Of a stretch of 64,000 nucleotides of DNA, positions 1-64,000 are shown piece after piece. Each line of letters starts with the position of its first letter. Position 1 is the stretch's first letter. The translations under genes and the position numbers were made by a program. The DNA is from Streptomyces sp. T12 (GTDB taxonomy: Bacteria; Actinomycetota; Actinomycetes; Streptomycetales; Streptomycetaceae), in contig NZ_CP117866.1 of the NCBI RefSeq assembly GCF_028736035.1, positions 10,519,001 through 10,583,000 on the forward strand. The letters are read 5' to 3'. The notes under the pieces are model-generated. The model ran no database searches. It saw only the letters and a list, made by a program, of their open reading frames with translations, and was not told the origin of the DNA.

Positions 1-623
1 CGACGATCCTGCCGACCTGGTTCCTGGTCCCGTTCGCCGTCGTCGCCGTCCTCGGCCTCGTCGGCGGCGCGGTCCTCGACATCTACTCCTCCGGACTCGC
101 CCTGCTCTCGGCGGGCCTGCGCGTGCCCCGCTACGTCGCCGCGCTGGTCGACGGCGTACTGATGATCGCGGGCTCGATCTACATCGTGTTCGTCGCCGAC
201 GACTTCCTCGGCCCGTTCATGGGCTTCCTCACCACCCTCGGCGTTCCCATCGCTGCCTGGTGCGGCATCATGCTCGCCGACCTGACCCTGCGCCGCGGCG
301 ACTACGACGAGCCCGACCTCTACCGCCCGACCGGCCGCTACGGCGACGTACCGCTCACCCCGCTGCTCCTGACCCTCGGCGCCACCGCCCTCGGCTGGGG
401 CCTGGTCACCAATTCGGCGGCGGACTGGCTGGAGTGGCAGGGCTATCTGCTCGGCCCACTGGGCCTCGGCGGAAGGTCCGGCGCCTGGGCCTACGCCAAC
501 CTCGGAGTCCTGGCGGCCCTCGCGCTCGGCTTCCTCGGCACGCTGGTGCTGCGGCGCGGACGCGTCCGGGAACAGGAGGCGCAGGCGCCGAGCCCGGCGG
601 CGGACGAGGGCGCGACCGTATGA
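1..623 (+). CDS. Purine/cytosine permease, C-terminal part (5' end outside window)
   Basis: The reading frame is open from the first bases, so the gene begins upstream of the window. The visible ~206 residues hold hydrophobic helices, including the conserved stretch LDIYSSGLALLSAGLRVPRY that is typical of the NCS1/CodB-Fcy2 nucleobase:cation symporters, followed by three or four more membrane segments and a short charged cytoplasmic tail. These are inner-membrane carriers for cytosine, purines, allantoin or related compounds; the substrate cannot be decided from this fragment. The stop overlaps the next start (ATGA), so it is probably co-translated with the isochorismatase-like hydrolase, which would fit import followed by hydrolysis of a nitrogenous compound. 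That link is inference. Confidence 0.8.
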   Translation, partial: TILPTWFLVPFAVVAVLGLVGGAVLDIYSSGLALLSAGLRVPRYVAALVDGVLMIAGSIYIVFVADDFLGPFMGFLTTLGVPIAAWCGIMLADLTLRRGDYDEPDLYRPTGRYGDVPLTPLLLTLGATALGWGLVTNSAADWLEWQGYLLGPLGLGGRSGAWAYANLGVLAALALGFLGTLVLRRGRVREQEAQAPSPAADEGATV

Positions 624-1168
624 CCACCGGGTGGCTCGCCGTCATCGACATGCAGCGCGTCTTCGCCGACCCCGACAGCCCATGGGCCTCCCCGAGATTC
701 GCCGAAGCGGCGGCAGGCGTACGGCGCCTGCTGCCGGCCTTCGGGGACCGGGTCACGTTCACCCGTTTCGTGGCACCCGGCGAACCGGAAGGCGCATGGC
801 GGGCGTATTACGAGCAGAACTCCTTCGCCCTGCAGCCTCCGCAGGCCCAACTCTGGCAGCTGACGGACGAGTTCGTGGATCAGGCACAGCACGTACTGGA
901 CGCCACCACCTTCGGCAAATGGACCCCGGAACTGGCCCGACGCACCACCTCGGAGGGCCGCCTGGTCCTGGCCGGTGTCAGCACCGACTGCTGCGTCCTG
1001 TCGACCGCCCTGGCGGCCGCCGACGCGGGTGTCGAGGTGCTGGTCGTCGCCGACGCCTGCGCGGGCGCGGACGACGACACGCACGCCAAGGCGTTGCAGG
1101 TGCTGGACCTGTACCGGCCGTTGATCCGGGTGACGACGGTCGCCGAGCTGCTGGAGGGGACGACGTGA
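620..1168 (+). CDS. Isochorismatase-family cysteine hydrolase
   Basis: A 182-residue protein of the usual family length. The catalytic set is visible: Asp10 in AVIDMQ, Lys100 in TFGKW and Cys125 in GVSTDCCV. Members of this family hydrolyse amide or vinyl-ether bonds (nicotinamidase, N-carbamoylsarcosine amidase, biuret hydrolase, isochorismatase) through a cysteine thioester. The ATG at 620 overlaps the permease stop by four bases and was chosen over longer in-frame options for that reason. Context next to a nucleobase permease favours an amidase acting on an imported N-heterocycle breakdown product, but the substrate is not shown by the sequence. Confidence 0.85.
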   Translation: MTTGWLAVIDMQRVFADPDSPWASPRFAEAAAGVRRLLPAFGDRVTFTRFVAPGEPEGAWRAYYEQNSFALQPPQAQLWQLTDEFVDQAQHVLDATTFGKWTPELARRTTSEGRLVLAGVSTDCCVLSTALAAADAGVEVLVVADACAGADDDTHAKALQVLDLYRPLIRVTTVAELLEGTT

Positions 1169-1872
1169 GCCACCCGCATCGGCTGGCCCTCCTCGGTGGA
1201 GGTTTCTCCACCGACGAGGACGGCCTGCTGGACGACTGGGTGCTGGGGCATGCGCGTACACCGCGCCCCAAGGTCTGCTTCCTGCCCACCGCCAGCGGTG
1301 ACGCCCCCGCGTACATCGAGAAGTTCCTCGCCGCGTTCCGCCACCGGCCGAACTGCGAGCCCTCCGTCCTGCGGCTGTTCGACAGGAGGCTCGACGACGA
1401 CGCGCTGCGGGCGTTCGTGCTCGCTCAGGACGTCGTCTACGTGGGCGGCGGCAACACCGCCAACCTCCTCGCTGTGTGGCGCGCGCACGGCGTGGACCGC
1501 GTGCTGCGGGAGGCCTACGACCGGGGAACCTTGATGTGCGGTATCAGCGCAGGTGCCAACTGCTGGGCCGAGAGCTCGCACACCGACTCCTTCGGCCCGC
1601 TCACCTTCCTGCCGGACGGCCTGGGCCTGCTACCGGGTTCGGTGTGCCCGCACTACGACAGCGAATCCGGGCGCCGCCCTTCCTACCGGACCGCCGTGGC
1701 GACGGGCGCCCTGCCCGCCGGATGGGCCCTCGATGACGGCACCGGCGCCCTCTTCACGGACGGCCGGCTCACGGAGACCGTGTCCCGGGCTCCGGGCGCG
1801 TCCGTGTACCGGGTGTCGGACGGGGGCGGTGAAGCCGAGGAGCGAGCGCTTCCGTGCCGGGCCCTGCCTTGA
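1165..1872 (+). CDS. Peptidase E-like serine peptidase (S51 family)
   Basis: The 235-residue protein carries the nucleophile-elbow motif GISAGAN with Ser128, the preceding GGGN turn (residues 94-97) and a downstream CPHYDSE segment, as in the S51 family. Peptidase E cleaves Asp-X dipeptides; relatives include cyanophycinase. It starts at a GTG that overlaps the stop of the isochorismatase gene (GTGA), so the three genes look like one translation-coupled unit. Length agrees with cytoplasmic dipeptidase E (~230 residues), and no signal peptide is present. The specific substrate is inferred from family only. Confidence 0.82.
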   Translation: MSHPHRLALLGGGFSTDEDGLLDDWVLGHARTPRPKVCFLPTASGDAPAYIEKFLAAFRHRPNCEPSVLRLFDRRLDDDALRAFVLAQDVVYVGGGNTANLLAVWRAHGVDRVLREAYDRGTLMCGISAGANCWAESSHTDSFGPLTFLPDGLGLLPGSVCPHYDSESGRRPSYRTAVATGALPAGWALDDGTGALFTDGRLTETVSRAPGASVYRVSDGGGEAEERALPCRALP

Positions 1873-1901
1873 ATCTCGGCTCGGACATCACGGCTCGGAC
1901 A

Positions 1902-2816
1902 TCACGGCTCAGAGGTCTCGGATTCGAGTGACTTCCGGGTCGCCGTGCCGTACACGCCGGACTCGTCGCCGAGGATGACGCGGGTGAGCTGGTACGTGCG
2001 TACCGCGCTCTCGACCTCGCGGTCGTAGTCGCCGTCGATGTCTCCGCCGTAGTGGCCGATCTGGCGCAGGCGGAGCTGGAGTTCGGTGACTTCCGGCCCC
2101 TGGTCGCCGAGTCGGAGGACCGGGGCTGCGTCCTGCGGGGCGCTCGGCCCGGAGGTCGGGGAAGCACTCGCGGTGGTGCCGGGACCGGACGGGGTGCCGG
2201 TCGGCGTGGTGGAGGGGTTCGGATCGTCCGAGCCGCCCGTCGGGGGCGTACTCGGCGACACGGTCGGGCTCACGGGCGCCGCCGCGGAGGACGTGCCGTC
2301 CGACTGCTCCCCGGGGGAGTTGTCCTCCGGGGCCGAACCGTCGGGCAGGGGCGCCCGCACACCGTCGGGCAGCGACCCGTCCCGCGCGGGGTTGTCGTAC
2401 GTGAAGAGGCCGCTGACGAACGCTCCCGTCAGCAGGACGGCCAGCGCGGCGCCCGCCCCGGTGATCACGAGGGTGCGGCGTCCGCGCCGGGTGCTCGCCG
2501 GGGTCTGCGCGTCCGCCGGCTGCCGTTCGTCTTCGCCGAGTGGGGGTACGTCGCAGGGGCCGGGGTCGACGGCAGGCGTCGCCGTCGAGGAGATGATGGG
2601 CGGGTCGTCCGGATCTCCGTCCTCCCCCGAGCTGCCACCGAGCTCCACGAACGGCCGTATCCGCACCGGATCGAAGTCCTCCGCGGCCGCCGCCTCAGCC
2701 GTGCGCGTCTGGCGATGGGCGTCGGACGCGAGGCGGCCGCACGAGCAGGCCGGTGTGCCGTCCGTTGCCCGCGGGGTGCCGCACTCGGGGCAGACAGGGC
2801 CGTTCGGTTCGCTCAC
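1902..2816 (-). CDS. Zinc-ribbon, single-TM protein with C-terminal peptidoglycan-binding domain
   Basis: The 304-residue protein has an N-terminal CPECG...CSCG cysteine cluster that looks like a small zinc ribbon, an acidic linker, one transmembrane helix near residues 114-134, then a Pro/Ser/Thr-rich stretch of about 90 residues and a C-terminal peptidoglycan-binding-1 domain (LRLGDQGPEVTELQLRLRQ, later YGTATRKSLE). The arrangement implies a cytoplasmic zinc-ribbon head, a flexible wall-spanning stalk and a wall-binding tip. It lies convergent with the peptidase E gene. No enzymatic domain is visible, so a role in wall sensing or anchoring is inference. Confidence 0.75.
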   Translation of the reverse strand: MSEPNGPVCPECGTPRATDGTPACSCGRLASDAHRQTRTAEAAAAEDFDPVRIRPFVELGGSSGEDGDPDDPPIISSTATPAVDPGPCDVPPLGEDERQPADAQTPASTRRGRRTLVITGAGAALAVLLTGAFVSGLFTYDNPARDGSLPDGVRAPLPDGSAPEDNSPGEQSDGTSSAAAPVSPTVSPSTPPTGGSDDPNPSTTPTGTPSGPGTTASASPTSGPSAPQDAAPVLRLGDQGPEVTELQLRLRQIGHYGGDIDGDYDREVESAVRTYQLTRVILGDESGVYGTATRKSLESETSEP

Positions 2817-2963
2817 GTGGAGGTCCCTCTCCGTGCAGATGGTGGAAGTTTAAACAGACGCTCTCCACGTAATCTCCATGAGCCCGGGGATTGACGGAAC
2901 CAGGCCCTCCGGGCGGCCGAGAACCAGCGTCCCGCGACGCCGGCATGATCCAAACGACAGGCC

Positions 2964-4286
2964 CTAGGCGGAACGACGGGGCGTCCCCGCGGTGGGCCGG
3001 TCGAGATGCGTGGTGAACCAGTCGCGGGCCAGTTCGGCGACGGTGGTGAGGGTGCCCGGTTCCTCGAAGAGGTGCGTGGCGCCCGGGACGACGGCGATCC
3101 GGTGCTCGCAGTGCATCCGGTCGGCGGCGAGGCGGTTGAGGCTGAGCACCTGCGTGTCGCGACTGCCGACGATGAGCAGGGTCGGCGCCCGAACACGCGT
3201 CAGCGCCGCCGGAGTTGCCAGGTCCGGGCGGCCCCCGCGGGAGACGACCGAGAGGATCTCGGAGCCGGACAGCGCGGCCGCCTCCAGCGCGGCGGCGGCT
3301 CCGGTGCTGGCCCCGAAGTAGGCGACCGGCAGACCGGATTCCCGGCGCAGCCACACGGACGCGGCGTGCAGGCGCCGGGCGAGCAGGAGGATGTCGAAGA
3401 CGTTGTGCCGGTCGTGCGCCTCGTCGTCGGTGAGCAGGTCCAGCAGCAGGGTGGCCAGGCCCACGCGGTTGAGGGCGGTGGCGACGTACCGGTTGCGCGG
3501 GCTGTGCCGGCCGCTGCCACTGCCGTGCGCGAACGCCACGGCGACCGCCGCCCCCTCCGGAACGACCAGGCGGGCGCCCAGCTGTGCTCCGGCGGCCGGG
3601 ATCAGCACCTCACGGTTCGGAGGCGTGGCTGCGGCGGGGGAGTCGGGCATCGACCGGGCGGCCTGCGCGAGCAGGGACGTGACCTCGGCGTCCGAGACCT
3701 GGGCGAAATCCCGGTACCAGGCACCCACAGAGCCGAGGACCTCGTGGGTCTGCGGGCAGACGACGTCGTCGGCCACCTGCCGCAGCCGGGCGACGCTGTG
3801 CTCAGGACCGACGGGCACGGCGAGCACGACCCGAACCGCGCCCTGACCTCGTACGACCCGGCAGGCGGCCTCGGCCGTGGCCCCGGTGGCGAGCCCGTCG
3901 TCCACCACGACGGCCGTACGGCCGGCCACCGGCAGCGCGTCCCGCCCTCGCCGGTAACTGAGCACGCGCCGTTCCAGCTCGGCCCGCTCGGCCGCCTCGA
4001 CGGCCGCCTGCTCGGCGGAACCCAGCCCGGCCTCGCCGATCACGTCCTGGTTGAGGACGCGGACCCCGTGCTCACCGATCGCCCCGAAACCCCACTCCGG
4101 CTGCTCGGGCACGCCCAGCTTGCGCACCACCAGCACATCCAGCGGGGCGCCGAGACGCCGGGCCACCTCGGCCGCCACGGGCACCCCGCCCCGCGGCAGC
4201 CCGAGCACCACCACATCCTGGCCACGCAGCCCCTGAAGCGCCTCGGCCAGCAGCAGTCCAGCCGCCCTGCGGTCGTCGTATCGCAT
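2964..4286 (-). CDS. Phosphoribosyltransferase / dienelactone-hydrolase-like fusion protein
   Basis: A 440-residue two-domain protein. Residues 1-215 are a type I phosphoribosyltransferase domain with the PRPP-binding loop VVVDDGLATGATA at 126-138. Residues ~225-440 are an alpha/beta hydrolase of the dienelactone-hydrolase type: nucleophile elbow FGASTGAAA, acidic residue in GSRDTQV and catalytic His in GATHLF. The two domains are often separate adjacent genes in other bacteria; here they are fused. No biosynthetic neighbour suggests a nucleotide-salvage role. What the PRT binds and what the hydrolase cleaves are unknown. An upstream stretch (4287-4471) separates it from the divergent flavoprotein gene. 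Confidence 0.82.
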   Translation of the reverse strand: MRYDDRRAAGLLLAEALQGLRGQDVVVLGLPRGGVPVAAEVARRLGAPLDVLVVRKLGVPEQPEWGFGAIGEHGVRVLNQDVIGEAGLGSAEQAAVEAAERAELERRVLSYRRGRDALPVAGRTAVVVDDGLATGATAEAACRVVRGQGAVRVVLAVPVGPEHSVARLRQVADDVVCPQTHEVLGSVGAWYRDFAQVSDAEVTSLLAQAARSMPDSPAAATPPNREVLIPAAGAQLGARLVVPEGAAVAVAFAHGSGSGRHSPRNRYVATALNRVGLATLLLDLLTDDEAHDRHNVFDILLLARRLHAASVWLRRESGLPVAYFGASTGAAAALEAAALSGSEILSVVSRGGRPDLATPAALTRVRAPTLLIVGSRDTQVLSLNRLAADRMHCEHRIAVVPGATHLFEEPGTLTTVAELARDWFTTHLDRPTAGTPRRSA

Positions 4287-4471
4287 CGCCGCCTCCCGCG
4301 CCCACGTGGGCGGGAGCCTGTCCCTACCTCTTCAGGCTACGACTGTTCGCCCGCGGTCCCGGCACTTGGCGATATCCGGTCGGTACCGCCCTGGCGGTTG
4401 CCGTGTTCAATCACTCCTATCGCGTCACGCAACACGGCACGAACGGACGGCCCCACACGTCAGGAGGCATC

Positions 4472-5713
4472 GTGATCGCCGCTCCCGAGCCCGGTCTGAC
4501 CGAACGCGACCTCGTCGAACGCGCCGTGCACCTGCGGCCCGTGCTGCTCGAACGCCAGCCGGAGACCGAACGGCTGACGCACTACCCCAAGGACACCCAC
4601 GACGACTTCCTGCGGGCCGGCTTCTACCGGATCCTGCAGCCGCGCCGGTACGGCGGCTACGAGTTCGGCCTGCCCACCTTCTACAGGGTCGTCACCGAGA
4701 TCGCCCGCGGCTGCCCCTCCACCGGCTGGGCCCTGTCGCTCACCGCCGCCCACGTCCTCCAGGTCGCCACGCTCTTCGGGGAGAAGGCGCAGGACGAGAT
4801 CTTCGGCGCCGACGGCGACTTCCGCGCCGCATCCTCGGTCGCGCCCATCGGCGTCGCCCAACCGGACGGCGACGGCCATGTCGTCCTCGACGGCACCTGG
4901 CCCTACTCCTCGGGCGCCCCCTACTCCACCCACTACGTCGGCCAGACCCTGCGCGCCCCCGAGCACCCCGGCGCCCCGCCCGGACCGCCGGTACTGTTCG
5001 TCGCCCCGCGCTCGGTGTGGACCGTGCTCGACGACTGGCACGGCGTCCTCGGCCTGCGCGGCAGCGGCTCCAACAGCATCCACATGGAACAGGCCCGCAT
5101 CCCCGCGCACCTCACCCGCGAGGCGAGCCTGCTCGACCTGCCCGTCGAAGGCGGCAGCGTCGGCTCCGAGCTGCACGGCAACCCCATGTACGCGGGCCGG
5201 GCGCCGAGCTTCTTCCACGGCGAACTGGCCGCCATCATGATCGGCACCGCGTACGCCGCCGCCGACGAGTACGCCCGTGCCGTCGCCGGCCGCCCCCTCA
5301 CCCTGGAACCCGACCGCACCCGCGCCGAACTCCACGACTATCAGCGGCACCTCGGCGAGGCCCTCGGCGTGATCCACACGGCCGAGGCGGCACTGCAGCG
5401 CACCGCCGAGGACTGGATGGAGACCTGCCGGCGCAACGCCACCGGCAACGCCCCCTTCACCATCGCCGAGGACAACCGCCTCGCGCTCATGTTCCTGAAC
5501 GCGGGCCGCATGACATGGGACGTCCTCCAGGGCACCCTCTTCCGCACGGCCGGCTCCCGGCACGCGCGCGACGGCGAGCGGATGCAGCGCTACTTCCGGG
5601 ACGCGGCCACGTACTGGACCCACGTCGGCCCCAGCATGGCCGAACCCCTCGCCCGCCGGGTCGGCTGCGACCGCCTGGGGCTTCCGTCCGAGCACATCCC
5701 GTTGATTCCCTGA
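4472..5713 (+). CDS. Acyl-CoA dehydrogenase-fold flavin-dependent monooxygenase (HsaA-like)
   Basis: A 413-residue member of the acyl-CoA dehydrogenase superfamily. The N-terminal helical domain (FYRILQPRRYGGYEF), the TGWALSL segment and the GLRGSGSNSIHME segment in the middle beta domain are characteristic of the subgroup that contains reduced-flavin-dependent hydroxylases such as HsaA and HpaB-type oxygenases rather than true CoA dehydrogenases. Such oxygenases need a separate flavin reductase, which is not seen nearby. The GTG at 4472 is chosen because AGGAGG lies five bases upstream; a longer frame to 4403 lacks such a site. Substrate unknown, probably an aromatic compound by family analogy. 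Confidence 0.75.
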   Translation: MIAAPEPGLTERDLVERAVHLRPVLLERQPETERLTHYPKDTHDDFLRAGFYRILQPRRYGGYEFGLPTFYRVVTEIARGCPSTGWALSLTAAHVLQVATLFGEKAQDEIFGADGDFRAASSVAPIGVAQPDGDGHVVLDGTWPYSSGAPYSTHYVGQTLRAPEHPGAPPGPPVLFVAPRSVWTVLDDWHGVLGLRGSGSNSIHMEQARIPAHLTREASLLDLPVEGGSVGSELHGNPMYAGRAPSFFHGELAAIMIGTAYAAADEYARAVAGRPLTLEPDRTRAELHDYQRHLGEALGVIHTAEAALQRTAEDWMETCRRNATGNAPFTIAEDNRLALMFLNAGRMTWDVLQGTLFRTAGSRHARDGERMQRYFRDAATYWTHVGPSMAEPLARRVGCDRLGLPSEHIPLIP

Positions 5714-5717
5714 GAAG

Positions 5718-5801
5718 AGATCCCCTGGTCAGACAGAGGAATGCTCTGGTCCGGATCGGGTACGCGAGCAGGACCGCCCGACCGCCGCTACCAGGGGATC
5801 T
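5718..5801 (+). promoter_or_regulatory. Long-range stem that pairs with the RBS of the SseB-like gene
   Basis: AGATCCCCTGG at 5718-5728 is the exact reverse complement of CCAGGGGATCT at 5791-5801. The 3' arm contains the only ribosome-binding site (AGGGGA) of the gene starting at 5805. The loop carries a further small hairpin (CAGAG...CTCTG, about 5734-5748). In RNA this would hide the ribosome-binding site, so it is a candidate translational switch. The 5' arm begins five bases after the upstream stop codon. Confidence 0.5.
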
Positions 5802-5804
5802 GCC

Positions 5805-6203
5805 ATGGAAACACCCGCGAACGACAACACCGCCACACCGGCCCGGCGGGCGCTGGACGCGCTGGCCGACAACACCGAGGACAAGGCGGCGATGGACACG
5901 CTCGCGAGCAGCGACGTGCTCGTCCCCGTCCCGGACGACGCCGAGCAGGACGCCACCGACCCCGGCGCCGTGGCGCTGCCGGTCATCGAGAGGGCGGGCG
6001 GCGAGCCGGTCGTCCCCGTGTTCACCTCCGAGCCCGCGATGGCCGAGCTGCTGCCCTTCGTCTCCCGCTACCGCCTGGTACCGCTGGGCGCACTCGCCTC
6101 GCAGTGGCCGGCCGACGACCTGGCCCTGACCATAGACGCCGGCTCCGCGCACCCCCTGACTCTGACGTCGGAGGGCGTACGGACCCTGCTGGCGCGGCCG
6201 TAG
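5805..6203 (+). CDS. SseB-like domain protein
   Basis: A 132-residue soluble protein. After a variable ~30-residue N-terminus it shows the pattern of the SseB N-terminal domain found in many actinobacterial housekeeping proteins: ALASSDVLVPVP, then PVVPVFTSEPAMAELLP, then VPLGALASQWPADDLALTIDAGSAHPL. Such proteins in Streptomyces are small cytoplasmic proteins of unknown role; the name refers to an enterobacterial secretion chaperone and should not be taken as function. The ATG follows AGGGGA by six bases, and that site sits in the stem described separately. The gene ends at a convergent bidirectional terminator. Confidence 0.7.
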   Translation: METPANDNTATPARRALDALADNTEDKAAMDTLASSDVLVPVPDDAEQDATDPGAVALPVIERAGGEPVVPVFTSEPAMAELLPFVSRYRLVPLGALASQWPADDLALTIDAGSAHPLTLTSEGVRTLLARP

Positions 6204-6216
6204 CGCCGGACCACGA

Positions 6217-6260
6217 CGCGAAGGGGATGTGCGGCACCGAAGCCGCTCATCCCCTTCGCG
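6217..6260. terminator. Bidirectional hairpin terminator
   Basis: CGCGAAGGGGATG (6217-6229) and CATCCCCTTCGCG (6248-6260) form a perfect 13-bp stem with an 18-base loop between the convergent SseB-like and GlcD-like genes. There is no U-tract, as is common for actinobacterial terminators. Confidence 0.75.
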
Positions 6261-6263
6261 CGC

Positions 6264-7640
6264 TCACAGCGCCTTTCCGGGATTGAGGATCCCGCGCGGA
6301 TCGAACGCCTCCTTCAGCCGCCGCTGCACGGCATGGGCCGCGGGTCCGAGCTCCTCGGCCACCCACTGCCGCTTCAGCACACCCACCCCGTGCTCCCCGG
6401 TCAGCGTCCCGCCGAGCCGCAGCGCCAGCGCGAAGATCTCGCCCGCCGCCTCCCACGCCGCGTCGGGCAGCCGGTCCAGGGACGGGTCCACGACGATGAT
6501 CGGGTGCAGGTTCCCGTCCGCCGCGTGCGCGAGGGTGAAGACGGGCACGTCATGGCGTACGGAGATCGCTGAGATCTCCCGCACCGCCTCCGCGAGGCGG
6601 GAGCGCGGAACCGCGATGTCCTCGATCAGCGGGCGCCCCAGCCGCTCCAGCGCCGGCAGGGCGAGCCTGCGGGCGGTGAGCAGGGCCTCCGCCTCCGCGG
6701 GGTCCTCGGTGGTCTCGACGGTCGCCGCCAGGGGGGCCAGCAGCCGCGCGACCACCGCGGCCTCCGCCGCCGCGCCCGCGCCGTCGCACTGCACGACCAG
6801 CAGCGCCGCCCCCCGCTCCCGCAGCGCCGGGTCGACGGCTCGCAGCACGGGGCCGTCGACGAGCTCCGCCAGCGCGGGCTCGACACCGGCCCGGCCGATC
6901 GCGTACGAGGCCGCGGCGGCCGCCTCGAAGGAGGGGAAGTACGCGGCGACGGTGGCCGTCGCCACCGGCACCGGACGCAGCCGCAGAGTCGCCGAGGTGA
7001 TCACCGCGAGGGTGCCCTCCGAGCCGGTGAGCAGGGCGGTGAGGTCGTAGCCGGTGACGCCCTTGACGGTACGGCGGCCGGTCCTGAGCACCGTCCCGTC
7101 GGCGAGCACCGCCTCCAGGCCCAGCACGCTGTCCCGGGTCACCCCGTACTTCGCGCACCGCAGTCCGCCCGCGTTGGTCGCGATGTTCCCGCCGATCGTG
7201 GACAGGGCCGCGCTCGCCGGGTCGGGCGCGTACCGCAGCCCGTGCTCGCCCGCCGCCCGGTCCAGCGCGGCGGTGATCACACCGGGTTCGACGACGGCGA
7301 GCTGGTCGTCCACCGACAGTTCCAGGACACGGTTCATCCCGGACAGGTCCAGGACGAGGGAGCCTTCCGGCGCCGTCGCCCCGCCGGACAGGCCGGTGCC
7401 CGCACCGCGCGGCACCACCGGCACTCGCAGCTCGTGCGCGTGCCGCAGCGTCACCGTCACGTCCTGCGTGCGCCGGGCGTGCACGACGGCCAGCGGCTCG
7501 CCGCTCGGCCGGGTGCCGGAGCGGTCGGTGGCGTGCGCCGCCAGGGCGGCCGGGTCGGTGGTCAGCCGGTCGGGCGGCAGATCCCGGGCCAGCAGGCCCA
7601 GGAACCGGGCGGACACGGTCGTCTCGGGTGCTGCCGTCAT
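6264..7640 (-). CDS. GlcD-like FAD-linked 2-hydroxyacid oxidase/dehydrogenase
   Basis: The 458-residue protein has an N-terminal FAD-binding-4 (PCMH) domain with PRGAGTGLSGGA and GGNIATNAGGLRCAKYG, and a C-terminal FAD-linked oxidase domain with the HAADGNLHP motif and the ending GEHGVGVLKR. These identify the glycolate oxidase GlcD / D-lactate dehydrogenase family, which oxidises 2-hydroxyacids to 2-oxoacids. The ATG at 7640 overlaps the upstream gene stop (ATGA); the longer frame upstream has no ribosome-binding site. It is the last gene of the organosulfur operon, so it may oxidise the hydroxyacid carbon skeleton left after desulfonation; this is inference. Confidence 0.82.
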   Translation of the reverse strand: MTAAPETTVSARFLGLLARDLPPDRLTTDPAALAAHATDRSGTRPSGEPLAVVHARRTQDVTVTLRHAHELRVPVVPRGAGTGLSGGATAPEGSLVLDLSGMNRVLELSVDDQLAVVEPGVITAALDRAAGEHGLRYAPDPASAALSTIGGNIATNAGGLRCAKYGVTRDSVLGLEAVLADGTVLRTGRRTVKGVTGYDLTALLTGSEGTLAVITSATLRLRPVPVATATVAAYFPSFEAAAAASYAIGRAGVEPALAELVDGPVLRAVDPALRERGAALLVVQCDGAGAAAEAAVVARLLAPLAATVETTEDPAEAEALLTARRLALPALERLGRPLIEDIAVPRSRLAEAVREISAISVRHDVPVFTLAHAADGNLHPIIVVDPSLDRLPDAAWEAAGEIFALALRLGGTLTGEHGVGVLKRQWVAEELGPAAHAVQRRLKEAFDPRGILNPGKAL

Positions 7641-8743
7641 GGGGTGAGTGCCTTCGTTCCGATCGCGAGCAGGGAGACGTCCTCCTGGGGCGCGTGCACC
7701 GGCGCGCACTGGATGTCGCGGAAATGCCGCTCCAGCGGGTTGCCGCGGGCCAGCCCGGGATTGCCCAGCAGCCGTACGGCCAGCTCCACGGCCCGCACTG
7801 CGTGCCGGTCAGCCAGCACGCGCGCGCCGAGGGCCTGTTCCGGGGTGTACGAGGCGTCGTCGGCGTCGAGCTTCGCGGCACCGTCGAAGACCAGCTGCTC
7901 CGCGGCCGCGAGCAGCACCTCGATCTCCCCGGCCGCCCGCCGGAAGCGTTCCGTACGGGCCACCGGATGGCCGAGGTTGGCGGGCACGCGCGCGTGGGCG
8001 AAGGTGTGGAAGTACGCCTGTGCGGCTCGGGCCACGCCCAAGTAGAGGGCGGCCAGCGGGACATGGAGGGCGGCGCCCATCCGGTTGTCCTGTTCGGCGG
8101 CCGCACCGTACGGGCCGAGCCCGATGACGTGCTCGCACGGGACCTCCACCTCGTGGAACGTCATGTCGTGGCTGCCGCTGGCCCGCAGCCCCAACTGGTC
8201 CCAGCGGCCCGTGATCTCGATGCCCAGGGAGCCGCCGGGCACCAGGAAGGTGCCCACACGCGGCTCCGGTTCGTCGGTGTGCGCCCACACCAGGAACCAG
8301 TCCAGCCCCTCGGCGCCGGTCACGAACCGCTTGGTGCCGCTGACCGCCCAGCCGTCGGCCGTGCGACGGGCTCGGGTAGCAGGCAGGCCGCCCCGCGCAG
8401 GCGAGCCCAAGTCGGGCTCCACGCGCGCGTGGTTGACGAGCACAGGGCGCGCGAACGACTCCTTGACCACGCGCGCGTACAGCTCCTCGGGCCAGTGCGG
8501 CTGCGCGGCCTGCCGGGCATGGGAGTTCAACGTCATCGCCGTGATCAGCGCGACGGACGGGGCCAGCCGCCCGAGGGAGTGCAGGATCCGGGCCGTCTCC
8601 TCGACGCCCCTGCCCCGGCCGCCGTACCGCTCGCCGATCGTCGCGGTGAGCAGTCCCGCCTCGTGCGCGATCCGGAGGGACTCGGCGGGAAAGGCGGCCG
8701 AGCGGTCGTACGCGGCGGCCAGTTCGGCGATGCGCTCGGTCAC
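7637..8743 (-). CDS. SfnB-like acyl-CoA dehydrogenase-family flavoprotein
   Basis: A 368-residue protein with acyl-CoA dehydrogenase architecture: LTATIGERYGGRG at the N-terminus, SGTKRFVTGAEG in the middle, and LGLRASGSHDMTFHEVEVP before the C-terminal helical domain that ends LLGNPGLARGNPLERHFRD. This pattern resembles SfnB/DszC-like proteins, which act in organosulfur (sulfone or dibenzothiophene) metabolism with reduced flavin. The GTG start overlaps the stop of the upstream SsuA-like gene. Its place among sulfonate-uptake genes supports a role in oxygenolytic release of sulfur, but the substrate is not known. No dedicated flavin reductase gene is seen in the operon. Confidence 0.75.
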   Translation of the reverse strand: MTERIAELAAAYDRSAAFPAESLRIAHEAGLLTATIGERYGGRGRGVEETARILHSLGRLAPSVALITAMTLNSHARQAAQPHWPEELYARVVKESFARPVLVNHARVEPDLGSPARGGLPATRARRTADGWAVSGTKRFVTGAEGLDWFLVWAHTDEPEPRVGTFLVPGGSLGIEITGRWDQLGLRASGSHDMTFHEVEVPCEHVIGLGPYGAAAEQDNRMGAALHVPLAALYLGVARAAQAYFHTFAHARVPANLGHPVARTERFRRAAGEIEVLLAAAEQLVFDGAAKLDADDASYTPEQALGARVLADRHAVRAVELAVRLLGNPGLARGNPLERHFRDIQCAPVHAPQEDVSLLAIGTKALTP

Positions 8744-9759
8744 AGGGCCTTCTTCAGGTCGGCGTTCAGGTCGGCGTTGAGGTCGGTGGTCCAGAACGAC
8801 TTCACGTCCAAGTGCTCCTTCAGCGCCCCGAGTCCGGTGAACACGTCGGCCACCTTCTGCTGCGAGGCGATGGCGTCGTCGCCGACCGTGCGGGCCTGTG
8901 TCGGGCGTTGCGCCTGGGCGTCGACGAGGTCCTTCCTGGCCTGGGCGAGGGGCTGGTGGGTGGCGTCGGCGGTGATCTGGGCGAAGCCGTTGAGGTGACC
9001 GTCGCGGACGTACGCGTAGGCCTTCGTGATCCGGGCGATGAGGTCGGCCGCGGCCGCCTTCTGCTCCTGGCTCTTGAGCACGCTGTCCCGCGCCGACCAC
9101 AGGAAGTTGCCGGACAGGATGTCCTTGCCCGAGCCGACCGTGGTCGCGCCCTGCTGGTGGGCGGTGATGATCGACGTGCCGTACGAGGCGAAGGCGTCGA
9201 TGCTGGCGCCGTTGAGGGCGGCAAGGCCGTCGTTCGGCAGGAGCGGCTTGGCGTCGACGTCGGACCACTTCAGGCCCGCCTGCTTCAGCAACTCGTAGAG
9301 GAAGTAGTGGGCGGTGGTGTTCTGCACGTAGCCGACCTTCTTGCCCTTCAGGCCGGCGATGTCGGTGACCTTGGAGCCCTTGGGGACGACCACCTCCTGG
9401 TTGAGGGTGGCCCCGCGCTGCACGGCGACGACCTTGAAGTTCGGTGAGCCGTCGGCGGCGGCGAAGACCGGCAGGATCTCGCTGGAGGACGCGAGGTCCA
9501 GCGCCCCCGCCCGGATCGCCTGGAGCTGCTGGTCACCGCCCTGGAACTGGCTCCACTTCACCTCGTACGGGGTGTCGTCGAGGCCGGCGTACTTCAGGAC
9601 GGCCTCCTCGACCTTCCAGCCGGTGGCGCCGACTCTCAAGGTGACCTCGGACACCGATGACGCGGACTTCGCCTCGGCCTCGGTTCCGCAGGCCGCCGCG
9701 AACGGCAGGAGCAGGGCGAGCGCGGCGGCGGACGAGCGCAGGGTGCGGGGGAACAACAC
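8740..9759 (-). CDS. SsuA-like substrate-binding lipoprotein (second copy)
   Basis: A 339-residue periplasmic-type binding protein. The N-terminus is a lipoprotein signal ending in LPFAAACG, with the lipobox Cys at about residue 24. The body carries the NMT1/SsuA pattern (VKWSQFQGGDQQLQAIRAGALDL, then GKKVGYVQNTTAHYFLYELL). The family binds aliphatic sulfonates, taurine or related anions and delivers them to SsuC/SsuB permease. The start is GTG at 9759 with GGAG upstream. The C-terminus contains a small in-frame repeat (NADLNADL) from a 12-bp duplication near 8758-8790. Two different binding proteins sharing one permease suggest two substrates. Confidence 0.82.
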   Translation of the reverse strand: MLFPRTLRSSAAALALLLPFAAACGTEAEAKSASSVSEVTLRVGATGWKVEEAVLKYAGLDDTPYEVKWSQFQGGDQQLQAIRAGALDLASSSEILPVFAAADGSPNFKVVAVQRGATLNQEVVVPKGSKVTDIAGLKGKKVGYVQNTTAHYFLYELLKQAGLKWSDVDAKPLLPNDGLAALNGASIDAFASYGTSIITAHQQGATTVGSGKDILSGNFLWSARDSVLKSQEQKAAAADLIARITKAYAYVRDGHLNGFAQITADATHQPLAQARKDLVDAQAQRPTQARTVGDDAIASQQKVADVFTGLGALKEHLDVKSFWTTDLNADLNADLKKAL

Positions 9760-9769
9760 GGGATCTCCA

Positions 9770-10867
9770 TCAGGCGGCTTGGGTGGTGGCGCGGTGGGCG
9801 AGTTCCTGCCGGACCAGCGGCAGGACGTGACGGGCGTAGTCGATCGCGTCGTTGAGGGGGTCGTAGCCGCGGATCGACAGCAGGTCGCAGCCGATGTCGA
9901 CGTAGTCGAGCAGGGCCTTGGCCACCGTCTCGGGGGATCCGACCAGCGCGGTCGAGGCGCCGGCGGCGTTGGTGGCGACCGCGGGCGCGGTCCACAGGCA
10001 GCGGTCGTGGACCTCGCCCCGGTCGGCGATGTCCAGCAGCCGCTGCGAGCCGGCGTTGGCCGGGCGCCCTGTGGTGCGGTAGTGGCGCAGCAACTCGGTG
10101 TTCCTCGCCTGGTCCTTGAGCACGCCCAGCGTGCGGTGCGCCTTCTCCCAGGCCAGTTCGTCGGTCGGCGCGATGATCGGGCGGAACGACACCCAGATAC
10201 GGGGACGGGGGCGCCCGGCGGCATCCGCGACCGCGTTCACGGCGGCGATCTGCTCGGCCGTCTCCTTCAGCGGCTCGCCCCACAGCCCGAAGATGTCGCC
10301 CTGCTGCCCGCCGACCCGATAGGCGTCCTGGGAGGAGCCGCCCACCGAGATCGGGACCAGGCCGTGCACCGGCTTCACATCCGAGTAGTAGCCCTCGAAC
10401 CTGAAGTACTTGCCCGCGTGCGAGACGGGCCCGTCGGCCTGCCACACCTTCCTGAGGATCTGGATGTATTCGTCCGAACGCTCGTACCGCTCCGCCTTGC
10501 CCAGGTAGTCGCCCTCCCGGTGCTGCTCCTCGTCGCTGCCGCCGGAGATGATGTGCACGCTCAGCCGGCCGTCGCTGATCCGGTCCAGCGTGGCGAGGGC
10601 GCGGGCGGCATGGGTGGGGAAGACGACGCCCGGCCGATGGGCCAGGATCGGGCGGATCCGCTCGGTGTGGGTGGCGACGAACTGGGCGATCTGGAAGGCG
10701 TCCGGCGAGGCCGAGTGGTAGGCGACCAGGGTGTGGTCGAAGCCGCCGTCGTCCAGGGCGCGGGCGTACCTGCGCAGATGGTCCACGTCCAGGCCGGTGC
10801 GGCTCGCGGCGGCCGGACCGGACGCTCCCGCGTCGGTGTGGACGGCGCTGATGAATTCGACAGGCAT
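9770..10867 (-). CDS. ssuD: SsuD-like FMNH2-dependent alkanesulfonate monooxygenase
   Basis: The 365-residue luciferase-like protein has ISGGSDEEQHREGDYL, YERSDEYIQILRKVW and PISVGGSSQDAYRVGG, which are hallmark stretches of alkanesulfonate monooxygenase SsuD. That enzyme uses reduced FMN and oxygen to cleave the C-S bond, giving an aldehyde and sulfite. The ATG at 10867 follows AAGGAG by about ten bases. It lies between two SsuA-like genes in the operon. A reductase (SsuE type) is not encoded in the window. The exact chain length or substrate type cannot be read from the sequence. Confidence 0.85.
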   Translation of the reverse strand: MPVEFISAVHTDAGASGPAAASRTGLDVDHLRRYARALDDGGFDHTLVAYHSASPDAFQIAQFVATHTERIRPILAHRPGVVFPTHAARALATLDRISDGRLSVHIISGGSDEEQHREGDYLGKAERYERSDEYIQILRKVWQADGPVSHAGKYFRFEGYYSDVKPVHGLVPISVGGSSQDAYRVGGQQGDIFGLWGEPLKETAEQIAAVNAVADAAGRPRPRIWVSFRPIIAPTDELAWEKAHRTLGVLKDQARNTELLRHYRTTGRPANAGSQRLLDIADRGEVHDRCLWTAPAVATNAAGASTALVGSPETVAKALLDYVDIGCDLLSIRGYDPLNDAIDYARHVLPLVRQELAHRATTQAA

Positions 10868-10893
10868 GGTGCACAACTCCTTTACGGGCGCGG

Positions 10894-11865
10894 CTACTTG
10901 AGAAGGGACGTGTCGGCCGACTCCGCCACGTCGACGTTCGGGTCCAGCACGCCGATCCCGTTCATCAGGTCGGCGACGCCCTGCACCGTCCGGTTCACGT
11001 CCGGCGTGATCGGCAGGACCTTGCCGTACGCGGCGGAGGCCAGCGTCCTGGCCACGGAGGCGTCGGCCCCGTTGCGCTGCTCGATGGCCTCGGCGTAGGC
11101 GTCCTGGTGGGTGCTCGTCCACTGCAGGGCCGTACCGAGGCGCCCCAGGAAGTCGGCGAGCGCGGCCTTCTTCGACGAGTCGGCGAGCGCTGTCTCGGAG
11201 GCGTTGATGAAACCGATGCCGCTGACCCGGCCGTCCCCGCCGTCGACCAGGAGCTTGCCGCCCTGCTCCAGACCGACGGCCTGATAGACACCGAAGGTCG
11301 CCCAGACCTTGATCCTGCCGGAGGCGAACGCGGCCTGCGCGTCGGTCGGCAGCAGGTACTGGACCTCGACGTCCCGGTAGCTGAGCCCGTTCTGCTTCAG
11401 CACGTTGGCCAGCAGATACTCCGAGACGCTGCCCTTGGCCGAGGAGACGACGACCTTCTGGCCCTTGAGCTCCTTCACACTGTCGATGCCGGAGTCCTCG
11501 CGGACGACGATGCCGACATGCTTGCCGTCGTTCTTGAGGGCGGCGACGTTCTTGACCTTCACCCCACCGCTGAGCGCCTGGAGCGCCGGCAGGTCGGCGG
11601 AGTAGCCGGTGTCGGCGGCACCCGCCTGCACGGCCTGGTACAGCGGGGCCGCGCCCTCGAACTCGGCCCATTTCACCTTGTAGTCGGCGCCCTTGAGGGC
11701 ATCGGAGGCGGCGACGATCGTCTGGAGCGTCTTGGCCTGGTCGCCGATGGTGAGCGTGACCTGGCCGCCCTCGGCGGAGGCGTCCGCGGCGGCGTCCGCG
11801 CCACAGGCCGTCAGCGCCAGCAGGGCGGTGAGGCTCAGCGCGGCGGTGGCGAGTCTGCGAGTCAC
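10894..11865 (-). CDS. ssuA: SsuA-like substrate-binding lipoprotein (first copy)
   Basis: A 323-residue binding protein with a lipoprotein signal ending in LLALTACG and an NMT1/SsuA fold pattern: ADYKVKWAEFEGAAPLYQAVQAGAAD, VRED..., GQKVVVSSAKGSVSEYLL. It is the binding protein nearest the permease and ATPase genes and probably the primary one. The GTG start overlaps the stop of the ATPase gene (GTGA), implying translational coupling. It shares the family but little exact sequence with the copy at 8740-9759, so it is not a recent duplicate. Confidence 0.83.
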   Translation of the reverse strand: MTRRLATAALSLTALLALTACGADAAADASAEGGQVTLTIGDQAKTLQTIVAASDALKGADYKVKWAEFEGAAPLYQAVQAGAADTGYSADLPALQALSGGVKVKNVAALKNDGKHVGIVVREDSGIDSVKELKGQKVVVSSAKGSVSEYLLANVLKQNGLSYRDVEVQYLLPTDAQAAFASGRIKVWATFGVYQAVGLEQGGKLLVDGGDGRVSGIGFINASETALADSSKKAALADFLGRLGTALQWTSTHQDAYAEAIEQRNGADASVARTLASAAYGKVLPITPDVNRTVQGVADLMNGIGVLDPNVDVAESADTSLLK

Positions 11866-12596
11866 GAGGGGGTTCCTTCCAGAGTGCGGGTGACGCCGAG
11901 CCAGCCGAGGAGGCGGGCGCGCAGGGTGACGAAGTCGGGGGTGGTCAGGCCGCGGGGACGGGGCAGGTCGACGGTGAGCTCGTGGGCGATACGGCCCTCG
12001 TCCATCACCAGCACCCGGTCGGCGAGCAGCAGCGCCTCCTCCACGTCATGGGTGACCAGGAGGATCGCGCAGCCGTGCCGCTGCCACAGCTCGGCGACCA
12101 GCTGCTGCACCCTGCCCCGGGTCAGCGCGTCGAGGGCACCGAACGGCTCGTCCAGAAGGAGCAGTTCGGGCTCGCGGACCAGCGCCCTGGCCAGGGAGAC
12201 GCGCTGGGCCTGGCCGCCGGAGAGCGTCTTCGGCCAGACGGTCGCCCGGTCGGCGATGCCGACCTCGTCCAGCGCCTTCGCGGCGAGCGCCCGGTCGGGG
12301 CGGCCCGGCAGTCCGAGCACGACATTGCGCCACACCTTCAGCCAGGGCAGCAGCCGCGGCGACTGGAAGGCGGCACTGCGGCGCGCGGGCACCGTCACCT
12401 CGCCGCCGATCTCGTCGTCGAGCCCGGCGAGGATCCGCAGCAGCGTCGACTTGCCGCAGCCGCTGTGCCCGAGCAGGGCCACGAACTCGCCCTCGCGGAT
12501 GTCGAGATCGAGGTCGTGCAGAACGGTGCTGCCGTCGAAGGCCCGCGAAAGGCCCCTGATCTCCACACTGTTGGCCGGCTCTACGCTGTCGGTCAT
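11862..12596 (-). CDS. ssuB: Sulfonate ABC transporter ATP-binding protein
   Basis: A 244-residue ABC ATPase with Walker A GHSGCGKST (about residues 44-52), signature LSGGQAQRVSLARAL, Walker B LLLLDEPFGALD and the switch histidine in LLVTHDVEEAL. The short length and LPWLKVWRNV pattern match SsuB/TauB/nitrate-type importers. It powers the SsuC permease encoded just upstream (stop-to-start gap of two bases), at the cytoplasmic face. The start is ATG at 12596. Confidence 0.88.
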   Translation of the reverse strand: MTDSVEPANSVEIRGLSRAFDGSTVLHDLDLDIREGEFVALLGHSGCGKSTLLRILAGLDDEIGGEVTVPARRSAAFQSPRLLPWLKVWRNVVLGLPGRPDRALAAKALDEVGIADRATVWPKTLSGGQAQRVSLARALVREPELLLLDEPFGALDALTRGRVQQLVAELWQRHGCAILLVTHDVEEALLLADRVLVMDEGRIAHELTVDLPRPRGLTTPDFVTLRARLLGWLGVTRTLEGTPS

Positions 12597-12598
12597 CT

Positions 12599-13480
12599 CT
12601 ACACCTCGCCCTCGAAGTTGGCCCGCCAGGTCAGCAGCCGCCGCGACAGGATCCGTACGGCGAAGTCGCAGGCCAGGCCCAGCAGCGCGTAGACGGCGAG
12701 GCAGAGCACGATGACGTCCGTACGGAAGTACTGCTGGGCGTTGCTCATCAGGTAGCCGAGCCCCGCGTCGGCGTTGATCTGCTCGGCGAAGACGAGCGCC
12801 AGCCAGGCGGTGGACAGCGCGTACCGGAGCCCCACGAGGGCACCGGGCAGTGCGCTCGGCAGGATCACGTACTTGATCAGCCCGAGCCTGCCCAGGCCCA
12901 TCATCCGTGCGGCCTCGACGAGTTGGGCGTCGGTGGAGCGGATGCCGGCGTAGATGTTGAAGTACAGCGGGTAGGTCACACCGAGCGCGACCAGCGCGAT
13001 CTTCGGGGTCTCCTCGATGCCGAACCAGACGATGAACAGCGGGATCAGACCCACCCAGGGGATCGCCCGGAACATGCCCATCGAGGAGTCGATGACGTCC
13101 TCGCCGAGCCGGAACAGGCCGGCCGACAGGGACAGGGTCAGGGCGACGGACGCGCCGATCAGGAAGCCGATGGCGGCGCGGCGGCCCGACGCGGCGATGG
13201 CGCCGGGGAGTTCGCCGCTCTCGGTGAGTTCGACGGCCTGCTTCACGACGTCCACGGGGGAGGCCAGCACGGACTCGGGGAGGAGGCCGGTGGCCGAGGT
13301 CAGGAACCACAGCAGGACGAGGCCGACGGGGCCTGCGCAACGGCGTACGGAACGGGGGACGGCGAGGCGGCGACCGGTCTTCGCGGTGCCGCGCAGGGTG
13401 ACACGGGCAGCCGGGGTGGGCGGCTCGGGGGCGGCGGCCTGCGGCGGCAGCACCGCCGTGGCCGGCGATTTCGTCGTCAT
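12599..13480 (-). CDS. ssuC: Sulfonate ABC transporter permease
   Basis: A 293-residue membrane protein with a ~50-residue cytoplasmic N-terminus and about six hydrophobic helices. The BPD-transporter EAA loop is visible as LVEAARMMGLGRLGLIKYVILPSALPG. WVGLIPLFIVWFGIEETPKI is typical of SsuC/TauC permeases. The start is ATG at 13480 preceded by GAAGGAA. It sits in the order hydrolase, rhodanese, ssuC, ssuB, ssuA, ssuD within one minus-strand operon, which supports organosulfur import. Confidence 0.88.
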   Translation of the reverse strand: MTTKSPATAVLPPQAAAPEPPTPAARVTLRGTAKTGRRLAVPRSVRRCAGPVGLVLLWFLTSATGLLPESVLASPVDVVKQAVELTESGELPGAIAASGRRAAIGFLIGASVALTLSLSAGLFRLGEDVIDSSMGMFRAIPWVGLIPLFIVWFGIEETPKIALVALGVTYPLYFNIYAGIRSTDAQLVEAARMMGLGRLGLIKYVILPSALPGALVGLRYALSTAWLALVFAEQINADAGLGYLMSNAQQYFRTDVIVLCLAVYALLGLACDFAVRILSRRLLTWRANFEGEV

Positions 13481-13496
13481 GGCGGGGGTTCCTTCG

Positions 13497-14339
13497 TCAG
13501 GACGGCAGTGGACCGGTCGCGGCCGGGCGGGCGGGATCGGCTGACCAGGCGGACCAGGAGCCGGGGAAGAGCACCGCCTCGAAACCGGCGATCTCCAGCG
13601 CGGCGATCTGGTGGGCGGCGGTGACTCCGGAGCCGCAGTACACCCCGATGCGCGAGGCCCTGCCCGCCCCCTTGTCCTCGAACCGCTTGCGCAGCTCCTC
13701 GGGCGGCAGGAAGGTCCCGTCGGCCGTGAGGTTCTCGCCGGTGGGCGCGCAGACCGCACCGGGGATGTGCCCGGCCCGCGGGTCCACCGGTTCCACCTCG
13801 CCGCGGTACCGCTCGGCCGCCCGCGCGTCCAACAGCAGCCCGGACACGGCGAGTTCGGCAGCGCCATCGGCGTCGACGGTCGGCAGCGCGCCCTCGTTCA
13901 GTACGACGTCCCCGGGCGGTGGGTCGGCCGGCACGCCGGACTCCAGGGGCAGTCCGGCGGATCGCCAGGCGCCGAGCGCTCCGTCGAGGAGCGTCACCCG
14001 GGTCAGGCCGGCGTGGCGCAGCAGCCACCAGGCTCGGGCCGCCGCCGTGTTGCCCGAGTCGTCGTGGACCACGACCCGTCGGCCCTGCCGGATGCCCCAC
14101 CTGCGGGCCGCTTCCTGCAGGTCCTCGGCCCGCGGCAGCGGATGCCGTCCGCCTTCCGGGCTCGGCGGCGCGGCCAGTTCCGTGTCGAGATCTACGTACA
14201 CCGCGCCCGGGATGTGCCCCGCGGCGTAGTGGTCGCGTCCCCGCGGATCGCCCAGCGCCCAGCGGACGTCGAGCACGACGGGGGGCTCGTCGGAGGCGAG
14301 CAGCGTGCGCAGCTCCGGGACCGTTGTCGTCACACCCAT
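13497..14339 (-). CDS. Two-domain rhodanese-type sulfurtransferase
   Basis: A 280-residue tandem rhodanese. The N-terminal inactive domain includes VVLDVRWALGDPRGRDHYAAG; the C-terminal domain holds the active-site loop VYCGSGVTA with the persulfide-forming cysteine, followed by GFEAVLFPGSWSAWSADP. The CGSGVTA loop is characteristic of 3-mercaptopyruvate/thiosulfate sulfurtransferases. These move sulfane sulfur to thiol acceptors or cyanide. Within this operon it may handle sulfane or thiosulfate intermediates. The start overlaps the end of the hydrolase gene by ten bases. Confidence 0.85.
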   Translation of the reverse strand: MGVTTTVPELRTLLASDEPPVVLDVRWALGDPRGRDHYAAGHIPGAVYVDLDTELAAPPSPEGGRHPLPRAEDLQEAARRWGIRQGRRVVVHDDSGNTAAARAWWLLRHAGLTRVTLLDGALGAWRSAGLPLESGVPADPPPGDVVLNEGALPTVDADGAAELAVSGLLLDARAAERYRGEVEPVDPRAGHIPGAVCAPTGENLTADGTFLPPEELRKRFEDKGAGRASRIGVYCGSGVTAAHQIAALEIAGFEAVLFPGSWSAWSADPARPAATGPLPS

Positions 14340-15040
14340 GCCAGGCCCTCCGCGATCTCGGGCAGCTCGGGGGACAGCCGCAGCCGCTCCAGGAACAGCA
14401 CGACGGTCGCGGCGACCGTGCGGTGCAGCGCGTCGTTGAGGACGTCGTGCCGTCCGCCGTCGAACGTCACCGTCCGGACACCCGCGTGCCCCGCGTACGC
14501 GTCCAGCGCCCGCTCGACGGGGCTCACTGTGTCGTCCTTGCCGTGCAGGGCGAGTACGGGAACGCGCACGCGGTCGAGGCGCAGTTCGGGGAGGTCGGGG
14601 TTCTCGTCGAGGGCGCCGCGCCGGAAACCGGCGTCACCGGTCAGGCGCCCCTGATGGGTGGGGCAGGCGGTGCGGGCCTCGACTTCGGCCTCCCAACTCC
14701 CCGCTGCCCAGCGGGCGGTGGGCAGACCGGCCAGGATCAGCGCGTCGACGCCTGCTTCCTGCTCGGCGGCGAGATGGGCGGCGTACCGCGCACCCGTGTC
14801 CGAACCGACCAGCACCTTCGGACCGGGCAGCGACTCGTCGGCGAGCAGCTTCGCCGCCTGTTCGAGCACGGACGGGTCGGTGGTCGGGTCGCCGAGCGCG
14901 CGGACCCGGTAGGCGTCGAAGGCGAGGCGGCGGCCGAACCGCTCGTACACAGCGCCGTGTTCACCCCGGCCGGCCAGCACGATCAGCGTGCCGCGCGCGG
15001 CGAGGCCTTCGGGTTCGTCCCAGGAGAAGGATGAGGACAT
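14330..15040 (-). CDS. Alpha/beta hydrolase with Asp at the nucleophile elbow
   Basis: A 236-residue alpha/beta-hydrolase-fold protein. The elbow reads VLVGSDTGARYAA, giving G-x-D-x-G, so the nucleophile position holds Asp rather than Ser; the acid is likely in LHGKDDTVSP and the base is His in GGRHDVLND. Asp nucleophiles occur in haloalkane dehalogenases and epoxide hydrolases of this fold, although overall the protein looks more like a small lipase/acyl hydrolase. It is the first structural gene of the organosulfur operon, preceded by GGGAG and by the cysteine-rich leader. Its reaction is unknown. Confidence 0.72.
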   Translation of the reverse strand: MSSSFSWDEPEGLAARGTLIVLAGRGEHGAVYERFGRRLAFDAYRVRALGDPTTDPSVLEQAAKLLADESLPGPKVLVGSDTGARYAAHLAAEQEAGVDALILAGLPTARWAAGSWEAEVEARTACPTHQGRLTGDAGFRRGALDENPDLPELRLDRVRVPVLALHGKDDTVSPVERALDAYAGHAGVRTVTFDGGRHDVLNDALHRTVAATVVLFLERLRLSPELPEIAEGLAWV

Positions 15041-15175
15041 GAGGGGGCAGCTCCCGTTTCTGGGCAGGGGGCATCCGGGGGAAGGGGAGGGGAAAAGGGC
15101 AGCCGAGAGCGCCCGTCACGGGTCAGTGCGCAGACGACGTGAGCGACTCGGACTACAGGGGGAGGAGGCCGGACG

Positions 15176-15262
15176 TCAGCAACAGCGCGCGCTGCACGCC
15201 ACGCCGAAGTCGATGACTCGGCGCTGCGTCAGAAGGGCAGCGGAAGCGGTGGCGTGCAGCAT
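15176..15262 (-). CDS. Cysteine-rich leader peptide (28 aa), sulfur operon
   Basis: A short open frame starting at ATG 15262 encodes a peptide containing TQRRVIDFGVACSARCC directly before its TGA stop. This matches the style of the putative leader peptides that precede sulfur-assimilation genes in Streptomyces and mycobacteria, where a basic stretch, an [IV]-D-[LF] motif and terminal cysteines recur. Three Cys codons (positions 23, 27, 28) would make ribosomes stall when charged cysteinyl-tRNA is scarce. It lies 135 bases upstream of the first structural gene. The first in-frame ATG was chosen; an in-frame stop lies just upstream. No strong ribosome-binding site is visible, so it may be translated from a near-leaderless transcript. 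Confidence 0.72.
   Translation of the reverse strand: MLHATASAALLTQRRVIDFGVACSARCC
15191..15260 (-). promoter_or_regulatory. Leader-internal inverted repeat, candidate attenuator
   Basis: GCTGCACGCCAC (15191-15202) and GTGGCGTGCAGC (15249-15260) are perfect 12-base complements. In the minus-strand mRNA they join the first codons of the leader peptide (bases just after the ATG) to codons 21-24, which include the first Cys codon. A ribosome moving through, or paused at, the Cys codons would open or keep this stem. Downstream (15041-15175) lies a GC-rich and pyrimidine-rich tract but no clear classical terminator with a U-run. The rest of the gap to 15365 holds the divergent promoter region. 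Confidence 0.55.
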
Positions 15263-15326
15263 GCGCTCATCATGACCGGACGCGGCGGATCACGTCCAAC
15301 GACGATTCCGCATCGAAACCGATCAG

Positions 15327-15338
15327 CGATCGCGATCG
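15327..15338. promoter_or_regulatory. Palindrome in the LysR/leader divergent promoter region
   Basis: CGATCGCGATCG is a perfect 12-bp palindrome, flanked by further GATC/CGAT steps, 27 bases upstream of the LysR start and about 65 bases upstream of the leader ATG on the other strand. Its position between a LysR gene and its presumed divergent target makes it a candidate operator. The T-N11-A form typical of LysR sites is not proved here. Confidence 0.4.
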
Positions 15339-15365
15339 ATCGCCGGGCCGGGCTACTGTCACGGC

Positions 15366-16220
15366 ATGCCCCAACCCGTCCTCGACATCGTGGCCCTGCG
15401 CAGCCTGACCGCGATAGCCGACTGCGGCGGCTTCCACCGCGCCGCCCGGACGCTCTGCCTGAGCCAGTCCGCGGTCAGCCAGCACGTGCGCAAACTGGAG
15501 AAGACCCTGGGGCGTCCGGTCGTCGAACGCGACGGCCGTGGCACCCGGTTCACCCCCGAAGGGCGCCTGCTGCTGGAACAGGCCCGCCGCATCCTCGCCG
15601 TGCACGACGAGGCCGTACGCGCACTGCTCGACGCCGAGGGCGACACCGTCACCGTCGGCTCCACCGAGCACGCCGCCGACCAGTTCCTGCCCCGGCTCAC
15701 CGCCGCGGTCCAGCGGGTGCGCCCCGGCTGCCGGGTGCGGTTCCGGATCGACCGCTCCGCCCGGCTGGTGGAGGCCGTGGAACGCGGCAGCGTCGATGTC
15801 GCCGTGTACGTCACCGAGGCCGCCGCCACCGAGGGCACCCCCGTCGGCGGCCTCCCGCTCACCTGGCACGCCGTCCCCGGCTGGGCACCCCCGTCCGCCC
15901 CCGCTCCGGTACCGCTGGTCGCCGTCGAGGAACCGTGCGCGATCCGCCGCCGGGCCATCGCCACCCTCGCCAGGCACGGAGTGCCCGCCACGGTCGTCGG
16001 CGACGCCGGCTACCTCGCGGGCGTCCTCGACATCGCCCGCACCGGCCAGGGCGTGGCCCTGCTCGCCTCGGTCGGCGCCGCGCCGGACGGACTCACCCCG
16101 TACGAGGGCCTGCCACCCGTCACCCCGATCCCGATGAGCGCCCTCGCCCGCCCCGGCGCAGACCTGGCGACGACCGAGGCCGCCGTCAGCGCCGTACGGG
16201 AACTGCTGCGCCAGGAATGA
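15366..16220 (+). CDS. LysR-family transcriptional regulator of the organosulfur operon
   Basis: A 284-residue LysR protein. The N-terminal winged helix-turn-helix is clear (ALRSLTAIADCGGFHRAARTL, then LSQSAVSQHVRKLEKTLG). The C-terminal effector domain is present and of normal length (VTVGSTEHAADQFLPRLTAAV). It is transcribed divergently from the leader/sulfonate operon, the usual arrangement for LysR activators such as CysB/Cbl-type sulfur regulators. The effector is unknown; O-acetylserine, sulfate, or a sulfonate are reasonable candidates by analogy only. The ATG at 15366 is chosen because translation from it gives the full HTH. Confidence 0.85.
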   Translation: MPQPVLDIVALRSLTAIADCGGFHRAARTLCLSQSAVSQHVRKLEKTLGRPVVERDGRGTRFTPEGRLLLEQARRILAVHDEAVRALLDAEGDTVTVGSTEHAADQFLPRLTAAVQRVRPGCRVRFRIDRSARLVEAVERGSVDVAVYVTEAAATEGTPVGGLPLTWHAVPGWAPPSAPAPVPLVAVEEPCAIRRRAIATLARHGVPATVVGDAGYLAGVLDIARTGQGVALLASVGAAPDGLTPYEGLPPVTPIPMSALARPGADLATTEAAVSAVRELLRQE

Positions 16221-16378
16221 CGGCCGCGGACGTGGTGGGCGGCTCCCATGCGGCTCCCGTGTGACTTTGTGCGGCTCGCGAAGGTCGGCCGGAACTGCTC
16301 CCTGTCGCAGGGTGCTTCGGCCGTACGGAGAGGGAAGATCCCACCGGGAGGACTGACGCGAAGGGGTGGGGGATCGTC

Positions 16379-17230
16379 TTGAGGGTCGTCCTGCTCGGCA
16401 CCGCCGCCGGAGGCGGTTTCCCACGCTGGAACTGCGCCTGCGCGCGGTGCGCCGCCGCCCGTGACGGCAAGCTGCCCGCCCGCACCCCGGAATGCGCCGC
16501 CGTCACGGGCAACTCCCGCGACTGGTGGCTGCTCAACACCTCGCCGGACATCCGCGCCCGGCTCACCGCCACCTCCGCCCTGTGGCCGGGCCCCGGGGCC
16601 ACTCCGGTACGGGGCGTGCTGCTGACGGACGCCGAGGCCGATCACGTGTCGGGCCTGGCCGTGCTCCGCGAAGCCGCGCGGCTCAAGACCTACGCCGCCC
16701 CGCCGGTGCTCGACGCGCTGGCACCGGCGCGGGCGGCCCTCGACCGCCACGCCCCGTGGGAGTGGGCGGACAGCCTGACGGAGGGCGGGTTCGTGCTGTC
16801 CGGCGGCCTGGTGGTCACGGCGCGTCCCGTCGCGGGTGAGGCGCCGGTTCACGTGCCGGGCCGGGCGAAGGACGACCGCTGGGTGACGGCGTACCGCATC
16901 GAGGATCTGGCCACCGGAGGCGTCTTCGTCTACGCGCCGCGTGTGCGTGCGTGGACCCCGATGCTGGAGGACCTCGTCGCGGAGGCGGACTGCGTCGTAC
17001 TGGACGGCACGCACTTCGCGGCGGACGAGGCGGCGCAGGCCGGCCGCCATGTGCCCGTCTCGGGACCCGAAGGCAGCCTCACTGCCCTGACCCGCCACCC
17101 ACAGGCCCGGCGGATCTACACCCACCTGGCCGACACGAATCCCCTGCTCGACCCCGCCTCGGCGGCCCGCACGCAGGTGATCGAGACGGGCGCCGAAGTC
17201 CTCCCGGACGGGGCCGAGTTCGTGCTCTAG
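16379..17230 (+). CDS. pqqB: PqqB-like metallo-beta-lactamase-fold protein
   Basis: A 283-residue protein that begins with VLLGTAAGGGFPRWNCACARC, the PqqB signature including the CxCxxC zinc site. The later LLTDAEADHVSGL matches the degenerate HxHxDH region of PqqB, followed by LREAARLKTYA and YTHLADTNPLL. PqqB belongs to the metallo-beta-lactamase fold and hydroxylates the Tyr of the PqqA precursor peptide during PQQ synthesis. No pqqA, pqqC, pqqD or pqqE occurs in the window, so this is an orphan copy here. The likely start is TTG at 16379 behind GGGGGA; the codon choice is uncertain. A different oxidative function is possible. Confidence 0.75.
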   Translation: MRVVLLGTAAGGGFPRWNCACARCAAARDGKLPARTPECAAVTGNSRDWWLLNTSPDIRARLTATSALWPGPGATPVRGVLLTDAEADHVSGLAVLREAARLKTYAAPPVLDALAPARAALDRHAPWEWADSLTEGGFVLSGGLVVTARPVAGEAPVHVPGRAKDDRWVTAYRIEDLATGGVFVYAPRVRAWTPMLEDLVAEADCVVLDGTHFAADEAAQAGRHVPVSGPEGSLTALTRHPQARRIYTHLADTNPLLDPASAARTQVIETGAEVLPDGAEFVL

Positions 17231-17288
17231 GTGCCCTGTCTGCGAGTCCGGCGTCCGAGTCCGCCGTCCGGCGTCCCGCCGTCCGGCC

Positions 17289-17678
17289 TCAGTCGCCCAG
17301 CATCCGGGCCAGTACGTCGCGCTGCAGCGGCAGGACCTCGGCGTGCAGGTCGCGGCCCTTGCCGGTCAGCGCGACGAACACGCCGCGCCGGTCCTCCGCG
17401 CAGACGGAACGCTCCACCAGGCCGTCCTTCTCCAGCCGCCCGATGAGCCGGGACAGCGCGCTCTGGCTGAGATGGACCCGTCCGACGAGGTTCTGCACCC
17501 GGCACTGCTCGCCCTCCTCGGGCGCTGCGGACGCGAGCATGTCGAGCACCTCGAAGTCGCTCGCGCCCAGGCCGTGCGGGTGCAGCACGCGGTCGATCTC
17601 GCACATGGTGCGCGCGTGCACCGACAGGATGTCCCGCCACCGTTCCTCTAGCCCTGCGTCGGCCGTCTTCACTGCCAT
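17289..17678 (-). CDS. MarR-family transcriptional regulator
   Basis: A 129-residue winged-helix protein with the MarR pattern: LGASDFEVLDMLASA, then VHLSQSALSRLIGRLEKDGLVER and the wing CAEDRRGVFVALTGKG. Members act as dimeric repressors often released by small phenolic or lipophilic ligands. The palindrome just upstream at 17716-17730 is probably its own operator. The neighbours (PqqB-like gene convergent, VOC protein upstream on the same strand) are candidate targets, but nothing proves it. Confidence 0.85.
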   Translation of the reverse strand: MAVKTADAGLEERWRDILSVHARTMCEIDRVLHPHGLGASDFEVLDMLASAAPEEGEQCRVQNLVGRVHLSQSALSRLIGRLEKDGLVERSVCAEDRRGVFVALTGKGRDLHAEVLPLQRDVLARMLGD

Positions 17679-17715
17679 ACCGGCACGGTAGCACCGATCC
17701 GGCCATTTGTTGACT

Positions 17716-17730
17716 GTGCAATTAGTGCAC
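17716..17730. promoter_or_regulatory. MarR-type operator palindrome
   Basis: GTGCA (17716-17720) and TGCAC (17726-17730) form an inverted repeat centred on ATTAG, inside a TTG...CAA frame, 38 bases upstream of the MarR gene start. AT-rich centre in a GC-rich region and position favour autoregulation. Confidence 0.5.
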
Positions 17731-17761
17731 GCGCAAGCGAAGTGCGGCCGACGTCGGGCGC

Positions 17762-18112
17762 TCAGCCGGTCGGGTCCTGGAGGATGCCGACGAGATTGCC
17801 GTCGGCGTCCTTCACGGAGGCGATTAGCCTGCCGCCACCGACGTCATGGACGTCCTGGAGCGTCTCGGCGCCCGCTTCCAGCAGGGCCGCCAGGGTCGTC
17901 CTGATGTCGTCGACGTGCCAGTAGGGGACCGGACCGGTCATGCCCTTCGCGTGCCCGTTGGGGTCCAGGCCGACGTCCTGTCCGGCGTCCTTGAAGCCGA
18001 CGTAGTACGGCTCGTTCGCGTACGGTTCCGTGCCCAGCAGGGCCCTGAACAGGGACTTCGTCCCGTCGAGGTCCTTGACGGGGTAGATGATCGTGTTGAC
18101 TCCGGCGGTCAT
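17762..18112 (-). CDS. VOC (glyoxalase/bleomycin-resistance fold) protein
   Basis: A 116-residue single VOC domain protein: NTIIYPVKDLDGTKSLFRALLG at the start, GFKDAGQDVGLDPN in the middle and SVKDADGNLVGILQDP at the end, which is the usual spacing of the paired beta-alpha-beta-beta-beta units. It may bind a metal or small ligand; no specific activity can be assigned. The ATG at 18112 follows AGGAG by seven bases. It is upstream of the MarR gene on the same strand with an operator-like palindrome between them. Confidence 0.8.
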   Translation of the reverse strand: MTAGVNTIIYPVKDLDGTKSLFRALLGTEPYANEPYYVGFKDAGQDVGLDPNGHAKGMTGPVPYWHVDDIRTTLAALLEAGAETLQDVHDVGGGRLIASVKDADGNLVGILQDPTG

Positions 18113-18216
18113 GGCCTACTCCTGACGTGAAGTGTGCGCCGACGGTTTTCGTCGGTGGTTTCACGCTAGGGCGGGCAGCGGTGGGCGGCTTCTCGATTCC
18201 TGACCGGTCGCACACC

Positions 18217-18257
18217 GAGGGCGCGCCCACGGCTGGATCGCCGTGTGGCGCGCCCTC
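18217..18257 (-). terminator. Hairpin terminator downstream of the LacI gene
   Basis: GAGGGCGCGCCCACGGC (18217-18233) pairs with GCCGTGTGGCGCGCCCTC (18240-18257), a 16-17-bp stem with one small bulge and a six-base loop, located 18 bases after the LacI stop. Confidence 0.75.
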
Positions 18258-18274
18258 GACGCCCGCTCACGCCC

Positions 18275-19306
18275 TTACGTCGACTCCCGCTTCACCAGCT
18301 CCGTCGGCAGGATCACCGCCGCCGGGTCCTCGCCGCCGATCTGCGCGAGCAGCAACCGCACCATCTCGGCGCTGATGCGGTCGTAGGGCTGGCGCACCGT
18401 CGTGAGGGCGGGGGTGGCCTCCGTCGCCGCGGTGGAGTCGTCGAAGCCGCCCACGGCCACGTCCTCGGGCACCCGGCGGCCTGCCCGGTGGAGTGCCGTC
18501 AGGGCGCCCTGTGCCATCAGGTCGGAGGCCACGAACAAGGCGTCCATGTCCGGGGCCTGCGCCAGCAGCCGCTCGGTGCCCGCCTCGCCGCTGGCCCGGC
18601 TGTAGTCACCGGAGACGATGAGCCGCTCGTCGATCTCGACGCCGGCTTCCGTGAGCACCTCCTTGTAGCCGGCGAGGCGATCGACACCGCCCGGGGTGTC
18701 CAGCGGGCCGCTCACCACGCCGATCCGGCGCCGGCCCAGAGACAGCAGGTGGCGCACCATGTCACGGGCGCCGTCCCGGTCGTCCGCCGCCACGTAGCTC
18801 ACCTTGGAGCCGAGCCCCATGGGCTTGCCGCACTGGACGAGGGGCACCCCCGCCTCGCGCAGTTCGTCGGCCACCGGGTCCCCGGAGTGGCTGGACACCA
18901 GCAGCACCCCGTCGACGTGACCCGCCGTGATGTACCGCGTTATGCGCCGCCGTTCGTCCCGCGTGCCCGCCAGCATCAGCAGCAGCGGGATGTCGTGCGC
19001 CGCGAGCGCCTGCGTGCAGCCGCTGAGCAGGACGTTGAAGTTGGGGTCCTCGAAGAACCGCTCCTGCGGCTCGGTCAGCAGGAAGCCGATCGAGTCCGAA
19101 CGCCCCGTGATCAGCGAGCGGGCATGCCGGTTGACGACATAACCCGTCTTGCGGATCGCCGCGTTGACCGCCTCCTGGGCGGCCGGGCTGACGTAGTGCC
19201 CGCCGTTGAGCACCCGCGACACCGTGCCCCGTGAGACTCCGGCCTCGCGCGCCACGTCGTGGATCGTCGGCGGTCTGCGTCGGCCCCCCGTGTTGCTCAT
19301 GGTCAT
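18275..19306 (-). CDS. LacI-family repressor of the galactan operon
   Basis: A 343-residue LacI/GalR protein with an N-terminal HTH (TIHDVAREAGVSRGTVSRVLNGGHYVS) and hinge region, followed by a periplasmic-binding-like effector domain (IGFLLTEPQERFFEDPNFN...GVDRLAGYKEVLTEAG...DSTAATEATPALTTVRQPY). Its ATG overlaps the stop of the permease gene, so the regulator is the last cistron of the transport operon. LacI-type operator sequences lie in the divergent promoter region at 22511-22524 and 22600-22613. The effector is probably a galactose-containing oligosaccharide, by analogy with LacI regulators of GH42/GH53 loci. Confidence 0.87.
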   Translation of the reverse strand: MTMSNTGGRRRPPTIHDVAREAGVSRGTVSRVLNGGHYVSPAAQEAVNAAIRKTGYVVNRHARSLITGRSDSIGFLLTEPQERFFEDPNFNVLLSGCTQALAAHDIPLLLMLAGTRDERRRITRYITAGHVDGVLLVSSHSGDPVADELREAGVPLVQCGKPMGLGSKVSYVAADDRDGARDMVRHLLSLGRRRIGVVSGPLDTPGGVDRLAGYKEVLTEAGVEIDERLIVSGDYSRASGEAGTERLLAQAPDMDALFVASDLMAQGALTALHRAGRRVPEDVAVGGFDDSTAATEATPALTTVRQPYDRISAEMVRLLLAQIGGEDPAAVILPTELVKREST

Positions 19307-20211
19307 GACTTTACGGCTCCGGAGAGCAGATCGAGGCTCCAGAACCGCTGGATGACCAGGAAGAGCACCACCAGCGGAATGACCGCGAGGAAGGCACCGG
19401 TGATCACCAGCGTGTACAGCGCGGGCGTGTTGGCGCCCTGTTCGAGCAGCGTGAACAGGCCCAGCGTGATCGGGAACTTCTCGTCGTCGCTGAGCATGAT
19501 GTACGGCAGCAGGAAGTTGTTCCAGATCGCCACGAACTGGAAGAGGAACACCGTCACCATGCCGGGCACCATCATCGGCAGCGCGACCCGGGTGAAGATC
19601 CGCCACTCGCTCGCGCCGTCCATCCGGCCGGCCTCGACCACATCGCCGGGCACAGCCGCGGCGGCGTAGATCCGCGCGAGGTAGACGCCGTACGGCGAGA
19701 GGATCTGCGGGAGCAGCACCCCCAGGTAGGAGTCCGTCAGGTCGGCCTTCGCCAGCAGCAGGTACTGCGGGATGGCGAGGATGACCGGCGGCATCAGCAC
19801 ACCCGCCAGCAGCACGTTGAAGATCGTCTCGCGGCCGCGGAAGCGGTAGATCGCCAGCGCGTAGCCGCTGAACGCCGACACACATGTCGACAGCAGGGCG
19901 CCGAGACCGGCGTACAGCGCGGAGTTGCCCATCCACTGCCAGTACACGCCGTCGCGGTAGGCGCTCAGGTCCGAGAAGTTGTCGGCGAAGCCCGTGCCCG
20001 GCAGGAAGGTGAACGTGGAGAACAGCTCACTGCCGGACTTGGTCGCCGCGATCACCACCCACGCCACGGGCAGCATGCAGTAGAGCGCGCCGAGGAGCAG
20101 CGTGAGCGTGGGAATCAGCGCGATCCGGCGGCGCAGCGGCGGGCGGTTCTGGACGGTGCCGGGCGTGGTGCCGGCGGCCGATTCGGCTTTGCCGACGGCA
20201 AGGGAACTCAT
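19303..20211 (-). CDS. Carbohydrate ABC permease, MalG type
   Basis: A 302-residue inner-membrane protein with six predicted helices and the EAA loop as VVEAGRMDGASEWRIFTRVALPMMVPG. The long N-terminal cytoplasmic section and C-terminal FWSLDLLSGAVKS are usual for MalG-like subunits of CUT1 sugar importers. It overlaps the MalF-type gene upstream by four bases. No ATPase gene is in the locus; Streptomyces CUT1 systems commonly share the ATPase MsiK encoded elsewhere, which is the likely partner. Confidence 0.87.
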   Translation of the reverse strand: MSSLAVGKAESAAGTTPGTVQNRPPLRRRIALIPTLTLLLGALYCMLPVAWVVIAATKSGSELFSTFTFLPGTGFADNFSDLSAYRDGVYWQWMGNSALYAGLGALLSTCVSAFSGYALAIYRFRGRETIFNVLLAGVLMPPVILAIPQYLLLAKADLTDSYLGVLLPQILSPYGVYLARIYAAAAVPGDVVEAGRMDGASEWRIFTRVALPMMVPGMVTVFLFQFVAIWNNFLLPYIMLSDDEKFPITLGLFTLLEQGANTPALYTLVITGAFLAVIPLVVLFLVIQRFWSLDLLSGAVKS

Positions 20212-21131
20212 CGCGCTGCCTCCTGCTTGTTACGACGGTTCGCGGCCCGCAGGAACCCGAAGGACAGCAGCAGCGTGGCCAGGGCGATGATCGTGGCCTG
20301 GGCGGCCGCCGCGTAGATGTCGCCCTTGCCGAAGGCGTCCTGGTACACCTTCATCAGCGGACTCCAGGTCGTGGACACGGAGTTGGTGAGCGGCTTGAGG
20401 GTGGTCGGCTCGCTGAACACCTGGAGCGTGGCGATGATCGAGAAGAAGAAGGTCAGCACCAGCGACGGCGCCACCATCGGGATCTTGATCTTCAGCGCGA
20501 TCTGCAGCGGCGTGGCGCCGTCCAGCTTGGCCGCCTCGTACACCTCGGCCGGGATCGCCTGCAGCGAGGTGTAGATGACGATCATGTTGAAGCCGGTGCC
20601 GCCCCAGACCGCGATGTTCGACAGGGCGAGGTACAGCGGCCCGCCGTCCAGCAGGTCGGGCTGCGGCAGGCCCAGCTTTTCGAGCACGTAGTAGAACGGG
20701 CTGACGTCCGGCAGGTACAGAAAGCCCCACAGCAGCGCGGCCACGACGCCGGGGATGGCGTACGGCAGGAAGATCGCGAGCCGGGTGAAGGGCGCGAGCC
20801 GCACCTTGTCGGAGTCGAGCATCAGCGCGAACAGCAGGGCGAGGCCCAGCATCACCGGCACCACGATGCAGCCGTAGCCGAGCACGCGCAGCGCGCCGTC
20901 GACCAGCTCGTTGTCGGTGAGGGCGTCGGTGTAGTTCTCCAGACCGGCCCAGACCTCCTTGCGGGCGCCGGCGCCCAGGCCGAGCCCGGAGACCTTCACC
21001 TTGTGGAAGCTGAGCCAGATCGCGTACCCGATGGGCAGGGCGAAGAACAGCGCGAAGAGGATCGTTGCGGGGAGGAGGAAGGCGTACGGGGCCCCCTTGA
21101 CCCCGTACGCCCTCCGGCTTGTGCTGGTCAC
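20208..21131 (-). CDS. Carbohydrate ABC permease, MalF type
   Basis: A 307-residue membrane protein with helices from residue ~18 onward (YAFLLPATILFALFFALPIGYAIWLSF) and the EAA loop VYEAAKLDGATPLQIALKIKIPMVAPS. It forms the heterodimeric channel with the MalG-type subunit. The start is GTG at 21131, overlapping the stop of the binding-protein gene. The gene order binding protein, MalF, MalG, LacI is characteristic of actinobacterial oligosaccharide operons. Confidence 0.87.
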   Translation of the reverse strand: MTSTSRRAYGVKGAPYAFLLPATILFALFFALPIGYAIWLSFHKVKVSGLGLGAGARKEVWAGLENYTDALTDNELVDGALRVLGYGCIVVPVMLGLALLFALMLDSDKVRLAPFTRLAIFLPYAIPGVVAALLWGFLYLPDVSPFYYVLEKLGLPQPDLLDGGPLYLALSNIAVWGGTGFNMIVIYTSLQAIPAEVYEAAKLDGATPLQIALKIKIPMVAPSLVLTFFFSIIATLQVFSEPTTLKPLTNSVSTTWSPLMKVYQDAFGKGDIYAAAAQATIIALATLLLSFGFLRAANRRNKQEAAR

Positions 21132-22456
21132 TCGGAGACCTCGAAGCCCTGCTTCTCGAGGTCGGCGACCGTGTCGTCCTGCATGGTCTTCAGGGCGGCG
21201 GCGAAGTCCGACTTGTCCTTGGCGGCCTTGCCGAAGGCGTCCTTGAAGGTCGTGTAGGCGACGTTCACGTTCGGGCCCCAGGCCGACGGAGCCGTCGTCT
21301 CGGCGATCTCCGCGGCCTTCGTGTAGAAGTCGGGCTGGTTGGAGAAGTAGTCCGGCGGGGTGGTGAAGGCGCCGCTGAGCTGGGCCGACGTGGAGGCCGG
21401 GTAGATGCCGCTCTCCTTGGCCAGTGCGTTGAGGGCGTCGCCGTCGGTGTTCAGCCAGGCGGCGAACTTGGCGGCTGCCGCCTTGTTCTTGGAGTCGGTG
21501 GTGACGGCGGTGGAGGAGCCGCCCCAGCTGCCCGTGACGTTCTCGGAGTCCGACCACTGGGGGAGCGGGGCCATGGCCCACTTGCCCTTGGTGTCGGGCG
21601 CGGCCGTGGTCAGGGTGCCCGGCGCCCACACGGCGCTGACCCAGGCGATCTGCTTGCCGGTGTTGAGCGCCTTGTTCCAGGCCGGGGTGTACATCGGCTG
21701 GTTGTCGACGGCCCCCTCCTTGACGAGGTCGCCCCAGAACCCCGCGACCTTCTGGGAGGCCGCGTCGTCGATGCCGACCTTCCACTTGTCGCCGGAGGTC
21801 GTCCACCACTTGGCGCCGGCCTGCTGGGCCAGGCCCGCGAAGAGGCCGGAGTCGTTGGCGGAGAAGGTGGTCAGGTCCTTGTCCGGGGCCTTCTTCTTCA
21901 GTGCGCGGGCGGTCTCGGCGAACTCTTCCCAGGTGGCCGGGACCTTCAGCCCGTACTGCTTGAAGAGGTCCTCGCGGTAGTAGAACATCATCGGCCCGAT
22001 GTCCTGCGGGACCGCGTAGACCGCGTCCGTGCCCAGCGTCGTCTGCTGCCAGACGCCCTCGGCGAACTTGTCCTTCGCGTCGCCGACCTCGCTCGCTATG
22101 TCCGCGACCGCGTCATTGCTGACCAGCGTCGGCAGCGCCTGGTACTCGGCCTGGACCAGGTCCGGGGCCTTGCCCGCCTTGTGCGCGGTGAGGATCTTGG
22201 TGACCAGCGTGTCGCCGGACGCCTGCTTCTTCACCGTGACCGTGATCTGGTCCTTCTTGCCCTGGCCCTTGTTCCACAGGTCGACGACCTTGTCCATGCC
22301 GGGCGTCCAGGTCCAGTACGTCAGCGAGACCGGCCCCGACGGGTCCTCGCTCGCGTCTTCGGATCCGCAAGCGGCGAGGGCGGTGGCGCCGAGGGCGGCG
22401 GCGACGCAGGTGGCCGCACTTCTGAAAACGAGTCGCCGACGCTTCGTGATGGGCAT
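21128..22456 (-). CDS. Extracellular sugar-binding lipoprotein
   Basis: A 442-residue binding protein with a lipoprotein signal (VAAALGATALAACGS, lipobox Cys near residue 30) and the fold of CUT1 solute-binding proteins (SLTYWTWTPGMDKVVDLWNKG, then DAVYAVPQDIGPMMFYYREDLF and GIYPASTSAQLSG). It would capture oligosaccharides released outside the cell by the GH53 galactanase. First cistron of the minus-strand operon, transcribed from the well-defined promoter at 22524-22552. Confidence 0.87.
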   Translation of the reverse strand: MPITKRRRLVFRSAATCVAAALGATALAACGSEDASEDPSGPVSLTYWTWTPGMDKVVDLWNKGQGKKDQITVTVKKQASGDTLVTKILTAHKAGKAPDLVQAEYQALPTLVSNDAVADIASEVGDAKDKFAEGVWQQTTLGTDAVYAVPQDIGPMMFYYREDLFKQYGLKVPATWEEFAETARALKKKAPDKDLTTFSANDSGLFAGLAQQAGAKWWTTSGDKWKVGIDDAASQKVAGFWGDLVKEGAVDNQPMYTPAWNKALNTGKQIAWVSAVWAPGTLTTAAPDTKGKWAMAPLPQWSDSENVTGSWGGSSTAVTTDSKNKAAAAKFAAWLNTDGDALNALAKESGIYPASTSAQLSGAFTTPPDYFSNQPDFYTKAAEIAETTAPSAWGPNVNVAYTTFKDAFGKAAKDKSDFAAALKTMQDDTVADLEKQGFEVSE

Positions 22457-22510
22457 GGATCTCTCCCCTGACCTGGGGCCTCCGCCTGCTGCGAGGGCCC
22501 GCCATGCTTC

Positions 22511-22552
22511 TGTGAGCGTTCACAGTAGAGAAACATCCCGGACACTTGTCAA
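22511..22552 (-). promoter_or_regulatory. Promoter with LacI-type operator for the transport operon
   Basis: On the minus strand, -35 TTGACA (22552-22547) and -10 TCTACT (22529-22524) are separated by exactly 17 bases. TGTGAGCGTTCACA (22511-22524) begins at the -10 and covers the predicted start point; its arms TGTGA/TCACA match the LacI/GalR operator form. Binding there would block transcription. This is one of the few clear sigma-70-type promoters in the window. Confidence 0.75.
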
Positions 22553-22599
22553 TGGTTGTTGCTGTGCGGTTATGTTGGGCTCGCACCGCCGATCCAGTG

Positions 22600-22613
22600 T
22601 GTGCACGTTCCCA
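22600..22613 (+). promoter_or_regulatory. Second LacI-type operator, upstream of the GH42 gene
   Basis: TGTGCACGTTCCCA differs at two positions from the ideal TGTGAACGTTCACA. It lies 27 bases before the GH42 start codon and downstream of a possible plus-strand promoter (TTGTCA at 22546-22551, TATGTT at 22571-22576). This would let the same LacI protein control both divergent transcripts. Confidence 0.55.
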
Positions 22614-22640
22614 AATGATCGACCAAAACGGGAGAGATCC

Positions 22641-24662
22641 ATGCCGGAGACCAACCCCAGGGGCCTCACCGGGCTCGCCTTCGGTGGGGACTACAACCCC
22701 GAGCAGTGGCCGGAAAGCGTCTGGCAGGAGGACGTCCGGCTGATGCGGGAGGCCGGCGTCACGATGGTGAGTGTCGGGATCTTTTCCTGGGCCCTGCTGG
22801 AGCCCTCACCCGGGGCGTACGACTTCGGCTGGCTGGACCGCCTGTTCGACCTGCTGCACGAGAACGGCATACGCGTCGACCTGGGCACTCCCACCGTCTG
22901 CCCGCCGGTGTGGTTCTACCGCGCCCACCCCGAGGCCCTGCCGGTCACGGCGGAGGGTGTGCGCTATGAGTTCGGCTCGCGCGCCGCCATCTGTCACAGC
23001 AACGCGGACTACCGTGCGGCGGCCGCGAGCATCACCACCAAGCTCGCCGAGCGCTACGGCGACCACCCGGCGCTCGCGATGGGGCACGTGCACAACGAGT
23101 ACGGCGTCCCCGTCTCCGCCTGCTACTGCGACTCCTGCGCCGCGCACTTCCGCCGCTGGCTGGCGACGACGTACGAGACGGTCGACGCGGTCAACGAGGC
23201 CTGGGGCACGGCCTTCTGGGGCCAGCGCTACACCGACTTCGAGCAGATCAACCCGCCGCGGGCGACGCCGACGGCCGTCAACCCGGCCCAGGCGCTGGAC
23301 TACAAGCGGTTCGCCGATGCCACCATGCGCGAGAACTTCCGTATGGAGCGGGACATCCTGCACCGCCTCTCGCCGGGCCTCCCGGTCACGACCAACTTCA
23401 TGACAGCCCTCAGCCAGTGCGACTCCGTCGACTACTGGGCCTGGGGCCGTGAGGTCGACATCGTCACCAACGACCACTACCTGATCACCGACGGCCGCCG
23501 CACCCACGTCAACCTAGCGATGGCCGCCGACCTCACGCGCTCGGTGGCCGGGGGAGCGCCCTGGATCCTCCTTGAGCACTCCACCTCGGGCGTCAACTGG
23601 CAGGCCCGCAACCCCGCCAAGGCCCCCGGCCAGATGGCCCGCAACTCCCTCACCCATGTGGCGCGCGGCTCCGAGGGCGCCATGTTCTTCCAGTGGCGGC
23701 AGTCCCGGCGCGGCGCCGAGAAGTTCCACTCGGCGATGCTGCCGCACGGCGGCACGGACACGCGCGTGTGGCGCGAGGTCGTCGAACTCGGCGCCGCCCT
23801 CGACTCGTTGAGCACGGTCCGCGGCACTCGCACGCAGGCCGACGTGGCCATGCTGTGGGACTGGCACTCCTGGTGGGCGCAGAACCTCGACTGGCGCCCC
23901 AGCGAGGACCACGACCCGCGCGAGCGCGCCGACGCCTTCTACGAGGTGCTCTACGACCGCCACCTCACGGTCGACTTCGCCCACCCGGAAGCCGACTTGT
24001 CGGCCTATCCCCTTGTCGTCGTGCCCGCGCTGTACCTGATGACGGAGACGGCCGGCCGCAATCTGCGCCGGTACGTCGAGAACGGCGGCACCCTCGTCGT
24101 GTCGTACTTCTCCGGCATCGTCGACGAGCACGACGCCGTGCACGAGGGCGCCTACCCCGGCCCGCTGCGGGACGTCCTCGGCCTGACGATCGAGGAGTTC
24201 TCGCCGCTGCTGCGGGAACAGCTCGTGCGCATCACCGGCCCGGACGGCTCCGAGCTCAGCGGCGACGTGTGGACCGAGTTCGTCGTCCCGCGCGGCGCCG
24301 AGACGGTCTGGACGTACGCCGACGGCCTGACCGCGGGCCACCCCGCCGTCACCCGGCACCGCCTCGGTGAGGGCACCGCCTGGTACGTCTCCACCCGCCT
24401 GGGCGCCGAGGGCCTCGACGCACTGCTGGGCTGGGCGATCGAGGACGCGCAGGTCGCCCCGCGTGTCGACCTGCCCCGGGACGTCGAGGTCGTGCGCCGC
24501 GCCGGCGAGTCGGGCAGCTACCTGTTCGCCGTCAACCACACCGCGTCGGACGCCAAGGTGCCGCTGGAGACGCCTGGCACCGAGCTGCTGACCGGCGAAC
24601 GGGCCGCGGGCCGCCTCGAGGTCCCCGCGGGAGCCGTCCGGGTCGTACGACTCGACGGCTGA
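22641..24662 (+). CDS. GH42 beta-galactosidase
   Basis: A 673-residue cytoplasmic enzyme of glycoside hydrolase family 42. The acid/base pair Asn152-Glu153 (HNEYG) and nucleophile Glu312 (ILLEHSTSG) are in place. Cys118, Cys161, Cys163 and Cys166 reproduce the zinc cluster seen in several GH42 enzymes. The N-terminal TIM barrel is followed by a trimerisation domain and a small C-terminal beta domain ending GAVRVVRLDG. No signal peptide. ATG at 22641 follows GGGAGAG. It probably removes galactose from imported galacto-oligosaccharides. Confidence 0.9.
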   Translation: MPETNPRGLTGLAFGGDYNPEQWPESVWQEDVRLMREAGVTMVSVGIFSWALLEPSPGAYDFGWLDRLFDLLHENGIRVDLGTPTVCPPVWFYRAHPEALPVTAEGVRYEFGSRAAICHSNADYRAAAASITTKLAERYGDHPALAMGHVHNEYGVPVSACYCDSCAAHFRRWLATTYETVDAVNEAWGTAFWGQRYTDFEQINPPRATPTAVNPAQALDYKRFADATMRENFRMERDILHRLSPGLPVTTNFMTALSQCDSVDYWAWGREVDIVTNDHYLITDGRRTHVNLAMAADLTRSVAGGAPWILLEHSTSGVNWQARNPAKAPGQMARNSLTHVARGSEGAMFFQWRQSRRGAEKFHSAMLPHGGTDTRVWREVVELGAALDSLSTVRGTRTQADVAMLWDWHSWWAQNLDWRPSEDHDPRERADAFYEVLYDRHLTVDFAHPEADLSAYPLVVVPALYLMTETAGRNLRRYVENGGTLVVSYFSGIVDEHDAVHEGAYPGPLRDVLGLTIEEFSPLLREQLVRITGPDGSELSGDVWTEFVVPRGAETVWTYADGLTAGHPAVTRHRLGEGTAWYVSTRLGAEGLDALLGWAIEDAQVAPRVDLPRDVEVVRRAGESGSYLFAVNHTASDAKVPLETPGTELLTGERAAGRLEVPAGAVRVVRLDG

Positions 24663-24670
24663 GCCGAACT

Positions 24671-24710
24671 CCCCTCCGCCCGCGCGTGCCACGAGCCGCG
24701 GGCGGAGGGG
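24671..24710 (+). terminator. Hairpin terminator after the GH42 gene
   Basis: CCCCTCCGCCCGCG (24671-24684) and CGCGGGCGGAGGGG (24697-24710) form a perfect 14-bp stem with a 12-base loop, eight bases after the stop codon. It separates GH42 from the secreted GH53 gene, although read-through is possible. Confidence 0.8.
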
Positions 24711-24773
24711 CTCCTCACCGCCCAGGTGAGGGACCCCCAATCCCCATTTACGTCGAAGGGACGACGGACGACG

Positions 24774-26342
24774 ATGTTCCATCCCAGACGCACCCTCCGA
24801 GTCCTGCTGCTGCCGCTCGCAGCCGGACTCGCCCTCACCGCCCTGCCCGCGCAGACCGCTGCGGCGGCCAGCACGCTCACCAACGGCGGCTTCGAGTCCG
24901 ACGGCACCGGCACGGCGACCCCGGCCGGCTGGTCCACCTACTCGGCGGCCGGCCAGAACTCCGCCTCCTTCACCGAGTCCGGCGGCCACGGCGGGAGTTA
25001 CCGTCTGACCCACTACGCGTCCTCCGCCTACAAGGTGGAGACGTACCAGTACCTGTCCGGGCTGACCAACGGGAACTACAAGCTCACCGCGTGGGTCCGC
25101 TCCGGCGGTGGCCAGAACTCGGCGTACATAGCGCTGAAGAGCTGCGGCGGCACGGAGCAGCGCACCGACCTGCCGGTCTCGGCGAGCGGGTGGATCCGTG
25201 TCGTCGTGCCGGTCAATGTGACCAACAACCAGTGCACCATCAGCATCAACAGTGACGCGAACGCGGGCAACTGGATCAATGTCGACGACCTGACCTTCGC
25301 GTCCGGCACGGGCGGCACGTCGATCCATGGTGCCGACATCTCCTCCCTCGCCAAGAGCGAGGCCAAGGGCGGCGTCTACAAGTCCAGTTCCGGCACCACC
25401 GGCGACGCGGTCACCATTCTGAAGAACGCCGGCATGAACTACGCGCGCCTGAAGGTCTGGGTCAACCCGGCCGACGGCTACAACAACAAGACGCGCGTGC
25501 TCGCCATGGCCAAGCGCATCAAGGCGGCCGGCATGAAGCTGCTGGTCGACTTCCACTACTCGGACACCTGGGCCGACCCGGGCGCCCAGAGCAAGCCGTC
25601 CGCCTGGGCGGGCCACTCGTACAGTCAACTCAAGACCGACGTGTACAACCACACGTACGACGTGTTGAACGCATTGAAGGCTCAAGGCACCACGGCCGAC
25701 ATGGTCCAGGTGGGCAATGAGATCAACGGTGGCATGCTGTGGAACGAGGGCTCCACGAGCAACTGGTCGCAGCTCGCTGGTCTGCTCAACTCGGGCTACG
25801 ACGCGGTCAAGGCGGTCAACTCGTCCACCACGGTCGCCCTGCACCTCGCCAAGGGCGGTGACCTGTCCGGCACCCGCTGGTGGTTCGACAGCGCGGTGTC
25901 CAACGGCGTGAAGTTCGATGCGATCGGCCTGTCCTACTACGGCTACTGGCACGGCTCGCTCTATGACTTCCAGACGACCCTGGACGATGCGGCCTCCCGT
26001 TACGGCAAGCCGGTCTTCGTCGCCGAGACGGCGTACCCGTTCCGTCTGGACAGCGAGGACTCGCACGAGGAGATCATCAACACCACCGGCGAGCTGGTCT
26101 CCGGCTACCCGGCGAACACGGCCGGGCAGCGCCGCTGGATGAACGACGTGGCCAGCATCGTGGAGGCCGTCCCGAACGGCCGTGGCCTCGGCGTCTTCTA
26201 CTGGGAGGCGACCTGGACCGCCGTCTCCGGCAACGGCTGGGACCCGACCGACGCCTCCTCCGGCAACGGCTGGGAGAACCAGGCCCTGTTCGGCTACGAC
26301 GACAAGGCGCTCTCGTCGATGGCATGGTTCAGCCACCGTTGA
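24774..26342 (+). CDS. Secreted GH53 arabinogalactan endo-beta-1,4-galactanase with N-terminal carbohydrate-binding domain
   Basis: A 522-residue exoenzyme. The signal peptide covers residues 1-32 (MFHPRRTLRV then a leucine-rich core, cleavage near TAAAAS). Residues ~33-180 form a jelly-roll-like carbohydrate-binding domain (LTNGGFESDG...INVDDLTFASG). The rest is a GH53 barrel starting GADISSLAKSEAKGGVY, with acid/base Glu316 (QVGNEINGG) and nucleophile Glu418 (FVAETAYPF). It cleaves beta-1,4-galactan side chains of pectin to oligosaccharides, which the neighbouring transporter would import. The ATG at 24774 is preferred to an upstream in-frame ATG because it starts the signal peptide. Confidence 0.9.
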   Translation: MFHPRRTLRVLLLPLAAGLALTALPAQTAAAASTLTNGGFESDGTGTATPAGWSTYSAAGQNSASFTESGGHGGSYRLTHYASSAYKVETYQYLSGLTNGNYKLTAWVRSGGGQNSAYIALKSCGGTEQRTDLPVSASGWIRVVVPVNVTNNQCTISINSDANAGNWINVDDLTFASGTGGTSIHGADISSLAKSEAKGGVYKSSSGTTGDAVTILKNAGMNYARLKVWVNPADGYNNKTRVLAMAKRIKAAGMKLLVDFHYSDTWADPGAQSKPSAWAGHSYSQLKTDVYNHTYDVLNALKAQGTTADMVQVGNEINGGMLWNEGSTSNWSQLAGLLNSGYDAVKAVNSSTTVALHLAKGGDLSGTRWWFDSAVSNGVKFDAIGLSYYGYWHGSLYDFQTTLDDAASRYGKPVFVAETAYPFRLDSEDSHEEIINTTGELVSGYPANTAGQRRWMNDVASIVEAVPNGRGLGVFYWEATWTAVSGNGWDPTDASSGNGWENQALFGYDDKALSSMAWFSHR

Positions 26343-26373
26343 GCCCGTCGAGTCCGTCGAGTCGGTGAACAAG

Positions 26374-26403
26374 GGGCCCGGCCGCGCCCATGCGGCCGGG
26401 CCC
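26374..26403 (+). terminator. Hairpin terminator after the GH53 gene
   Basis: GGGCCCGGCCGC (26374-26385) and GCGGCCGGGCCC (26392-26403) form a perfect 12-bp stem with a six-base loop, 31 bases after the stop codon. Confidence 0.8.
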
Positions 26404-26544
26404 TCGGCGCGTCCGGGCCGAACGGCCCTGTGTCGTATGGCCGTTCGGTACCGGCCAAGGGGTGAAGAGTGACGGACACGGCCGCTGCGACTGCGGGACA
26501 GTGGGAAGAAGCGTGATGACGCGGCCCGACGGAAGGGGGACGAG

Positions 26545-26832
26545 ATGCTGCGGACTTCCGTGAGCGCAAGGCGCCTGGACATCCTGGAATGGCTGAAGGA
26601 TCCGGCCACGCACTTCCCGGAGCAGGGGGAGGCCGACCCGGTCGAGGACGGCGTCACCGCGGACGCCGTGGCCGCGAAGTTCGGCGTGCCGCGCCCGGTC
26701 GCCGAGACCCACCTCGGCCTGCTCGTGGGCATCGGCCTGCTGCGCACGAAACGGATCCGCCGGCGCCTGTACTACCGGCGCGACGAGATGCGGATCGCGG
26801 AGGTCGCGCGGATGTTTGAGAAGGGCTGGTAG
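26545..26832 (+). CDS. Small ArsR-type winged-helix regulator
   Basis: A 95-residue protein with an ArsR-like layout: SARRLDILEWLKDP (helix 1), VTADAVAAKFGVPRPVAETHLGLLVGIGLL (HTH) and TKRIRRRLYYRRDEM (wing). No cysteine metal-binding motif is present, so metal sensing is unlikely. The insert DPATHFPEQGEADPVEDG between helix 1 and the HTH is typical of a Streptomyces subgroup. Start chosen at ATG 26545 behind GGGGGACGAG. Target unknown; it stands alone between the galactan locus and the SRPBCC gene. Confidence 0.78.
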   Translation: MLRTSVSARRLDILEWLKDPATHFPEQGEADPVEDGVTADAVAAKFGVPRPVAETHLGLLVGIGLLRTKRIRRRLYYRRDEMRIAEVARMFEKGW

Positions 26833-26861
26833 ACGCAGCACAGCGGCTGGACGCCCCACCC

Positions 26862-26933
26862 CTAGCCCGTCCCGCGTCCCTAGCCCGTCCCGCGTCCCTA
26901 GCCCGTCCCGCGTCCCTAGTCCGTCCCACGTCC
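26862..26933. repeat. 18-bp tandem repeat, four copies, at the 3' end of the SRPBCC gene
   Basis: Unit CTAGCCCGTCCCGCGTCC occurs at 26862-26879, 26880-26897 and 26898-26915 identically, and with two changes at 26916-26933. On the minus strand each unit ends in TAG, and the last copy supplies the stop codon of the SRPBCC gene, while the other three lie downstream as duplicated stop regions. Confidence 0.9.
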
Positions 26934-27386
26934 CGATCCCGCACCGAGCTCCTGATGCTCGCGCACCGCGATCCGGGCCAGCTTCGTCAGCATCATGCCG
27001 TTGCGGATCGCGACGACATAGTCGACGGGGAGCCCGTGCATCCGGATGCCGGGACCCCGCAGGGGGTGCCAGTCGAGGACGAAGAGCGTGTGCTCGCCCC
27101 AGGGGATCAGCCTCATGGCGATACGGGCCGCTCCGAAGGGATCTGCCTTCGCCTCCAGTTCCAGCCGGTGCTCGGGCTCGCAGACGCGGACGACACAGGT
27201 GTCCTCCAGGGCCAGCCGGCCGACACCGACTCGGACTTGCAGACGGGCGCCCACGTCCGGCCAGTGCGGGTCCGCGGCGAGCACCTCCTGGGTGCCCGTG
27301 ACCCACTCCCCGTAGCGATGGCCGTCGCAGAGCAGGCTCCAGACCTCTGAAGGCGAGCTCAGGATCAGGCGGCGACTCCGGGCCAC
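26916..27386 (-). CDS. SRPBCC (START-like) superfamily protein
   Basis: About 156 residues starting MARSRRLILSSPSEVWSLLCDG with GRRYGEWVTGT-like spacing (HRYGEWVTGTQEVL), the usual opening of polyketide-cyclase/SRPBCC proteins that form a hydrophobic ligand cavity. Later HTLFVLDWHPLRGPG and MMLTKLARIA (long C-terminal helix) agree. The GTG at 27386 is chosen because AAGGAG lies about ten bases upstream; a GTG at 27395 is too close to it and 27458 has no such site. The C-terminus ends within the 18-bp tandem repeat. Ligand unknown. Confidence 0.72.
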   Translation of the reverse strand: MARSRRLILSSPSEVWSLLCDGHRYGEWVTGTQEVLAADPHWPDVGARLQVRVGVGRLALEDTCVVRVCEPEHRLELEAKADPFGAARIAMRLIPWGEHTLFVLDWHPLRGPGIRMHGLPVDYVVAIRNGMMLTKLARIAVREHQELGAGSGRGTD

Positions 27387-27550
27387 GCCGACCACACTCC
27401 TTCTCCTCAGCTGCGCACCCTGCTCTTCGACAGTAGCCGCGCGGCGCACCTCCAGCACGCGCGGCGGTGTCGCGCGGGGCGCATCCCGAAGTGCCTCCTA
27501 CGGGCGCCCGGAGTTACCCTGTTGACCGGCCGCGACCACCCTCGCGGCGC

Positions 27551-27608
27551 GGCGGTGGGGCCCGCCGTACCCGAACCGCGGCAGTGATGGCGCCAACGGT
27601 CCCTACTT
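27551..27608 (+). promoter_or_regulatory. Candidate fluoride (crcB-motif) riboswitch, variant
   Basis: Upstream of crcB the RNA could form GGC(27551-27553)/GCC(27564-27566) around GGTGGGGCCC, and GGGGCC (27557-27562) can pair with GGTCCC (27598-27603), followed directly by CTACTT. This reproduces the pseudoknot layout and the 3' CCUACU of the fluoride riboswitch, with GAACCGC in the linker as expected. The conserved GAU and UGAUG positions are not where the standard consensus puts them (GGU and CAACG here, with TGATGG nearer the linker), so it is either a divergent member or a false match. Confidence 0.45.
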
Positions 27609-27660
27609 GCAACGGCGTGGGCCGCATGCCCGGGCCCCGGCGGGTAGGAGACGTACGACC

Positions 27661-28122
27661 ATGACAGTCCCGGAAACCGAGAGCCTCCGCGCCCCCGCCC
27701 GCACCGCCCGGCAGCCCGCCTGGCGGACGCAGGCGCCGATCGTCGCGGTGGTCGCAGTCGGCGGAGCCGTCGGCGCCACGGCCCGGTACGCGGCCGCACT
27801 GTGGTGGCCGGCCGGCCCGGGCGGCTTCCCCTGGGCGACCTTCTGGACCAATGTCGTCGGCTGCGCCGTGATCGGCGTGTTCATGGTGGTCATCACCGAT
27901 GTGTGGGCCGCCCACCGCCTCGTCCGGCCCTTCTTCGGCACCGGGGTGCTCGGCGGCTTCACCACCTTCTCCACGTACGCCGTCGACATCCAGAAGCTGG
28001 TCGACAGCGGCCACCCCCGCACCGGACTTGCCTACCTCGCCGCCACCCTGATCGCGGCGCTCACGGCGGTCTGGCTCGCTGCGGCGGCGACCCGCCGCGT
28101 CCTGAAGTGGAGGCAGCCATGA
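27661..28122 (+). CDS. crcB: Fluoride channel subunit CrcB (first copy)
   Basis: A 153-residue, four-helix membrane protein of the CrcB/Fluc family. [30 protein letters not shown] and [14 protein letters not shown] are the conserved family segments, with the pore Asn in TNVVGC and the FTTFSTY track. Fluc channels export fluoride passively and work as dual-topology dimers or, in tandem-gene operons, heterodimers. The ATG follows AGGAG. It is the first gene of a crcB-DUF190-crcB operon with 4-base overlaps. A ~30-residue N-terminal extension before helix 1 distinguishes it from copy two. Confidence 0.9.
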
Positions 28123-28499
28123 CGAGGCTGACCGGCACAGCCCTGCGCGTGACCGTCTTCGTCGGTGAGCACGACACCTGGCACCACAGGCCCCTGTACT
28201 CGGAGATCGTCCACCGTGCCCACGCCGCCGGCCTCGCGGGCGCCAGTGTCTTCCGCGGCATCGAGGGCTTCGGCACGTCCTCCGTGATCCACACCTCGCG
28301 GCTGCTGTCCCTGAGCGAGGACCTGCCGGTCGCGATCGTGATCGTCGACACCGAGGAGCGCGTACGGGCCTTCCTGCCGCAGCTCGACGAACTGGTCACC
28401 GAGGGGCTCGTGACCCTCGACGAGTGTGAGGTCATCCGGTACGTCGGCCGCGACGACACTCCACGCACATCGGACACGGAAGGTAAGAAGTCGCCGTGA
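28119..28499 (+). CDS. DUF190 family protein
   Basis: A 126-residue protein with the DUF190 pattern: [42 protein letters not shown], then [24 protein letters not shown]. The fold is ferredoxin-like and resembles PII signalling proteins. DUF190 genes regularly sit between or beside crcB genes, so a role in regulating or assisting fluoride export is a fair inference, not established. It overlaps the CrcB gene on both sides (ATGA and GTGA). Confidence 0.87.
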
Positions 28500-28870
28500 A
28501 CTGGCTCCTCGTGATCGCAGGCGCCACGGTCGGCGCCCCCCTGCGCTACCTCACCGACCGCGCTGTGCAGTCCCGCCACGACTCGGTGTTCCCCTGGGGC
28601 ACCTTCGCGGTCAACGTCACCGGCTGCCTGATCCTGGGCCTGCTCACCGGCGCGGCGGCCGCGGGCGCCGCGAGCTCCCACGTCCAGCTGCTGCTCGGCA
28701 CCGGGCTGTGCGGGGCCCTGACCACGTACTCGACCTTCTCGTACGAGACGCTCCGGCTGACCGAGACGGGGGCGGGGCTCTACGCCGTCGTCAACGTCGT
28801 GGGCAGCGTGGCCGCCGGCCTCGGCGCGGCGTTCCTAGGGGTCGCGATCGCCGAGGCGGTGTGGTCGTAG
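28496..28870 (+). CDS. crcB: Fluoride channel subunit CrcB (second copy)
   Basis: A 124-residue, four-helix CrcB protein without N-terminal extension: [31 protein letters not shown] and [15 protein letters not shown]. It shares the family core but differs clearly from the first copy, in keeping with an obligate heterodimer of fixed opposite topology. It starts with GTG overlapping the DUF190 stop. Confidence 0.9.
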
Positions 28871-28920
28871 GCGACCGGCCGAGGTCGTCGTATGCCACGG
28901 ATCCATACCCGCACCTGGTA

Positions 28921-28941
28921 GGACAGTGCGCGCCACTGTCC
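28921..28941 (+). terminator. Short hairpin between crcB and uppP
   Basis: GGACAGTG (28921-28928) and CACTGTCC (28934-28941) form a perfect 8-bp stem with a five-base loop. It could end the fluoride operon or be an operator for the next gene; no other signal separates the two. Confidence 0.5.
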
Positions 28942-28966
28942 CGCCGAACCCCCGGAACTGGATCCC

Positions 28967-29806
28967 ATGAGCGCCATCAGTGTCGGTCAGGCCTTCGTCC
29001 TCGGAGCCGTCGAGGGGGTGACCGAGTTTCTGCCCGTCTCCTCCACCGGCCATCTGAAGATCGCCGAGGGGCTCATGGGCATCCCCGTCGACGACGACGC
29101 GGTCGTCGGGTTCTCGGCCGTCATCCAGGTCGGTGCGATCGCCGCCGTGCTCGTGTACTTCTTCAAGGACATCGTGCGGATCGTCTCCGCGTGGGTGCGC
29201 GGGCTGCGGGACAAGGAGGAGCGGTACCACCACGACTACAAGTTCGCCTGGTGGGTGATCTACGCGACGATCCCGATCATCGTCGTGGGCCTGGCCGCCA
29301 AGCCGCTCATCAAGGGGCCGCTCGCCTCGCTGTGGGTCGTCGCGGGGTCGTTGATCGTCGGCAGCGGGGTGATGTGGGCGGCCGATCAGATGGGCCGGCA
29401 CAAGCGAGGGGAGGACGACACCTCCTTCAAGGACGCGATGCTCGTCGGCAGCTCCCAGATCCTCGCCCTGCTCTTCCCGGGCTTCTCGCGCTCCGGCGCC
29501 ACCATGTCCACCGCGCTGATGCTGGACCTGGACCGGGTCGCCGCCACCCGCCTGTCCTTCTTCCTCGGCATCCCGGCCCTGACCGGCGCCGGAATCTACG
29601 AGCTGAAGGACGCCCTCGGCACGACGGGCACGGGCGCGCTGCCGCTGGCTGTCGGCACCGCCGTCTCCTTCGTGGTCGCCTACGCCTCCATCGCCTGGCT
29701 GCTCAAGTTCGTCGCCAAGCACTCCTTCAACGCCTTCGTGGTCTACCGGATCGTCGTCGGGGTGCTGCTGTTCGGGCTGCTGGGCGCAGGCGTGATCAAC
29801 AGTTGA
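28967..29806 (+). CDS. uppP: Undecaprenyl-diphosphatase
   Basis: A 279-residue multi-spanning membrane enzyme of the BacA/UppP family. The catalytic motifs are visible: EGVTEFLPVSSTGH near residues 16-29 and PGFSRSGATMS in the second half. It removes a phosphate from undecaprenyl pyrophosphate, recycling the lipid carrier for wall synthesis, and can give bacitracin resistance when abundant. Length is standard. It is monocistronic, between hairpins at 28921 and 29827. ATG at 28967. Confidence 0.93.
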   Translation: MSAISVGQAFVLGAVEGVTEFLPVSSTGHLKIAEGLMGIPVDDDAVVGFSAVIQVGAIAAVLVYFFKDIVRIVSAWVRGLRDKEERYHHDYKFAWWVIYATIPIIVVGLAAKPLIKGPLASLWVVAGSLIVGSGVMWAADQMGRHKRGEDDTSFKDAMLVGSSQILALLFPGFSRSGATMSTALMLDLDRVAATRLSFFLGIPALTGAGIYELKDALGTTGTGALPLAVGTAVSFVVAYASIAWLLKFVAKHSFNAFVVYRIVVGVLLFGLLGAGVINS

Positions 29807-29826
29807 CCGGGTGCGGGCGGGGAATC

Positions 29827-29856
29827 GATGTGAAGTCTGTTTTCAGGCTTCACATC
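29827..29856 (+). terminator. Hairpin terminator after uppP
   Basis: GATGTGAAGTCTG (29827-29839) and CAGGCTTCACATC (29844-29856) form a 13-bp stem (one U-G pair in RNA) closed by a TTTT loop, 21 bases after the stop. The AT-rich composition is unlike other hairpins here, so an operator for the adjacent GntR-family gene cannot be excluded. Confidence 0.65.
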
Positions 29857-29918
29857 CGGTGAATCTTTCCTTTCGGTGCCCTTGACACCACCCTCGGCTC
29901 ACCCGGAGTATCTCTCCC

Positions 29919-30650
29919 GTGAACCTGTCAGACAGCCGGACAGCCAGTCAGCCTCCGCGGCGCGTCAGCGCCATGGAAGCGGTTCTGGCGCACCTCCGTA
30001 GTGCCATCGAGCGCGGCGAGTACGCCATCGGCGACAAGCTTCCCTCCGAGGCCGAGCTCTGCCGCACCCTGGAGATCAGCCGCCCCGTCCTGCGCGAGGC
30101 CCTCAGGGCCCTGCAGACCATGGGTCTGACCGTCTCCAAGACCGGCAAGGGCACCTTCGTCGTCGCCAACGCCGTCGAGGACCCCACCTTCGGCGACTAC
30201 GCGGCCAGCGATCTGCTGGAGGTGCGCCGGCATGTCGAGATCCCCGTCGCCGGGTACGCGGCCCTGCGCCGCACCCCGGAGAACCTCGACCACCTCGCTC
30301 ACCTGCTCGACCGTATGGAGCGGGAGACGGACACCACCGCGTGGGTCGCGATGGACACCCTCTTCCACCTGGCCGTGGCCGAGTCCGCCCAGAACCCGGT
30401 CTTCCGCCGGGTCATCGAGGAGATCCGCGACGCACTGGCGCGTCAGTCGGCCTTCCTCAACGAGCTGGGCGGCCGCCGCGAACAGTCCAACCGCGAGCAC
30501 CGGGCGATCGTCGAGGCGCTGATCGACGGTTCCGAACTCGACGCGACCGACGCCATGGCCCACCACCTGGACCGCGTCGAGACGACCCTCACCGACATCG
30601 TGCGCCCCGCGCGCACGGACAGCCCCACGGAAGGCGGACCCGAGGCGTGA
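29919..30650 (+). CDS. FadR-subfamily GntR transcriptional regulator
   Basis: A 243-residue protein: N-terminal GntR winged helix ([44 protein letters not shown] then SKTGKGTFV in shorter segments) and C-terminal FCD effector domain ([52 protein letters not shown]). The conserved His and Asp/Arg residues that bind a metal-organic acid in FCD domains are present. Its stop overlaps the permease start, so it probably senses an acidic amino acid or organic acid and controls the amino-acid operon that follows. GTG start at 29919 behind GGAG. Confidence 0.85.
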
Positions 30651-32086
30651 GCGAGCAGCACCTCAAAGAAGAGACGCGCCCATCGTCCGGACACGTCGAC
30701 GCCGGAGACGCCGGCTACAGCAAGTCGCTGAAGTCCCGGCACGTCAACATGATCGCCATCGGCGGAGCCATCGGCACCGGCCTGTTCCTCGGCGCCGGCG
30801 GGCGACTCGCCGACGCCGGCCCATCCCTGTTCATCGCCTACGCGGTCTGCGGAATCTTCGCCTTCCTCGTCGTGCGCGCCCTCGGCGAACTCGTCCTGTA
30901 CCGCCCGTCCTCCGGCGCCTTCGTGTCGTACGCCCGAGAGTTCATGGGGGAGAAGGGCGCCTACACCGCGGGCTGGATGTACTTCCTGAACTGGGCGACC
31001 ACCGGCATCGCCGACATCACCGCGGTGGCCACGTACACCCACTACTGGGGCATGTTCTCCGACATCCCGCAGTGGGTGATCGCGCTGATAGCCCTGGCGG
31101 TCGTCCTCACCGTGAACCTGATCTCGGTGAAGATCTTCGGCGAACTGGAGTTCTGGTTCGCGATCGTCAAGGTCGGCGCGCTCGTCGTCTTCATGTGCAT
31201 CGGCATCTTCCTGCTGGTCACCCAGCACCCCGTGGACGGCACCACCCCCGGCCCGTCCCTGATCACCGACCACGGCGGCGTCTTCCCCAACGGCCTGCTG
31301 CCCATGCTGCTGATCATCCAGGGCGTCGTCTTCGCCTACGCCTCCGTCGAGCTGGTCGGCGTCGCCGCCGGCGAGACCGAGAACCCCGAGAAGATCATGC
31401 CCAAGGCGATCAACTCGATCATGTGGCGCGTCGGCCTGTTCTACGTCGGCTCCGTCGTCCTTCTCTCGATGCTGCTGCCCTGGTCCTCGTACAAGGCGGG
31501 TGAGAGCCCCTTCGTCACCGTGCTGTCCAACATCGGCATCCCGGCTGCCGGCGGCGTCATGAACCTGGTCGTGATGACCGCGGCCATGTCCTCGCTCAAC
31601 TCCGGCCTGTACTCCACCGGCCGCATCCTGCGCTCCATGGCGATGGCCGGCTCCGCCCCCAAGTTCACCTCTGTGATGAGCCGCAGCCAGGTCCCGTACG
31701 GCGGCATCCTGCTCACCAGCGGTATCTGTGTCCTCGGCGTCGGCCTCAACTTCGTCGTCCCCGCCGACGCGTTCGAGATCGTGCTGAACTTCGCGGCCAT
31801 CGGCATCCTCGCCACGTGGGGCATGATCATGCTCTGTCACCTGCTCTTCTGGCAGAAGACCCAGAAGGGCGAGCTCACCCGCCCGAGCTACCGACTGCCG
31901 GGCTCCCCCTGGACCGAACTCGTGACGCTGGCCTTCCTCGCCTCCGTCCTGGTCCTCATGTACGCCGACGGAGGCGCCGGCCGCACCACCGTGCTGTGCC
32001 TGCCCCTGATCGTCGCGGCGCTGGTCGCGGGCTGGTACGGCATTCGCAGCCGTGTCGCGCGCACCGCAAGCAAGGCCGACGCGTGA
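30647..32086 (+). CDS. APC-family amino acid permease (asparagine/D-Ser/D-Ala type)
   Basis: A 479-residue protein with twelve predicted helices. The conserved N-terminal [21 protein letters not shown] and the [27 protein letters not shown] loop mark the AAT group of the APC superfamily (AnsP, CycA, proY-like). It imports amino acids by proton symport. The position directly before asparaginase makes L-asparagine the most likely substrate. GTG start overlaps the regulator stop. Confidence 0.85.
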
Positions 32087-33153
32087 CACCCGTGTCGGTC
32101 GACGACCCCTCATCGACCCACCACCACCAGGCAGTGATGTACAGCAGTTCCATAGCGGACGCACCCCTTGTCCGCGAACCTCTCCACGCCCCCGTCGCCC
32201 ACCTCATACGCGGCGGAATGACCGAAGGCATCCACTACGGCTCCGTCGTCGTCCTCGGCGCCGACGGCGAGGTCCAGTTCCAGCTCGGTGACATCGAGGC
32301 CGCCTTCTACCCGCGCTCCGCGCTCAAGCCCGTCCAGGCCGTCGCCATGGTGCGGGCCGGGCTCCCGCTCGACGGCGAGCTGCTCTCGCTCACCGCGGCC
32401 AGCCACTCCGGCGAGGAACGCCACCTCGCCGGAACCCGGCGCATCCTCGAACTCGCCGCGCTCACCGAGGACCACCTGCGCAACGTCCCGGACATGCCGT
32501 ACGACCCGGTCGTGCGGGACGCCTGGGTGCGGGAGGGCCGCCTGCCCTCCCGGCTCGCCCAGAACTGCTCCGGCAAGCACGCGGCCATGCTGTACGCCTG
32601 TCGGCTCAATGGCTGGTCACTGGAGGACTACCTCGACCCCGGGCACCCCATTCAGCAGGCGATCGCCGAGATCGTCGAGGACCTCACGGGGCAGCGGATC
32701 GCTCGCACTACCGTCGACGGGTGTGGGGCGCCGTTGTTCTCCGTTTCGCTGCACGGCCTTGCCCGGGCCGCCGCCCGGATCACCACGGCGGCCTCCGGCA
32801 CTCCCGAGGCGCGTGTTGCTGACGCCATGCGCGAGCACGCCGAGATGGCCTCCGGCACGGGCCGGGACGTTGCCGCGTTGATGCGGGCCGTGCCGGGGCT
32901 GCTGGCCAAGGACGGGTTCGAGGGCGTGCAGGTTGCTGCCCTGCCGGATGGGCGGGCCGTTGCCGTCAAGATCGCGGACGGGGCGAATCGGGCGCGGGTG
33001 CCGGTTGCTGCTGCGGCGCTTGCTCGGGCCGGGGTCGATCAGGATCTGCTCACCGAGTTCCAGGGCGAGGCGCTTCTTGGAGGCGGTCAGGCGGTCGGGT
33101 GTGTGCGGCCCGTTCGTTCGCTGGAGCCGGTTGTTGTTTCGGCTTGCGCCTAG
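32083..33153 (+). CDS. L-asparaginase II family protein
   Basis: About 338-356 residues of the asparaginase_II family (the Rhizobium etli-type, unrelated to EcAII). Signature segments: [54 protein letters not shown] and [14 protein letters not shown]. The SxxK-like and CSGKH parts match the catalytic region. It hydrolyses asparagine to aspartate and ammonia. GTG 32083 overlaps the permease stop and is used here; ATG 32137 ([10 protein letters not shown]) is an equally likely start. The last ~450 bases use more T-ending codons than neighbouring genes, which may reflect a different origin of that part. Confidence 0.83.
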
Positions 33154-33181
33154 TGATCCGGGCGGACATGACTGCAGGCCG

Positions 33182-33250
33182 TGTGTGGCTGGTCGCGCCC
33201 ACGCGGCGGTAGCCGCACATCGATATCGCCCCGCGCCCCTTTCAGGGCGC
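33182..33250 (+). repeat. Streptomyces-type intergenic palindromic element
   Basis: The stretch GGCTGGTCGCGCCCACGCGG followed by GCGGC-ggta-GCCGC (33203-33216) and GCGCCC-ctttca-GGGCGC (33233-33250) resembles, from memory, a short intergenic element scattered through many Streptomyces genomes. It has two hairpins and lies between asparaginase and aspartase, where it may also act as a terminator. Confidence 0.5.
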
Positions 33251-33288
33251 TGTCACCTCCGTATCTCAGAAAGAGAACCCTCACCCTC

Positions 33289-34698
33289 ATGAACGCCGCC
33301 ACCCGCAGCGAGCACGATCTGCTCGGCGACCGTGACATCCCCGCCGACGCCTACTGGGGTGTCCACACCCTGCGTGCCACGGAGAACTTCCCGATCACCG
33401 GGATGTCGATCTCCGCGTACCCGCACCTGATCGACGCTCTCGCCGCGGTCAAGGAGGCCGCTGCCCTCGCGAACGAGGAGCTCGGGCTGCTGGATCCTGA
33501 GAAGGCCGCCGCGATCGTCGCCGCGTGCCGGGAGATCCGCGCCGGCAAGCTGCACGAGCAGTTCGTCGTCGATGTCATCCAGGGCGGCGCGGGCACCTCG
33601 ACCAACATGAACGCCAACGAGGTCGTCGCCAACCGGGCGTTGGAGTTGCTGGGTCACGCCAAGGGCGAGTACCAGCACCTGCACCCCAACGAGGACGTGA
33701 ACCTCGGTCAGTCGACGAACGACGTGTACCCGACCGCCGTGAAGATCGCGACGGTGTTCGCGGTGCGCGGTCTGCTCAAGGCGATGTTCGTCCTCCAGGA
33801 CTCCTTCGCCGGCAAGGCCGTCGAGTTCCGCGATGTACTGAAAATGGGCCGCACCCAGCTCCAGGACGCCGTGCCGATGACGCTCGGGCAGGAGTTCTCC
33901 GCATACGCCGTCATGATTGACGAGGACCGGTCCCGTCTTGCCGAGGCAGTCGAGTTGATCCATGAGATCAACCTGGGTGCCACGGCCATCGGTACCGGCC
34001 TCAACGCTCCCGCCGGATACGCGGAGTCGGCCCGTCGCCATCTCGCCGAGATCACCGGGCTGCCGCTGGTCACGGCAGCCAACCTGGTCGAGGCGACCCA
34101 GGACTGCGGGGCGTTCGTGCAGATGTCCGGCGTGCTCAAGCGCATCGCCGTCAAGCTCAGCAAGAGCTGCAACGACCTGCGGCTGCTGTCGTCCGGGCCG
34201 CGTGCGGGGCTCGGTGAGATCAACCTGCCGCCGGTGCAGGCCGGTTCGTCGATCATGCCGGGCAAGGTCAACCCGGTGATCCCCGAGGTCGTCAACCAGG
34301 TGGCCTTCGAGGTGATCGGCAACGACGTCGCCATCACCATGGCCGCCGAGGCCGGACAGCTCCAGCTCAACGCGTTCGAGCCGATCATCCTGCACTCCCT
34401 GTCGGAGTCCATCACGCACCTGCAGAGCGCCTGCGTGACCCTCGCCGAGCGCTGCGTGGACGGCATCACCGCCAACACCGAGGCCCTGCGCCGGACCGTG
34501 GAGAACTCCATCGGCCTGGTGACCGCCCTGAACCCGCACATCGGATACACGGCCGCCACCGACATCGCCAAGGAGGCCCTCGTCAGCGGCCGTGGCGTGG
34601 CCGAACTCGTCCTGGAGAAGGGCCTGTTGCCCGCCGAGACCCTCGCCGACCTGCTGCGGCCCGAGATCGTCGCGGGCAGCGGCCAGGCCCTGGCCTGA
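33289..34698 (+). CDS. aspA: Aspartate ammonia-lyase
   Basis: A 469-residue member of the fumarase/aspartase superfamily. The signature [11 protein letters not shown] is present, as are [15 protein letters not shown] and [19 protein letters not shown], which with the SSxxPxKxNP loop form the active site. Residues following ([13 protein letters not shown]) and overall length favour aspartase over fumarase. It converts aspartate to fumarate and ammonia, following the asparaginase reaction. ATG at 33289; upstream AAGAGAA is a weak ribosome-binding site. Confidence 0.88.
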
Positions 34699-34745
34699 TC
34701 AGGCCCGAACCCGCGGATGCGCACCGGGACCGGCAGGGAGGCACA

Positions 34746-35687
34746 ATGGTGATCATGGCAGCGTCAACGTCGTCACTGACCTTCCAGCCGATCCTGGAGC
34801 GCATCGCGGAGGAGATCGAGCGGACCCCCGGCCGCGGCCGGCCCGCCGACTACATCCCGGCGCTCGCGGCCTGCGACCCGCGCAGCTTCGGCATGGCCGT
34901 AGCGGAACTCGACGGCTCGGTGTACGGCGTGGGGGACTGGCAGGAGCCGTTCTCCACGCAGTCCATCACCAAGGTCTTCACCCTCGCGCTCGACCTGGCC
35001 CGCGAGGGCGACGAACTCTGGGAGCACGTGGGCCGCGAGCCCTCAGGCAACCCCTTCAACTCCCTGGTCCAGCTGGAGTACGAGAGCGGCATCCCGCGCA
35101 ACCCGTTCATCAACGCGGGCGCGCTGGTCGTCACCGACCGCCTCCAGACCCGTACCGGAGACGCGGCGGGCGAACTCCTCGCCTTCCTCCGCGCCGAGAG
35201 CGGCAACCCGACCCTGGACTTCGACAAGGACGTCGCCGCCTCCGAATCCACCCACGGCGACCGCAACGCCGCCCTCTCCCACTTCATGGCGTCGTACGGC
35301 AACATCGACAACCCCGTGCCGGTCCTGCTCGACCAGTACTTCCGGCAATGCTCGATCAAGGCGTCCTGCGCCGATCTCGCCCTGGCCACCAGCTTCCTGG
35401 CCCGCCACGGCGTCCGCGCCGACGGCACCCGCCTGCTCACCCGCAGCCAGGCCAAACAGGTCAACGCGGTCATGCTGACCTGCGGCACCTACGATGCGGC
35501 AGGCGACTTCGCGTACCGAGTGGGCCTCCCCGGCAAGAGCGGAGTGGGCGGCGGCATCATCGCGGTGGTACCGGGCCGCTGCACGCTGTGCGTGTGGAGT
35601 CCGGGGCTGGACGAGCGGGGGAACTCGGTGGCAGGAGTGGCGGCCCTGGACAGATTCACGACACTGACGGGCTTGTCGGTGTTCTGA
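34746..35687 (+). CDS. glsA: Glutaminase
   Basis: A 313-residue serine-dependent beta-lactamase-fold glutaminase. The catalytic SxxK is in FSTQSITKVFTLAL; EYESGIPRNPFINAGALVV, MASYGNIDNPVPVLLDQYF and GLPGKSGVGGGIIAVVPG are hallmark segments. It converts glutamine to glutamate and ammonia in the cytoplasm. It completes a local set of amide and acidic amino acid degradation genes. Start at ATG 34746 behind AGGGAGG; the internal ATG four codons on is further from that site. Confidence 0.92.
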   Translation: MVIMAASTSSLTFQPILERIAEEIERTPGRGRPADYIPALAACDPRSFGMAVAELDGSVYGVGDWQEPFSTQSITKVFTLALDLAREGDELWEHVGREPSGNPFNSLVQLEYESGIPRNPFINAGALVVTDRLQTRTGDAAGELLAFLRAESGNPTLDFDKDVAASESTHGDRNAALSHFMASYGNIDNPVPVLLDQYFRQCSIKASCADLALATSFLARHGVRADGTRLLTRSQAKQVNAVMLTCGTYDAAGDFAYRVGLPGKSGVGGGIIAVVPGRCTLCVWSPGLDERGNSVAGVAALDRFTTLTGLSVF

Positions 35688-35834
35688 GGCGGAACTGCTC
35701 GACGCGGAGAACGGCAACGCCATGTGCAGCCTCCACCCCAGGGCCACAATCGATCACCGGCCGGTCATACTCCGGCTTTCCCCCGGAGGGCCCCGCGTCA
35801 ACTGAAAGCCACCCGGCGTTGACACGCTGACCGA

Positions 35835-37238
35835 GTGTTGGCCATGGCTTTCCCCCTCGATCTCCGCCACTGCCAGATACTCGGTCTGGCAGGCACCGCC
35901 TTCCTCGCCCTGGGCGGTGAGACGGCCGGCGCGCTGCCGGTCCGGGAACTCCTGGCCCCGAGCTCCGCGCACGCGGCCCTCGGCCTGGTCGGCGTGTACT
36001 TCGGTGTCGTCCTGCTGATAGCGGCCTGGCTGCTGCTCGGCCGCCTCGTCCGCAGCGCAGACCCGCCGACCCCGCGCGCCCTGCTGCTGGTTCTGGCCCT
36101 CTGGGCCACCCCGCTGCTGATCGCGCCGCCGCTGTTCAGCCGGGACGTGTACAGCTACCTGGCCCAAGGTGCCATGGTCGACGCGCACATCGACGTGTAC
36201 GCGCACGGGCCCGCCCACCTCGGCGGCCCGCTTGCGGACGAGGTCGCCCCGCTGTGGCGGCACACGGCGGCCCCCTACGGCCCGGTGTTCCTCGGCGTCG
36301 CCTCCGCGCTGTCCGGTCTGACGCGCGGCGAACTCCCCGCCGGTCTCCTCGGCATGAGGCTCATAGCGCTGCTCGGCGTGGCGCTGATGGCGGCCGCGCT
36401 GCCGCGCCTCGCCCGGCACAGCGGGGCCGACCCGTCCGCCGCACTGTGGCTGGGCGCCCTGAACCCGCTCGTGCTGCTGCACCTGGTCGCGGGCGCCCAC
36501 AACGACGCCATCATGCTCGGCCTGCTCGGCGTGGGTCTGGTCGCGGCCCTCGGCCGGTGGCCGGTCGTGGGCGCCGTACTCGTCACGCTCGCCGCTCTGG
36601 TCAAGGCTCCTGCCGCACTCGGCCTCGCCGCGGTCGTGCTGCTCCAGATGCGAGCGGGCCACCGCCCGGCGAAGGCCGTCCTCACCACGGCGGCCGCGTC
36701 CGCCGCCACCACGGTCGCCGCAACGGCCGTCGCGGGCACGGGTTACGGCTGGATAGGCGCCCTGGACACCCCCGTCTCCCCGCAGAACTGGGCGCTGACC
36801 AGCCTGCTCGGCCGCGTCACCGCCTCGCTGCTGGAAGAGGCCGGCAGCGATCTGGCGCCGCTGGCCGTTCCGGTGTGGCACGTCTTCGGGCTGGTGCTCA
36901 CCGCGGTCCTCGTGGTCCTCATATGGTGGCGCTGGCGTCCGCGCCCGGTGTACGCGCTGGGCCTGAGCCTGGCGGCCGTGGCCGCCTTCGGACCGGCGAT
37001 CCGCCCCTGGTACGCCCTGTGGGGCCTGTTCCTCATCGCCGCCGCCGCGCCCAGCACGTCGGTACGGCACCGGGTGGCGGCCCTGACGGGAGTGCTCGCG
37101 CTCGCCGTCCTGCCCAGCGGCGGCGCCGCGGACGTCGGCCAGCTGGTGCTGGCGGTCTCCGGCGGCGCGCTCGCCGTGGTCGTCCTGTGGCAGGCGCATC
37201 TCGCGGCGCAGGCCCCGGCGCTGGAGCGCACCGCATGA
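35835..37238 (+). CDS. MptB-like polyprenol-phosphate-mannose-dependent mannosyltransferase
   Basis: A 467-residue membrane protein with at least twelve hydrophobic helices. The extracytoplasmic loop motif FSRDVYSYLAQGAMV following helix 3 and PYGPVFLGVAS are typical of MptB-type GT-C glycosyltransferases that use polyprenyl-phosphate mannose to elongate alpha-1,6-mannan in actinobacteria. The presumed catalytic Asp is the D of SRDVYSY. It is co-translated with the next gene (ATGA). The GTG start at 35835 lacks a good ribosome-binding site; ATG 35844 is an alternative. Confidence 0.8.
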   Translation: MLAMAFPLDLRHCQILGLAGTAFLALGGETAGALPVRELLAPSSAHAALGLVGVYFGVVLLIAAWLLLGRLVRSADPPTPRALLLVLALWATPLLIAPPLFSRDVYSYLAQGAMVDAHIDVYAHGPAHLGGPLADEVAPLWRHTAAPYGPVFLGVASALSGLTRGELPAGLLGMRLIALLGVALMAAALPRLARHSGADPSAALWLGALNPLVLLHLVAGAHNDAIMLGLLGVGLVAALGRWPVVGAVLVTLAALVKAPAALGLAAVVLLQMRAGHRPAKAVLTTAAASAATTVAATAVAGTGYGWIGALDTPVSPQNWALTSLLGRVTASLLEEAGSDLAPLAVPVWHVFGLVLTAVLVVLIWWRWRPRPVYALGLSLAAVAAFGPAIRPWYALWGLFLIAAAAPSTSVRHRVAALTGVLALAVLPSGGAADVGQLVLAVSGGALAVVVLWQAHLAAQAPALERTA

Positions 37239-38599
37239 GGCTGCCGCGCACCGACCGCGGCCGGGCCGTGCTGGTGCTCCTGCTCGCCGCCGCCGTGACC
37301 GTCTTCACCGCGACCGTGCCGTTGCTGCGCGACTGGTTCGACCTGCGCGTCTACTACGGCACCGTGGACAGCTGGATCCACCACGGCGGCCGTATCTACG
37401 ACTACCAGGTGCCCGGCACGACGTACGGCTTCACGTACCCGCCGTTCGCCGCCGTCGCCATGCTGCCCATGGCGCTGCTCGATCTGCCCGCGGCGATCGT
37501 GGTGGCGCTGCTGCTCAACCTGGCGGCGCTGGCCTTTGTCCTGCGCGTACTGGCCGGACGGGCCTGGCGGCGCTACGGCTGGTACGGCTGTGCGCTGGCC
37601 GCCTGCGCGCTGGCCCTGTTCGAACCCCTGAGGGACACCTTCAGCTTCGGCCAGGTGAACGTCCTGCTGCTGGCCCTCGTGCTCCTCGACTGCCGGCTGC
37701 TGGCCACGGGGCGGGGCCGCTGGGCCGGTGTGGGCATCGGCCTCGCGGCCGCGATCAAGCTGACGCCTGCCGCGTTCATCGGCCTGCTGCTGGTGGCTCG
37801 GCGCCCGCGAACCGCCGCCGTGGCGAGCGCCGTTGCCGCAGCGGCGACGGCGCTCGCGGCCTGGGTGGCCCCCGACGCCTCCCGCTTCTACTGGACCCAC
37901 GCGATGTGGGACACCACCCGGGTGGGCCGCCTCGACTACGTCTCCAACCAGTCGCTGCAGGGCATCCTGGCCCGCCTCGGCGTGTCCGAGCGCGCGGTCT
38001 GGGCGGTGGTGGCCCTGCTGGTCCTGGGCGTCTGGGTGGCGCGGTCACGCCGGGCGGTCGCCGCGGGGGACTGGACGGCCGCGTTCGCCCTCACCGGGCT
38101 GACCGCCTGCCTGGTCAGCCCGATCACCTGGGTCCACCACCTGGTGTGGCTCCTGCCCTCCTTCGCCGTCCTCGTCCGCGCCGGGCACCCGCGGATCGCG
38201 GGCGCCCTGTACGCGATGCTGTGCACCAGCGTGGTGTGGCTGTGGTTCGACGACGCTTCCGGCGTCGACGGCTTCCTCGGCAGCAACACCTACACCTGGA
38301 TCACGCTCGGCCTGCTGCTGTGGCTGCCGGTCGGTCACTCCGGCTCGGCGCGCTCGACACCCTTGCCGCGGAGCACCAGCGACGTGGCACCGGCCCCCAT
38401 CCCGGCGGCGCCCGCGATCGCCCACGCCTCCGCCCAGCCCGCCCCGGCAGGCCCGCCCCGCGATGCCACGTCCGCCACCACGGGCACCTTCGCGGGCCCC
38501 GGCCTCGACTTGACCCGCAAGGCGTCCAGCGACCCCACCGGCTCGACCCGCCCGGCCGCGTCGAACCCCCAGTCGAGCAACTCACCGGCCTCCTCGTAG
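37235..38599 (+). CDS. GT87-family alpha-1,2-mannosyltransferase-like protein with antisense-derived tail
   Basis: A 454-residue membrane protein of the GT87 (PimE-like) family: DLRVYYGTVDSWIHHGGRIYD with the early acidic motif, YPPFAAVAMLPMALLD, FGQVNVLLLALVLLDCRL, and AIKLTPAAFIGLLLVARR. It would transfer mannose from a polyprenyl carrier on the outer face of the membrane, as a partner of the MptB-like protein. Helices end near residue 365 (LLLWLPVG); the remaining ~88 residues are Pro/Ser/Ala-rich without pattern and are encoded antisense to the 3' end of the carboxypeptidase gene, so they look like an extension after loss of the original stop. Confidence 0.78.
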   Translation: MRLPRTDRGRAVLVLLLAAAVTVFTATVPLLRDWFDLRVYYGTVDSWIHHGGRIYDYQVPGTTYGFTYPPFAAVAMLPMALLDLPAAIVVALLLNLAALAFVLRVLAGRAWRRYGWYGCALAACALALFEPLRDTFSFGQVNVLLLALVLLDCRLLATGRGRWAGVGIGLAAAIKLTPAAFIGLLLVARRPRTAAVASAVAAAATALAAWVAPDASRFYWTHAMWDTTRVGRLDYVSNQSLQGILARLGVSERAVWAVVALLVLGVWVARSRRAVAAGDWTAAFALTGLTACLVSPITWVHHLVWLLPSFAVLVRAGHPRIAGALYAMLCTSVVWLWFDDASGVDGFLGSNTYTWITLGLLLWLPVGHSGSARSTPLPRSTSDVAPAPIPAAPAIAHASAQPAPAGPPRDATSATTGTFAGPGLDLTRKASSDPTGSTRPAASNPQSSNSPASS

Positions 38600-39516
38600 A
38601 CGGCGAACCCGCCCGCCCGGGGGTTCATCACCGTGACGACGAGGGTGCGATCCCCCCGGCGGGCGGCGGCGATGAGCGTGTTGCCCGCCTTGCTGGTGTA
38701 GCCGTTCTTGACACCGATCAGCCCCGGATACGGGTCCACCCCGTCCGCGCCGGTCAACAGCCGATTGGTGTTGCGGATCTCGTACGTCCAGCCGCCCCCG
38801 CCCGGGAACCGCGCCTCGGCCGTGCCGCAGTACCGCGCGAACTCCGCGTTGCGCAGCCCGGCCCGGCCGAACACCGCCAGGTCGTACGCCGACGACACCT
38901 GGCCGGGAGTGTCGTACCCGTCCGGCGACAGCACGCGCGTGTCGAGGGCGCCCAGCGCGATCGCCTTGGCCTGCATCTGGGCGGCCGTGGCGCGCCAGCC
39001 GCCGTTCAGCCCGGCCAGCACCCGCACGGCGTCGTTGCCGGAGCTGAGGAACACCCCGCGCCACAGATCGGCGACACGGTACGTACGTCCCTCGGCGAGC
39101 CCCACCAGACTGCTGCCGGGCCCGATTCCCGCCAGCTCCTCCTCACGCACCGTGTGCGGGACGCCGGCGGGCAGGGTCGGCAGCACGGTGAGGGCGAACA
39201 GCGACTTCAGGGTGCTGGCGGGCGGCAGCTTCCGGTGCGCGTTGTGCGCGGCGAGCACCTCGCCGGTGTCGGCGTCGGCCACCAGCCACGACAGCGCGGA
39301 GACGCGCGGAGTGCGGGGCACCGCGGAATCCGGCCGCACGTGGGTGCCGGACCGGTACAGCAGCGCGGGACGCGGCTTCGCCGCCGTCGGCCCGCCGGGC
39401 GGGTCGGGGTCGTGCCCGGGGCGGGCGACCGCGGTGGCGGGCGCGAGCGCCAGCAGGCCGGCCGCGCACAGGGCGCAGGTGAACACGAGCACCCGGGAAG
39501 GAAATCCGATCGTCAT
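38335..39516 (-). CDS. D-alanyl-D-alanine carboxypeptidase (penicillin-binding protein)
   Basis: A 393-residue S11-family enzyme with signal peptide (VLVFTCALCAAGLLALAP...AVARP). Catalytic motifs: SxxK in PASTLKSLF, SxN in LSSGNDAVR and the third motif as KNG (GVKNGYTSKAGNT) in place of KTG, a variant I associate with actinobacterial family members. A C-terminal hydrophobic segment (AWAIAGAAGMGAGATSLVL) would anchor it to the membrane. It trims the terminal D-Ala of wall pentapeptides outside the cell. ATG at 39516 starts the signal peptide; the longer frame upstream does not. Its last 265 bases are overlapped by the GT87 gene on the other strand. Confidence 0.87.
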   Translation of the reverse strand: MTIGFPSRVLVFTCALCAAGLLALAPATAVARPGHDPDPPGGPTAAKPRPALLYRSGTHVRPDSAVPRTPRVSALSWLVADADTGEVLAAHNAHRKLPPASTLKSLFALTVLPTLPAGVPHTVREEELAGIGPGSSLVGLAEGRTYRVADLWRGVFLSSGNDAVRVLAGLNGGWRATAAQMQAKAIALGALDTRVLSPDGYDTPGQVSSAYDLAVFGRAGLRNAEFARYCGTAEARFPGGGGWTYEIRNTNRLLTGADGVDPYPGLIGVKNGYTSKAGNTLIAAARRGDRTLVVTVMNPRAGGFAVYEEAGELLDWGFDAAGRVEPVGSLDALRVKSRPGPAKVPVVADVASRGGPAGAGWAEAWAIAGAAGMGAGATSLVLRGKGVERAEPE

Positions 39517-39609
39517 ACCGTCAACGTAGGAAGGCGGCCGTCGTACACCGCGCTGCCCGGGCCGGGAGGGGCGCGCCGGCACCCGGACGGGCGATGCTTG
39601 CGCGTCGCG

Positions 39610-40746
39610 TCACTCGCCCGGCAGCGTCGGCTGGATCCGCCGCAGGAACGTGGCGTTGTCGGGTGTCTCGCGCATGCGCTCCAGGAGGGTTTCCAGGTTG
39701 GCCTGGCCGTCCCGGGTCTGCAGCGCCCGGCGCAGGCCGCGCACGGTGGCCAACTCGGCCGGGGGCAGGAGGAGTTCCTCGCGGCGGGTGCCGGACGGGT
39801 TGATGTCGACCGCGGGGAAGATACGGCGGGAGGCGAGGTCCCGGCTCAGGCGCAGCTCCATGTTGCCGGTGCTCTTGAGCTCCTCGAAGAAGAAGTCGTC
39901 GGCCCGGGAGCCGGTCTCCACGAGGGCCGTGGCGAGGATGGTGAGCGAACCGCCCTCCTCGGCGAGGCGCGCAGCGCCGAAGAACCGCTTCGGCCCCTGC
40001 AGCGCGGCCGCGTCGACGCCGCCGCTCAGGGTGCGGCCACCGGACGCGGCCGCGTTGTTGTGCGCCCGGCACAGCCGGGTCAGGGAGTCGAACAGGATGA
40101 CGACGTCCTCGCCGGCCTCGACGAGCCGCTTGGCCCGCTCGATGACGAGCTCGGCGAGCGCGAGGTGCTGCTTGGGCGCCCGGTCGAAGGTCGAGGCGTA
40201 CACCTCGCCCCGCACCGAGCGCTGCATGTCGGTGACCTCCTCGGGGCGCTCGTCGAGGAGCACCACCATCAGCCGGCACTCCGGGTGGTTGCCGGCGACG
40301 GCCGCCGCGATCTGCTGGAGCAGGACGGTCTTGCCGGTCTTGGGCGGCGCCACGATCAGCCCGCGCTGGCCCTTGCCGACGGGCGCGATCAGATCGGCGA
40401 CCCGTCCGGTCAGGCCGGACGCCGGGTGTTCGAGACGGATCCGCTCACGCGGGTGAAGGGGCGTCAGCTCGCCGAAGCTGCGGCGGTTCTTGCCGGGGGT
40501 GCGGCCGTTGACGCGGGCGACTTCGGTGAGGGCGCGCTGGGTGCCGCGCACGCCGTCGACGAGGTCGCCCTTGCGCAGGCCGTGGCGGCGGATCAGAGCG
40601 GGGGAGACCTGAAGGTCGGAGGGAGAGGGCAGCAGGTCCTCGGCGCGCAGGTGGCCCTTCCCGCTCGCGTCGATGTCGAGGACGCCGGTGACGGCACGGA
40701 CCGGGGGCTGCTGCTGGACTGGGGGGTGTTCGAGTGTGGTGGTCAT
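39610..40746 (-). CDS. rho: Short Rho-type transcription termination factor
   Basis: A 378-residue Rho. It has the primary RNA-binding OB domain (VTGVLDIDASGKGHLRAEDLLPSPSDL broken by usual spacing), Walker A APPKTGKT, Walker B VVILFDSLTRL, and the secondary-site loops (ASGGRTLSGGVDAAALQGPKRFFGAAR; DINPSGTRREELLL). It lacks both the long charged N-terminal extension typical of the main actinobacterial Rho (~600-700 residues) and the N-terminal helical domain, so it is probably a paralogue. ATG at 40746 follows AAAGGA. The 244 bases upstream (40747-40990) are G/A-rich on the plus strand and could be a leader for autoregulation. Confidence 0.85.
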   Translation of the reverse strand: MTTTLEHPPVQQQPPVRAVTGVLDIDASGKGHLRAEDLLPSPSDLQVSPALIRRHGLRKGDLVDGVRGTQRALTEVARVNGRTPGKNRRSFGELTPLHPRERIRLEHPASGLTGRVADLIAPVGKGQRGLIVAPPKTGKTVLLQQIAAAVAGNHPECRLMVVLLDERPEEVTDMQRSVRGEVYASTFDRAPKQHLALAELVIERAKRLVEAGEDVVILFDSLTRLCRAHNNAAASGGRTLSGGVDAAALQGPKRFFGAARLAEEGGSLTILATALVETGSRADDFFFEELKSTGNMELRLSRDLASRRIFPAVDINPSGTRREELLLPPAELATVRGLRRALQTRDGQANLETLLERMRETPDNATFLRRIQPTLPGE

Positions 40747-40990
40747 GGTGGTCGGTCCTTTCACGGACGGAAGGCATGGGACATGCGGAAGGAAGGGGTG
40801 AGCCGCAGACATCGGGAAGGCGGACAGGGCGCCTTCGGGCGGCGGGAAACAGCACCTCGGATACGACGGAACCAGTGGTCACGAGGTGGTGAGGTGAAGC
40901 CGGTACGACGACCGGCGAACTGAAGGAGAACCAGCACCAGCGCCCACGACGGGGCGTACACAAGTGCTAACGGGACAGTACCACGGTGGT

Positions 40991-41818
40991 TCAGCGTGTG
41001 GCGAGCAAGCCGTACAACAGGGGAATGCGCGGCTCGGGCAGCCGCCACCAACCGGACGGTGTGCGCACCATCTGCGGCCAGCGTTGCCAGGGCAGCTCCT
41101 CGCTTTCACGCAGCCGCCGGACGGTCAGTCCCGCTCCGGTCAACGCGCCGAGGACCTCTCCTATTCCGTGCATCCACTCATAGCTGTCGGTGGCGCCCTC
41201 GACGGCCGGGCCGTCCGTGTACGTGTGGGTCGCGTCCCGGCGCACGGCGCCGTCGCCGCCCAGGTAGTCGTGGCGCAGCAGCAGCTCAGGACCTTCGCCC
41301 GGACCGGGCTTCGGGCCGAGGGAGTTGAGCAGCGGGTGGAACTCGACGATGTACAACAGCCCACCAGGACGCAGGAGTTGGGCCAGCACCCCAGCCCAGC
41401 GGTCGAGGTCGGGCAGATAGCACAGGGCCCCCTTGCCCGTGTACACCACGTCGAACTGCCGCCGCCCCAGGGCCTCCACGGCGTCGTACACATTGGCCTG
41501 TACGTAGGTGACGTCGAGCCCCGCCTTCTCGGCGATGCCGTTCGCGGCGGCCACGGACGCCTCGGAGAAGTCCAGGCCTACGGCCCGCGCCCCGCGCTGC
41601 GCGAAGGCGATCGTCTCGGTGCCGAGGTGGCACTGCAGATGGAGCACATCGCGGCCGGCCAGCTCCCCGAGGTCGTCCCATTCGAAGGAGGCGAACCAGC
41701 GGGCGGGGTCGAGGTCCTGGTCGAGGCCGTAGAACCGGCTGGCGAGGTGGACGGGGGTGCGGGCGTCCCAGTTCGCCTGGTTCGCCGACATCATCCGCGC
41801 GTGCTCGTCGGTGGTCAT
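40991..41818 (-). CDS. Class I SAM-dependent methyltransferase
   Basis: A 275-residue Rossmann-fold methyltransferase. Motif I is VLHLQCHLGTETIAFA (G-x-G-like HLGTE), motif II GLDFSEASVAAA, and a motif IV-like FDVVYTGKGALCYLPD. LLRPGGLLYIVEFHPLL is post-motif. The C-terminal half has a substrate-binding insertion (HTYTDGPAVEG). Small-molecule substrate unknown. ATG at 41818 is used; a TTG at 41830 is an alternative. It sits next to a decayed region, on the minus strand. Confidence 0.8.
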   Translation of the reverse strand: MTTDEHARMMSANQANWDARTPVHLASRFYGLDQDLDPARWFASFEWDDLGELAGRDVLHLQCHLGTETIAFAQRGARAVGLDFSEASVAAANGIAEKAGLDVTYVQANVYDAVEALGRRQFDVVYTGKGALCYLPDLDRWAGVLAQLLRPGGLLYIVEFHPLLNSLGPKPGPGEGPELLLRHDYLGGDGAVRRDATHTYTDGPAVEGATDSYEWMHGIGEVLGALTGAGLTVRRLRESEELPWQRWPQMVRTPSGWWRLPEPRIPLLYGLLATR

Positions 41819-41831
41819 GGGGACATCCAAT

Positions 41832-42004
41832 CGCGAACACCGCCGGTGGCGACAGCGGCGTGCAGGACGACCGGCTGTGGCTGATCTTCACCTGCTGTCA
41901 TCCCGCGCTGCCCATCGAGGCCGGAGTCGCGCTGACCCTGCGTTCGCTCGCGGGCCCGACGGCACCGGAGATCGCTCGCGCCTTCCTCGTCCCCGAGCCG
42001 ACCA
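41832..42004 (+). pseudogene. Remnant of an ECF sigma factor (SigJ/ECF42-like)
   Basis: The plus-strand frame through 41860 reads QDDRLWLIFTCCHPALPIEA, then VALTLRSLAGPTAPEIARAFLVPEPT. This is the sigma-4-proximal region of ECF sigma factors that carry a C-terminal TPR-like part (DDRLRLIFTCCHPAL in intact relatives). Neither the sigma-2 region before nor the rest of region 4 after it is present; after position ~42004 the frame loses similarity. It is overlapped by nothing functional. Bases 42005-42189 hold no pattern I recognise. Confidence 0.7.
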
Positions 42005-42189
42005 GGGGTGAGAGAGCCCGTACGACACCGGAGGGCCCCGATGGCCACTTCCGCCCCCACGCGCCGCACTCGCAAGCTGCACCAGGCCCTCGCTGCGCTG
42101 TTGCGGGCACGCCGAACCCCACGCGTTCCCGGCGACGCACCCGGCACACCGGCGTCTGGCTCGCCGGACTCCGCCTGGGAGGCTGACCG

Positions 42190-42384
42190 GTGATCGCCTC
42201 CGACTCCCGCCGCTCATACGCCCTCGGCCTGCTCTGTCCGGCCGGGTTCACCTTGCTGTTCGGTCTGTCCTCGCTGCTGTGCGGATTCGCCTGGACGGCC
42301 GGTGTGCTGGTGGCGGCGCGCGCCGTGCGTGACGGCTCGGCCGCCGTCATGGCACCGACCGCCCTTTCGATCCCGACGGCGGGC
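42190..42384 (+). pseudogene. Remnant of an MFS (EmrB/QacA-type) drug exporter
   Basis: The frame from 42190 encodes FGLSSLLCGFAWTAGVLVAA followed by RAVRDGSAAVMAPTALSI. This corresponds to helix 3, the loop and helix 4 of 14-helix MFS exporters (SLLCGLAxxxGxLIAARAxQGxGAAxxxPxALS). The preceding motif A loop and everything after ALSI are missing. Together with the sigma remnant it marks deletion and decay between 41832 and 42384. Confidence 0.68.
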
Positions 42385-42411
42385 CAACGGGCCGCGTTCA
42401 CGGCGTGGCTG

Positions 42412-42810
42412 TCACGCCGAGCGCGTCTCCGCCTCCTTCGCGATCTGCTCGAACTGCGCCCCCATCGCCTCGGCCAGCGCCTGTGCACCCGACAGCGGAC
42501 GGACCATGACCATGAACTCGTCGATCAGGCCGGCCTCGTTCACCCGGAGGAAGTCGCAGCCGGTGATCTCCCGGTCGCCCACCCGGGCGGTGAAGACCAG
42601 CGCGTGATCACGGCCGCCCGGATCGTTGATCTCCCGCACATAGCGGAAGTCCTCGAAGACCCGCACCACACCGCGCAGGATCGCCGCGGTGATCGCCTTG
42701 CCGGGGTACGGCTTGAACACGACCGGGCTGGTGAAGACGACGTCCTCCGCCAGCAGGGCCTCCACGGCATCGAAGTCGCCGGCCTCGACCGCCTCACGGA
42801 ACGCGCGCAT
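42412..42810 (-). CDS. SnoaL/NTF2-like protein
   Basis: A 132-residue NTF2-fold protein: MRAFREAVEAGDFDAVEALLAEDVVFTSPVVF opening helix-hairpin, FEDFRYVREINDPGGRDHALVF, DREITGCDFLRVNEAGLIDEF in shorter form. The spacing fits SnoaL-like polyketide cyclase or limonene epoxide hydrolase folds, but the catalytic residues of those enzymes are not obvious. It is divergent from a PadR gene, with an operator-like palindrome in between, and may be its target. Confidence 0.78.
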   Translation of the reverse strand: MRAFREAVEAGDFDAVEALLAEDVVFTSPVVFKPYPGKAITAAILRGVVRVFEDFRYVREINDPGGRDHALVFTARVGDREITGCDFLRVNEAGLIDEFMVMVRPLSGAQALAEAMGAQFEQIAKEAETRSA

Positions 42811-42825
42811 CGGATCACCTCATAG

Positions 42826-42837
42826 TCAATTAGTTGA
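42826..42837. promoter_or_regulatory. PadR-type operator palindrome
   Basis: TCAA-TTAG-TTGA (42826-42837), inside TAGTCAATTAGTTGAGTAG, is an AT-rich inverted repeat between the divergent NTF2-like and PadR genes, 16 bases before the first start and 44 before the second. Confidence 0.5.
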
Positions 42838-42880
42838 GTAGATGCGGATGAGAATAGTCACCTGCTGTTAACGTGTCCAT

Positions 42881-43438
42881 ATGTCCCTCAAGTACGCCGT
42901 CCTCGCCGCCCTCCTGGAGGGCGAGGCCTCGGGCTACGAGCTGTCCAAGGTCTTCGACGTCTCGTTCGCCAACTTCTGGCCGGCGACCCCGCAGCAGCTC
43001 TACCGGGAGCTGGAACGCCTGGAGCGGGACGGCCTCGTCGAGGCCCGGTTCGTGCAGCAGGAACGGCGGCCGAACAAGCGGATGTTCACGCTCACCGCGG
43101 CCGGCCGGGACGACCTGCGCACCTTCGCCGCCGAGCCGCCCCGACGGCCCACCGCCATCCGCGACGAACTCCTGATCAAGCTCCAGGCCATGGAGGACCC
43201 CGAGAGCACCCGCGCCCTGATCGAGGAGCGCATGACGTGGGCGCGCGGCAAACTCGACCGCTACGAACGCGTCCGCGGACGCCTGCTCGACGGGCGGACC
43301 GAGGAGGAGTACCTGAGCGAGTCCGACCGCATCGGGCCGTACCTGACGCTGCTGGGCGGAATCTCCTTCGAGGAGGAGAACCTGCGCTGGTGCGAGCGCG
43401 TTCTCGCCGTCCTCGAGCAGCGCGTCGCCGCGGGGTGA
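42881..43438 (+). CDS. PadR-family transcriptional regulator
   Basis: A 185-residue PadR protein. N-terminal winged helix MSLKYAVLAALLEGEASGYELSK, FANFWPATPQQLYRELERLERDGLVEARFV and wing KRMFTLTAAGRDDL; C-terminal Vir-like dimerisation helices from residue ~95 (DELLIKLQAMEDPESTRALIEERMTWARGKLDRYERVRGRL in parts). PadR proteins usually repress detoxification or transport genes. The following methyltransferase overlaps it by four bases, so the two are co-translated. Confidence 0.87.
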   Translation: MSLKYAVLAALLEGEASGYELSKVFDVSFANFWPATPQQLYRELERLERDGLVEARFVQQERRPNKRMFTLTAAGRDDLRTFAAEPPRRPTAIRDELLIKLQAMEDPESTRALIEERMTWARGKLDRYERVRGRLLDGRTEEEYLSESDRIGPYLTLLGGISFEEENLRWCERVLAVLEQRVAAG

Positions 43439-44202
43439 CGCGGATGTTCAGCCCCGAAGGCCCCTCCCTGCGCGAACTCGCCGTCCAGGCGCTGTCGTCG
43501 GTCGAGCGCGGATACGACCTCCTCGCCCCGAAGTTCGACCACACACCGTTCCGTACGCCGGACTCGGTGCTCACCGCCGTCACGTCGGCCCTCGCGCGAA
43601 CCGGCCCGTACGACGACGGCCTCGACCTGTGCTGCGGGACGGGCGCCGGTGTCGGGGTGCTGGCCGAGGTGTGCCGGCACAGTGTCACCGGCGTCGACTT
43701 CAGCGCCGGCATGCTCGACGTGGCCGTCGCCCGGCGGCAGGTCCAGGTCGGGGAGGCCGGGGCGCCGCGCGTCGCCTGGGTCCGCGCGGACGCCCGTGCC
43801 CTGCCGTTCGCCCCCGCCTTCGACCTCGTGGTGAGCTTCGGGGCGTTCGGCCATTTCCTGCCCAGTGAGCTGCCGGGGCTGTTCGCCCAGGTCCACTCCG
43901 TCCTGCGGCCCGGCGGGTGCTTCGTCTTCCCCGTCGTGGCCCCGCCGCGTCCCGCGTCCCTCGTCTACTGGATGCTGCTCGGCTTCGACGCGGCGATGCG
44001 GGTGCGCAATGCCGTGTGGCGCCCGCCCTTCGTCATGTACTACCGGGCCTTCCGGCTCGGGGAGGCGCGGAGCGAGCTCGCACGCGCCGGCTTCCAGGTG
44101 GAGCTGCAGGCCCTGCCCGAGTTCGGGCGACGGCGGGACGGGAGTCCGCGCGTGCGGATGGTCGTGGCCCGGCGCCCGCTCAGCCCGCCGCCGGCAGCGT
44201 GA
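43435..44202 (+). CDS. Class I SAM-dependent methyltransferase
   Basis: A 255-residue protein with motif I LDLCCGTGAGVGVLA, motif II VTGVDFSAGMLDVA, motif III WVRADARALPFAP and post-motif VLRPGGCFVFPVV. Length and helical cap (LVYWMLLGFDAAMRV) suggest a small-molecule or lipid/ubiquinone-type methyltransferase. GTG 43435 overlaps the PadR stop; ATG 43444 is an alternative. The 3' end overlaps the convergent GntR gene by 23 bases. Confidence 0.82.
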   Translation: MTRMFSPEGPSLRELAVQALSSVERGYDLLAPKFDHTPFRTPDSVLTAVTSALARTGPYDDGLDLCCGTGAGVGVLAEVCRHSVTGVDFSAGMLDVAVARRQVQVGEAGAPRVAWVRADARALPFAPAFDLVVSFGAFGHFLPSELPGLFAQVHSVLRPGGCFVFPVVAPPRPASLVYWMLLGFDAAMRVRNAVWRPPFVMYYRAFRLGEARSELARAGFQVELQALPEFGRRRDGSPRVRMVVARRPLSPPPAA

Positions 44203-44923
44203 ACTCGTAGACCAAGGCGTCCTGTTGGGCGTCCACGACGAGGTCCGTGATCTCCAGCGGGCGGGCGTACTGATCGTGCACACGCCGGGTGACCCGCACC
44301 GAAGGCGCGCCCGGGAGGCGGGTGATGGCGTCCCGGTGGTGCAGGGTGAGGCCCGCCTTGCGCATCCAGTCGTAGGCGCGGCGCAGTTGGGCCGACCCGG
44401 TGCCGTCGGCGCGGTCGCGATAGCGGGCGAGCTCGGCCACCTCGGCCAGCGCGACCGCGGAGAAGGACGTCACGGCCGTACGCCGGCCGCGTCCGTCGGC
44501 GCCCGCGGACTCGTAGCGGTGCACCAGGGTCGGCCGGTGCGGGGCGAGCCCCAGGGCCTCGGCGTGCTCCGGCGGGGGAGTCTCCCAGGTGACCGTGGCC
44601 CGGTCCACGGCATCCGGGCTCGTGGTCCGTGCGCCGACCGGGAAGGTGAGGGAAGCCGGGGTCTCGACCGGCGGACCGGGCAGGGTGGCATGGCTGCCCC
44701 GCCGGTCGGTGGCGACCAGACCGCTGCGGCGCAGCACCTCCAGCGCCTGCCGTACGGTCTCCCGGCTGACCTCGAAGTGCTCCGCCAACTGCCGTTCCCC
44801 CGGCAGCCGTTCGCCGGGTGGGATGGTTCCGTCGCGCAGCTCGCCGACCAGCTGGGTGGCGATCCTCCGGTACAGCGGCTGCGCTTCGGGGAGCGAGCGG
44901 TCGTGCGGGGTGGTGCGGGCCAT
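44180..44923 (-). CDS. GntR/HutC-subfamily regulator (UTRA domain)
   Basis: A 247-residue protein with GntR HTH (LYRRIATQLVGELRDGTIPPGERLPGERQLAEHFEVSRETVRQALEVLRRSGLV in segments) and a C-terminal UTRA effector domain (ALGLAPHRPTLVHRYES, RAYDWMRKAGLTLHHRD, SVRVTRRVHDQYARPLEITDLVV). This subfamily includes DasR/NagR, which sense amino-sugar phosphates. A dre-like operator lies 64-79 bases upstream. It is therefore either DasR-controlled, or a DasR-like protein controlling itself. Target genes are not obvious here. Confidence 0.85.
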   Translation of the reverse strand: MARTTPHDRSLPEAQPLYRRIATQLVGELRDGTIPPGERLPGERQLAEHFEVSRETVRQALEVLRRSGLVATDRRGSHATLPGPPVETPASLTFPVGARTTSPDAVDRATVTWETPPPEHAEALGLAPHRPTLVHRYESAGADGRGRRTAVTSFSAVALAEVAELARYRDRADGTGSAQLRRAYDWMRKAGLTLHHRDAITRLPGAPSVRVTRRVHDQYARPLEITDLVVDAQQDALVYEFTLPAAG

Positions 44924-44986
44924 GCCGCGCCTCCTGTTGGTGACGTGTCGTAGCCGTGCGGGTTCGTTGCGCCACCAGATCTAAGC

Positions 44987-45002
44987 ATTGGTCTAAACCA
45001 CC
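44987..45002 (-). promoter_or_regulatory. dre-like (DasR-type) operator upstream of the GntR gene
   Basis: ATTGGTCTAAACCACC matches 13 of 16 positions of the dre consensus ACTGGTCTAGACCACT, with the palindromic core TGGTC..ACCA intact. The adjoining TCTAA direct repeats lie in the same 25 bases. Confidence 0.6.
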
Positions 45003-45053
45003 AGGGAAGGGTGGTCTGTCACTTCGGCCGAAACGACCCGTGCGGACCGGCCG

Positions 45054-46220
45054 TCACAGGGCCCCGTAGAGGGCGTCGAGCAGGGCCATCTTCCGTGGGT
45101 CGTCGGCGATATGAGGCCCCATCCGGTTCATCACATAGCCCAGCGACACCCCGGCCTCCGGATCGGCCAGACCGCAGGAGCCGCCGAAGCCGTCGTGTCC
45201 GAAAGCCCGCGGATTGGGCCCGTACGAGCCGTTCGGCCCGCTCAGCCACAGCCCGAGCCCGACCTCGGTCGCGCTCTCGAACCCGGCCCCGAGCACCAGA
45301 TCGCGGCAGCTGCCCTGCCCCTCGCGCACCCGCTCGGCCGCCTCGGGGGACAGGACGCGATGGCCGTCGTACGACCCGCGGCCCGCGAAGATGCCGTACA
45401 GCGCGGCGACCGCCCGGGCGGTGCCGTGCCCGTTCGCCGCGGGGATCTCGGCGGCCCGCCACTCGGGAGAGTTGGCGTCGGGCGCCCCCACGGCGGGGTT
45501 GGTCAGCGCGGCGAGGGCGGCGGGCGCCAACTGGCTGAAGATCGCGGCCTGTTCACTGGTCGTCGCCACCGGCGGCTGCACCAGCTCGGCCACCCGCCCG
45601 GAGTCCTTCTCCGGCAAGCCGATCGCGAAGTCGATCCCGAGCGGCCCGGTCACCTCCCGCTCCAGAAAGGCCCCGGGCAGCAGTCCCGACACACGCCGCA
45701 CGACCTCCCCGACCAGGAAACCGTAGGTGAACGCGTGGTACCCCGATCGCGTCCCCGGCGCCCACCACGGCTCCATCGCCGCGAGCCGCTGCGTCGTCAA
45801 CTCCCAGTCGCAGAGCTGCTGAAGCGAGTGCGGCTCACGCAGCCCGGACAGACCGGCCCGGTGCGAGAGCAGATGCCGTACGAGGATCTGTTCCTTGCCC
45901 GCGGCGGCGAACTCCGGCCAATACGTGGCCACCGGTGCGTCGAGGTCGATCAGTCCCCGGTCGGCGAGGATGTGCGCGCACAACGCCGTCGGCCCCTTGG
46001 ACGTGGACCACACGTTGACCAGCGTGTCGCGCTCCCAGGAGCGGCTGCGCGCCGCGTCGGCCCACCCGCCCCACAGGTCCACGACGGTCTCGCCGCCGAC
46101 GGTGACGGCGACCGCGGCGCCCAGCTCGCCGCGCTCCCGGAAATTCGCCTCGAACGCAGTCCGTACCGCCGCGAACCGCGGATCGCAGTGCCCGTGCACC
46201 TGTGCCTCGTGCTCCGTCAT
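45054..46220 (-). CDS. Serine hydrolase, class C beta-lactamase/esterase family
   Basis: A 388-residue beta-lactamase-fold esterase (EstB type). SxxK is in WSTSKGPTAL; the tyrosine motif is GYHAFTYGFLVGE (Y-x-x in place of Y-x-N); C-terminal HDGFGGSCGLADPE replaces KTG. These features point to an esterase or D-amino-peptide hydrolase rather than a resistance beta-lactamase. No signal peptide at ATG 46220, so it is cytoplasmic. It lies in tandem with NTF2-like and CE7 esterase genes but with wider gaps. Confidence 0.82.
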   Translation of the reverse strand: MTEHEAQVHGHCDPRFAAVRTAFEANFRERGELGAAVAVTVGGETVVDLWGGWADAARSRSWERDTLVNVWSTSKGPTALCAHILADRGLIDLDAPVATYWPEFAAAGKEQILVRHLLSHRAGLSGLREPHSLQQLCDWELTTQRLAAMEPWWAPGTRSGYHAFTYGFLVGEVVRRVSGLLPGAFLEREVTGPLGIDFAIGLPEKDSGRVAELVQPPVATTSEQAAIFSQLAPAALAALTNPAVGAPDANSPEWRAAEIPAANGHGTARAVAALYGIFAGRGSYDGHRVLSPEAAERVREGQGSCRDLVLGAGFESATEVGLGLWLSGPNGSYGPNPRAFGHDGFGGSCGLADPEAGVSLGYVMNRMGPHIADDPRKMALLDALYGAL

Positions 46221-46344
46221 GGCCCACCCCTGGTCGTCCACTGGTCGTCCGCCGGAAACCCGGGCCGCGACAGTGCGACCCGGGTTCCCTGAACGTACCG
46301 ACTGGTCGGACTGGACGGAAGGCGGCGAACACGCCGACCTCACC

Positions 46345-46749
46345 TCACCCGAAGAACAGCGCGCCTTCCGGCTCCCGGTGCCCTTCGACCGTGTGCCAGT
46401 AGTCGCGGGTCTCGACGGCCAGCCCGGCGGCGTCGAACCGCACGAAGACGCAGCCCGCGAGCGTGGACGGCGCGCCCTCCTCCTCGGCGAGGACCCGGAA
46501 CTCGGCAACGGCCACGCCGTCCTCGCCGACGACCGGCGCGGAGAAACGCACGTCGGTCACCCGCTCGCCGGCGAACGACCAGCGCAGATAGGCGGCCAGT
46601 TCGGCGCGCCCCCGGTGCGGCGCGCGGAACGGCATCGAACGGTGGACGCAGTCCTTGGCATACAACTCCAGCAGCGCGTCCACGTCGTGCTCGGCCCAGG
46701 CCCGCTGCCAGACCCGGACGAACCGCTCCGCCGCCTCACGCGTCTTCAT
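46345..46749 (-). CDS. NTF2-like protein (nuclear transport factor 2 fold)
   Basis: A 134-residue protein with RFVRVWQRAWAEHDVDALLELYAKDCVHRSMPF, HRGRAELAAYLRWSFAG and VFVRFDAAGLAVETRDYWHTVEG in the typical NTF2/SnoaL order. This form often occurs as SnoaL-like helper proteins of unknown function. Eleven bases separate it from the upstream esterase gene, so it is probably the second gene of a short operon. Confidence 0.8.
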   Translation of the reverse strand: MKTREAAERFVRVWQRAWAEHDVDALLELYAKDCVHRSMPFRAPHRGRAELAAYLRWSFAGERVTDVRFSAPVVGEDGVAVAEFRVLAEEEGAPSTLAGCVFVRFDAAGLAVETRDYWHTVEGHREPEGALFFG

Positions 46750-46759
46750 GCACGGCCTC

Positions 46760-47728
46760 TCAGGCGTGCGAGCGCAGCCAGTCCAACTTGGCCGCCTCGT
46801 GGAACGGGCCGCCGCCCTCGTGGTCGTTGAAGTCGTACACCTCGATGGCCTTCTCGCCGTGGGCCCAGGCGTTGTAGGCCGCGAACACGGTGGAGGGCGG
46901 GCAGGTCTGGTCCTCCAGGGCCGCCGAGAACAGGGCGGGCGACTGGCCGCGGGCCGAGAAGTGGACGCCGTCGAAGTAGGACAGGGTGCGCAGGACGTCG
47001 TCGGTGCGGCCCCGGTGCGTCTTGAGGTAGAGGCCGATCTCGCGGTACGGGTGGCGGTCCGTGAGGGTCGCCGCGCGCGGGTAGTCGCACAGGAACGGCA
47101 CGTCCGGCGCGATCGCCGTCAGATCCGGCACCAGGCCACCGACCGCGATCGTGATGCCGCCGCCCTGGCTCGAACCGATCGCGATCGTGCGCGAGGCGTC
47201 GGCCAGCGGATGCGAGCGGGCGGCCTCGACCGCACGCACCGCGTCCGTGAATACCCGGCGGTAGTAGTAGTTCTCGGGCGCGTCGATGCCACGGGTCATG
47301 AAACCGGGGTAGGCCGGCGCGGCCCCCACCGGGTCCGGCGTCCCGCCGCCGGCGCCCCACGCGCTGCCCTGACCGCGCGTGTCCATCATGAAGTGCGCCC
47401 GGCCCGTGGACGCCCACAGCAGGTTCTCGTGCGGCAGGCCGCGCCCGCCGCCGTAGCCGATGAACTCCACGACCAGCGGCAACGGCTCGCCGGCCCCGGC
47501 GGGCAGGCGCAGCCAGCCCTTCACCGGGTGACCGCCGAACCCGGCGAACGTCACGTCGTACACCTGCACTGTGGAAAGCCCTGTTTCGACCGGCTCGAAG
47601 CGGGCGTCCAGCGGGTGCTCGCGAGCCTCATCGAGGGTCTTGGACCAGAACGCGTCGAAGTCCTCGGGTTCGACGGACTTGCTGCGGTACTCGCGCAGTT
47701 CGTCGAGCGGAAGGTCGAACAGGGCCAT
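46760..47728 (-). CDS. Acetylxylan esterase / cephalosporin-C deacetylase (CE7)
   Basis: A 322-residue CE7 carbohydrate esterase. Nucleophile motif GSSQGGGITIAV, RGQ motif in MMDTRGQGSAWG, and C-terminal His in FNDHEGGGP. The opening MALFDLPLDELREYRSKSVEPEDFDAFW is diagnostic. CE7 enzymes are cytoplasmic hexamers that remove acetyl groups from xylo-oligosaccharides and cephalosporin C. ATG at 47728 preceded by AAGGCGG. It is divergent from the amidohydrolase gene. Confidence 0.9.
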   Translation of the reverse strand: MALFDLPLDELREYRSKSVEPEDFDAFWSKTLDEAREHPLDARFEPVETGLSTVQVYDVTFAGFGGHPVKGWLRLPAGAGEPLPLVVEFIGYGGGRGLPHENLLWASTGRAHFMMDTRGQGSAWGAGGGTPDPVGAAPAYPGFMTRGIDAPENYYYRRVFTDAVRAVEAARSHPLADASRTIAIGSSQGGGITIAVGGLVPDLTAIAPDVPFLCDYPRAATLTDRHPYREIGLYLKTHRGRTDDVLRTLSYFDGVHFSARGQSPALFSAALEDQTCPPSTVFAAYNAWAHGEKAIEVYDFNDHEGGGPFHEAAKLDWLRSHA

Positions 47729-47831
47729 GGAAGACCGCCTTTGCCAAGAGTGAGTGCGGATGATCACACCGTACGTGGGTGATCGGAGGACTCGCCAGAT
47801 CTTTCCCGAGCCGAGCGCCTACGATGGCGCC

Positions 47832-49211
47832 ATGACGTCTGCCGTCGATGCTCCGGTGCAGGCTGCGGACCTGCTGGTCAGGGATGCCGAACTGCTGGTC
47901 GTGGACGGGGAGCGGGAGATCCCGGGCGGCTGGCTGGCCGTCACCGGTGGTCGGGTCACCGGCGTCGGTACCGCCGGGAGCGAGCCCGAGGCCCGCACCA
48001 CCGTCTCGGCGGCCGGACGGCTCGTCACCCCGGGCCTGGTCAACACGCACCATCACATCTACCAGAACCTCACCCGCTCCTACGCGCCCGCCGTGAACGG
48101 CTCCCTGTTCGACTGGCTGACCACCCTCTACCCGCTCTGGGCGGGCCTCGACGAGGAGGCCGCGTACGTGTCGGCCTACGTCGGCATGGCCGAACTGCTG
48201 ATGGGCGGCTGCACCATGTCGTCCGACCACCTCTACGTCCATCCGCGTCCGCGTCTCGTCGACGCCGAGATCCGCGCCGCCCGCGACATCGGCTTCCGCT
48301 TCCACGCCACCCGGGGCTCGATGACCCGCTCCGTCGAGGACGGGGGACTGCCGCCGAGGAGCGTCACCCAGACCGAGGACGAGGTGCTGGCCGACAGCGA
48401 GCGCCTCATCAGCACGTACCACGACCCCGAACCGGGCGCGCTGGTGCGGGTCGCACTCGCGCCCTGCTCACCGTTCTCGGTGACCAAGTCCCTCATGACG
48501 GCGACGGCCGAACTCGCCGAGCGCCACGACGTACGGCTGCACACGCACCTCGCCGAGGACCACGACGAGGACACGTACTGCCTTGAGAAGTACGGCTGCC
48601 GTCCCGTCGAGTACTTCGAGGAGACGGGATGGATGAGCGACCGCAGCTGGGTCGCGCACTGCATCTACCCGAACGACGCCGAGCTGCGCCGCCTCGCGGC
48701 CGCGGGCGTCGGCGTGGCGCACTGCCCCAGCTCCAACATGCTCATCGGCGGCGGCACCGCGCGCGTGAAGGAGATGCGCGAACTGGGCCTGCCCGTCGGC
48801 ATCGGCTGCGACGGCTCCGCCTCCACGGACCACGCCTCCCTCTGGATGGAGACCCGGGCGGCCCTGCTGCTGGGCCGCTATCGCGGCGGACCCGGCGCGA
48901 TGACCGCCCGCGACGCCCTCGACATCGCCACCAGAGGCTCGGCGCGCTGTCTGGGCCGGGACGACGAACTCGGCCATCTGCGGCCCGGGGCCTGCGCGGA
49001 CCTGGTCGTCTGGGATCTGCACGCGGTCTCGCTTGCCGGTGCGCTCAGTGACCCCGTGGAGGCCTGGCTGCGCTGCGGGCCGGCCCGGGCGTGGACCACG
49101 GTGGTCGCCGGCCGGATCCTGGTCGACCGGGGCGAGCCCCGCTTGACCGGGCTGGCGGACGCACTGGGGGCGCACGACCGGATCGCTCGCCGGATGCAGC
49201 AGGGTGAGTGA
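47832..49211 (+). CDS. 8-oxoguanine deaminase-like amidohydrolase
   Basis: A 459-residue amidohydrolase of the TrzN/AtzA and guanine-deaminase branch. The metal site is visible: VNTHHHIYQNLTR (HxH), then HTHLAED, AHCIYPND and CDGSASTDHASLW (Asp). The NLTR and TDHAS forms match characterised 8-oxoguanine deaminases and hydroxyatrazine hydrolases. It would deaminate a purine-like ring in the cytoplasm. No transporter is adjacent; the nucleobase permease at position 1 is far away. ATG at 47832 preceded by GGCGCC only, so the ribosome-binding site is poor. Confidence 0.82.
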   Translation: MTSAVDAPVQAADLLVRDAELLVVDGEREIPGGWLAVTGGRVTGVGTAGSEPEARTTVSAAGRLVTPGLVNTHHHIYQNLTRSYAPAVNGSLFDWLTTLYPLWAGLDEEAAYVSAYVGMAELLMGGCTMSSDHLYVHPRPRLVDAEIRAARDIGFRFHATRGSMTRSVEDGGLPPRSVTQTEDEVLADSERLISTYHDPEPGALVRVALAPCSPFSVTKSLMTATAELAERHDVRLHTHLAEDHDEDTYCLEKYGCRPVEYFEETGWMSDRSWVAHCIYPNDAELRRLAAAGVGVAHCPSSNMLIGGGTARVKEMRELGLPVGIGCDGSASTDHASLWMETRAALLLGRYRGGPGAMTARDALDIATRGSARCLGRDDELGHLRPGACADLVVWDLHAVSLAGALSDPVEAWLRCGPARAWTTVVAGRILVDRGEPRLTGLADALGAHDRIARRMQQGE

Positions 49212-49303
49212 TGCGGCAGGGTGAGCAGCTTCGTAGGCACGAAGCGCGCCCAGGTCGTCCACGCGAAGCGCGCCCAAGAGACAGACCAGCGGGACGCGAT
49301 GGG

Positions 49304-49888
49304 TCACGCCCGGCGGCCCGTCCACTCCGGCTCCGTCCGGGCCCACTCCTGATCCCATTCGGCCAGGCGACGACGCATCGCGGCATGGCGTACGACCGTG
49401 TGGCCGAAGAGGATCACGGCGACCGCGCCGCCCGTCGCGCAGACGCCGATGGTGACGGTGTGCTGCCAGACCGCCGTGTCGTCCGCGGGCGGGGCCACAC
49501 TCCGGCCCCGGGAGTCCAGCCACACGTCGACCATGTCGCCGTTCCGTGTGCCCGCCGGAACGCGTGCCGTGGCCGTACGCGGATCGCCTTCCGGCTCCGT
49601 CCAGCGGACCGTCGTCCTCGCGGACGGCTGCCGTCCGCCCTGTGTCATGGGGAGCGCGTCGGAGGTCCTGCCGATGACCTCGGCCCGGATCTGACGGCGC
49701 TCGGCACGCTGCTCCCGGGCGGTCGCCCGGGCGTCGTCATGGGCCCACCAGGCGGTGAGTACCCCCACCAGGGGAGCGGCGACGAGCAGCAGGACCGCCA
49801 CGGTGAGCAACGCCCACGCCTCGACGACATCCGACCGGCGCCGCAGCGGACTGTGCCGCAGGCGCCGGCCACGCACCCGGTATCGCAT
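49304..49888 (-). CDS. Two-TM membrane protein of the Rv1733c type
   Basis: About 194 residues: basic N-terminus MRYRVRGRRLRHSPLRRRSD, a first helix (VVEAWALLTVAVLLLVAAPLVGVLTAWW), an extracellular ~80-residue domain with the TARVPAGTRNGDMVDVWLD segment, and a second helix (VTIGVCATGGAVAVILFG). This organisation fits the Rv1733c-like proteins of actinobacteria, whose function is unknown. The 92 bases between 49212 and 49303 carry a 13-base direct repeat (CGAAGCGCGCCCA twice). Confidence 0.75.
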   Translation of the reverse strand: MRYRVRGRRLRHSPLRRRSDVVEAWALLTVAVLLLVAAPLVGVLTAWWAHDDARATAREQRAERRQIRAEVIGRTSDALPMTQGGRQPSARTTVRWTEPEGDPRTATARVPAGTRNGDMVDVWLDSRGRSVAPPADDTAVWQHTVTIGVCATGGAVAVILFGHTVVRHAAMRRRLAEWDQEWARTEPEWTGRRA

Positions 49889-49965
49889 GGCGTCCAGGTA
49901 CCCCGTACACCGGACATCGTTCCTGGCGATCCCGGCGGGACCCGCGGCCGGTGCCGGAGCGCCGA

Positions 49966-50751
49966 TCAGCCGAAGCGCTCGATCCGGATACGGTGCACCG
50001 GCTGACCTGCCGCGACGAGCAGCCGGGAGGCATGCTCGGCGAATCCGTTGGAGCCGCACACATAGGCCTCCCACCCACCGTGTGGCTGCTCGGCCAGGAG
50101 CGGCGCCACATGTGCGGCGGCCATACGTCCCACGGCCACACCCTCCGGCGCGCTCCGTGTGAACACGGGCGTCGTCTCCGCGCCGTACTCCCGCGCGTAG
50201 ATCAGCTCCTCGGGGCTGCGCGCCGACACCAGCAGCCGCAACGGCACGTCCAGACCCCGCGCCTTGTGGTGTCGCAGCATCGGCATCAGCGGTACGACGC
50301 CGGAGCCGGCGCCGACCAGCAGCGCGGGCCGGTCCCCGGGCCAGGCGAAGAAGCCGCTGAGCGGGCCGCGCACCTCGACCGTGTCGCCGGGCTTGGCAAC
50401 GGTGTGGAACCACCCGGAGACCTCACCGCCCTCGACATGGTCCAGGGTCAGCTCGATGTGCCCGGCGTCGTCCGGCGCGGACGCGATCGAGTAATGGCGC
50501 TGGGCCACATAGCCGTCCTCGGCGGTCAGCCGCAGCATCAGGTGCTGGCCGGGCAGGTGGCCCGCCCAGGCGGGCACCGCGAGGCGGAAGGTGGCGGCGT
50601 GCGGGGTCTCGGGGCGGATCTCGGTGATCGTGGCGGTCTGCCACACCGCGGCGGCCCGGTTGCTGACGGCGATCCGCCCGGGCACGGCGAAACGGGTCGG
50701 GGGAGTGAACGTCTCAGTCACAGTCACCTCAGTCGCAGTCACCTCAGTCAC
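49966..50751 (-). CDS. Ferredoxin-reductase-type FAD/NAD(P)H flavoprotein
   Basis: A 261-residue protein with the ferredoxin-NADP reductase fold: FAD-binding RHYSIASAPDD, the phosphate loop region VEGGEVSGWFHTVAKPGDTVEVRGPLSG, and the NAD(P)-binding LLVGAGSGVVPLMPML and EAYVCGSNGFAEH. There is no iron-sulfur domain. It overlaps the upstream molybdenum-oxidoreductase gene and is very likely its electron-transfer partner, linking it to NAD(P)H. Several in-frame GTG codons (50751, 50742, 50727, 50721) come from a 15-bp repeat, so the exact start is uncertain. Confidence 0.82.
   Translation of the reverse strand: MTEVTATEVTVTETFTPPTRFAVPGRIAVSNRAAAVWQTATITEIRPETPHAATFRLAVPAWAGHLPGQHLMLRLTAEDGYVAQRHYSIASAPDDAGHIELTLDHVEGGEVSGWFHTVAKPGDTVEVRGPLSGFFAWPGDRPALLVGAGSGVVPLMPMLRHHKARGLDVPLRLLVSARSPEELIYAREYGAETTPVFTRSAPEGVAVGRMAAAHVAPLLAEQPHGGWEAYVCGSNGFAEHASRLLVAAGQPVHRIRIERFG
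50721..50750. repeat. 15-bp direct repeat at the start of the flavoprotein gene
   Basis: CAGTCACCTCAGTCG (50721-50735) and CAGTCACCTCAGTCA (50736-50750) differ only at the last base. On the coding strand each copy supplies in-frame GTG codons and encodes the repetitive TEVT(A/V)TE N-terminus. Confidence 0.8.
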
Positions 50752-51349
50752 CGGAGTACCGCTGCTCCTGCCAGGGGTTGCCGCGGGCGTGGTAGCCGTT
50801 CTGCTCCCAGAAGCCCGGCTCGTCGCGGTCGAGGATCCGCAGGCCTGCGATCCACTTGGCGCTCTTCCAAAAGTACAGGTGCGGCACCAGCAGCCGTGCC
50901 GGGCCACCGTGCTCCGGGGCGAGTGGCTCCCCGTCGAACTCCCAGGCGATCCACGCCCGCCCGCCGGTCAGGTCGGCGAGGGGCAGGTTGGTGGTGTACC
51001 CCGTGTGCGAATAGGCGACGGCATGGGTGGCGGACACATGGGGCCGGACCACATTGAGGAAGGCGTCCAGCGACACGCCACCGAAGCGGACCCCGAACTT
51101 CGACCAGCTCGTCACGCAGTGGATGTCGCCCTCGTACACCGACGCCGGCAGTTCATGTGCCTGCTCCCAGCTCCAACTGCGCTCCTCCTCCACCAGGCCG
51201 TCGACCCGGAAGGACCATTCGGCGGGCGTCAGCTCGGGCGTGACCTCTGCGGACAGGACGGGCCAGTCGTCGCCCGCGTCGTACTGGCCGGGCGGCAGCG
51301 CGGCGTTCGGGACGCGTGGGCGCCCTGTGAAGCCTCTGGTGACGTTCAT
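50744..51349 (-). CDS. Molybdopterin-dependent oxidoreductase (sulfite-oxidase/YedY fold)
   Basis: A 201-residue single-domain Moco protein. The molybdenum-ligating cysteine is in GDIHCVTSWSKFGVRFGGV; AYSHTGYTTNLPL, EHGGPARLLVPHLYFWKSAKW and the ending FWEQNGYHARGNPWQEQRY are family hallmarks. There is no Tat signal, so unlike MsrP/YedY it is cytoplasmic. Paired with the reductase above it may reduce or oxidise a small oxo-substrate such as a sulfoxide. ATG at 51349. Confidence 0.87.
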   Translation of the reverse strand: MNVTRGFTGRPRVPNAALPPGQYDAGDDWPVLSAEVTPELTPAEWSFRVDGLVEEERSWSWEQAHELPASVYEGDIHCVTSWSKFGVRFGGVSLDAFLNVVRPHVSATHAVAYSHTGYTTNLPLADLTGGRAWIAWEFDGEPLAPEHGGPARLLVPHLYFWKSAKWIAGLRILDRDEPGFWEQNGYHARGNPWQEQRYSGD

Positions 51350-51477
51350 ACGGGTGGTGCCTCCAGGCCGCCGTGGGCACGGCCCGTGGGTCGAGCGTGA
51401 TCAGTACGTTTGTCATTCAACCGTATAGGCCCTGGCTCATCATCGTCGATGCGCCGTAGCTTCCGTGATCGTTGGGG

Positions 51478-51595
51478 TAAGGTTGCCGATCGGTCGGGAC
51501 AGTCCCGGCCCTGCGGAGCCCAGGAGGTGAGACCCATTACTGCTGTGTCAGGTCGGGTGCTCTCACCTCGGATCGGCGCGGATCACCGCCAGTAG
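51478..51595 (+). other. Structured leader region upstream of the PrmC-like gene
   Basis: After a -10-like TAAGGT (51478-51483) come a GC hairpin (51492-51510) and a 9-bp inverted repeat, GAGGTGAGA (51524-51532) with TCTCACCTC (51561-51569). A frame from ATG 51449 or GTG 51527 runs to the TAG at 51593 and ends PITAVSGRVLSPRIGADHRQ; its AGGAGG lies inside the first arm. Whether this is a small gene, a leader peptide or only structured RNA cannot be decided. Confidence 0.35.
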
Positions 51596-51641
51596 GCGAC
51601 CGCGAGAGTACCCTTCGGCTTCCGAAAGGTCCTCGGCTTCC

Positions 51642-52448
51642 ATGCCCCCTCTCTCCTCTTCCTCGCCCTCGTACCCCTCGTCGCTCTCGCGTGACGCGGT
51701 CGTGACCGCACTCCGAGCCGCCGGCTGTGTCTTCGCCGAGGACGAGGCACGGTTGATCCTGGCCGCCGCCCGCACCCCGGACGAGCTGGCCGCGATGGTG
51801 GAGCGTCGCGTCACCGGCCTGCCCCTCGAACTCGTCCTCGGCTGGGCCGAGTTCCGCGGCCTGCGCATCGCCGTCGAACCCGGCGTCTTCGTCCCCCGCC
51901 GCCGTACCGAGTTCCTGGTCGAACAGGCCCTCGCCCACGCCCCCGACGCCTCCGTCGTCGTGGACCTGTGCTGCGGCTCGGGCGCGGTCGGCGCGGCACT
52001 GGCCGCCGCGCTCGGCAAGGTCGAGCTGCACGCCGCCGACATCGACCCGGCGGCGGTGCGCTGCGCCCGCCGTAACGTGGCCGCCTTCGACGGTCAGGTG
52101 CACGCGGGCGACCTCTTCGAGGCGCTGCCCGACAGCTTGCGCGGCCGCGTCGGCATCCTCGCGGCGAACGTGCCGTACGTACCCACCGGCGAGGTCGCCC
52201 TCCTGCCCGCGGAGGCGCGTGACCACGAGCCGCGGGTCGCGCTGGACGGCGGTCCGGACGGGCTGGACGTCCTGCGCCGCGTCGCCGCCGAGGCGCCCCG
52301 GTGGCTGGCCCCCGGCGGCTGTGTGCTGGTCGAGACGAGCGAGCGCCAGGCGCCGACGGCCCTGGAGGCCTTCACCGGCAGTGGACTGTCGGCGCGTCTG
52401 GTCGCCTCCGAGGAGCTGTACGCGACTGTCGTGGTCGGCCTCAACTAG
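51642..52448 (+). CDS. PrmC/HemK-like N5-glutamine methyltransferase homologue
   Basis: A 268-residue protein with an N-terminal helical bundle and a Rossmann methyltransferase domain: GVFVPRRRTEFLVEQAL, VVDLCCGSGAVGAAL (motif I), LHAADIDPAAVRCARRN and NVPYVPTGEV at the catalytic motif. True PrmC enzymes have NPPY to hold the target glutamine; here it is NVPY. It is thus a paralogue that probably methylates another substrate. ATG at 51642 after a long upstream region. Confidence 0.8.
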   Translation: MPPLSSSSPSYPSSLSRDAVVTALRAAGCVFAEDEARLILAAARTPDELAAMVERRVTGLPLELVLGWAEFRGLRIAVEPGVFVPRRRTEFLVEQALAHAPDASVVVDLCCGSGAVGAALAAALGKVELHAADIDPAAVRCARRNVAAFDGQVHAGDLFEALPDSLRGRVGILAANVPYVPTGEVALLPAEARDHEPRVALDGGPDGLDVLRRVAAEAPRWLAPGGCVLVETSERQAPTALEAFTGSGLSARLVASEELYATVVVGLN

Positions 52449-52600
52449 CCGTCGTCGGACCGCGTGCCGACGAGGAAGACGTCCTCGCCGGTCTTGAGGT
52501 CGGCGGCGCCGGAGCTCTGGTCCCGTCGTGACGGACGACGGTGTCCGAGCCGACGGCCCACTTCCACTCGGCGCCGTCTCACTCTCGACGGTGACATGGG
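52445..52600 (-). pseudogene. Frameshifted remnant of a secreted-protein C-terminus
   Basis: On the minus strand three different frames read VTVESE, then EWKWAVGSDTVVRHDGT, then SSGAADLKTGEDVFLVGTRS and DDG before TAG. Joined, they resemble the C-terminus of secreted Streptomyces proteins of the DUF5666-like type (VTV..DGTEW.W.VG..TVVRHDG...DLK.GE.VF.VG). At least two frameshifts separate the parts and no N-terminus is visible. Its TAG (52445-52447) overlaps that of the PrmC-like gene on the other strand. Confidence 0.55.
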
Positions 52601-52645
52601 GGAGCGCGTGTCCCTCCCGTCTCCTCGGCGTCGGTGCCGCAGCCG

Positions 52646-54757
52646 TCAACTCGGGGGCAGCACGCGCGCGATGAGCAGTGCCACGTCGTCGGAGTTGTCG
52701 GGCTGGTGCAGGGTGCGCAGGAGGAGGTCGCAGCACTCCTCCAGGGGGCGGTCGGGGTCGTCGAGGAGCGCGAGGAGCGCGTCGAGGCGTTCGTCGAGCG
52801 GGTGTTGCCGGGTCTCGACGAGGCCGTCGGTGTAGAAGACCAGCTGGTCGCCGGGTTCGAGGGCGACGGTCGTCGTGGAGAAGGCGACGCCGCCGACGCC
52901 CAGCGGTGCTCCGGTGGGCAGTTCGAGGAGTTCCGGCGGGTGGCCGTGGCGGACGCGGACGGGCGGCAGGTGCCCGGCGTTGGCGATCCGGCACTGCCGC
53001 AGCTGTGGGTCGTGGACGGCGTAGACGCAGGTGGCGATGGAGTGGTCGAGGCCCTCGGTGATCTTGTCGAGGTGTTCCAGGAGCAGGGTCGGTTCGAGGT
53101 CGAGGGAGGCCAGGGTGTGCGTGGCGGTGCGCAGCCGGCCCATGGTCGTGGCGGCGTCGATGCCGCTGCCCATCACGTCCCCGACGACGAGCGCGGTCTT
53201 GCCGCCCTCCAGCGGAATCACGTCGAACCAGTCGCCGCCGACCTCGGCGCTGGCGCCCGCGGGCTGGTAGCGGGAGGCGACCTCCAGGCCACCGGTCAGC
53301 GGCGGATGGCTGGGCAGCAGGCTGCGCTGCAGGGTGAGGGCGATGTCGCGGGCGTTCTGGTACCAGCGGGCGTTGTCGATCTGCACGGCCGCGCGGGCCG
53401 CCAGCTCACGGGCGAGCAGCAGGTCGTCCTCGCTGAACGGCAGCGGATTGCGGGTGCGCTTGAGGTCCAGGGCGCCGAGCACCTCGCCGCGCGCGATCAG
53501 CGGCACCGCAAGATAGGAGTGCACGCCCGCGCGGCCCAGCTGGCCGGCGGCCTCGGGGGAGCGGGCGATGCGCGGCAGGTCCTTCTCCTCGACGTGCGCC
53601 ACCATGACCGGACTCGCGGTGCGCACGCACTCGGTGACCAGGCGGTCGGGTCCGTAGCGGGCGACCTGGCCCGGCCGGTCGGCGGCGTCGAGAGCCTCCG
53701 TGTCGTCCTCCGCCTTGACGGCCAGGGCGCGGATCACCGCCGATTCCGCGGGCCCGAGACTGCTGCGCCTGCCCTCGACCACGGCTTCCAGCAGATCCAC
53801 GGCCGCCACGTCGGCGAGCTCCGGCACGGCGACGTCGGCCAGCTCGCGCGCCGTACGGTCCAGGTCCAGCGTGGTGCCGATCCGCGCGGAGGCGTCGGCG
53901 ATGAGCGCCAGGCGCCGCCGTGCCGTCTCGGCCTCGACGGCGGCCTGATGCTGTTCGGTGATGTCCACGGCCATGCCGGCCACGCCGAGCACGGTCCCCG
54001 CCGTGTCCTCCAGCCGGTAGAGCGAGATGGACCAGAAGTGCTCCCGGTCCGGATCGGCCGGAGTCCGGCCCACGATGCGCTGGTTGATCAGCGGTTCACC
54101 GGTCCCCAGCACTTCACGCAGCGCCGCCTCGATGGCGTCGGCATCGATGTCCGGCAGCAGCTCGCGCGGCGTATGGCCGATGTGGTCCTCGGCGGGGATG
54201 CCGTTGAGCATGGCCAGCGCCTCGTTGACCGAGACGTACCGCAGATCGGTGTCGAGGACGGCCAGGCCGACCGGAGCCTGCGCGATCGTCCGGGTCGACA
54301 ACGCGACGTCCCGCTCCACCTGGCGGACCGTCGACTGGTCGGCGCACAGGCCCAGCGCGTAGACGTCCCCCCGGTCGTCCAGCAGCCGCATGTTGCGGAA
54401 CTCGACCAGTCGTGTGGTGCCGTCCTTGCGCCGGATCGGGAAGGCCCCGGCCCAGCCCTCGCCGGTCTCCATGACGTCGGAGAACAGCTTGATGACCAGA
54501 TCCAGGTGCTGTTCGTGGACCATGATCCGGGCGGCGTACTCGCCCAGCGCCTCCTGCGCCGGATAGCCGAACAGTTCCTCGGCCTGGGGGCTCCACAGCA
54601 CGATGCGCCCCTCGGTGTCCAGCACCACCGAGGCCACGCCCAGCACGTCGAGCAGCCCGCTCGGCCCTACCGGCCCGCGCACCGGCTCGTCGCCCTCGGT
54701 CACGGGACGTTCGGCTGCAGACATCCCACGCACCGCCTTCGCCCATTCACGCGGCAC
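52646..54757 (-). CDS. PAS-PAS-GAF-PP2C phosphatase (SpoIIE/RsbU type)
   Basis: A ~703-residue signalling protein. Two PAS domains (LDVLGVASVVLDTEGRIVLWSPQAEELFGYP near 50-160; APVGLAVLDTDLRYVSVNEALAMLNG near 190-310 by blocks), a GAF domain (~330-480, GVHSYLAVPLIARGEVLGALDL) and a C-terminal PP2C/SpoIIE phosphatase (EVGGDWFDVIPL, VGDVMGSGIDAATTMGRL, FYTDGLVETR), with the metal-binding Asp residues in GGDW and GDVMG. Such proteins dephosphorylate anti-sigma antagonist proteins in response to signals. GTG 54757 behind GGGGGAA is used; ATG 54724 is an alternative. No anti-sigma partner is adjacent. Confidence 0.85.
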   Translation of the reverse strand: MPREWAKAVRGMSAAERPVTEGDEPVRGPVGPSGLLDVLGVASVVLDTEGRIVLWSPQAEELFGYPAQEALGEYAARIMVHEQHLDLVIKLFSDVMETGEGWAGAFPIRRKDGTTRLVEFRNMRLLDDRGDVYALGLCADQSTVRQVERDVALSTRTIAQAPVGLAVLDTDLRYVSVNEALAMLNGIPAEDHIGHTPRELLPDIDADAIEAALREVLGTGEPLINQRIVGRTPADPDREHFWSISLYRLEDTAGTVLGVAGMAVDITEQHQAAVEAETARRRLALIADASARIGTTLDLDRTARELADVAVPELADVAAVDLLEAVVEGRRSSLGPAESAVIRALAVKAEDDTEALDAADRPGQVARYGPDRLVTECVRTASPVMVAHVEEKDLPRIARSPEAAGQLGRAGVHSYLAVPLIARGEVLGALDLKRTRNPLPFSEDDLLLARELAARAAVQIDNARWYQNARDIALTLQRSLLPSHPPLTGGLEVASRYQPAGASAEVGGDWFDVIPLEGGKTALVVGDVMGSGIDAATTMGRLRTATHTLASLDLEPTLLLEHLDKITEGLDHSIATCVYAVHDPQLRQCRIANAGHLPPVRVRHGHPPELLELPTGAPLGVGGVAFSTTTVALEPGDQLVFYTDGLVETRQHPLDERLDALLALLDDPDRPLEECCDLLLRTLHQPDNSDDVALLIARVLPPS

Positions 54758-54993
54758 GTCGTTCCCCCGTGCCGACTCCCCTTGTTCTACCGCGTTCAAC
54801 CGTCTCCGGGCTCCCTTTGGTCGTCCACCTCCACCATCCCTCAACACGACGGTGAACGTCCGCCGGAGTCATCACGAGGGCACGGGACTGTGGCCGATCA
54901 GACAGCACACGTTCGCACCCTTGGTCTGTACATGACCACACGGGCCCGCGAAACTGTCCGCCGACACGCACCCGCCCCCAAGGAGTTGCTTCC

Positions 54994-55866
54994 ATGGCCC
55001 TGCGCGCCCGGCAACGTTGTCACGCCGTCCTCACCGGCCTCGTCGCCCTCACCTTTGCCGCCGTGCTGTCCACGGCGGCGCCCGCGCAGGCCGCCGACAC
55101 CTGGACGGAGGTGGGCTCGGACCGCGCCGACCCGCTGACCGAGAGCCAGGGCCTGACCTCCGTGGAGGTTCCGGCGAACAGCCCCAACCGCTACACGGGC
55201 ATCGGCACGATCCCCGTTTCGGTCAGCAGCCGCGGCTGGAACCATGTGGGTGACCCCGACGCCTCCTCCAACGGCTACTACATCGAGCCGTACCAGGCGG
55301 ACTCGGGCAGCGCGAAGATGTTCCGGGTGCAGGCGCCGGACGGGACCTGGTCGGAGTACGTGCACACGCTGGGCGCCGGGGAGGCGCTGAACAACTCCTT
55401 CGTCGCCGTCTCACCCGCCGGCCAGTGGATGGTCTCCGGCGAGTGGGGCACCATGACCCGCCTGCTGGTCCACCCGACACCGGGCGTCAACCCCGGCACG
55501 TCACCGTCGGCGAACCTCCCCTGGACGTCCAGCATCCGGCTGGACCACGCCGTACGCGACATCCAGGGCTGTGACTTCCTCGGCGCCACGACCCTGCTGT
55601 GCTCCTCCGACGACCCGGCGGGCACCCTCTTCGGCATGACCAAGCCGCTGCTCCGGATCGACCTCTCCGCCGAGCCGGGCGCCTCCGACGTGACCGGCCA
55701 CGTCACGGCGCTGCGTCAGCTCCCGATGCGCAGCTCCTGCTCGGGCGAGTTCGAGACGGAGGGCATCGACTACGACCGCCGCACCGGAACCCTGCGCGTG
55801 ATCGTCATCTCGCCGGGCTTCTGTGTGCTCACCGACAGCAAGACGTACCGGTTCACGCGCGGCTGA
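54994..55866 (+). CDS. Secreted protein of unknown function
   Basis: A 290-residue protein with a clear Sec signal peptide (AVLTGLVALTFAAVLSTAAPAQA, cleavage near residue 35). The mature part has about three DxxG/SS-rich beta motifs, four cysteines in two likely disulfides (GCDFLGATTLLCSS; RSSCSGEF; PGFCVL) and repeated short beta segments suggesting a beta-propeller or lectin-like fold (MFRVQAPDGTW, GTMTRLLVHP, GTLRVIVISPG). I do not recognise the family. ATG at 54994 follows AAGGAG. Confidence 0.75.
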   Translation: MALRARQRCHAVLTGLVALTFAAVLSTAAPAQAADTWTEVGSDRADPLTESQGLTSVEVPANSPNRYTGIGTIPVSVSSRGWNHVGDPDASSNGYYIEPYQADSGSAKMFRVQAPDGTWSEYVHTLGAGEALNNSFVAVSPAGQWMVSGEWGTMTRLLVHPTPGVNPGTSPSANLPWTSSIRLDHAVRDIQGCDFLGATTLLCSSDDPAGTLFGMTKPLLRIDLSAEPGASDVTGHVTALRQLPMRSSCSGEFETEGIDYDRRTGTLRVIVISPGFCVLTDSKTYRFTRG

Positions 55867-55999
55867 GGGCGCCCGCGGACTGCGGACGGTGCGGCTCCGC
55901 CGGTAGTGCTCTGCGCCCTGTGGTGCTTTTCTTGGGATTGGGGTCCGCTTCCGCGGCAACCCGTGGTACCGCGGCGCGGCCACGAGAGGAGCGATCACG

Positions 56000-56374
56000 A
56001 TGGACCGTGAACGACTGCACGAGGAACCCGTCTCCGTCGAGATCAGCGGATGCAGCAAGGAGGACGCCCGGATCGTCTTCGACACGCTGTGCACGTGCTT
56101 CGAGTCCGACCGGCGCCCCGAGGATGTCCCGCAGCAGCTCCATGAGACCCGGCCCATGGTGTGGCTCGGCACGTTCGAGGTCACGGACACGCACGCGTGC
56201 CCGCCTCCCGCCAGGCTCTCGTCGTCCGTAGAGGCCGACGCGCAGGGCGGCTACTGGGCCATCGAACAGCTCCGTACGGCACTGGACTCCCTGTTCACCG
56301 TGCACGACCTGTCCTCGGCCTCGGGAGACCAGGAGAGGGAGCTGCATGTGGTGCTGGATAGCCGCAGCTCATGA
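56000..56374 (+). CDS. Small conserved-type hypothetical protein
   Basis: A 124-residue soluble acidic protein without signal peptide or membrane segment. It contains VEISGCSKEDARIVFDTL, suggesting an N-terminal helix after a short strand, and WLGTFEVTDTH. Two cysteines (CTCF) lie close together. I recognise no domain. Codon use fits the surroundings and a plausible AGAGGAG lies upstream of ATG 56000, which supports it being a real gene. Confidence 0.6.
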   Translation: MDRERLHEEPVSVEISGCSKEDARIVFDTLCTCFESDRRPEDVPQQLHETRPMVWLGTFEVTDTHACPPPARLSSSVEADAQGGYWAIEQLRTALDSLFTVHDLSSASGDQERELHVVLDSRSS

Positions 56375-56398
56375 TGAGCGCAGCCGTGAGGGGCTCGG

Positions 56399-59694
<3,296 letters not shown>

Positions 59695-59747
59695 GGGCGA
59701 GTGGCCGCATTCGTAGGATGACCTCCTTGCGTCCCTAGGATGAACCC

Positions 59748-60299
59748 ATGTCACTCCCGCACGCGATCCTCACCGCCCTGGTCGAAAAGCCGTCATCGGG
59801 GCTGGAGCTGACCCGCCGGTTCGACAAGTCGATCGGGTACTTCTGGTCGGCGACGCATCAGCAGATCTATCGCGAGCTGGGAAAACTGGAGGCCGAGGGC
59901 TTCATCCGCACCCTGCCGAGCGAGCAGCCGGCCCGCGGGCAGAAGAAGAGCTACGAGGTCCTGCCCGCGGGCCGCGCCGAACTGGCCCGCTGGACCGCCG
60001 CGTCCCAGGACCCGAGGCCGCACCGCGACACGCTGCTGCTGCGCATGCGTGCCGCGGCCGTGGTGGGGACCGAGGGCATCGAGGCCGATCTGCGGCGCCA
60101 TCTCGATCTGCACCGGCGGCAGTTGGCCGAGTACGAGGAGATCGAGAAGCGCGACTTCCCGCCCGGCAAGGACAGTTCGCAGGACCGGCTGCGGCACCTG
60201 GTGCTGCGCGCCGGCATCGATCTGGAGACCTTCTGGACGCAGTGGCTCACACGCGCTCTGGAGGAGTTCGCGGAGCTGCCGGGCCGAGAGACGGCGTGA
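59748..60299 (+). CDS. PadR-family regulator, probable repressor of the FadH-like gene
   Basis: A 183-residue PadR protein: MSLPHAILTALVEKPSSGLELTRRFDKSIGYFWSATHQQIYRELGKLEAEGFIRT in blocks, then KKSYEVLPAGRAELARW, then Vir-like C-terminal helices (GIEADLRRHLDLHRRQLAEYEEIE). The gene begins 53 bases after fadH. A -10-like TAGGAT (59736-59741) lies only six bases upstream of ATG 59748, so the mRNA may be leaderless. The TAGGATGA motif also occurs at 59714. Confidence 0.87.
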   Translation: MSLPHAILTALVEKPSSGLELTRRFDKSIGYFWSATHQQIYRELGKLEAEGFIRTLPSEQPARGQKKSYEVLPAGRAELARWTAASQDPRPHRDTLLLRMRAAAVVGTEGIEADLRRHLDLHRRQLAEYEEIEKRDFPPGKDSSQDRLRHLVLRAGIDLETFWTQWLTRALEEFAELPGRETA

Positions 60300-60314
60300 G
60301 CCGAGGGCGCTTCT

Positions 60315-60386
60315 GAGCCGGTACGGCGTTCGGAACGGGTACGGCCTCCGGAACAGGAACGGCGTTCAGAGCCGGTACGGCTTCGA
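60315..60386. repeat. 18-bp imperfect tandem repeat, four copies, across a gene 3' end
   Basis: Units at 60315-60332, 60333-60350, 60351-60368 and 60369-60386 follow the pattern GARCSGGWACGGCNTYCR. The minus-strand gene stops inside the third unit (TGA at 60366-60368), so unit four is coding and units one and two lie downstream. Confidence 0.8.
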
Positions 60387-60896
60387 ACGGCGGCGCAGGA
60401 CCCAGGCCGCCGTGGCCAGGACACCCGTGCCCACCAGGGCGCCGCCCGCCACCAGCGTCAGGGTGCCGTAGTCCTTGCTGCCACCGCCCATGCCGCCCAT
60501 GACACCGCGCGACGGCGAGGCCGTGGCGGAGACCCTGGGGGCGGTGACGATGACCGACTGGGTGCCCGCCGTGGAGCCGTTGGAGCACACGACGATGACG
60601 GTGTACGTGCCCGGGCTCACACCCGACCAGGCCGCCGACTGCAGCGTCGCCGTCCCCGACAGGGAGACCTGGCGCCCTTGGGCGAAGTTCGCCTGGCGGC
60701 TGTTGAGCAGCGAGGCGGTGCCCCAGCTGCCGTTGACGTTGGTGCACGCACTGGTCGTGACGGAGACCGTGGACCCGGTGGTGCTCACGGAGATCCCCGA
60801 GACCGCGGCGGCCGGACCGGCGGCCAGGGTGAAGGGAAGAGCGGAGGCGGCTGCCACGGTCAGGCCCGAGCGGAGGAAGAGCGATGAGTTGCGCAT
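60366..60896 (-). CDS. Secreted/membrane-anchored protein with Thr/Ser-rich beta domain
   Basis: A 176-residue protein with a signal peptide (LTVAAASALPFTLAAGPAAAVSG), a beta-rich domain holding two cysteines (SACTNVNGSWG and VVCSNGS), a short linker with GGMGGGSK and a C-terminal transmembrane helix (LVAGGALVGTGVLATAAWVLRRR). It resembles the small wall-associated proteins of Streptomyces; no domain name can be given. Its last codons lie in the 18-bp tandem repeat. Confidence 0.72.
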   Translation of the reverse strand: MRNSSLFLRSGLTVAAASALPFTLAAGPAAAVSGISVSTTGSTVSVTTSACTNVNGSWGTASLLNSRQANFAQGRQVSLSGTATLQSAAWSGVSPGTYTVIVVCSNGSTAGTQSVIVTAPRVSATASPSRGVMGGMGGGSKDYGTLTLVAGGALVGTGVLATAAWVLRRRSKPYRL

Positions 60897-61062
60897 GTGA
60901 TGCCCTCCGGCGGCACGGTTGGCGGTACGTCCGTTGCGCCGCCGAGGGTCGGGAACGCCCGTGCTGCCTCAGGGGCAGCCAACGCGCCCCGGATCCGTCC
61001 CGCATGCGGACCGCCGCCGGACAGGTGACGGACTGCTGCATCCGGGGGCGCCGGACCGGACG

Positions 61063-62040
61063 TCAGTCCCGCCCGCCCGTCGTCACCGTCCGCTGCGCCG
61101 AGAAGCCGCCCCAGGTGCCGTCCGGTAGCCTCCCCCGGATCCGCACCCGGTGACCGACTCCGGCCTCCCGGCCCAGATAGAAGCTGTACGTGGCCCGCTC
61201 GCGCGGCGCGCTCCCGCCGTACACCAGCGACGTGGCCGGACGGCCGTCGAGCTCGACCTGGTACTCCGCGATCACGCCGTCCGTGCGTGGCGGTACCCAG
61301 CTCAGGTCGAGGTAGTACGCCCCGTCCGCGAGATGGGTCGTCGCCCGGAAGGCGGTCGGCGCCGTGCCGCGTCCGTCGTCGGTGCCGGGCGTGGTGACGC
61401 GGACCGCCGCCGTGGCGGGCGAGAGGTTGTCGGCTGCGTCCCGGGCCCGGACGGTGAAGGAGTAGCGGGTGCCGGGCCGAAGTCCGGTGACCACGGTCGC
61501 CGTCTGGTTTCCGCCCACACTGTGGATCTTCGTGTCGCCCTGATAGATGTCGTACGACACCACGTCCCGGTCGTCCGTCGCCTGCGACCACGACAGTTGG
61601 GCTGCCCGGCTGCCGACCGCACGGCCCTCGGCCCGCCCCGGACGAGTCGGGGCGGAGTGGTCGGCGGCGACGGCCGCGGGAGTCGTCGCCCGGACCTCCT
61701 TGCTCGGCGGCCCGAGCCGCCCGTCGGTGTCACGGGCTCGCACGGTGAAGGCGTACACGGTGGACGGCCTGAGCATGGTGACGTCCACCATGTGTGCGGA
61801 GCCCGGCACTTCCTTGACCTTCGTGGGTCCCCGATACACCTCGTAGACACGGATGTCGCGGTTCGCGGAGACCGCGTTCCACATGACGTGCACGCTGGTC
61901 GCGCTGCCCGCGGCGGCCGTGACACCCGTGGGCGCCGCGGGCAGCCGGCCGCCCTCCTCTTCCGCCCCGCTCCACGCGCAGGACGAGAGCAGGACGAGCA
62001 CTGCGCAGAGCGCGAGCACGAGGACGGGAACGCGTCGCAC
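61063..62040 (-). CDS. Lipoprotein with three fibronectin type III domains
   Basis: A 325-residue lipoprotein (lipobox VLLSSCAW, about residue 20). After a short linker, three fibronectin type III domains are visible: APTGVTAAAGSATSVHVMWNA... , GRAVGSRAAQLSWSQATDDR... with LRPGTRYSFTVRARDAADN, and AFRATTHLADGAYYLDLSWVP. FnIII domains are usual in secreted glycan-active proteins, where they act as spacers or binding modules; no catalytic domain is present here. GTG at 62040 is chosen behind GGGAGG; the TTG at 62061 lacks such a site. A dre-like palindrome lies 30 bases upstream. Confidence 0.8.
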   Translation of the reverse strand: MRRVPVLVLALCAVLVLLSSCAWSGAEEEGGRLPAAPTGVTAAAGSATSVHVMWNAVSANRDIRVYEVYRGPTKVKEVPGSAHMVDVTMLRPSTVYAFTVRARDTDGRLGPPSKEVRATTPAAVAADHSAPTRPGRAEGRAVGSRAAQLSWSQATDDRDVVSYDIYQGDTKIHSVGGNQTATVVTGLRPGTRYSFTVRARDAADNLSPATAAVRVTTPGTDDGRGTAPTAFRATTHLADGAYYLDLSWVPPRTDGVIAEYQVELDGRPATSLVYGGSAPRERATYSFYLGREAGVGHRVRIRGRLPDGTWGGFSAQRTVTTGGRD

Positions 62041-62069
62041 GACTCTGCCTCCCGGGGCCAACTGGCAGC

Positions 62070-62085
62070 AATGGTCCGGACCAAT
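62070..62085 (-). promoter_or_regulatory. dre-like palindrome upstream of the FnIII lipoprotein gene
   Basis: TGGTCCGGACCA (62072-62083) is a perfect 12-bp palindrome. In its 16-base context (AATGGTCCGGACCAAT) it matches the DasR consensus at 12 of 16 positions, including both TGGTC and GACCA arms. It is 30 bases before the lipoprotein start. Confidence 0.55.
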
Positions 62086-62446
62086 AGGGCTCCACTATGT
62101 CGCCGCTGACGCGATCACCTCAAGAGGGCGGTCGTTGATGAACCGCCAGGGACGTTACGTATGCTGAAGCCCCTCGGGGCTGAACTCTCCATGAGGGGAG
62201 GGGAGTTCACGCCTGCCGACGCGGGCCGCTGTCGTCGCTGATCCCGCGCCGGGGCGCGGGTGGCCGGGGGCCGGGGTCCGTTTCGCGGGCTCACGCCCCC
62301 GGCTCCTGCCGGAAGTTCGGGGAGATCGTCGGGTAGTCGTGTCGTCGGGGTGCACGCTGTACGGCCCCGCTGGTGGCAGCATGATCGACACAGCATCGGA
62401 TGGGCTGAGTGTCCGTCAGTGTTCCTCGACGAGAGGGTCCCCTATC
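62086..62446. other. Gene-free structured region between lipoprotein and chitosanase genes
   Basis: The ~360 bases hold no convincing gene. They contain several hairpins: AGCCCC/GGGGCT at 62168-62181, TGAACTCTCC with GGGGAGTTCA at about 62181-62211 (one mismatch) and CCCGCGCC/GGCGCGGG at 62243-62260. TTGATG (62135-62140) could be a -35 for a long chitosanase leader, but no good -10 follows. I see no known riboswitch. Confidence 0.4.
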
Positions 62447-63214
62447 GTGCGTTTCCACTCGCTGACGCTGGCCGCGGCGAGCGCCGCCCTGCTCGCCCCG
62501 ACGCTGCCGCCCCCGATCCCGCCGCCCGCGCAGGAAGGGTCAACGGCCCGCCGCGAGGCCGACGTCAGCGCCACTGATCTGCTGTCGAAGGTGCGTGAGT
62601 GTGCCGCGGTCTCCCAGGGGCGCTACCGCAGCGACAGTGGTGTGCCCGCGTCGATCCGGGTCTGCGGGGCGCGGGACGCCGTGTTCTGGAAGGCCGACAT
62701 GGACATCGACTGCGACGGGCAGCGCACCCGCCACTGCAACCGCCGTACCGATCCGTACTTCTCCGCCGCGACGGCCTACCAGCAGTCCGACGGCCGCTAC
62801 TTGAGCGCCGAAAACCTCCCGTACATCGTCGTGCCCGCTCCGAGCCGCCTCTGGAACCCACTTGACCACGGCATCCGCGGCGGCTCGGTCGCCGCGGTCG
62901 TGTACCAGGGCCGGGTGCGGTACGCGGTCGTCGGTGACGTCGGCCCGAACGACATGATCGGTGAGGCGTCGTACGCCGCCGCCGAGGCCCTCGGTATCTC
63001 GCCCGACCCGCACAGCGGCGGCACGGCCTCCGGGGTCACCTACATCGTCTTCAAGGACGCGCGGGTGACGCCCATCGAGGACCACGCGGCCACCGTGACG
63101 GCCGGGGAGCGGCTGGCGAGGGAGTTCGTGCACGGCAGGCGATTCGCGCACGGTGGGGGAGAAGGTGTCAGACCGCCGACCAGCCGTCGTCGACCGGCAG
63201 GACCACGCCGTTGA
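62447..63214 (+). CDS. Secreted GH75 chitosanase
   Basis: A ~255-residue secreted enzyme of glycoside hydrolase family 75 (fungal-type chitosanase fold). The signal peptide is short (LTLAAASAALLAPTLPPP). Family motifs: FWKADMDIDCDGQRT (catalytic Asp pair), PYFSAATAYQQSDGRYL, and VGDVGPNDMIGEASYAAAEALG. It hydrolyses chitosan outside the cell. GTG at 62447 is chosen behind GAGAGGG; longer in-frame starts would precede the signal peptide by ~36 residues. The last ~15 codons overlap the SDR gene antisense by 47 bases and are probably a non-conserved tail. Confidence 0.85.
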   Translation: MRFHSLTLAAASAALLAPTLPPPIPPPAQEGSTARREADVSATDLLSKVRECAAVSQGRYRSDSGVPASIRVCGARDAVFWKADMDIDCDGQRTRHCNRRTDPYFSAATAYQQSDGRYLSAENLPYIVVPAPSRLWNPLDHGIRGGSVAAVVYQGRVRYAVVGDVGPNDMIGEASYAAAEALGISPDPHSGGTASGVTYIVFKDARVTPIEDHAATVTAGERLAREFVHGRRFAHGGGEGVRPPTSRRRPAGPRR

Positions 63215-63929
63215 TGTTGCTCGCCGCGTCCGAGGCGAGGAACACGATGGCGGCGGCCTGCTCCTCGGGCTGGGCCAGCTTGCCGATGTTGACGAAGTGC
63301 GGGCCGAGGGCCGCCGGTCCGTGCGCGTCCCGCGCGGCGTCCACGACGATGCCGGTCTGAGTGCCGCCCGGGGCGATCGCGTTCGCGCGGATTCCCTGCT
63401 TGCGGTACATGACAGCAAGGGACTTGGTGAGCCCCACCACGCCGTGCTTGGACGCCGTGTAGGCGGCGCCCGCGGCGCTGCCGCGCAGGCCGGCCTCGGA
63501 GGCCGTGTTGACGATGGTGCCTCTGCCCGCCTGGAGCATGTGCGGCAGGACCGCCCGGGTGAGCAGGAAGGGGGCGGTGAGGTTGACTCGTATGACCCGC
63601 TCCCACTCGGCGTCGGTGACGTCCGCCGGCGCCGACATGCGGTCCATGATCCCGGCGTTGTTCACCAGGACGTCCACGCCGCCGAAGCGCTCGACGGCGG
63701 TCTCGACGACCCGGTCGACGACGGCCTGCTCGCTCAGGTCGCCGACGACGGCGACCGCACCGCCGCCCGCCTGCTCGATCTCCTTGACGACCGTCTGTGC
63801 ACCCTCGGCGTTCAGGTCCGCCGCCACGACCCGGGCACCCTCCTTGGCGAAGGCCAGGGCGGCCGCGCGCCCGATGCCCGAGCCCGCTCCGGTGACGATG
63901 ACGCTGCGCCCGTTCAGTCCGCCGGTCAT
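63168..63929 (-). CDS. Short-chain dehydrogenase/reductase
   Basis: A 253-residue classical SDR. TGAGSGIG at 13-20 binds NAD(P); NNAGIMDRM follows; catalytic Ser, Tyr and Lys are in NTASEAGL and AAYTASKHG; IRANAIAPGGTQT and the ending NGVVLPVDDGWSAV are usual. The Asp at the end of beta-2 (AADLNAEG) favours NAD over NADP. It is read convergently with the chitosanase gene. Substrate unknown. ATG at 63929; the last 71 bases of the window hold no gene. Confidence 0.87.
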   Translation of the reverse strand: MTGGLNGRSVIVTGAGSGIGRAAALAFAKEGARVVAADLNAEGAQTVVKEIEQAGGGAVAVVGDLSEQAVVDRVVETAVERFGGVDVLVNNAGIMDRMSAPADVTDAEWERVIRVNLTAPFLLTRAVLPHMLQAGRGTIVNTASEAGLRGSAAGAAYTASKHGVVGLTKSLAVMYRKQGIRANAIAPGGTQTGIVVDAARDAHGPAALGPHFVNIGKLAQPEEQAAAIVFLASDAASNINGVVLPVDDGWSAV

Positions 63930-64000
63930 GAGTTACTCCCATCCGTGAATCCGAGGGCGGCCTGTCGAACGCGCCCGAGGGCCCCACCCTACGACTTAAT

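Follow-up and report, generated by a model that had tools for sequence, protein, structure and literature searches.

What is the role of a short, cysteine-ended reading frame that stands ahead of sulfur-related genes in Streptomyces sp. T12, and how could its translation be coupled to the genes behind it? The window considered here is the whole stretch of DNA that was analysed, 64,000 nucleotides long. Translation of its minus strand at this place gives MLHATASAALLTQRRVIDFGVACSARCC*, a Cys-rich frame of 28 residues, exactly as the initial annotation had described. Its comparison of the frame to the Cys-ended leader peptides found ahead of sulfur genes in mycobacteria is also supported, both by conservation of the peptide across orthologues and by the sulfur-related genes that follow it. 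As far as the sequence can tell, the peptide is very probably the cysteine-sensing leader of a hydrolase-sulfurtransferase-ssuCBA-ssuD operon (Table 1). Genes of this operon were labelled '-like' because their NCBIfam equivalogs scored below curated cut-offs, the Pfam domains being over threshold. No Rfam family matched in the window at gathering thresholds, and a plasmid search with positions 15041-15300 gave no match.

Table 1. Features of the leader region and its operon, in window coordinates.
Feature	Position	Strand	Basis
SsuD/SfnG-like flavin monooxygenase	9770..10873	minus	Pfam Bac_luciferase; NCBIfam matches below cut-off
SsuA-like binding protein	10894..11865	minus	Pfam NMT1; TIGR01728 160 bits, cut-off 163.5
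SsuB-like ATPase	11862..12620	minus	Pfam ABC_tran; NCBIfam match below cut-off
SsuC-like sulfonate permease	12599..13423	minus	Pfam BPD_transp_1; NCBIfam match below cut-off
Rhodanese / 3-mercaptopyruvate sulfurtransferase-like	13497..14339	minus	Pfam Rhodanese; NCBIfam match below cut-off
Alpha/beta hydrolase, operon gene 1	14330..15040	minus	
Leader-to-gene gap, 135 nt, rich in C and poor in G; putative region of Rho-dependent attenuation	15041..15175	minus	
Hydrolase Shine-Dalgarno, GGGAG	15051..15055	minus	GGGAG in 44/51 loci
Conserved block CTGACMCGTGAC in gap	15115..15126	minus	
Leader peptide frame, 28 codons	15262-15176	minus	Translation and orthologues
Closing helix of consensus hairpin, 3' arm, codons 27-28, with two UGU bases	15179..15183	minus	Consensus fold
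Codon 27, Cys UGU, nine residues past Asp, putative sensor codon	15182..15184	minus	
12-bp stem, 3' arm, codons 21-24 (leader bases 61-72)	15191..15202	minus	
Codon 23, Cys UGC, within the 12-bp stem; Cys not conserved	15194..15196	minus	
Codons 14-18, Arg-Arg-Val-Ile-Asp motif	15209..15223	minus	Orthologue alignment; also family motif
Closing helix of consensus hairpin, 5' arm, codons 4-5	15249..15253	minus	Consensus fold
12-bp stem, 5' arm (leader bases 3-14, beginning at G of ATG)	15249..15260	minus	
-10-like CATGAT, 19 nt from TTGGAC, 6 nt before ATG	15269..15274	minus	
-35-like TTGGAC within conserved AATCRTCGTTGGACG block	15294..15299	minus	Near-invariant in 37 aligned Streptomyces-type loci; present in divergent orthologues
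LysR-type regulator, divergent from the leader operon	15366..16220	plus	

A search with the hydrolase yielded 80 fetched loci, and the 600 nt upstream of each (461 nt in L083) were inspected for a frame that contains LTQRR and has Cys towards its end. Such a leader was found upstream of 39 of the 80 hydrolase relatives, including all 38 whose hydrolase identity was at least 66%; these 38 comprise 36 Streptomyces-type loci and two from Actinacidiphila, and the 39th leader belongs to one Pseudonocardia. By the same LTQRR and Cys-end criteria, the remaining 41 loci, with more distant hydrolases, gave no leader. LTQRRV[IV]D...C is preserved in the leaders of Actinacidiphila and Pseudonocardia. Searched for as DNA, LTQRRx[IV]DFG had a single match in each of 21 of 295 genomes of the genus, the window's own among them, and the hydrolase survey and pattern search combined gave 51 distinct leader loci, the window counted. 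Arg14, Arg15, Val16 and Asp18 each occur in 39 of 40 leaders; codon 17 encodes Ile in 37 and Val in two, and the residue after codon 27 is Arg in 35. L052 is out of register at codons 14-18, yet carries the same motif. Five divergent orthologues (L041, L043, L092, L105 and L052) have leaders of 44 to 58 residues, and the leader of L029 is one codon shorter with an unchanged promoter-to-ATG spacing. Shared ancestry among the loci weakens all of these and the following locus comparisons.

When searched against NCBIfam, the window peptide matched no family at E <= 1, and two orthologue variants matched none at E <= 10. Putative Cys leaders of actinobacteria are modelled in the database by NF042934 (cis_reg_atten), which has two relatives, NF042933 (Ms5788A) and NF042936 (Ms4527A), named for M. 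smegmatis loci whose layout is common to the window leader. Two surveys of the class found NF042934 in 23 of 30 genomes and in at least 80 of 108; in a phylum-wide draw it was present in four of five class members and in one of 55 others (L142, a partial match). The genome of the window has 11 such places at E <= 0.001, 10 of them over the cut-off; in a scan of the same genome at E <= 10 (150 of 364 candidates scored), the place of the leader itself is absent. Because the curated 27-bit cut-off was tested and the window leader stayed below it, we did not file the leader under NF042934. A home-made family profile, from 86 peptides picked by motif, gave the window peptide 12.0 bits (E 0.0075) and its orthologues 6.2 to 16.6 bits; on stop-to-stop frames, the leader frame ranked first of 1070 window frames with 10.9 bits, the next one scoring 6.4. 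The leader also has the RRxxD-x8-Cys layout near its stop codon, with UGU, a rule derived here and not NCBI's. It shares with NF042934 the motif, the D-x8-C spacing and the UGU sensor codon, whereas its stretch from Asp to Cys reads FGVACSAR and not, as in most members, LxRxxSAx. Judged by these features, the window leader appears to be a divergent relative of the NF042934 actinobacterial Cys leaders, and public models would miss part of the Cys-leader class.

The genes behind 10 of the 11 NF042934 places in the same genome were scanned (chosen by script, L112 being left out); at L001, L003 and L111 the gap is 245-400 nt and the scanned gene is possibly not the nearest. Eight of the ten match NCBIfam at E <= 1e-10 and two have no family. 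Cysteine synthase, SfnG and the SsuA family were found over the cut-off, and sulfite/nitrite reductase, SsuC, sulfurtransferase, sulfatase-type and NtaA/DmoA-type monooxygenase below it. This repertoire fits one common cysteine signal acting on many sulfur operons of the genome. Four Cys leaders lie within about 24 kb (C1:9628082-9651610), which suggests a cluster of sulfur genes in which several operons are gated independently. In one family leader of this genome, L110 (C1:9647248-9647298), Ser AGT replaces the sensor Cys and the frame runs longer; this leader has possibly decayed.

The leader start is preceded by promoter-like elements at a fixed distance. CATGAT, CACGAT or CATCAT followed by exactly 6 nt and ATG was matched by regular expression at 46 of the 51 loci, and a -10-like hexamer with the same 6 nt before ATG was read by eye at the other five, which are divergent. 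As the conserved -35 and -10 elements end 6 nt before the ATG, a leaderless mRNA is predicted, which would start at or adjoining the AUG. Two overlapping ATGs, at 15273 and 15270, would thus precede the transcript start. An overlapping small frame on the minus strand, MMSACCTPPLPLPF (15229-15273), has two Cys near its start (by eye); it begins upstream of the predicted transcript start and is probably not expressed. Leaders of the NF042934 family have a comparable arrangement, YANNNT being found 5-8 nt before an in-frame start in 43 of 62, against 6, 4, 6, 8 and 0 of 62 when the same test was applied at five shifted positions.

A new regularity concerns the Cys codon nine residues past the Asp of the motif (D+9), which is codon 27 in the window leader. 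This codon is UGU in all 51 window-leader orthologues. In a first set of NF042934 family leaders, from which L132 (a frame without a nearby stop) was left out, it is UGU in 36 of 38, the two exceptions being AGU and CGU, while the other Cys codons of that set are 35 UGC and 7 UGU (n=42). A second set of 70 further loci has 69 UGU and 1 UGC at D+9, against 69 UGC and 14 UGU among its other Cys codons (n=83; Fisher P 5.5e-28, a value that overstates the case because related loci are not independent, although the contrast lies within the same leaders). The two sets are not wholly independent, as five of these 70 loci come from a genome also in the first set (G013); the other 65, from new genomes, consist of loci from two surveys and of the best 40, by E-value, among further matches listed. 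UGU thus stands at D+9 in 156 of 159 leaders (36/38, 69/70 and 51/51), and it makes up 27 of the 153 Cys codons of coding-like ORFs in the window. At the Arg, Val, Asp and Leu codons of the motif, synonyms interchange among family leaders. UGU codon 27 is probably the sensing codon.

Since one tRNA decodes both UGU and UGC, differences in charging between isoacceptors would not account for the bias towards UGU; the speed of decoding, an effect of the nascent chain or a need at the RNA level would. It is conceivable, though we hold it somewhat short of probable, that actinomycete Cys leaders are codon-specific sensors resembling arrest peptides, in which a single disfavoured UGU nine residues past Arg-Arg-x-x-Asp, and not a Cys run, sets the pause. 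If so, the window leader would show the rule holding where the peptide has otherwise diverged beyond public models. The near-invariant UGU offers a sharp and cheap test of how one Cys codon reports tRNA charging.

Behind the leader, the gap to the hydrolase gene has a C minus G value of 0.26, against a control mean of 0.03 (sd 0.096; 37 upstream regions, two of which reach 0.2 or more). Composition averages C 0.46 and G 0.21 across 44 loci; the leader is followed by the C-rich, G-poor untranslated stretch sought as a mark of Rho-dependent attenuation. Two blocks of the gap, one CTGATCACGTC-like and the other CTGACACGTGAC, are conserved. The CTGATCACGTC-like element, at 15136-15146, lies by eye about 19-35 nt from the CTGACMCGTGAC block, and both could be RNA or DNA-binding sites.

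Comparison among loci shows a conserved peptide, a predicted leaderless promoter, an invariant UGU and sulfur-related genes downstream; that the peptide is translated, that ribosomes stall on it, what its motif does and what the regulatory output is are inferred from them. The explanation that best covers the whole, and which on balance we favour, is a leaderless cysteinyl-tRNA sensor in which a ribosome stalled at UGU27 blocks premature termination. A ribosome would initiate on the 5'-terminal AUG of the leaderless transcript and, with cysteinyl-tRNA scarce, pause at UGU codon 27, probably aided by the nascent Arg-Arg-x-x-Asp, which would then lie 9-13 residues back in the exit tunnel (codon 27 in the A site). 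The paused ribosome would mask the last part of the leader together with the first part of the C-rich gap, so that premature termination, most likely Rho-dependent, would be blocked and the sulfur operon transcribed. With ample cysteine, the ribosome would finish and depart, the leader RNA would refold and transcription would stop early. Among possible outputs, Rho-dependent attenuation is a tentative choice, made from base composition.

In the tna operon of E. coli, free tryptophan is sensed through the nascent TnaC peptide. The logic proposed here is similar, in that a ribosome stalled near the leader stop codon blocks Rho; the difference is that tna senses free tryptophan, whereas the window leader would sense tRNA charging. 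Candidate Cys leaders have been described in Mycobacterium, P. acnes and B. longum, and the passages concerned propose Rho for the mycobacterial ones on similar grounds, noting that the motifs are not conserved and calling the prediction weak (Seliverstov et al. 2005; PMC1262725). Like the window leader, those described in these passages are Cys-ended, stand before cys genes and have no clear terminator, with a pyrimidine-rich gap as suggested Rho sites; unlike it, the Cys cases given there do not include Streptomyces. In the part of the S. lividans reannotation that deals with leader peptides, eight are given and none is assigned to cysteine (PMC8079986). Through the window leader, a sulfonate/sulfurtransferase operon joins those Streptomyces genes for which control by a leader is likely.

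Polycysteine short ORFs, themselves leaderless, reportedly bring about Cys-responsive attenuation in mycobacteria. They are cited in passages of PMC13236596 and PMC9094748, the former of which also describes their mechanism. The window leader resembles them as a short, predicted-leaderless frame with Cys near its end, standing before sulfur genes and presumably responding to cysteinyl-tRNA. It differs in having only CC at its end and no Cys run, for which reason it was not classed as a polycysteine attenuator, and in that its RNA, according to predictions, hardly pairs with the downstream Shine-Dalgarno. This last point bears on translational attenuation as in mycobacteria, by which the stalled ribosome would free the hydrolase Shine-Dalgarno from a sequestering structure, and which we consider unlikely at this locus. 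Accessibility was analysed at 44 of the 51 loci, the seven without GGGAG being left out, and the Shine-Dalgarno is predicted to be mostly paired there (mean accessibility 0.11); however, its mean pairing probability is 0.02 with the leader and 0.62 with the gap, and removal of the region held by the stalled ribosome changed accessibility by -0.004, with a rise in 19 of the 44 loci. Release of the Shine-Dalgarno by a stalled ribosome was rejected, simple thermodynamic models giving no effect on accessibility at these loci.

Codon choice in the leader is unevenly constrained. Between the window and 36 orthologues, synonymous differences occur at 40 of 163 identical-residue codons (24.5%) for codons 2-7 and at 23 of 704 (3.3%) for codons 8-28, the hydrolase gene having a mean of 27.4%. 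Codons 8-28 (15179-15241) thus differ synonymously eight times less often than those of the hydrolase gene, and conserved rare codons are seen in this leader body: GCT, CTT and CGA make up 2.8%, 2.1% and 5.0% of the codons for their own amino acid in window ORFs. The predicted energy of the body lies slightly below that of re-coded versions in 11 of 11 loci tried (z -0.38 to -1.71), none significantly, and that of the full leader gave z -0.07 to -2.62 in six loci. On these slight body scores, the idea that RNA structure dictates the choice of codons was rejected. As the stability of the body is not significant, structure leaves the synonymous constraint of codons 8-28 unaccounted for; the constraint exceeds what the peptide needs, and the cysteine-sensing model does not account for it.

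A consensus fold obtained with RNAalifold consists of a long hairpin, closed by a helix between codons 4-5 and codons 27-28. Over its 27 pairs, 97.5% of cells are paired. Of 500 shuffles, 1 attains this level, 2 attain the covariation score and 162 the number of pairs changed on both sides. GC/AU exchanges occur at 10-84 and 12-82. On a hydrolase tree of 42 of the 45 loci (L013, L015 and L026 had no anchor), the changes at 12-82 coincide beyond random placement (P 0.005) and those at 10-84 do not (P 0.27), these values being uncorrected with six pairs looked at. Most other pairs never vary and are therefore uninformative, and the window itself has a mismatch in one of the five closing-helix pairs. 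The long hairpin may be kept as a weak lead.

Alternative pairings are seen in the sequence and in predicted folds, bases 21-26 of the leader having possible partners at 36-41 and at 68-73. They could be read as classical attenuation, in which the gap would hold an intrinsic terminator and the leader would take part in an antiterminator. The pairing level of the consensus hairpin and the uniformly lower energies of the leader body would agree with this, as would the conserved CTGACACGTGAC block, which is followed by short hairpins and sometimes by CCCTTTT. The hairpins after the block are however weak and differ from locus to locus (40 loci, -2.3 to -11.6 kcal/mol over 34 nt), only one of the two covarying pairs co-changes on the tree beyond chance, and the body scores are individually not significant, so that we find this reading doubtful. 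An intrinsic terminator after the block was set aside, no consistent hairpin having been found in the 40 of 51 loci that have it (eleven without the block were left out).

Equally doubtful is the proposal that the leader is mainly an RNA element, in which the D+9 UGU is preserved for pairing or for another RNA motif and not for decoding speed. The synonymous constraint on the leader body speaks for it, as do the two non-Cys exceptions of the first family set, which remain NGU, and the window locus, where U of UGU is paired within the consensus helix. Over 103 family loci, however, the third base of the D+9 codon pairs with A at a mean probability of 0.38; its overall pairing (0.62) is below that of the third bases nearby (0.73), and in only 36 of these loci does UGU give the more stable version. 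RNA pairing as the explanation of UGU was rejected on the pairing of this base in these loci.

The initial annotation had gone further and proposed that RNA just after the AUG pairs with codons 21-24 and hides the start, a ribosome at the Cys codons switching this stem, possibly in an autoregulatory manner. The complementarity that it described is real: leader bases 3-14 can pair without a mismatch with bases 61-72, the first Cys codon included. When the leader was shuffled 20,000 times with its dinucleotides preserved, two shuffles had 12 perfect base pairs between their first 30 and last 42 bases. Given the exact pairing and its rarity in shuffles, the observation is right and chance is unlikely for this single sequence. 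The stem dominates the predicted fold of the window leader, which is more stable than its dinucleotide shuffles (z -3.08, with 0 of 200 equally stable) and, less markedly, than re-codings with the window's own codon usage (z -1.95, with 18 of 500 equally stable). A contiguous core of at least 7 bp persists in the same register in 24 of 39 distinct sequences, and 81.1% of cells are paired against 16.7-57.8% for slid versions, a bias to be expected of a structure drawn from one of the sequences.

As a control element, the stem does not stand up to comparison. Among 34 distinct 28-codon Streptomyces leaders, the full 12 bp occur in two, the window and L039, and 11 have at most 8 of the 12 Watson-Crick pairs (L029 and the five divergent orthologues are omitted from these gapless counts). 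As many as 151 of 500 shuffles pair as well and 80 of 500 reach the covariation score; compensatory changes between the two arms, sought in related leaders, did not exceed those in shuffles, a result close to what the initial annotation had named as refuting its proposal. The 5' arm drifts at the synonymous rate of the hydrolase gene while the 3' arm sits in the near-fixed body, and from these unequal rates it follows that the 3' arm is kept for other reasons. The five divergent orthologues form at most 6 bp between the start region and the Cys end, their start being 43-53 codons away from the sensor Cys. At codon 23, where the stem has its Cys, two loci encode Ser and two Asn, the invariant Cys being codon 27. 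The consensus hairpin is itself an alternative to the stem. Orthologue pairing, covariation, slides and synonymous rates led us to reject the stem as a control element notwithstanding the persistent 7-bp core; a start-hiding switch is very improbable, and the 12-bp stem is best explained as a coincidence at the level of the strain, superimposed on a constrained leader body.

Upstream of the leader promoter, the divergent LysR-type gene has an apparent leaderless start of its own, TACTGT being followed by 6 nt and ATG (15354-15366, plus strand; by eye). The protein encoded further along the plus strand at 16379-17230, starting MRVVLLGTAAGGGFPRWNCACARC, is presumably PqqB-like. Between the LysR gene and the leader promoter, window positions 15304-15343 are strongly conserved and partly palindromic (GCGATCGATCGCGATCGCTGATCGGTTTCGATGCGGAATC), and this stretch is possibly a LysR operator.
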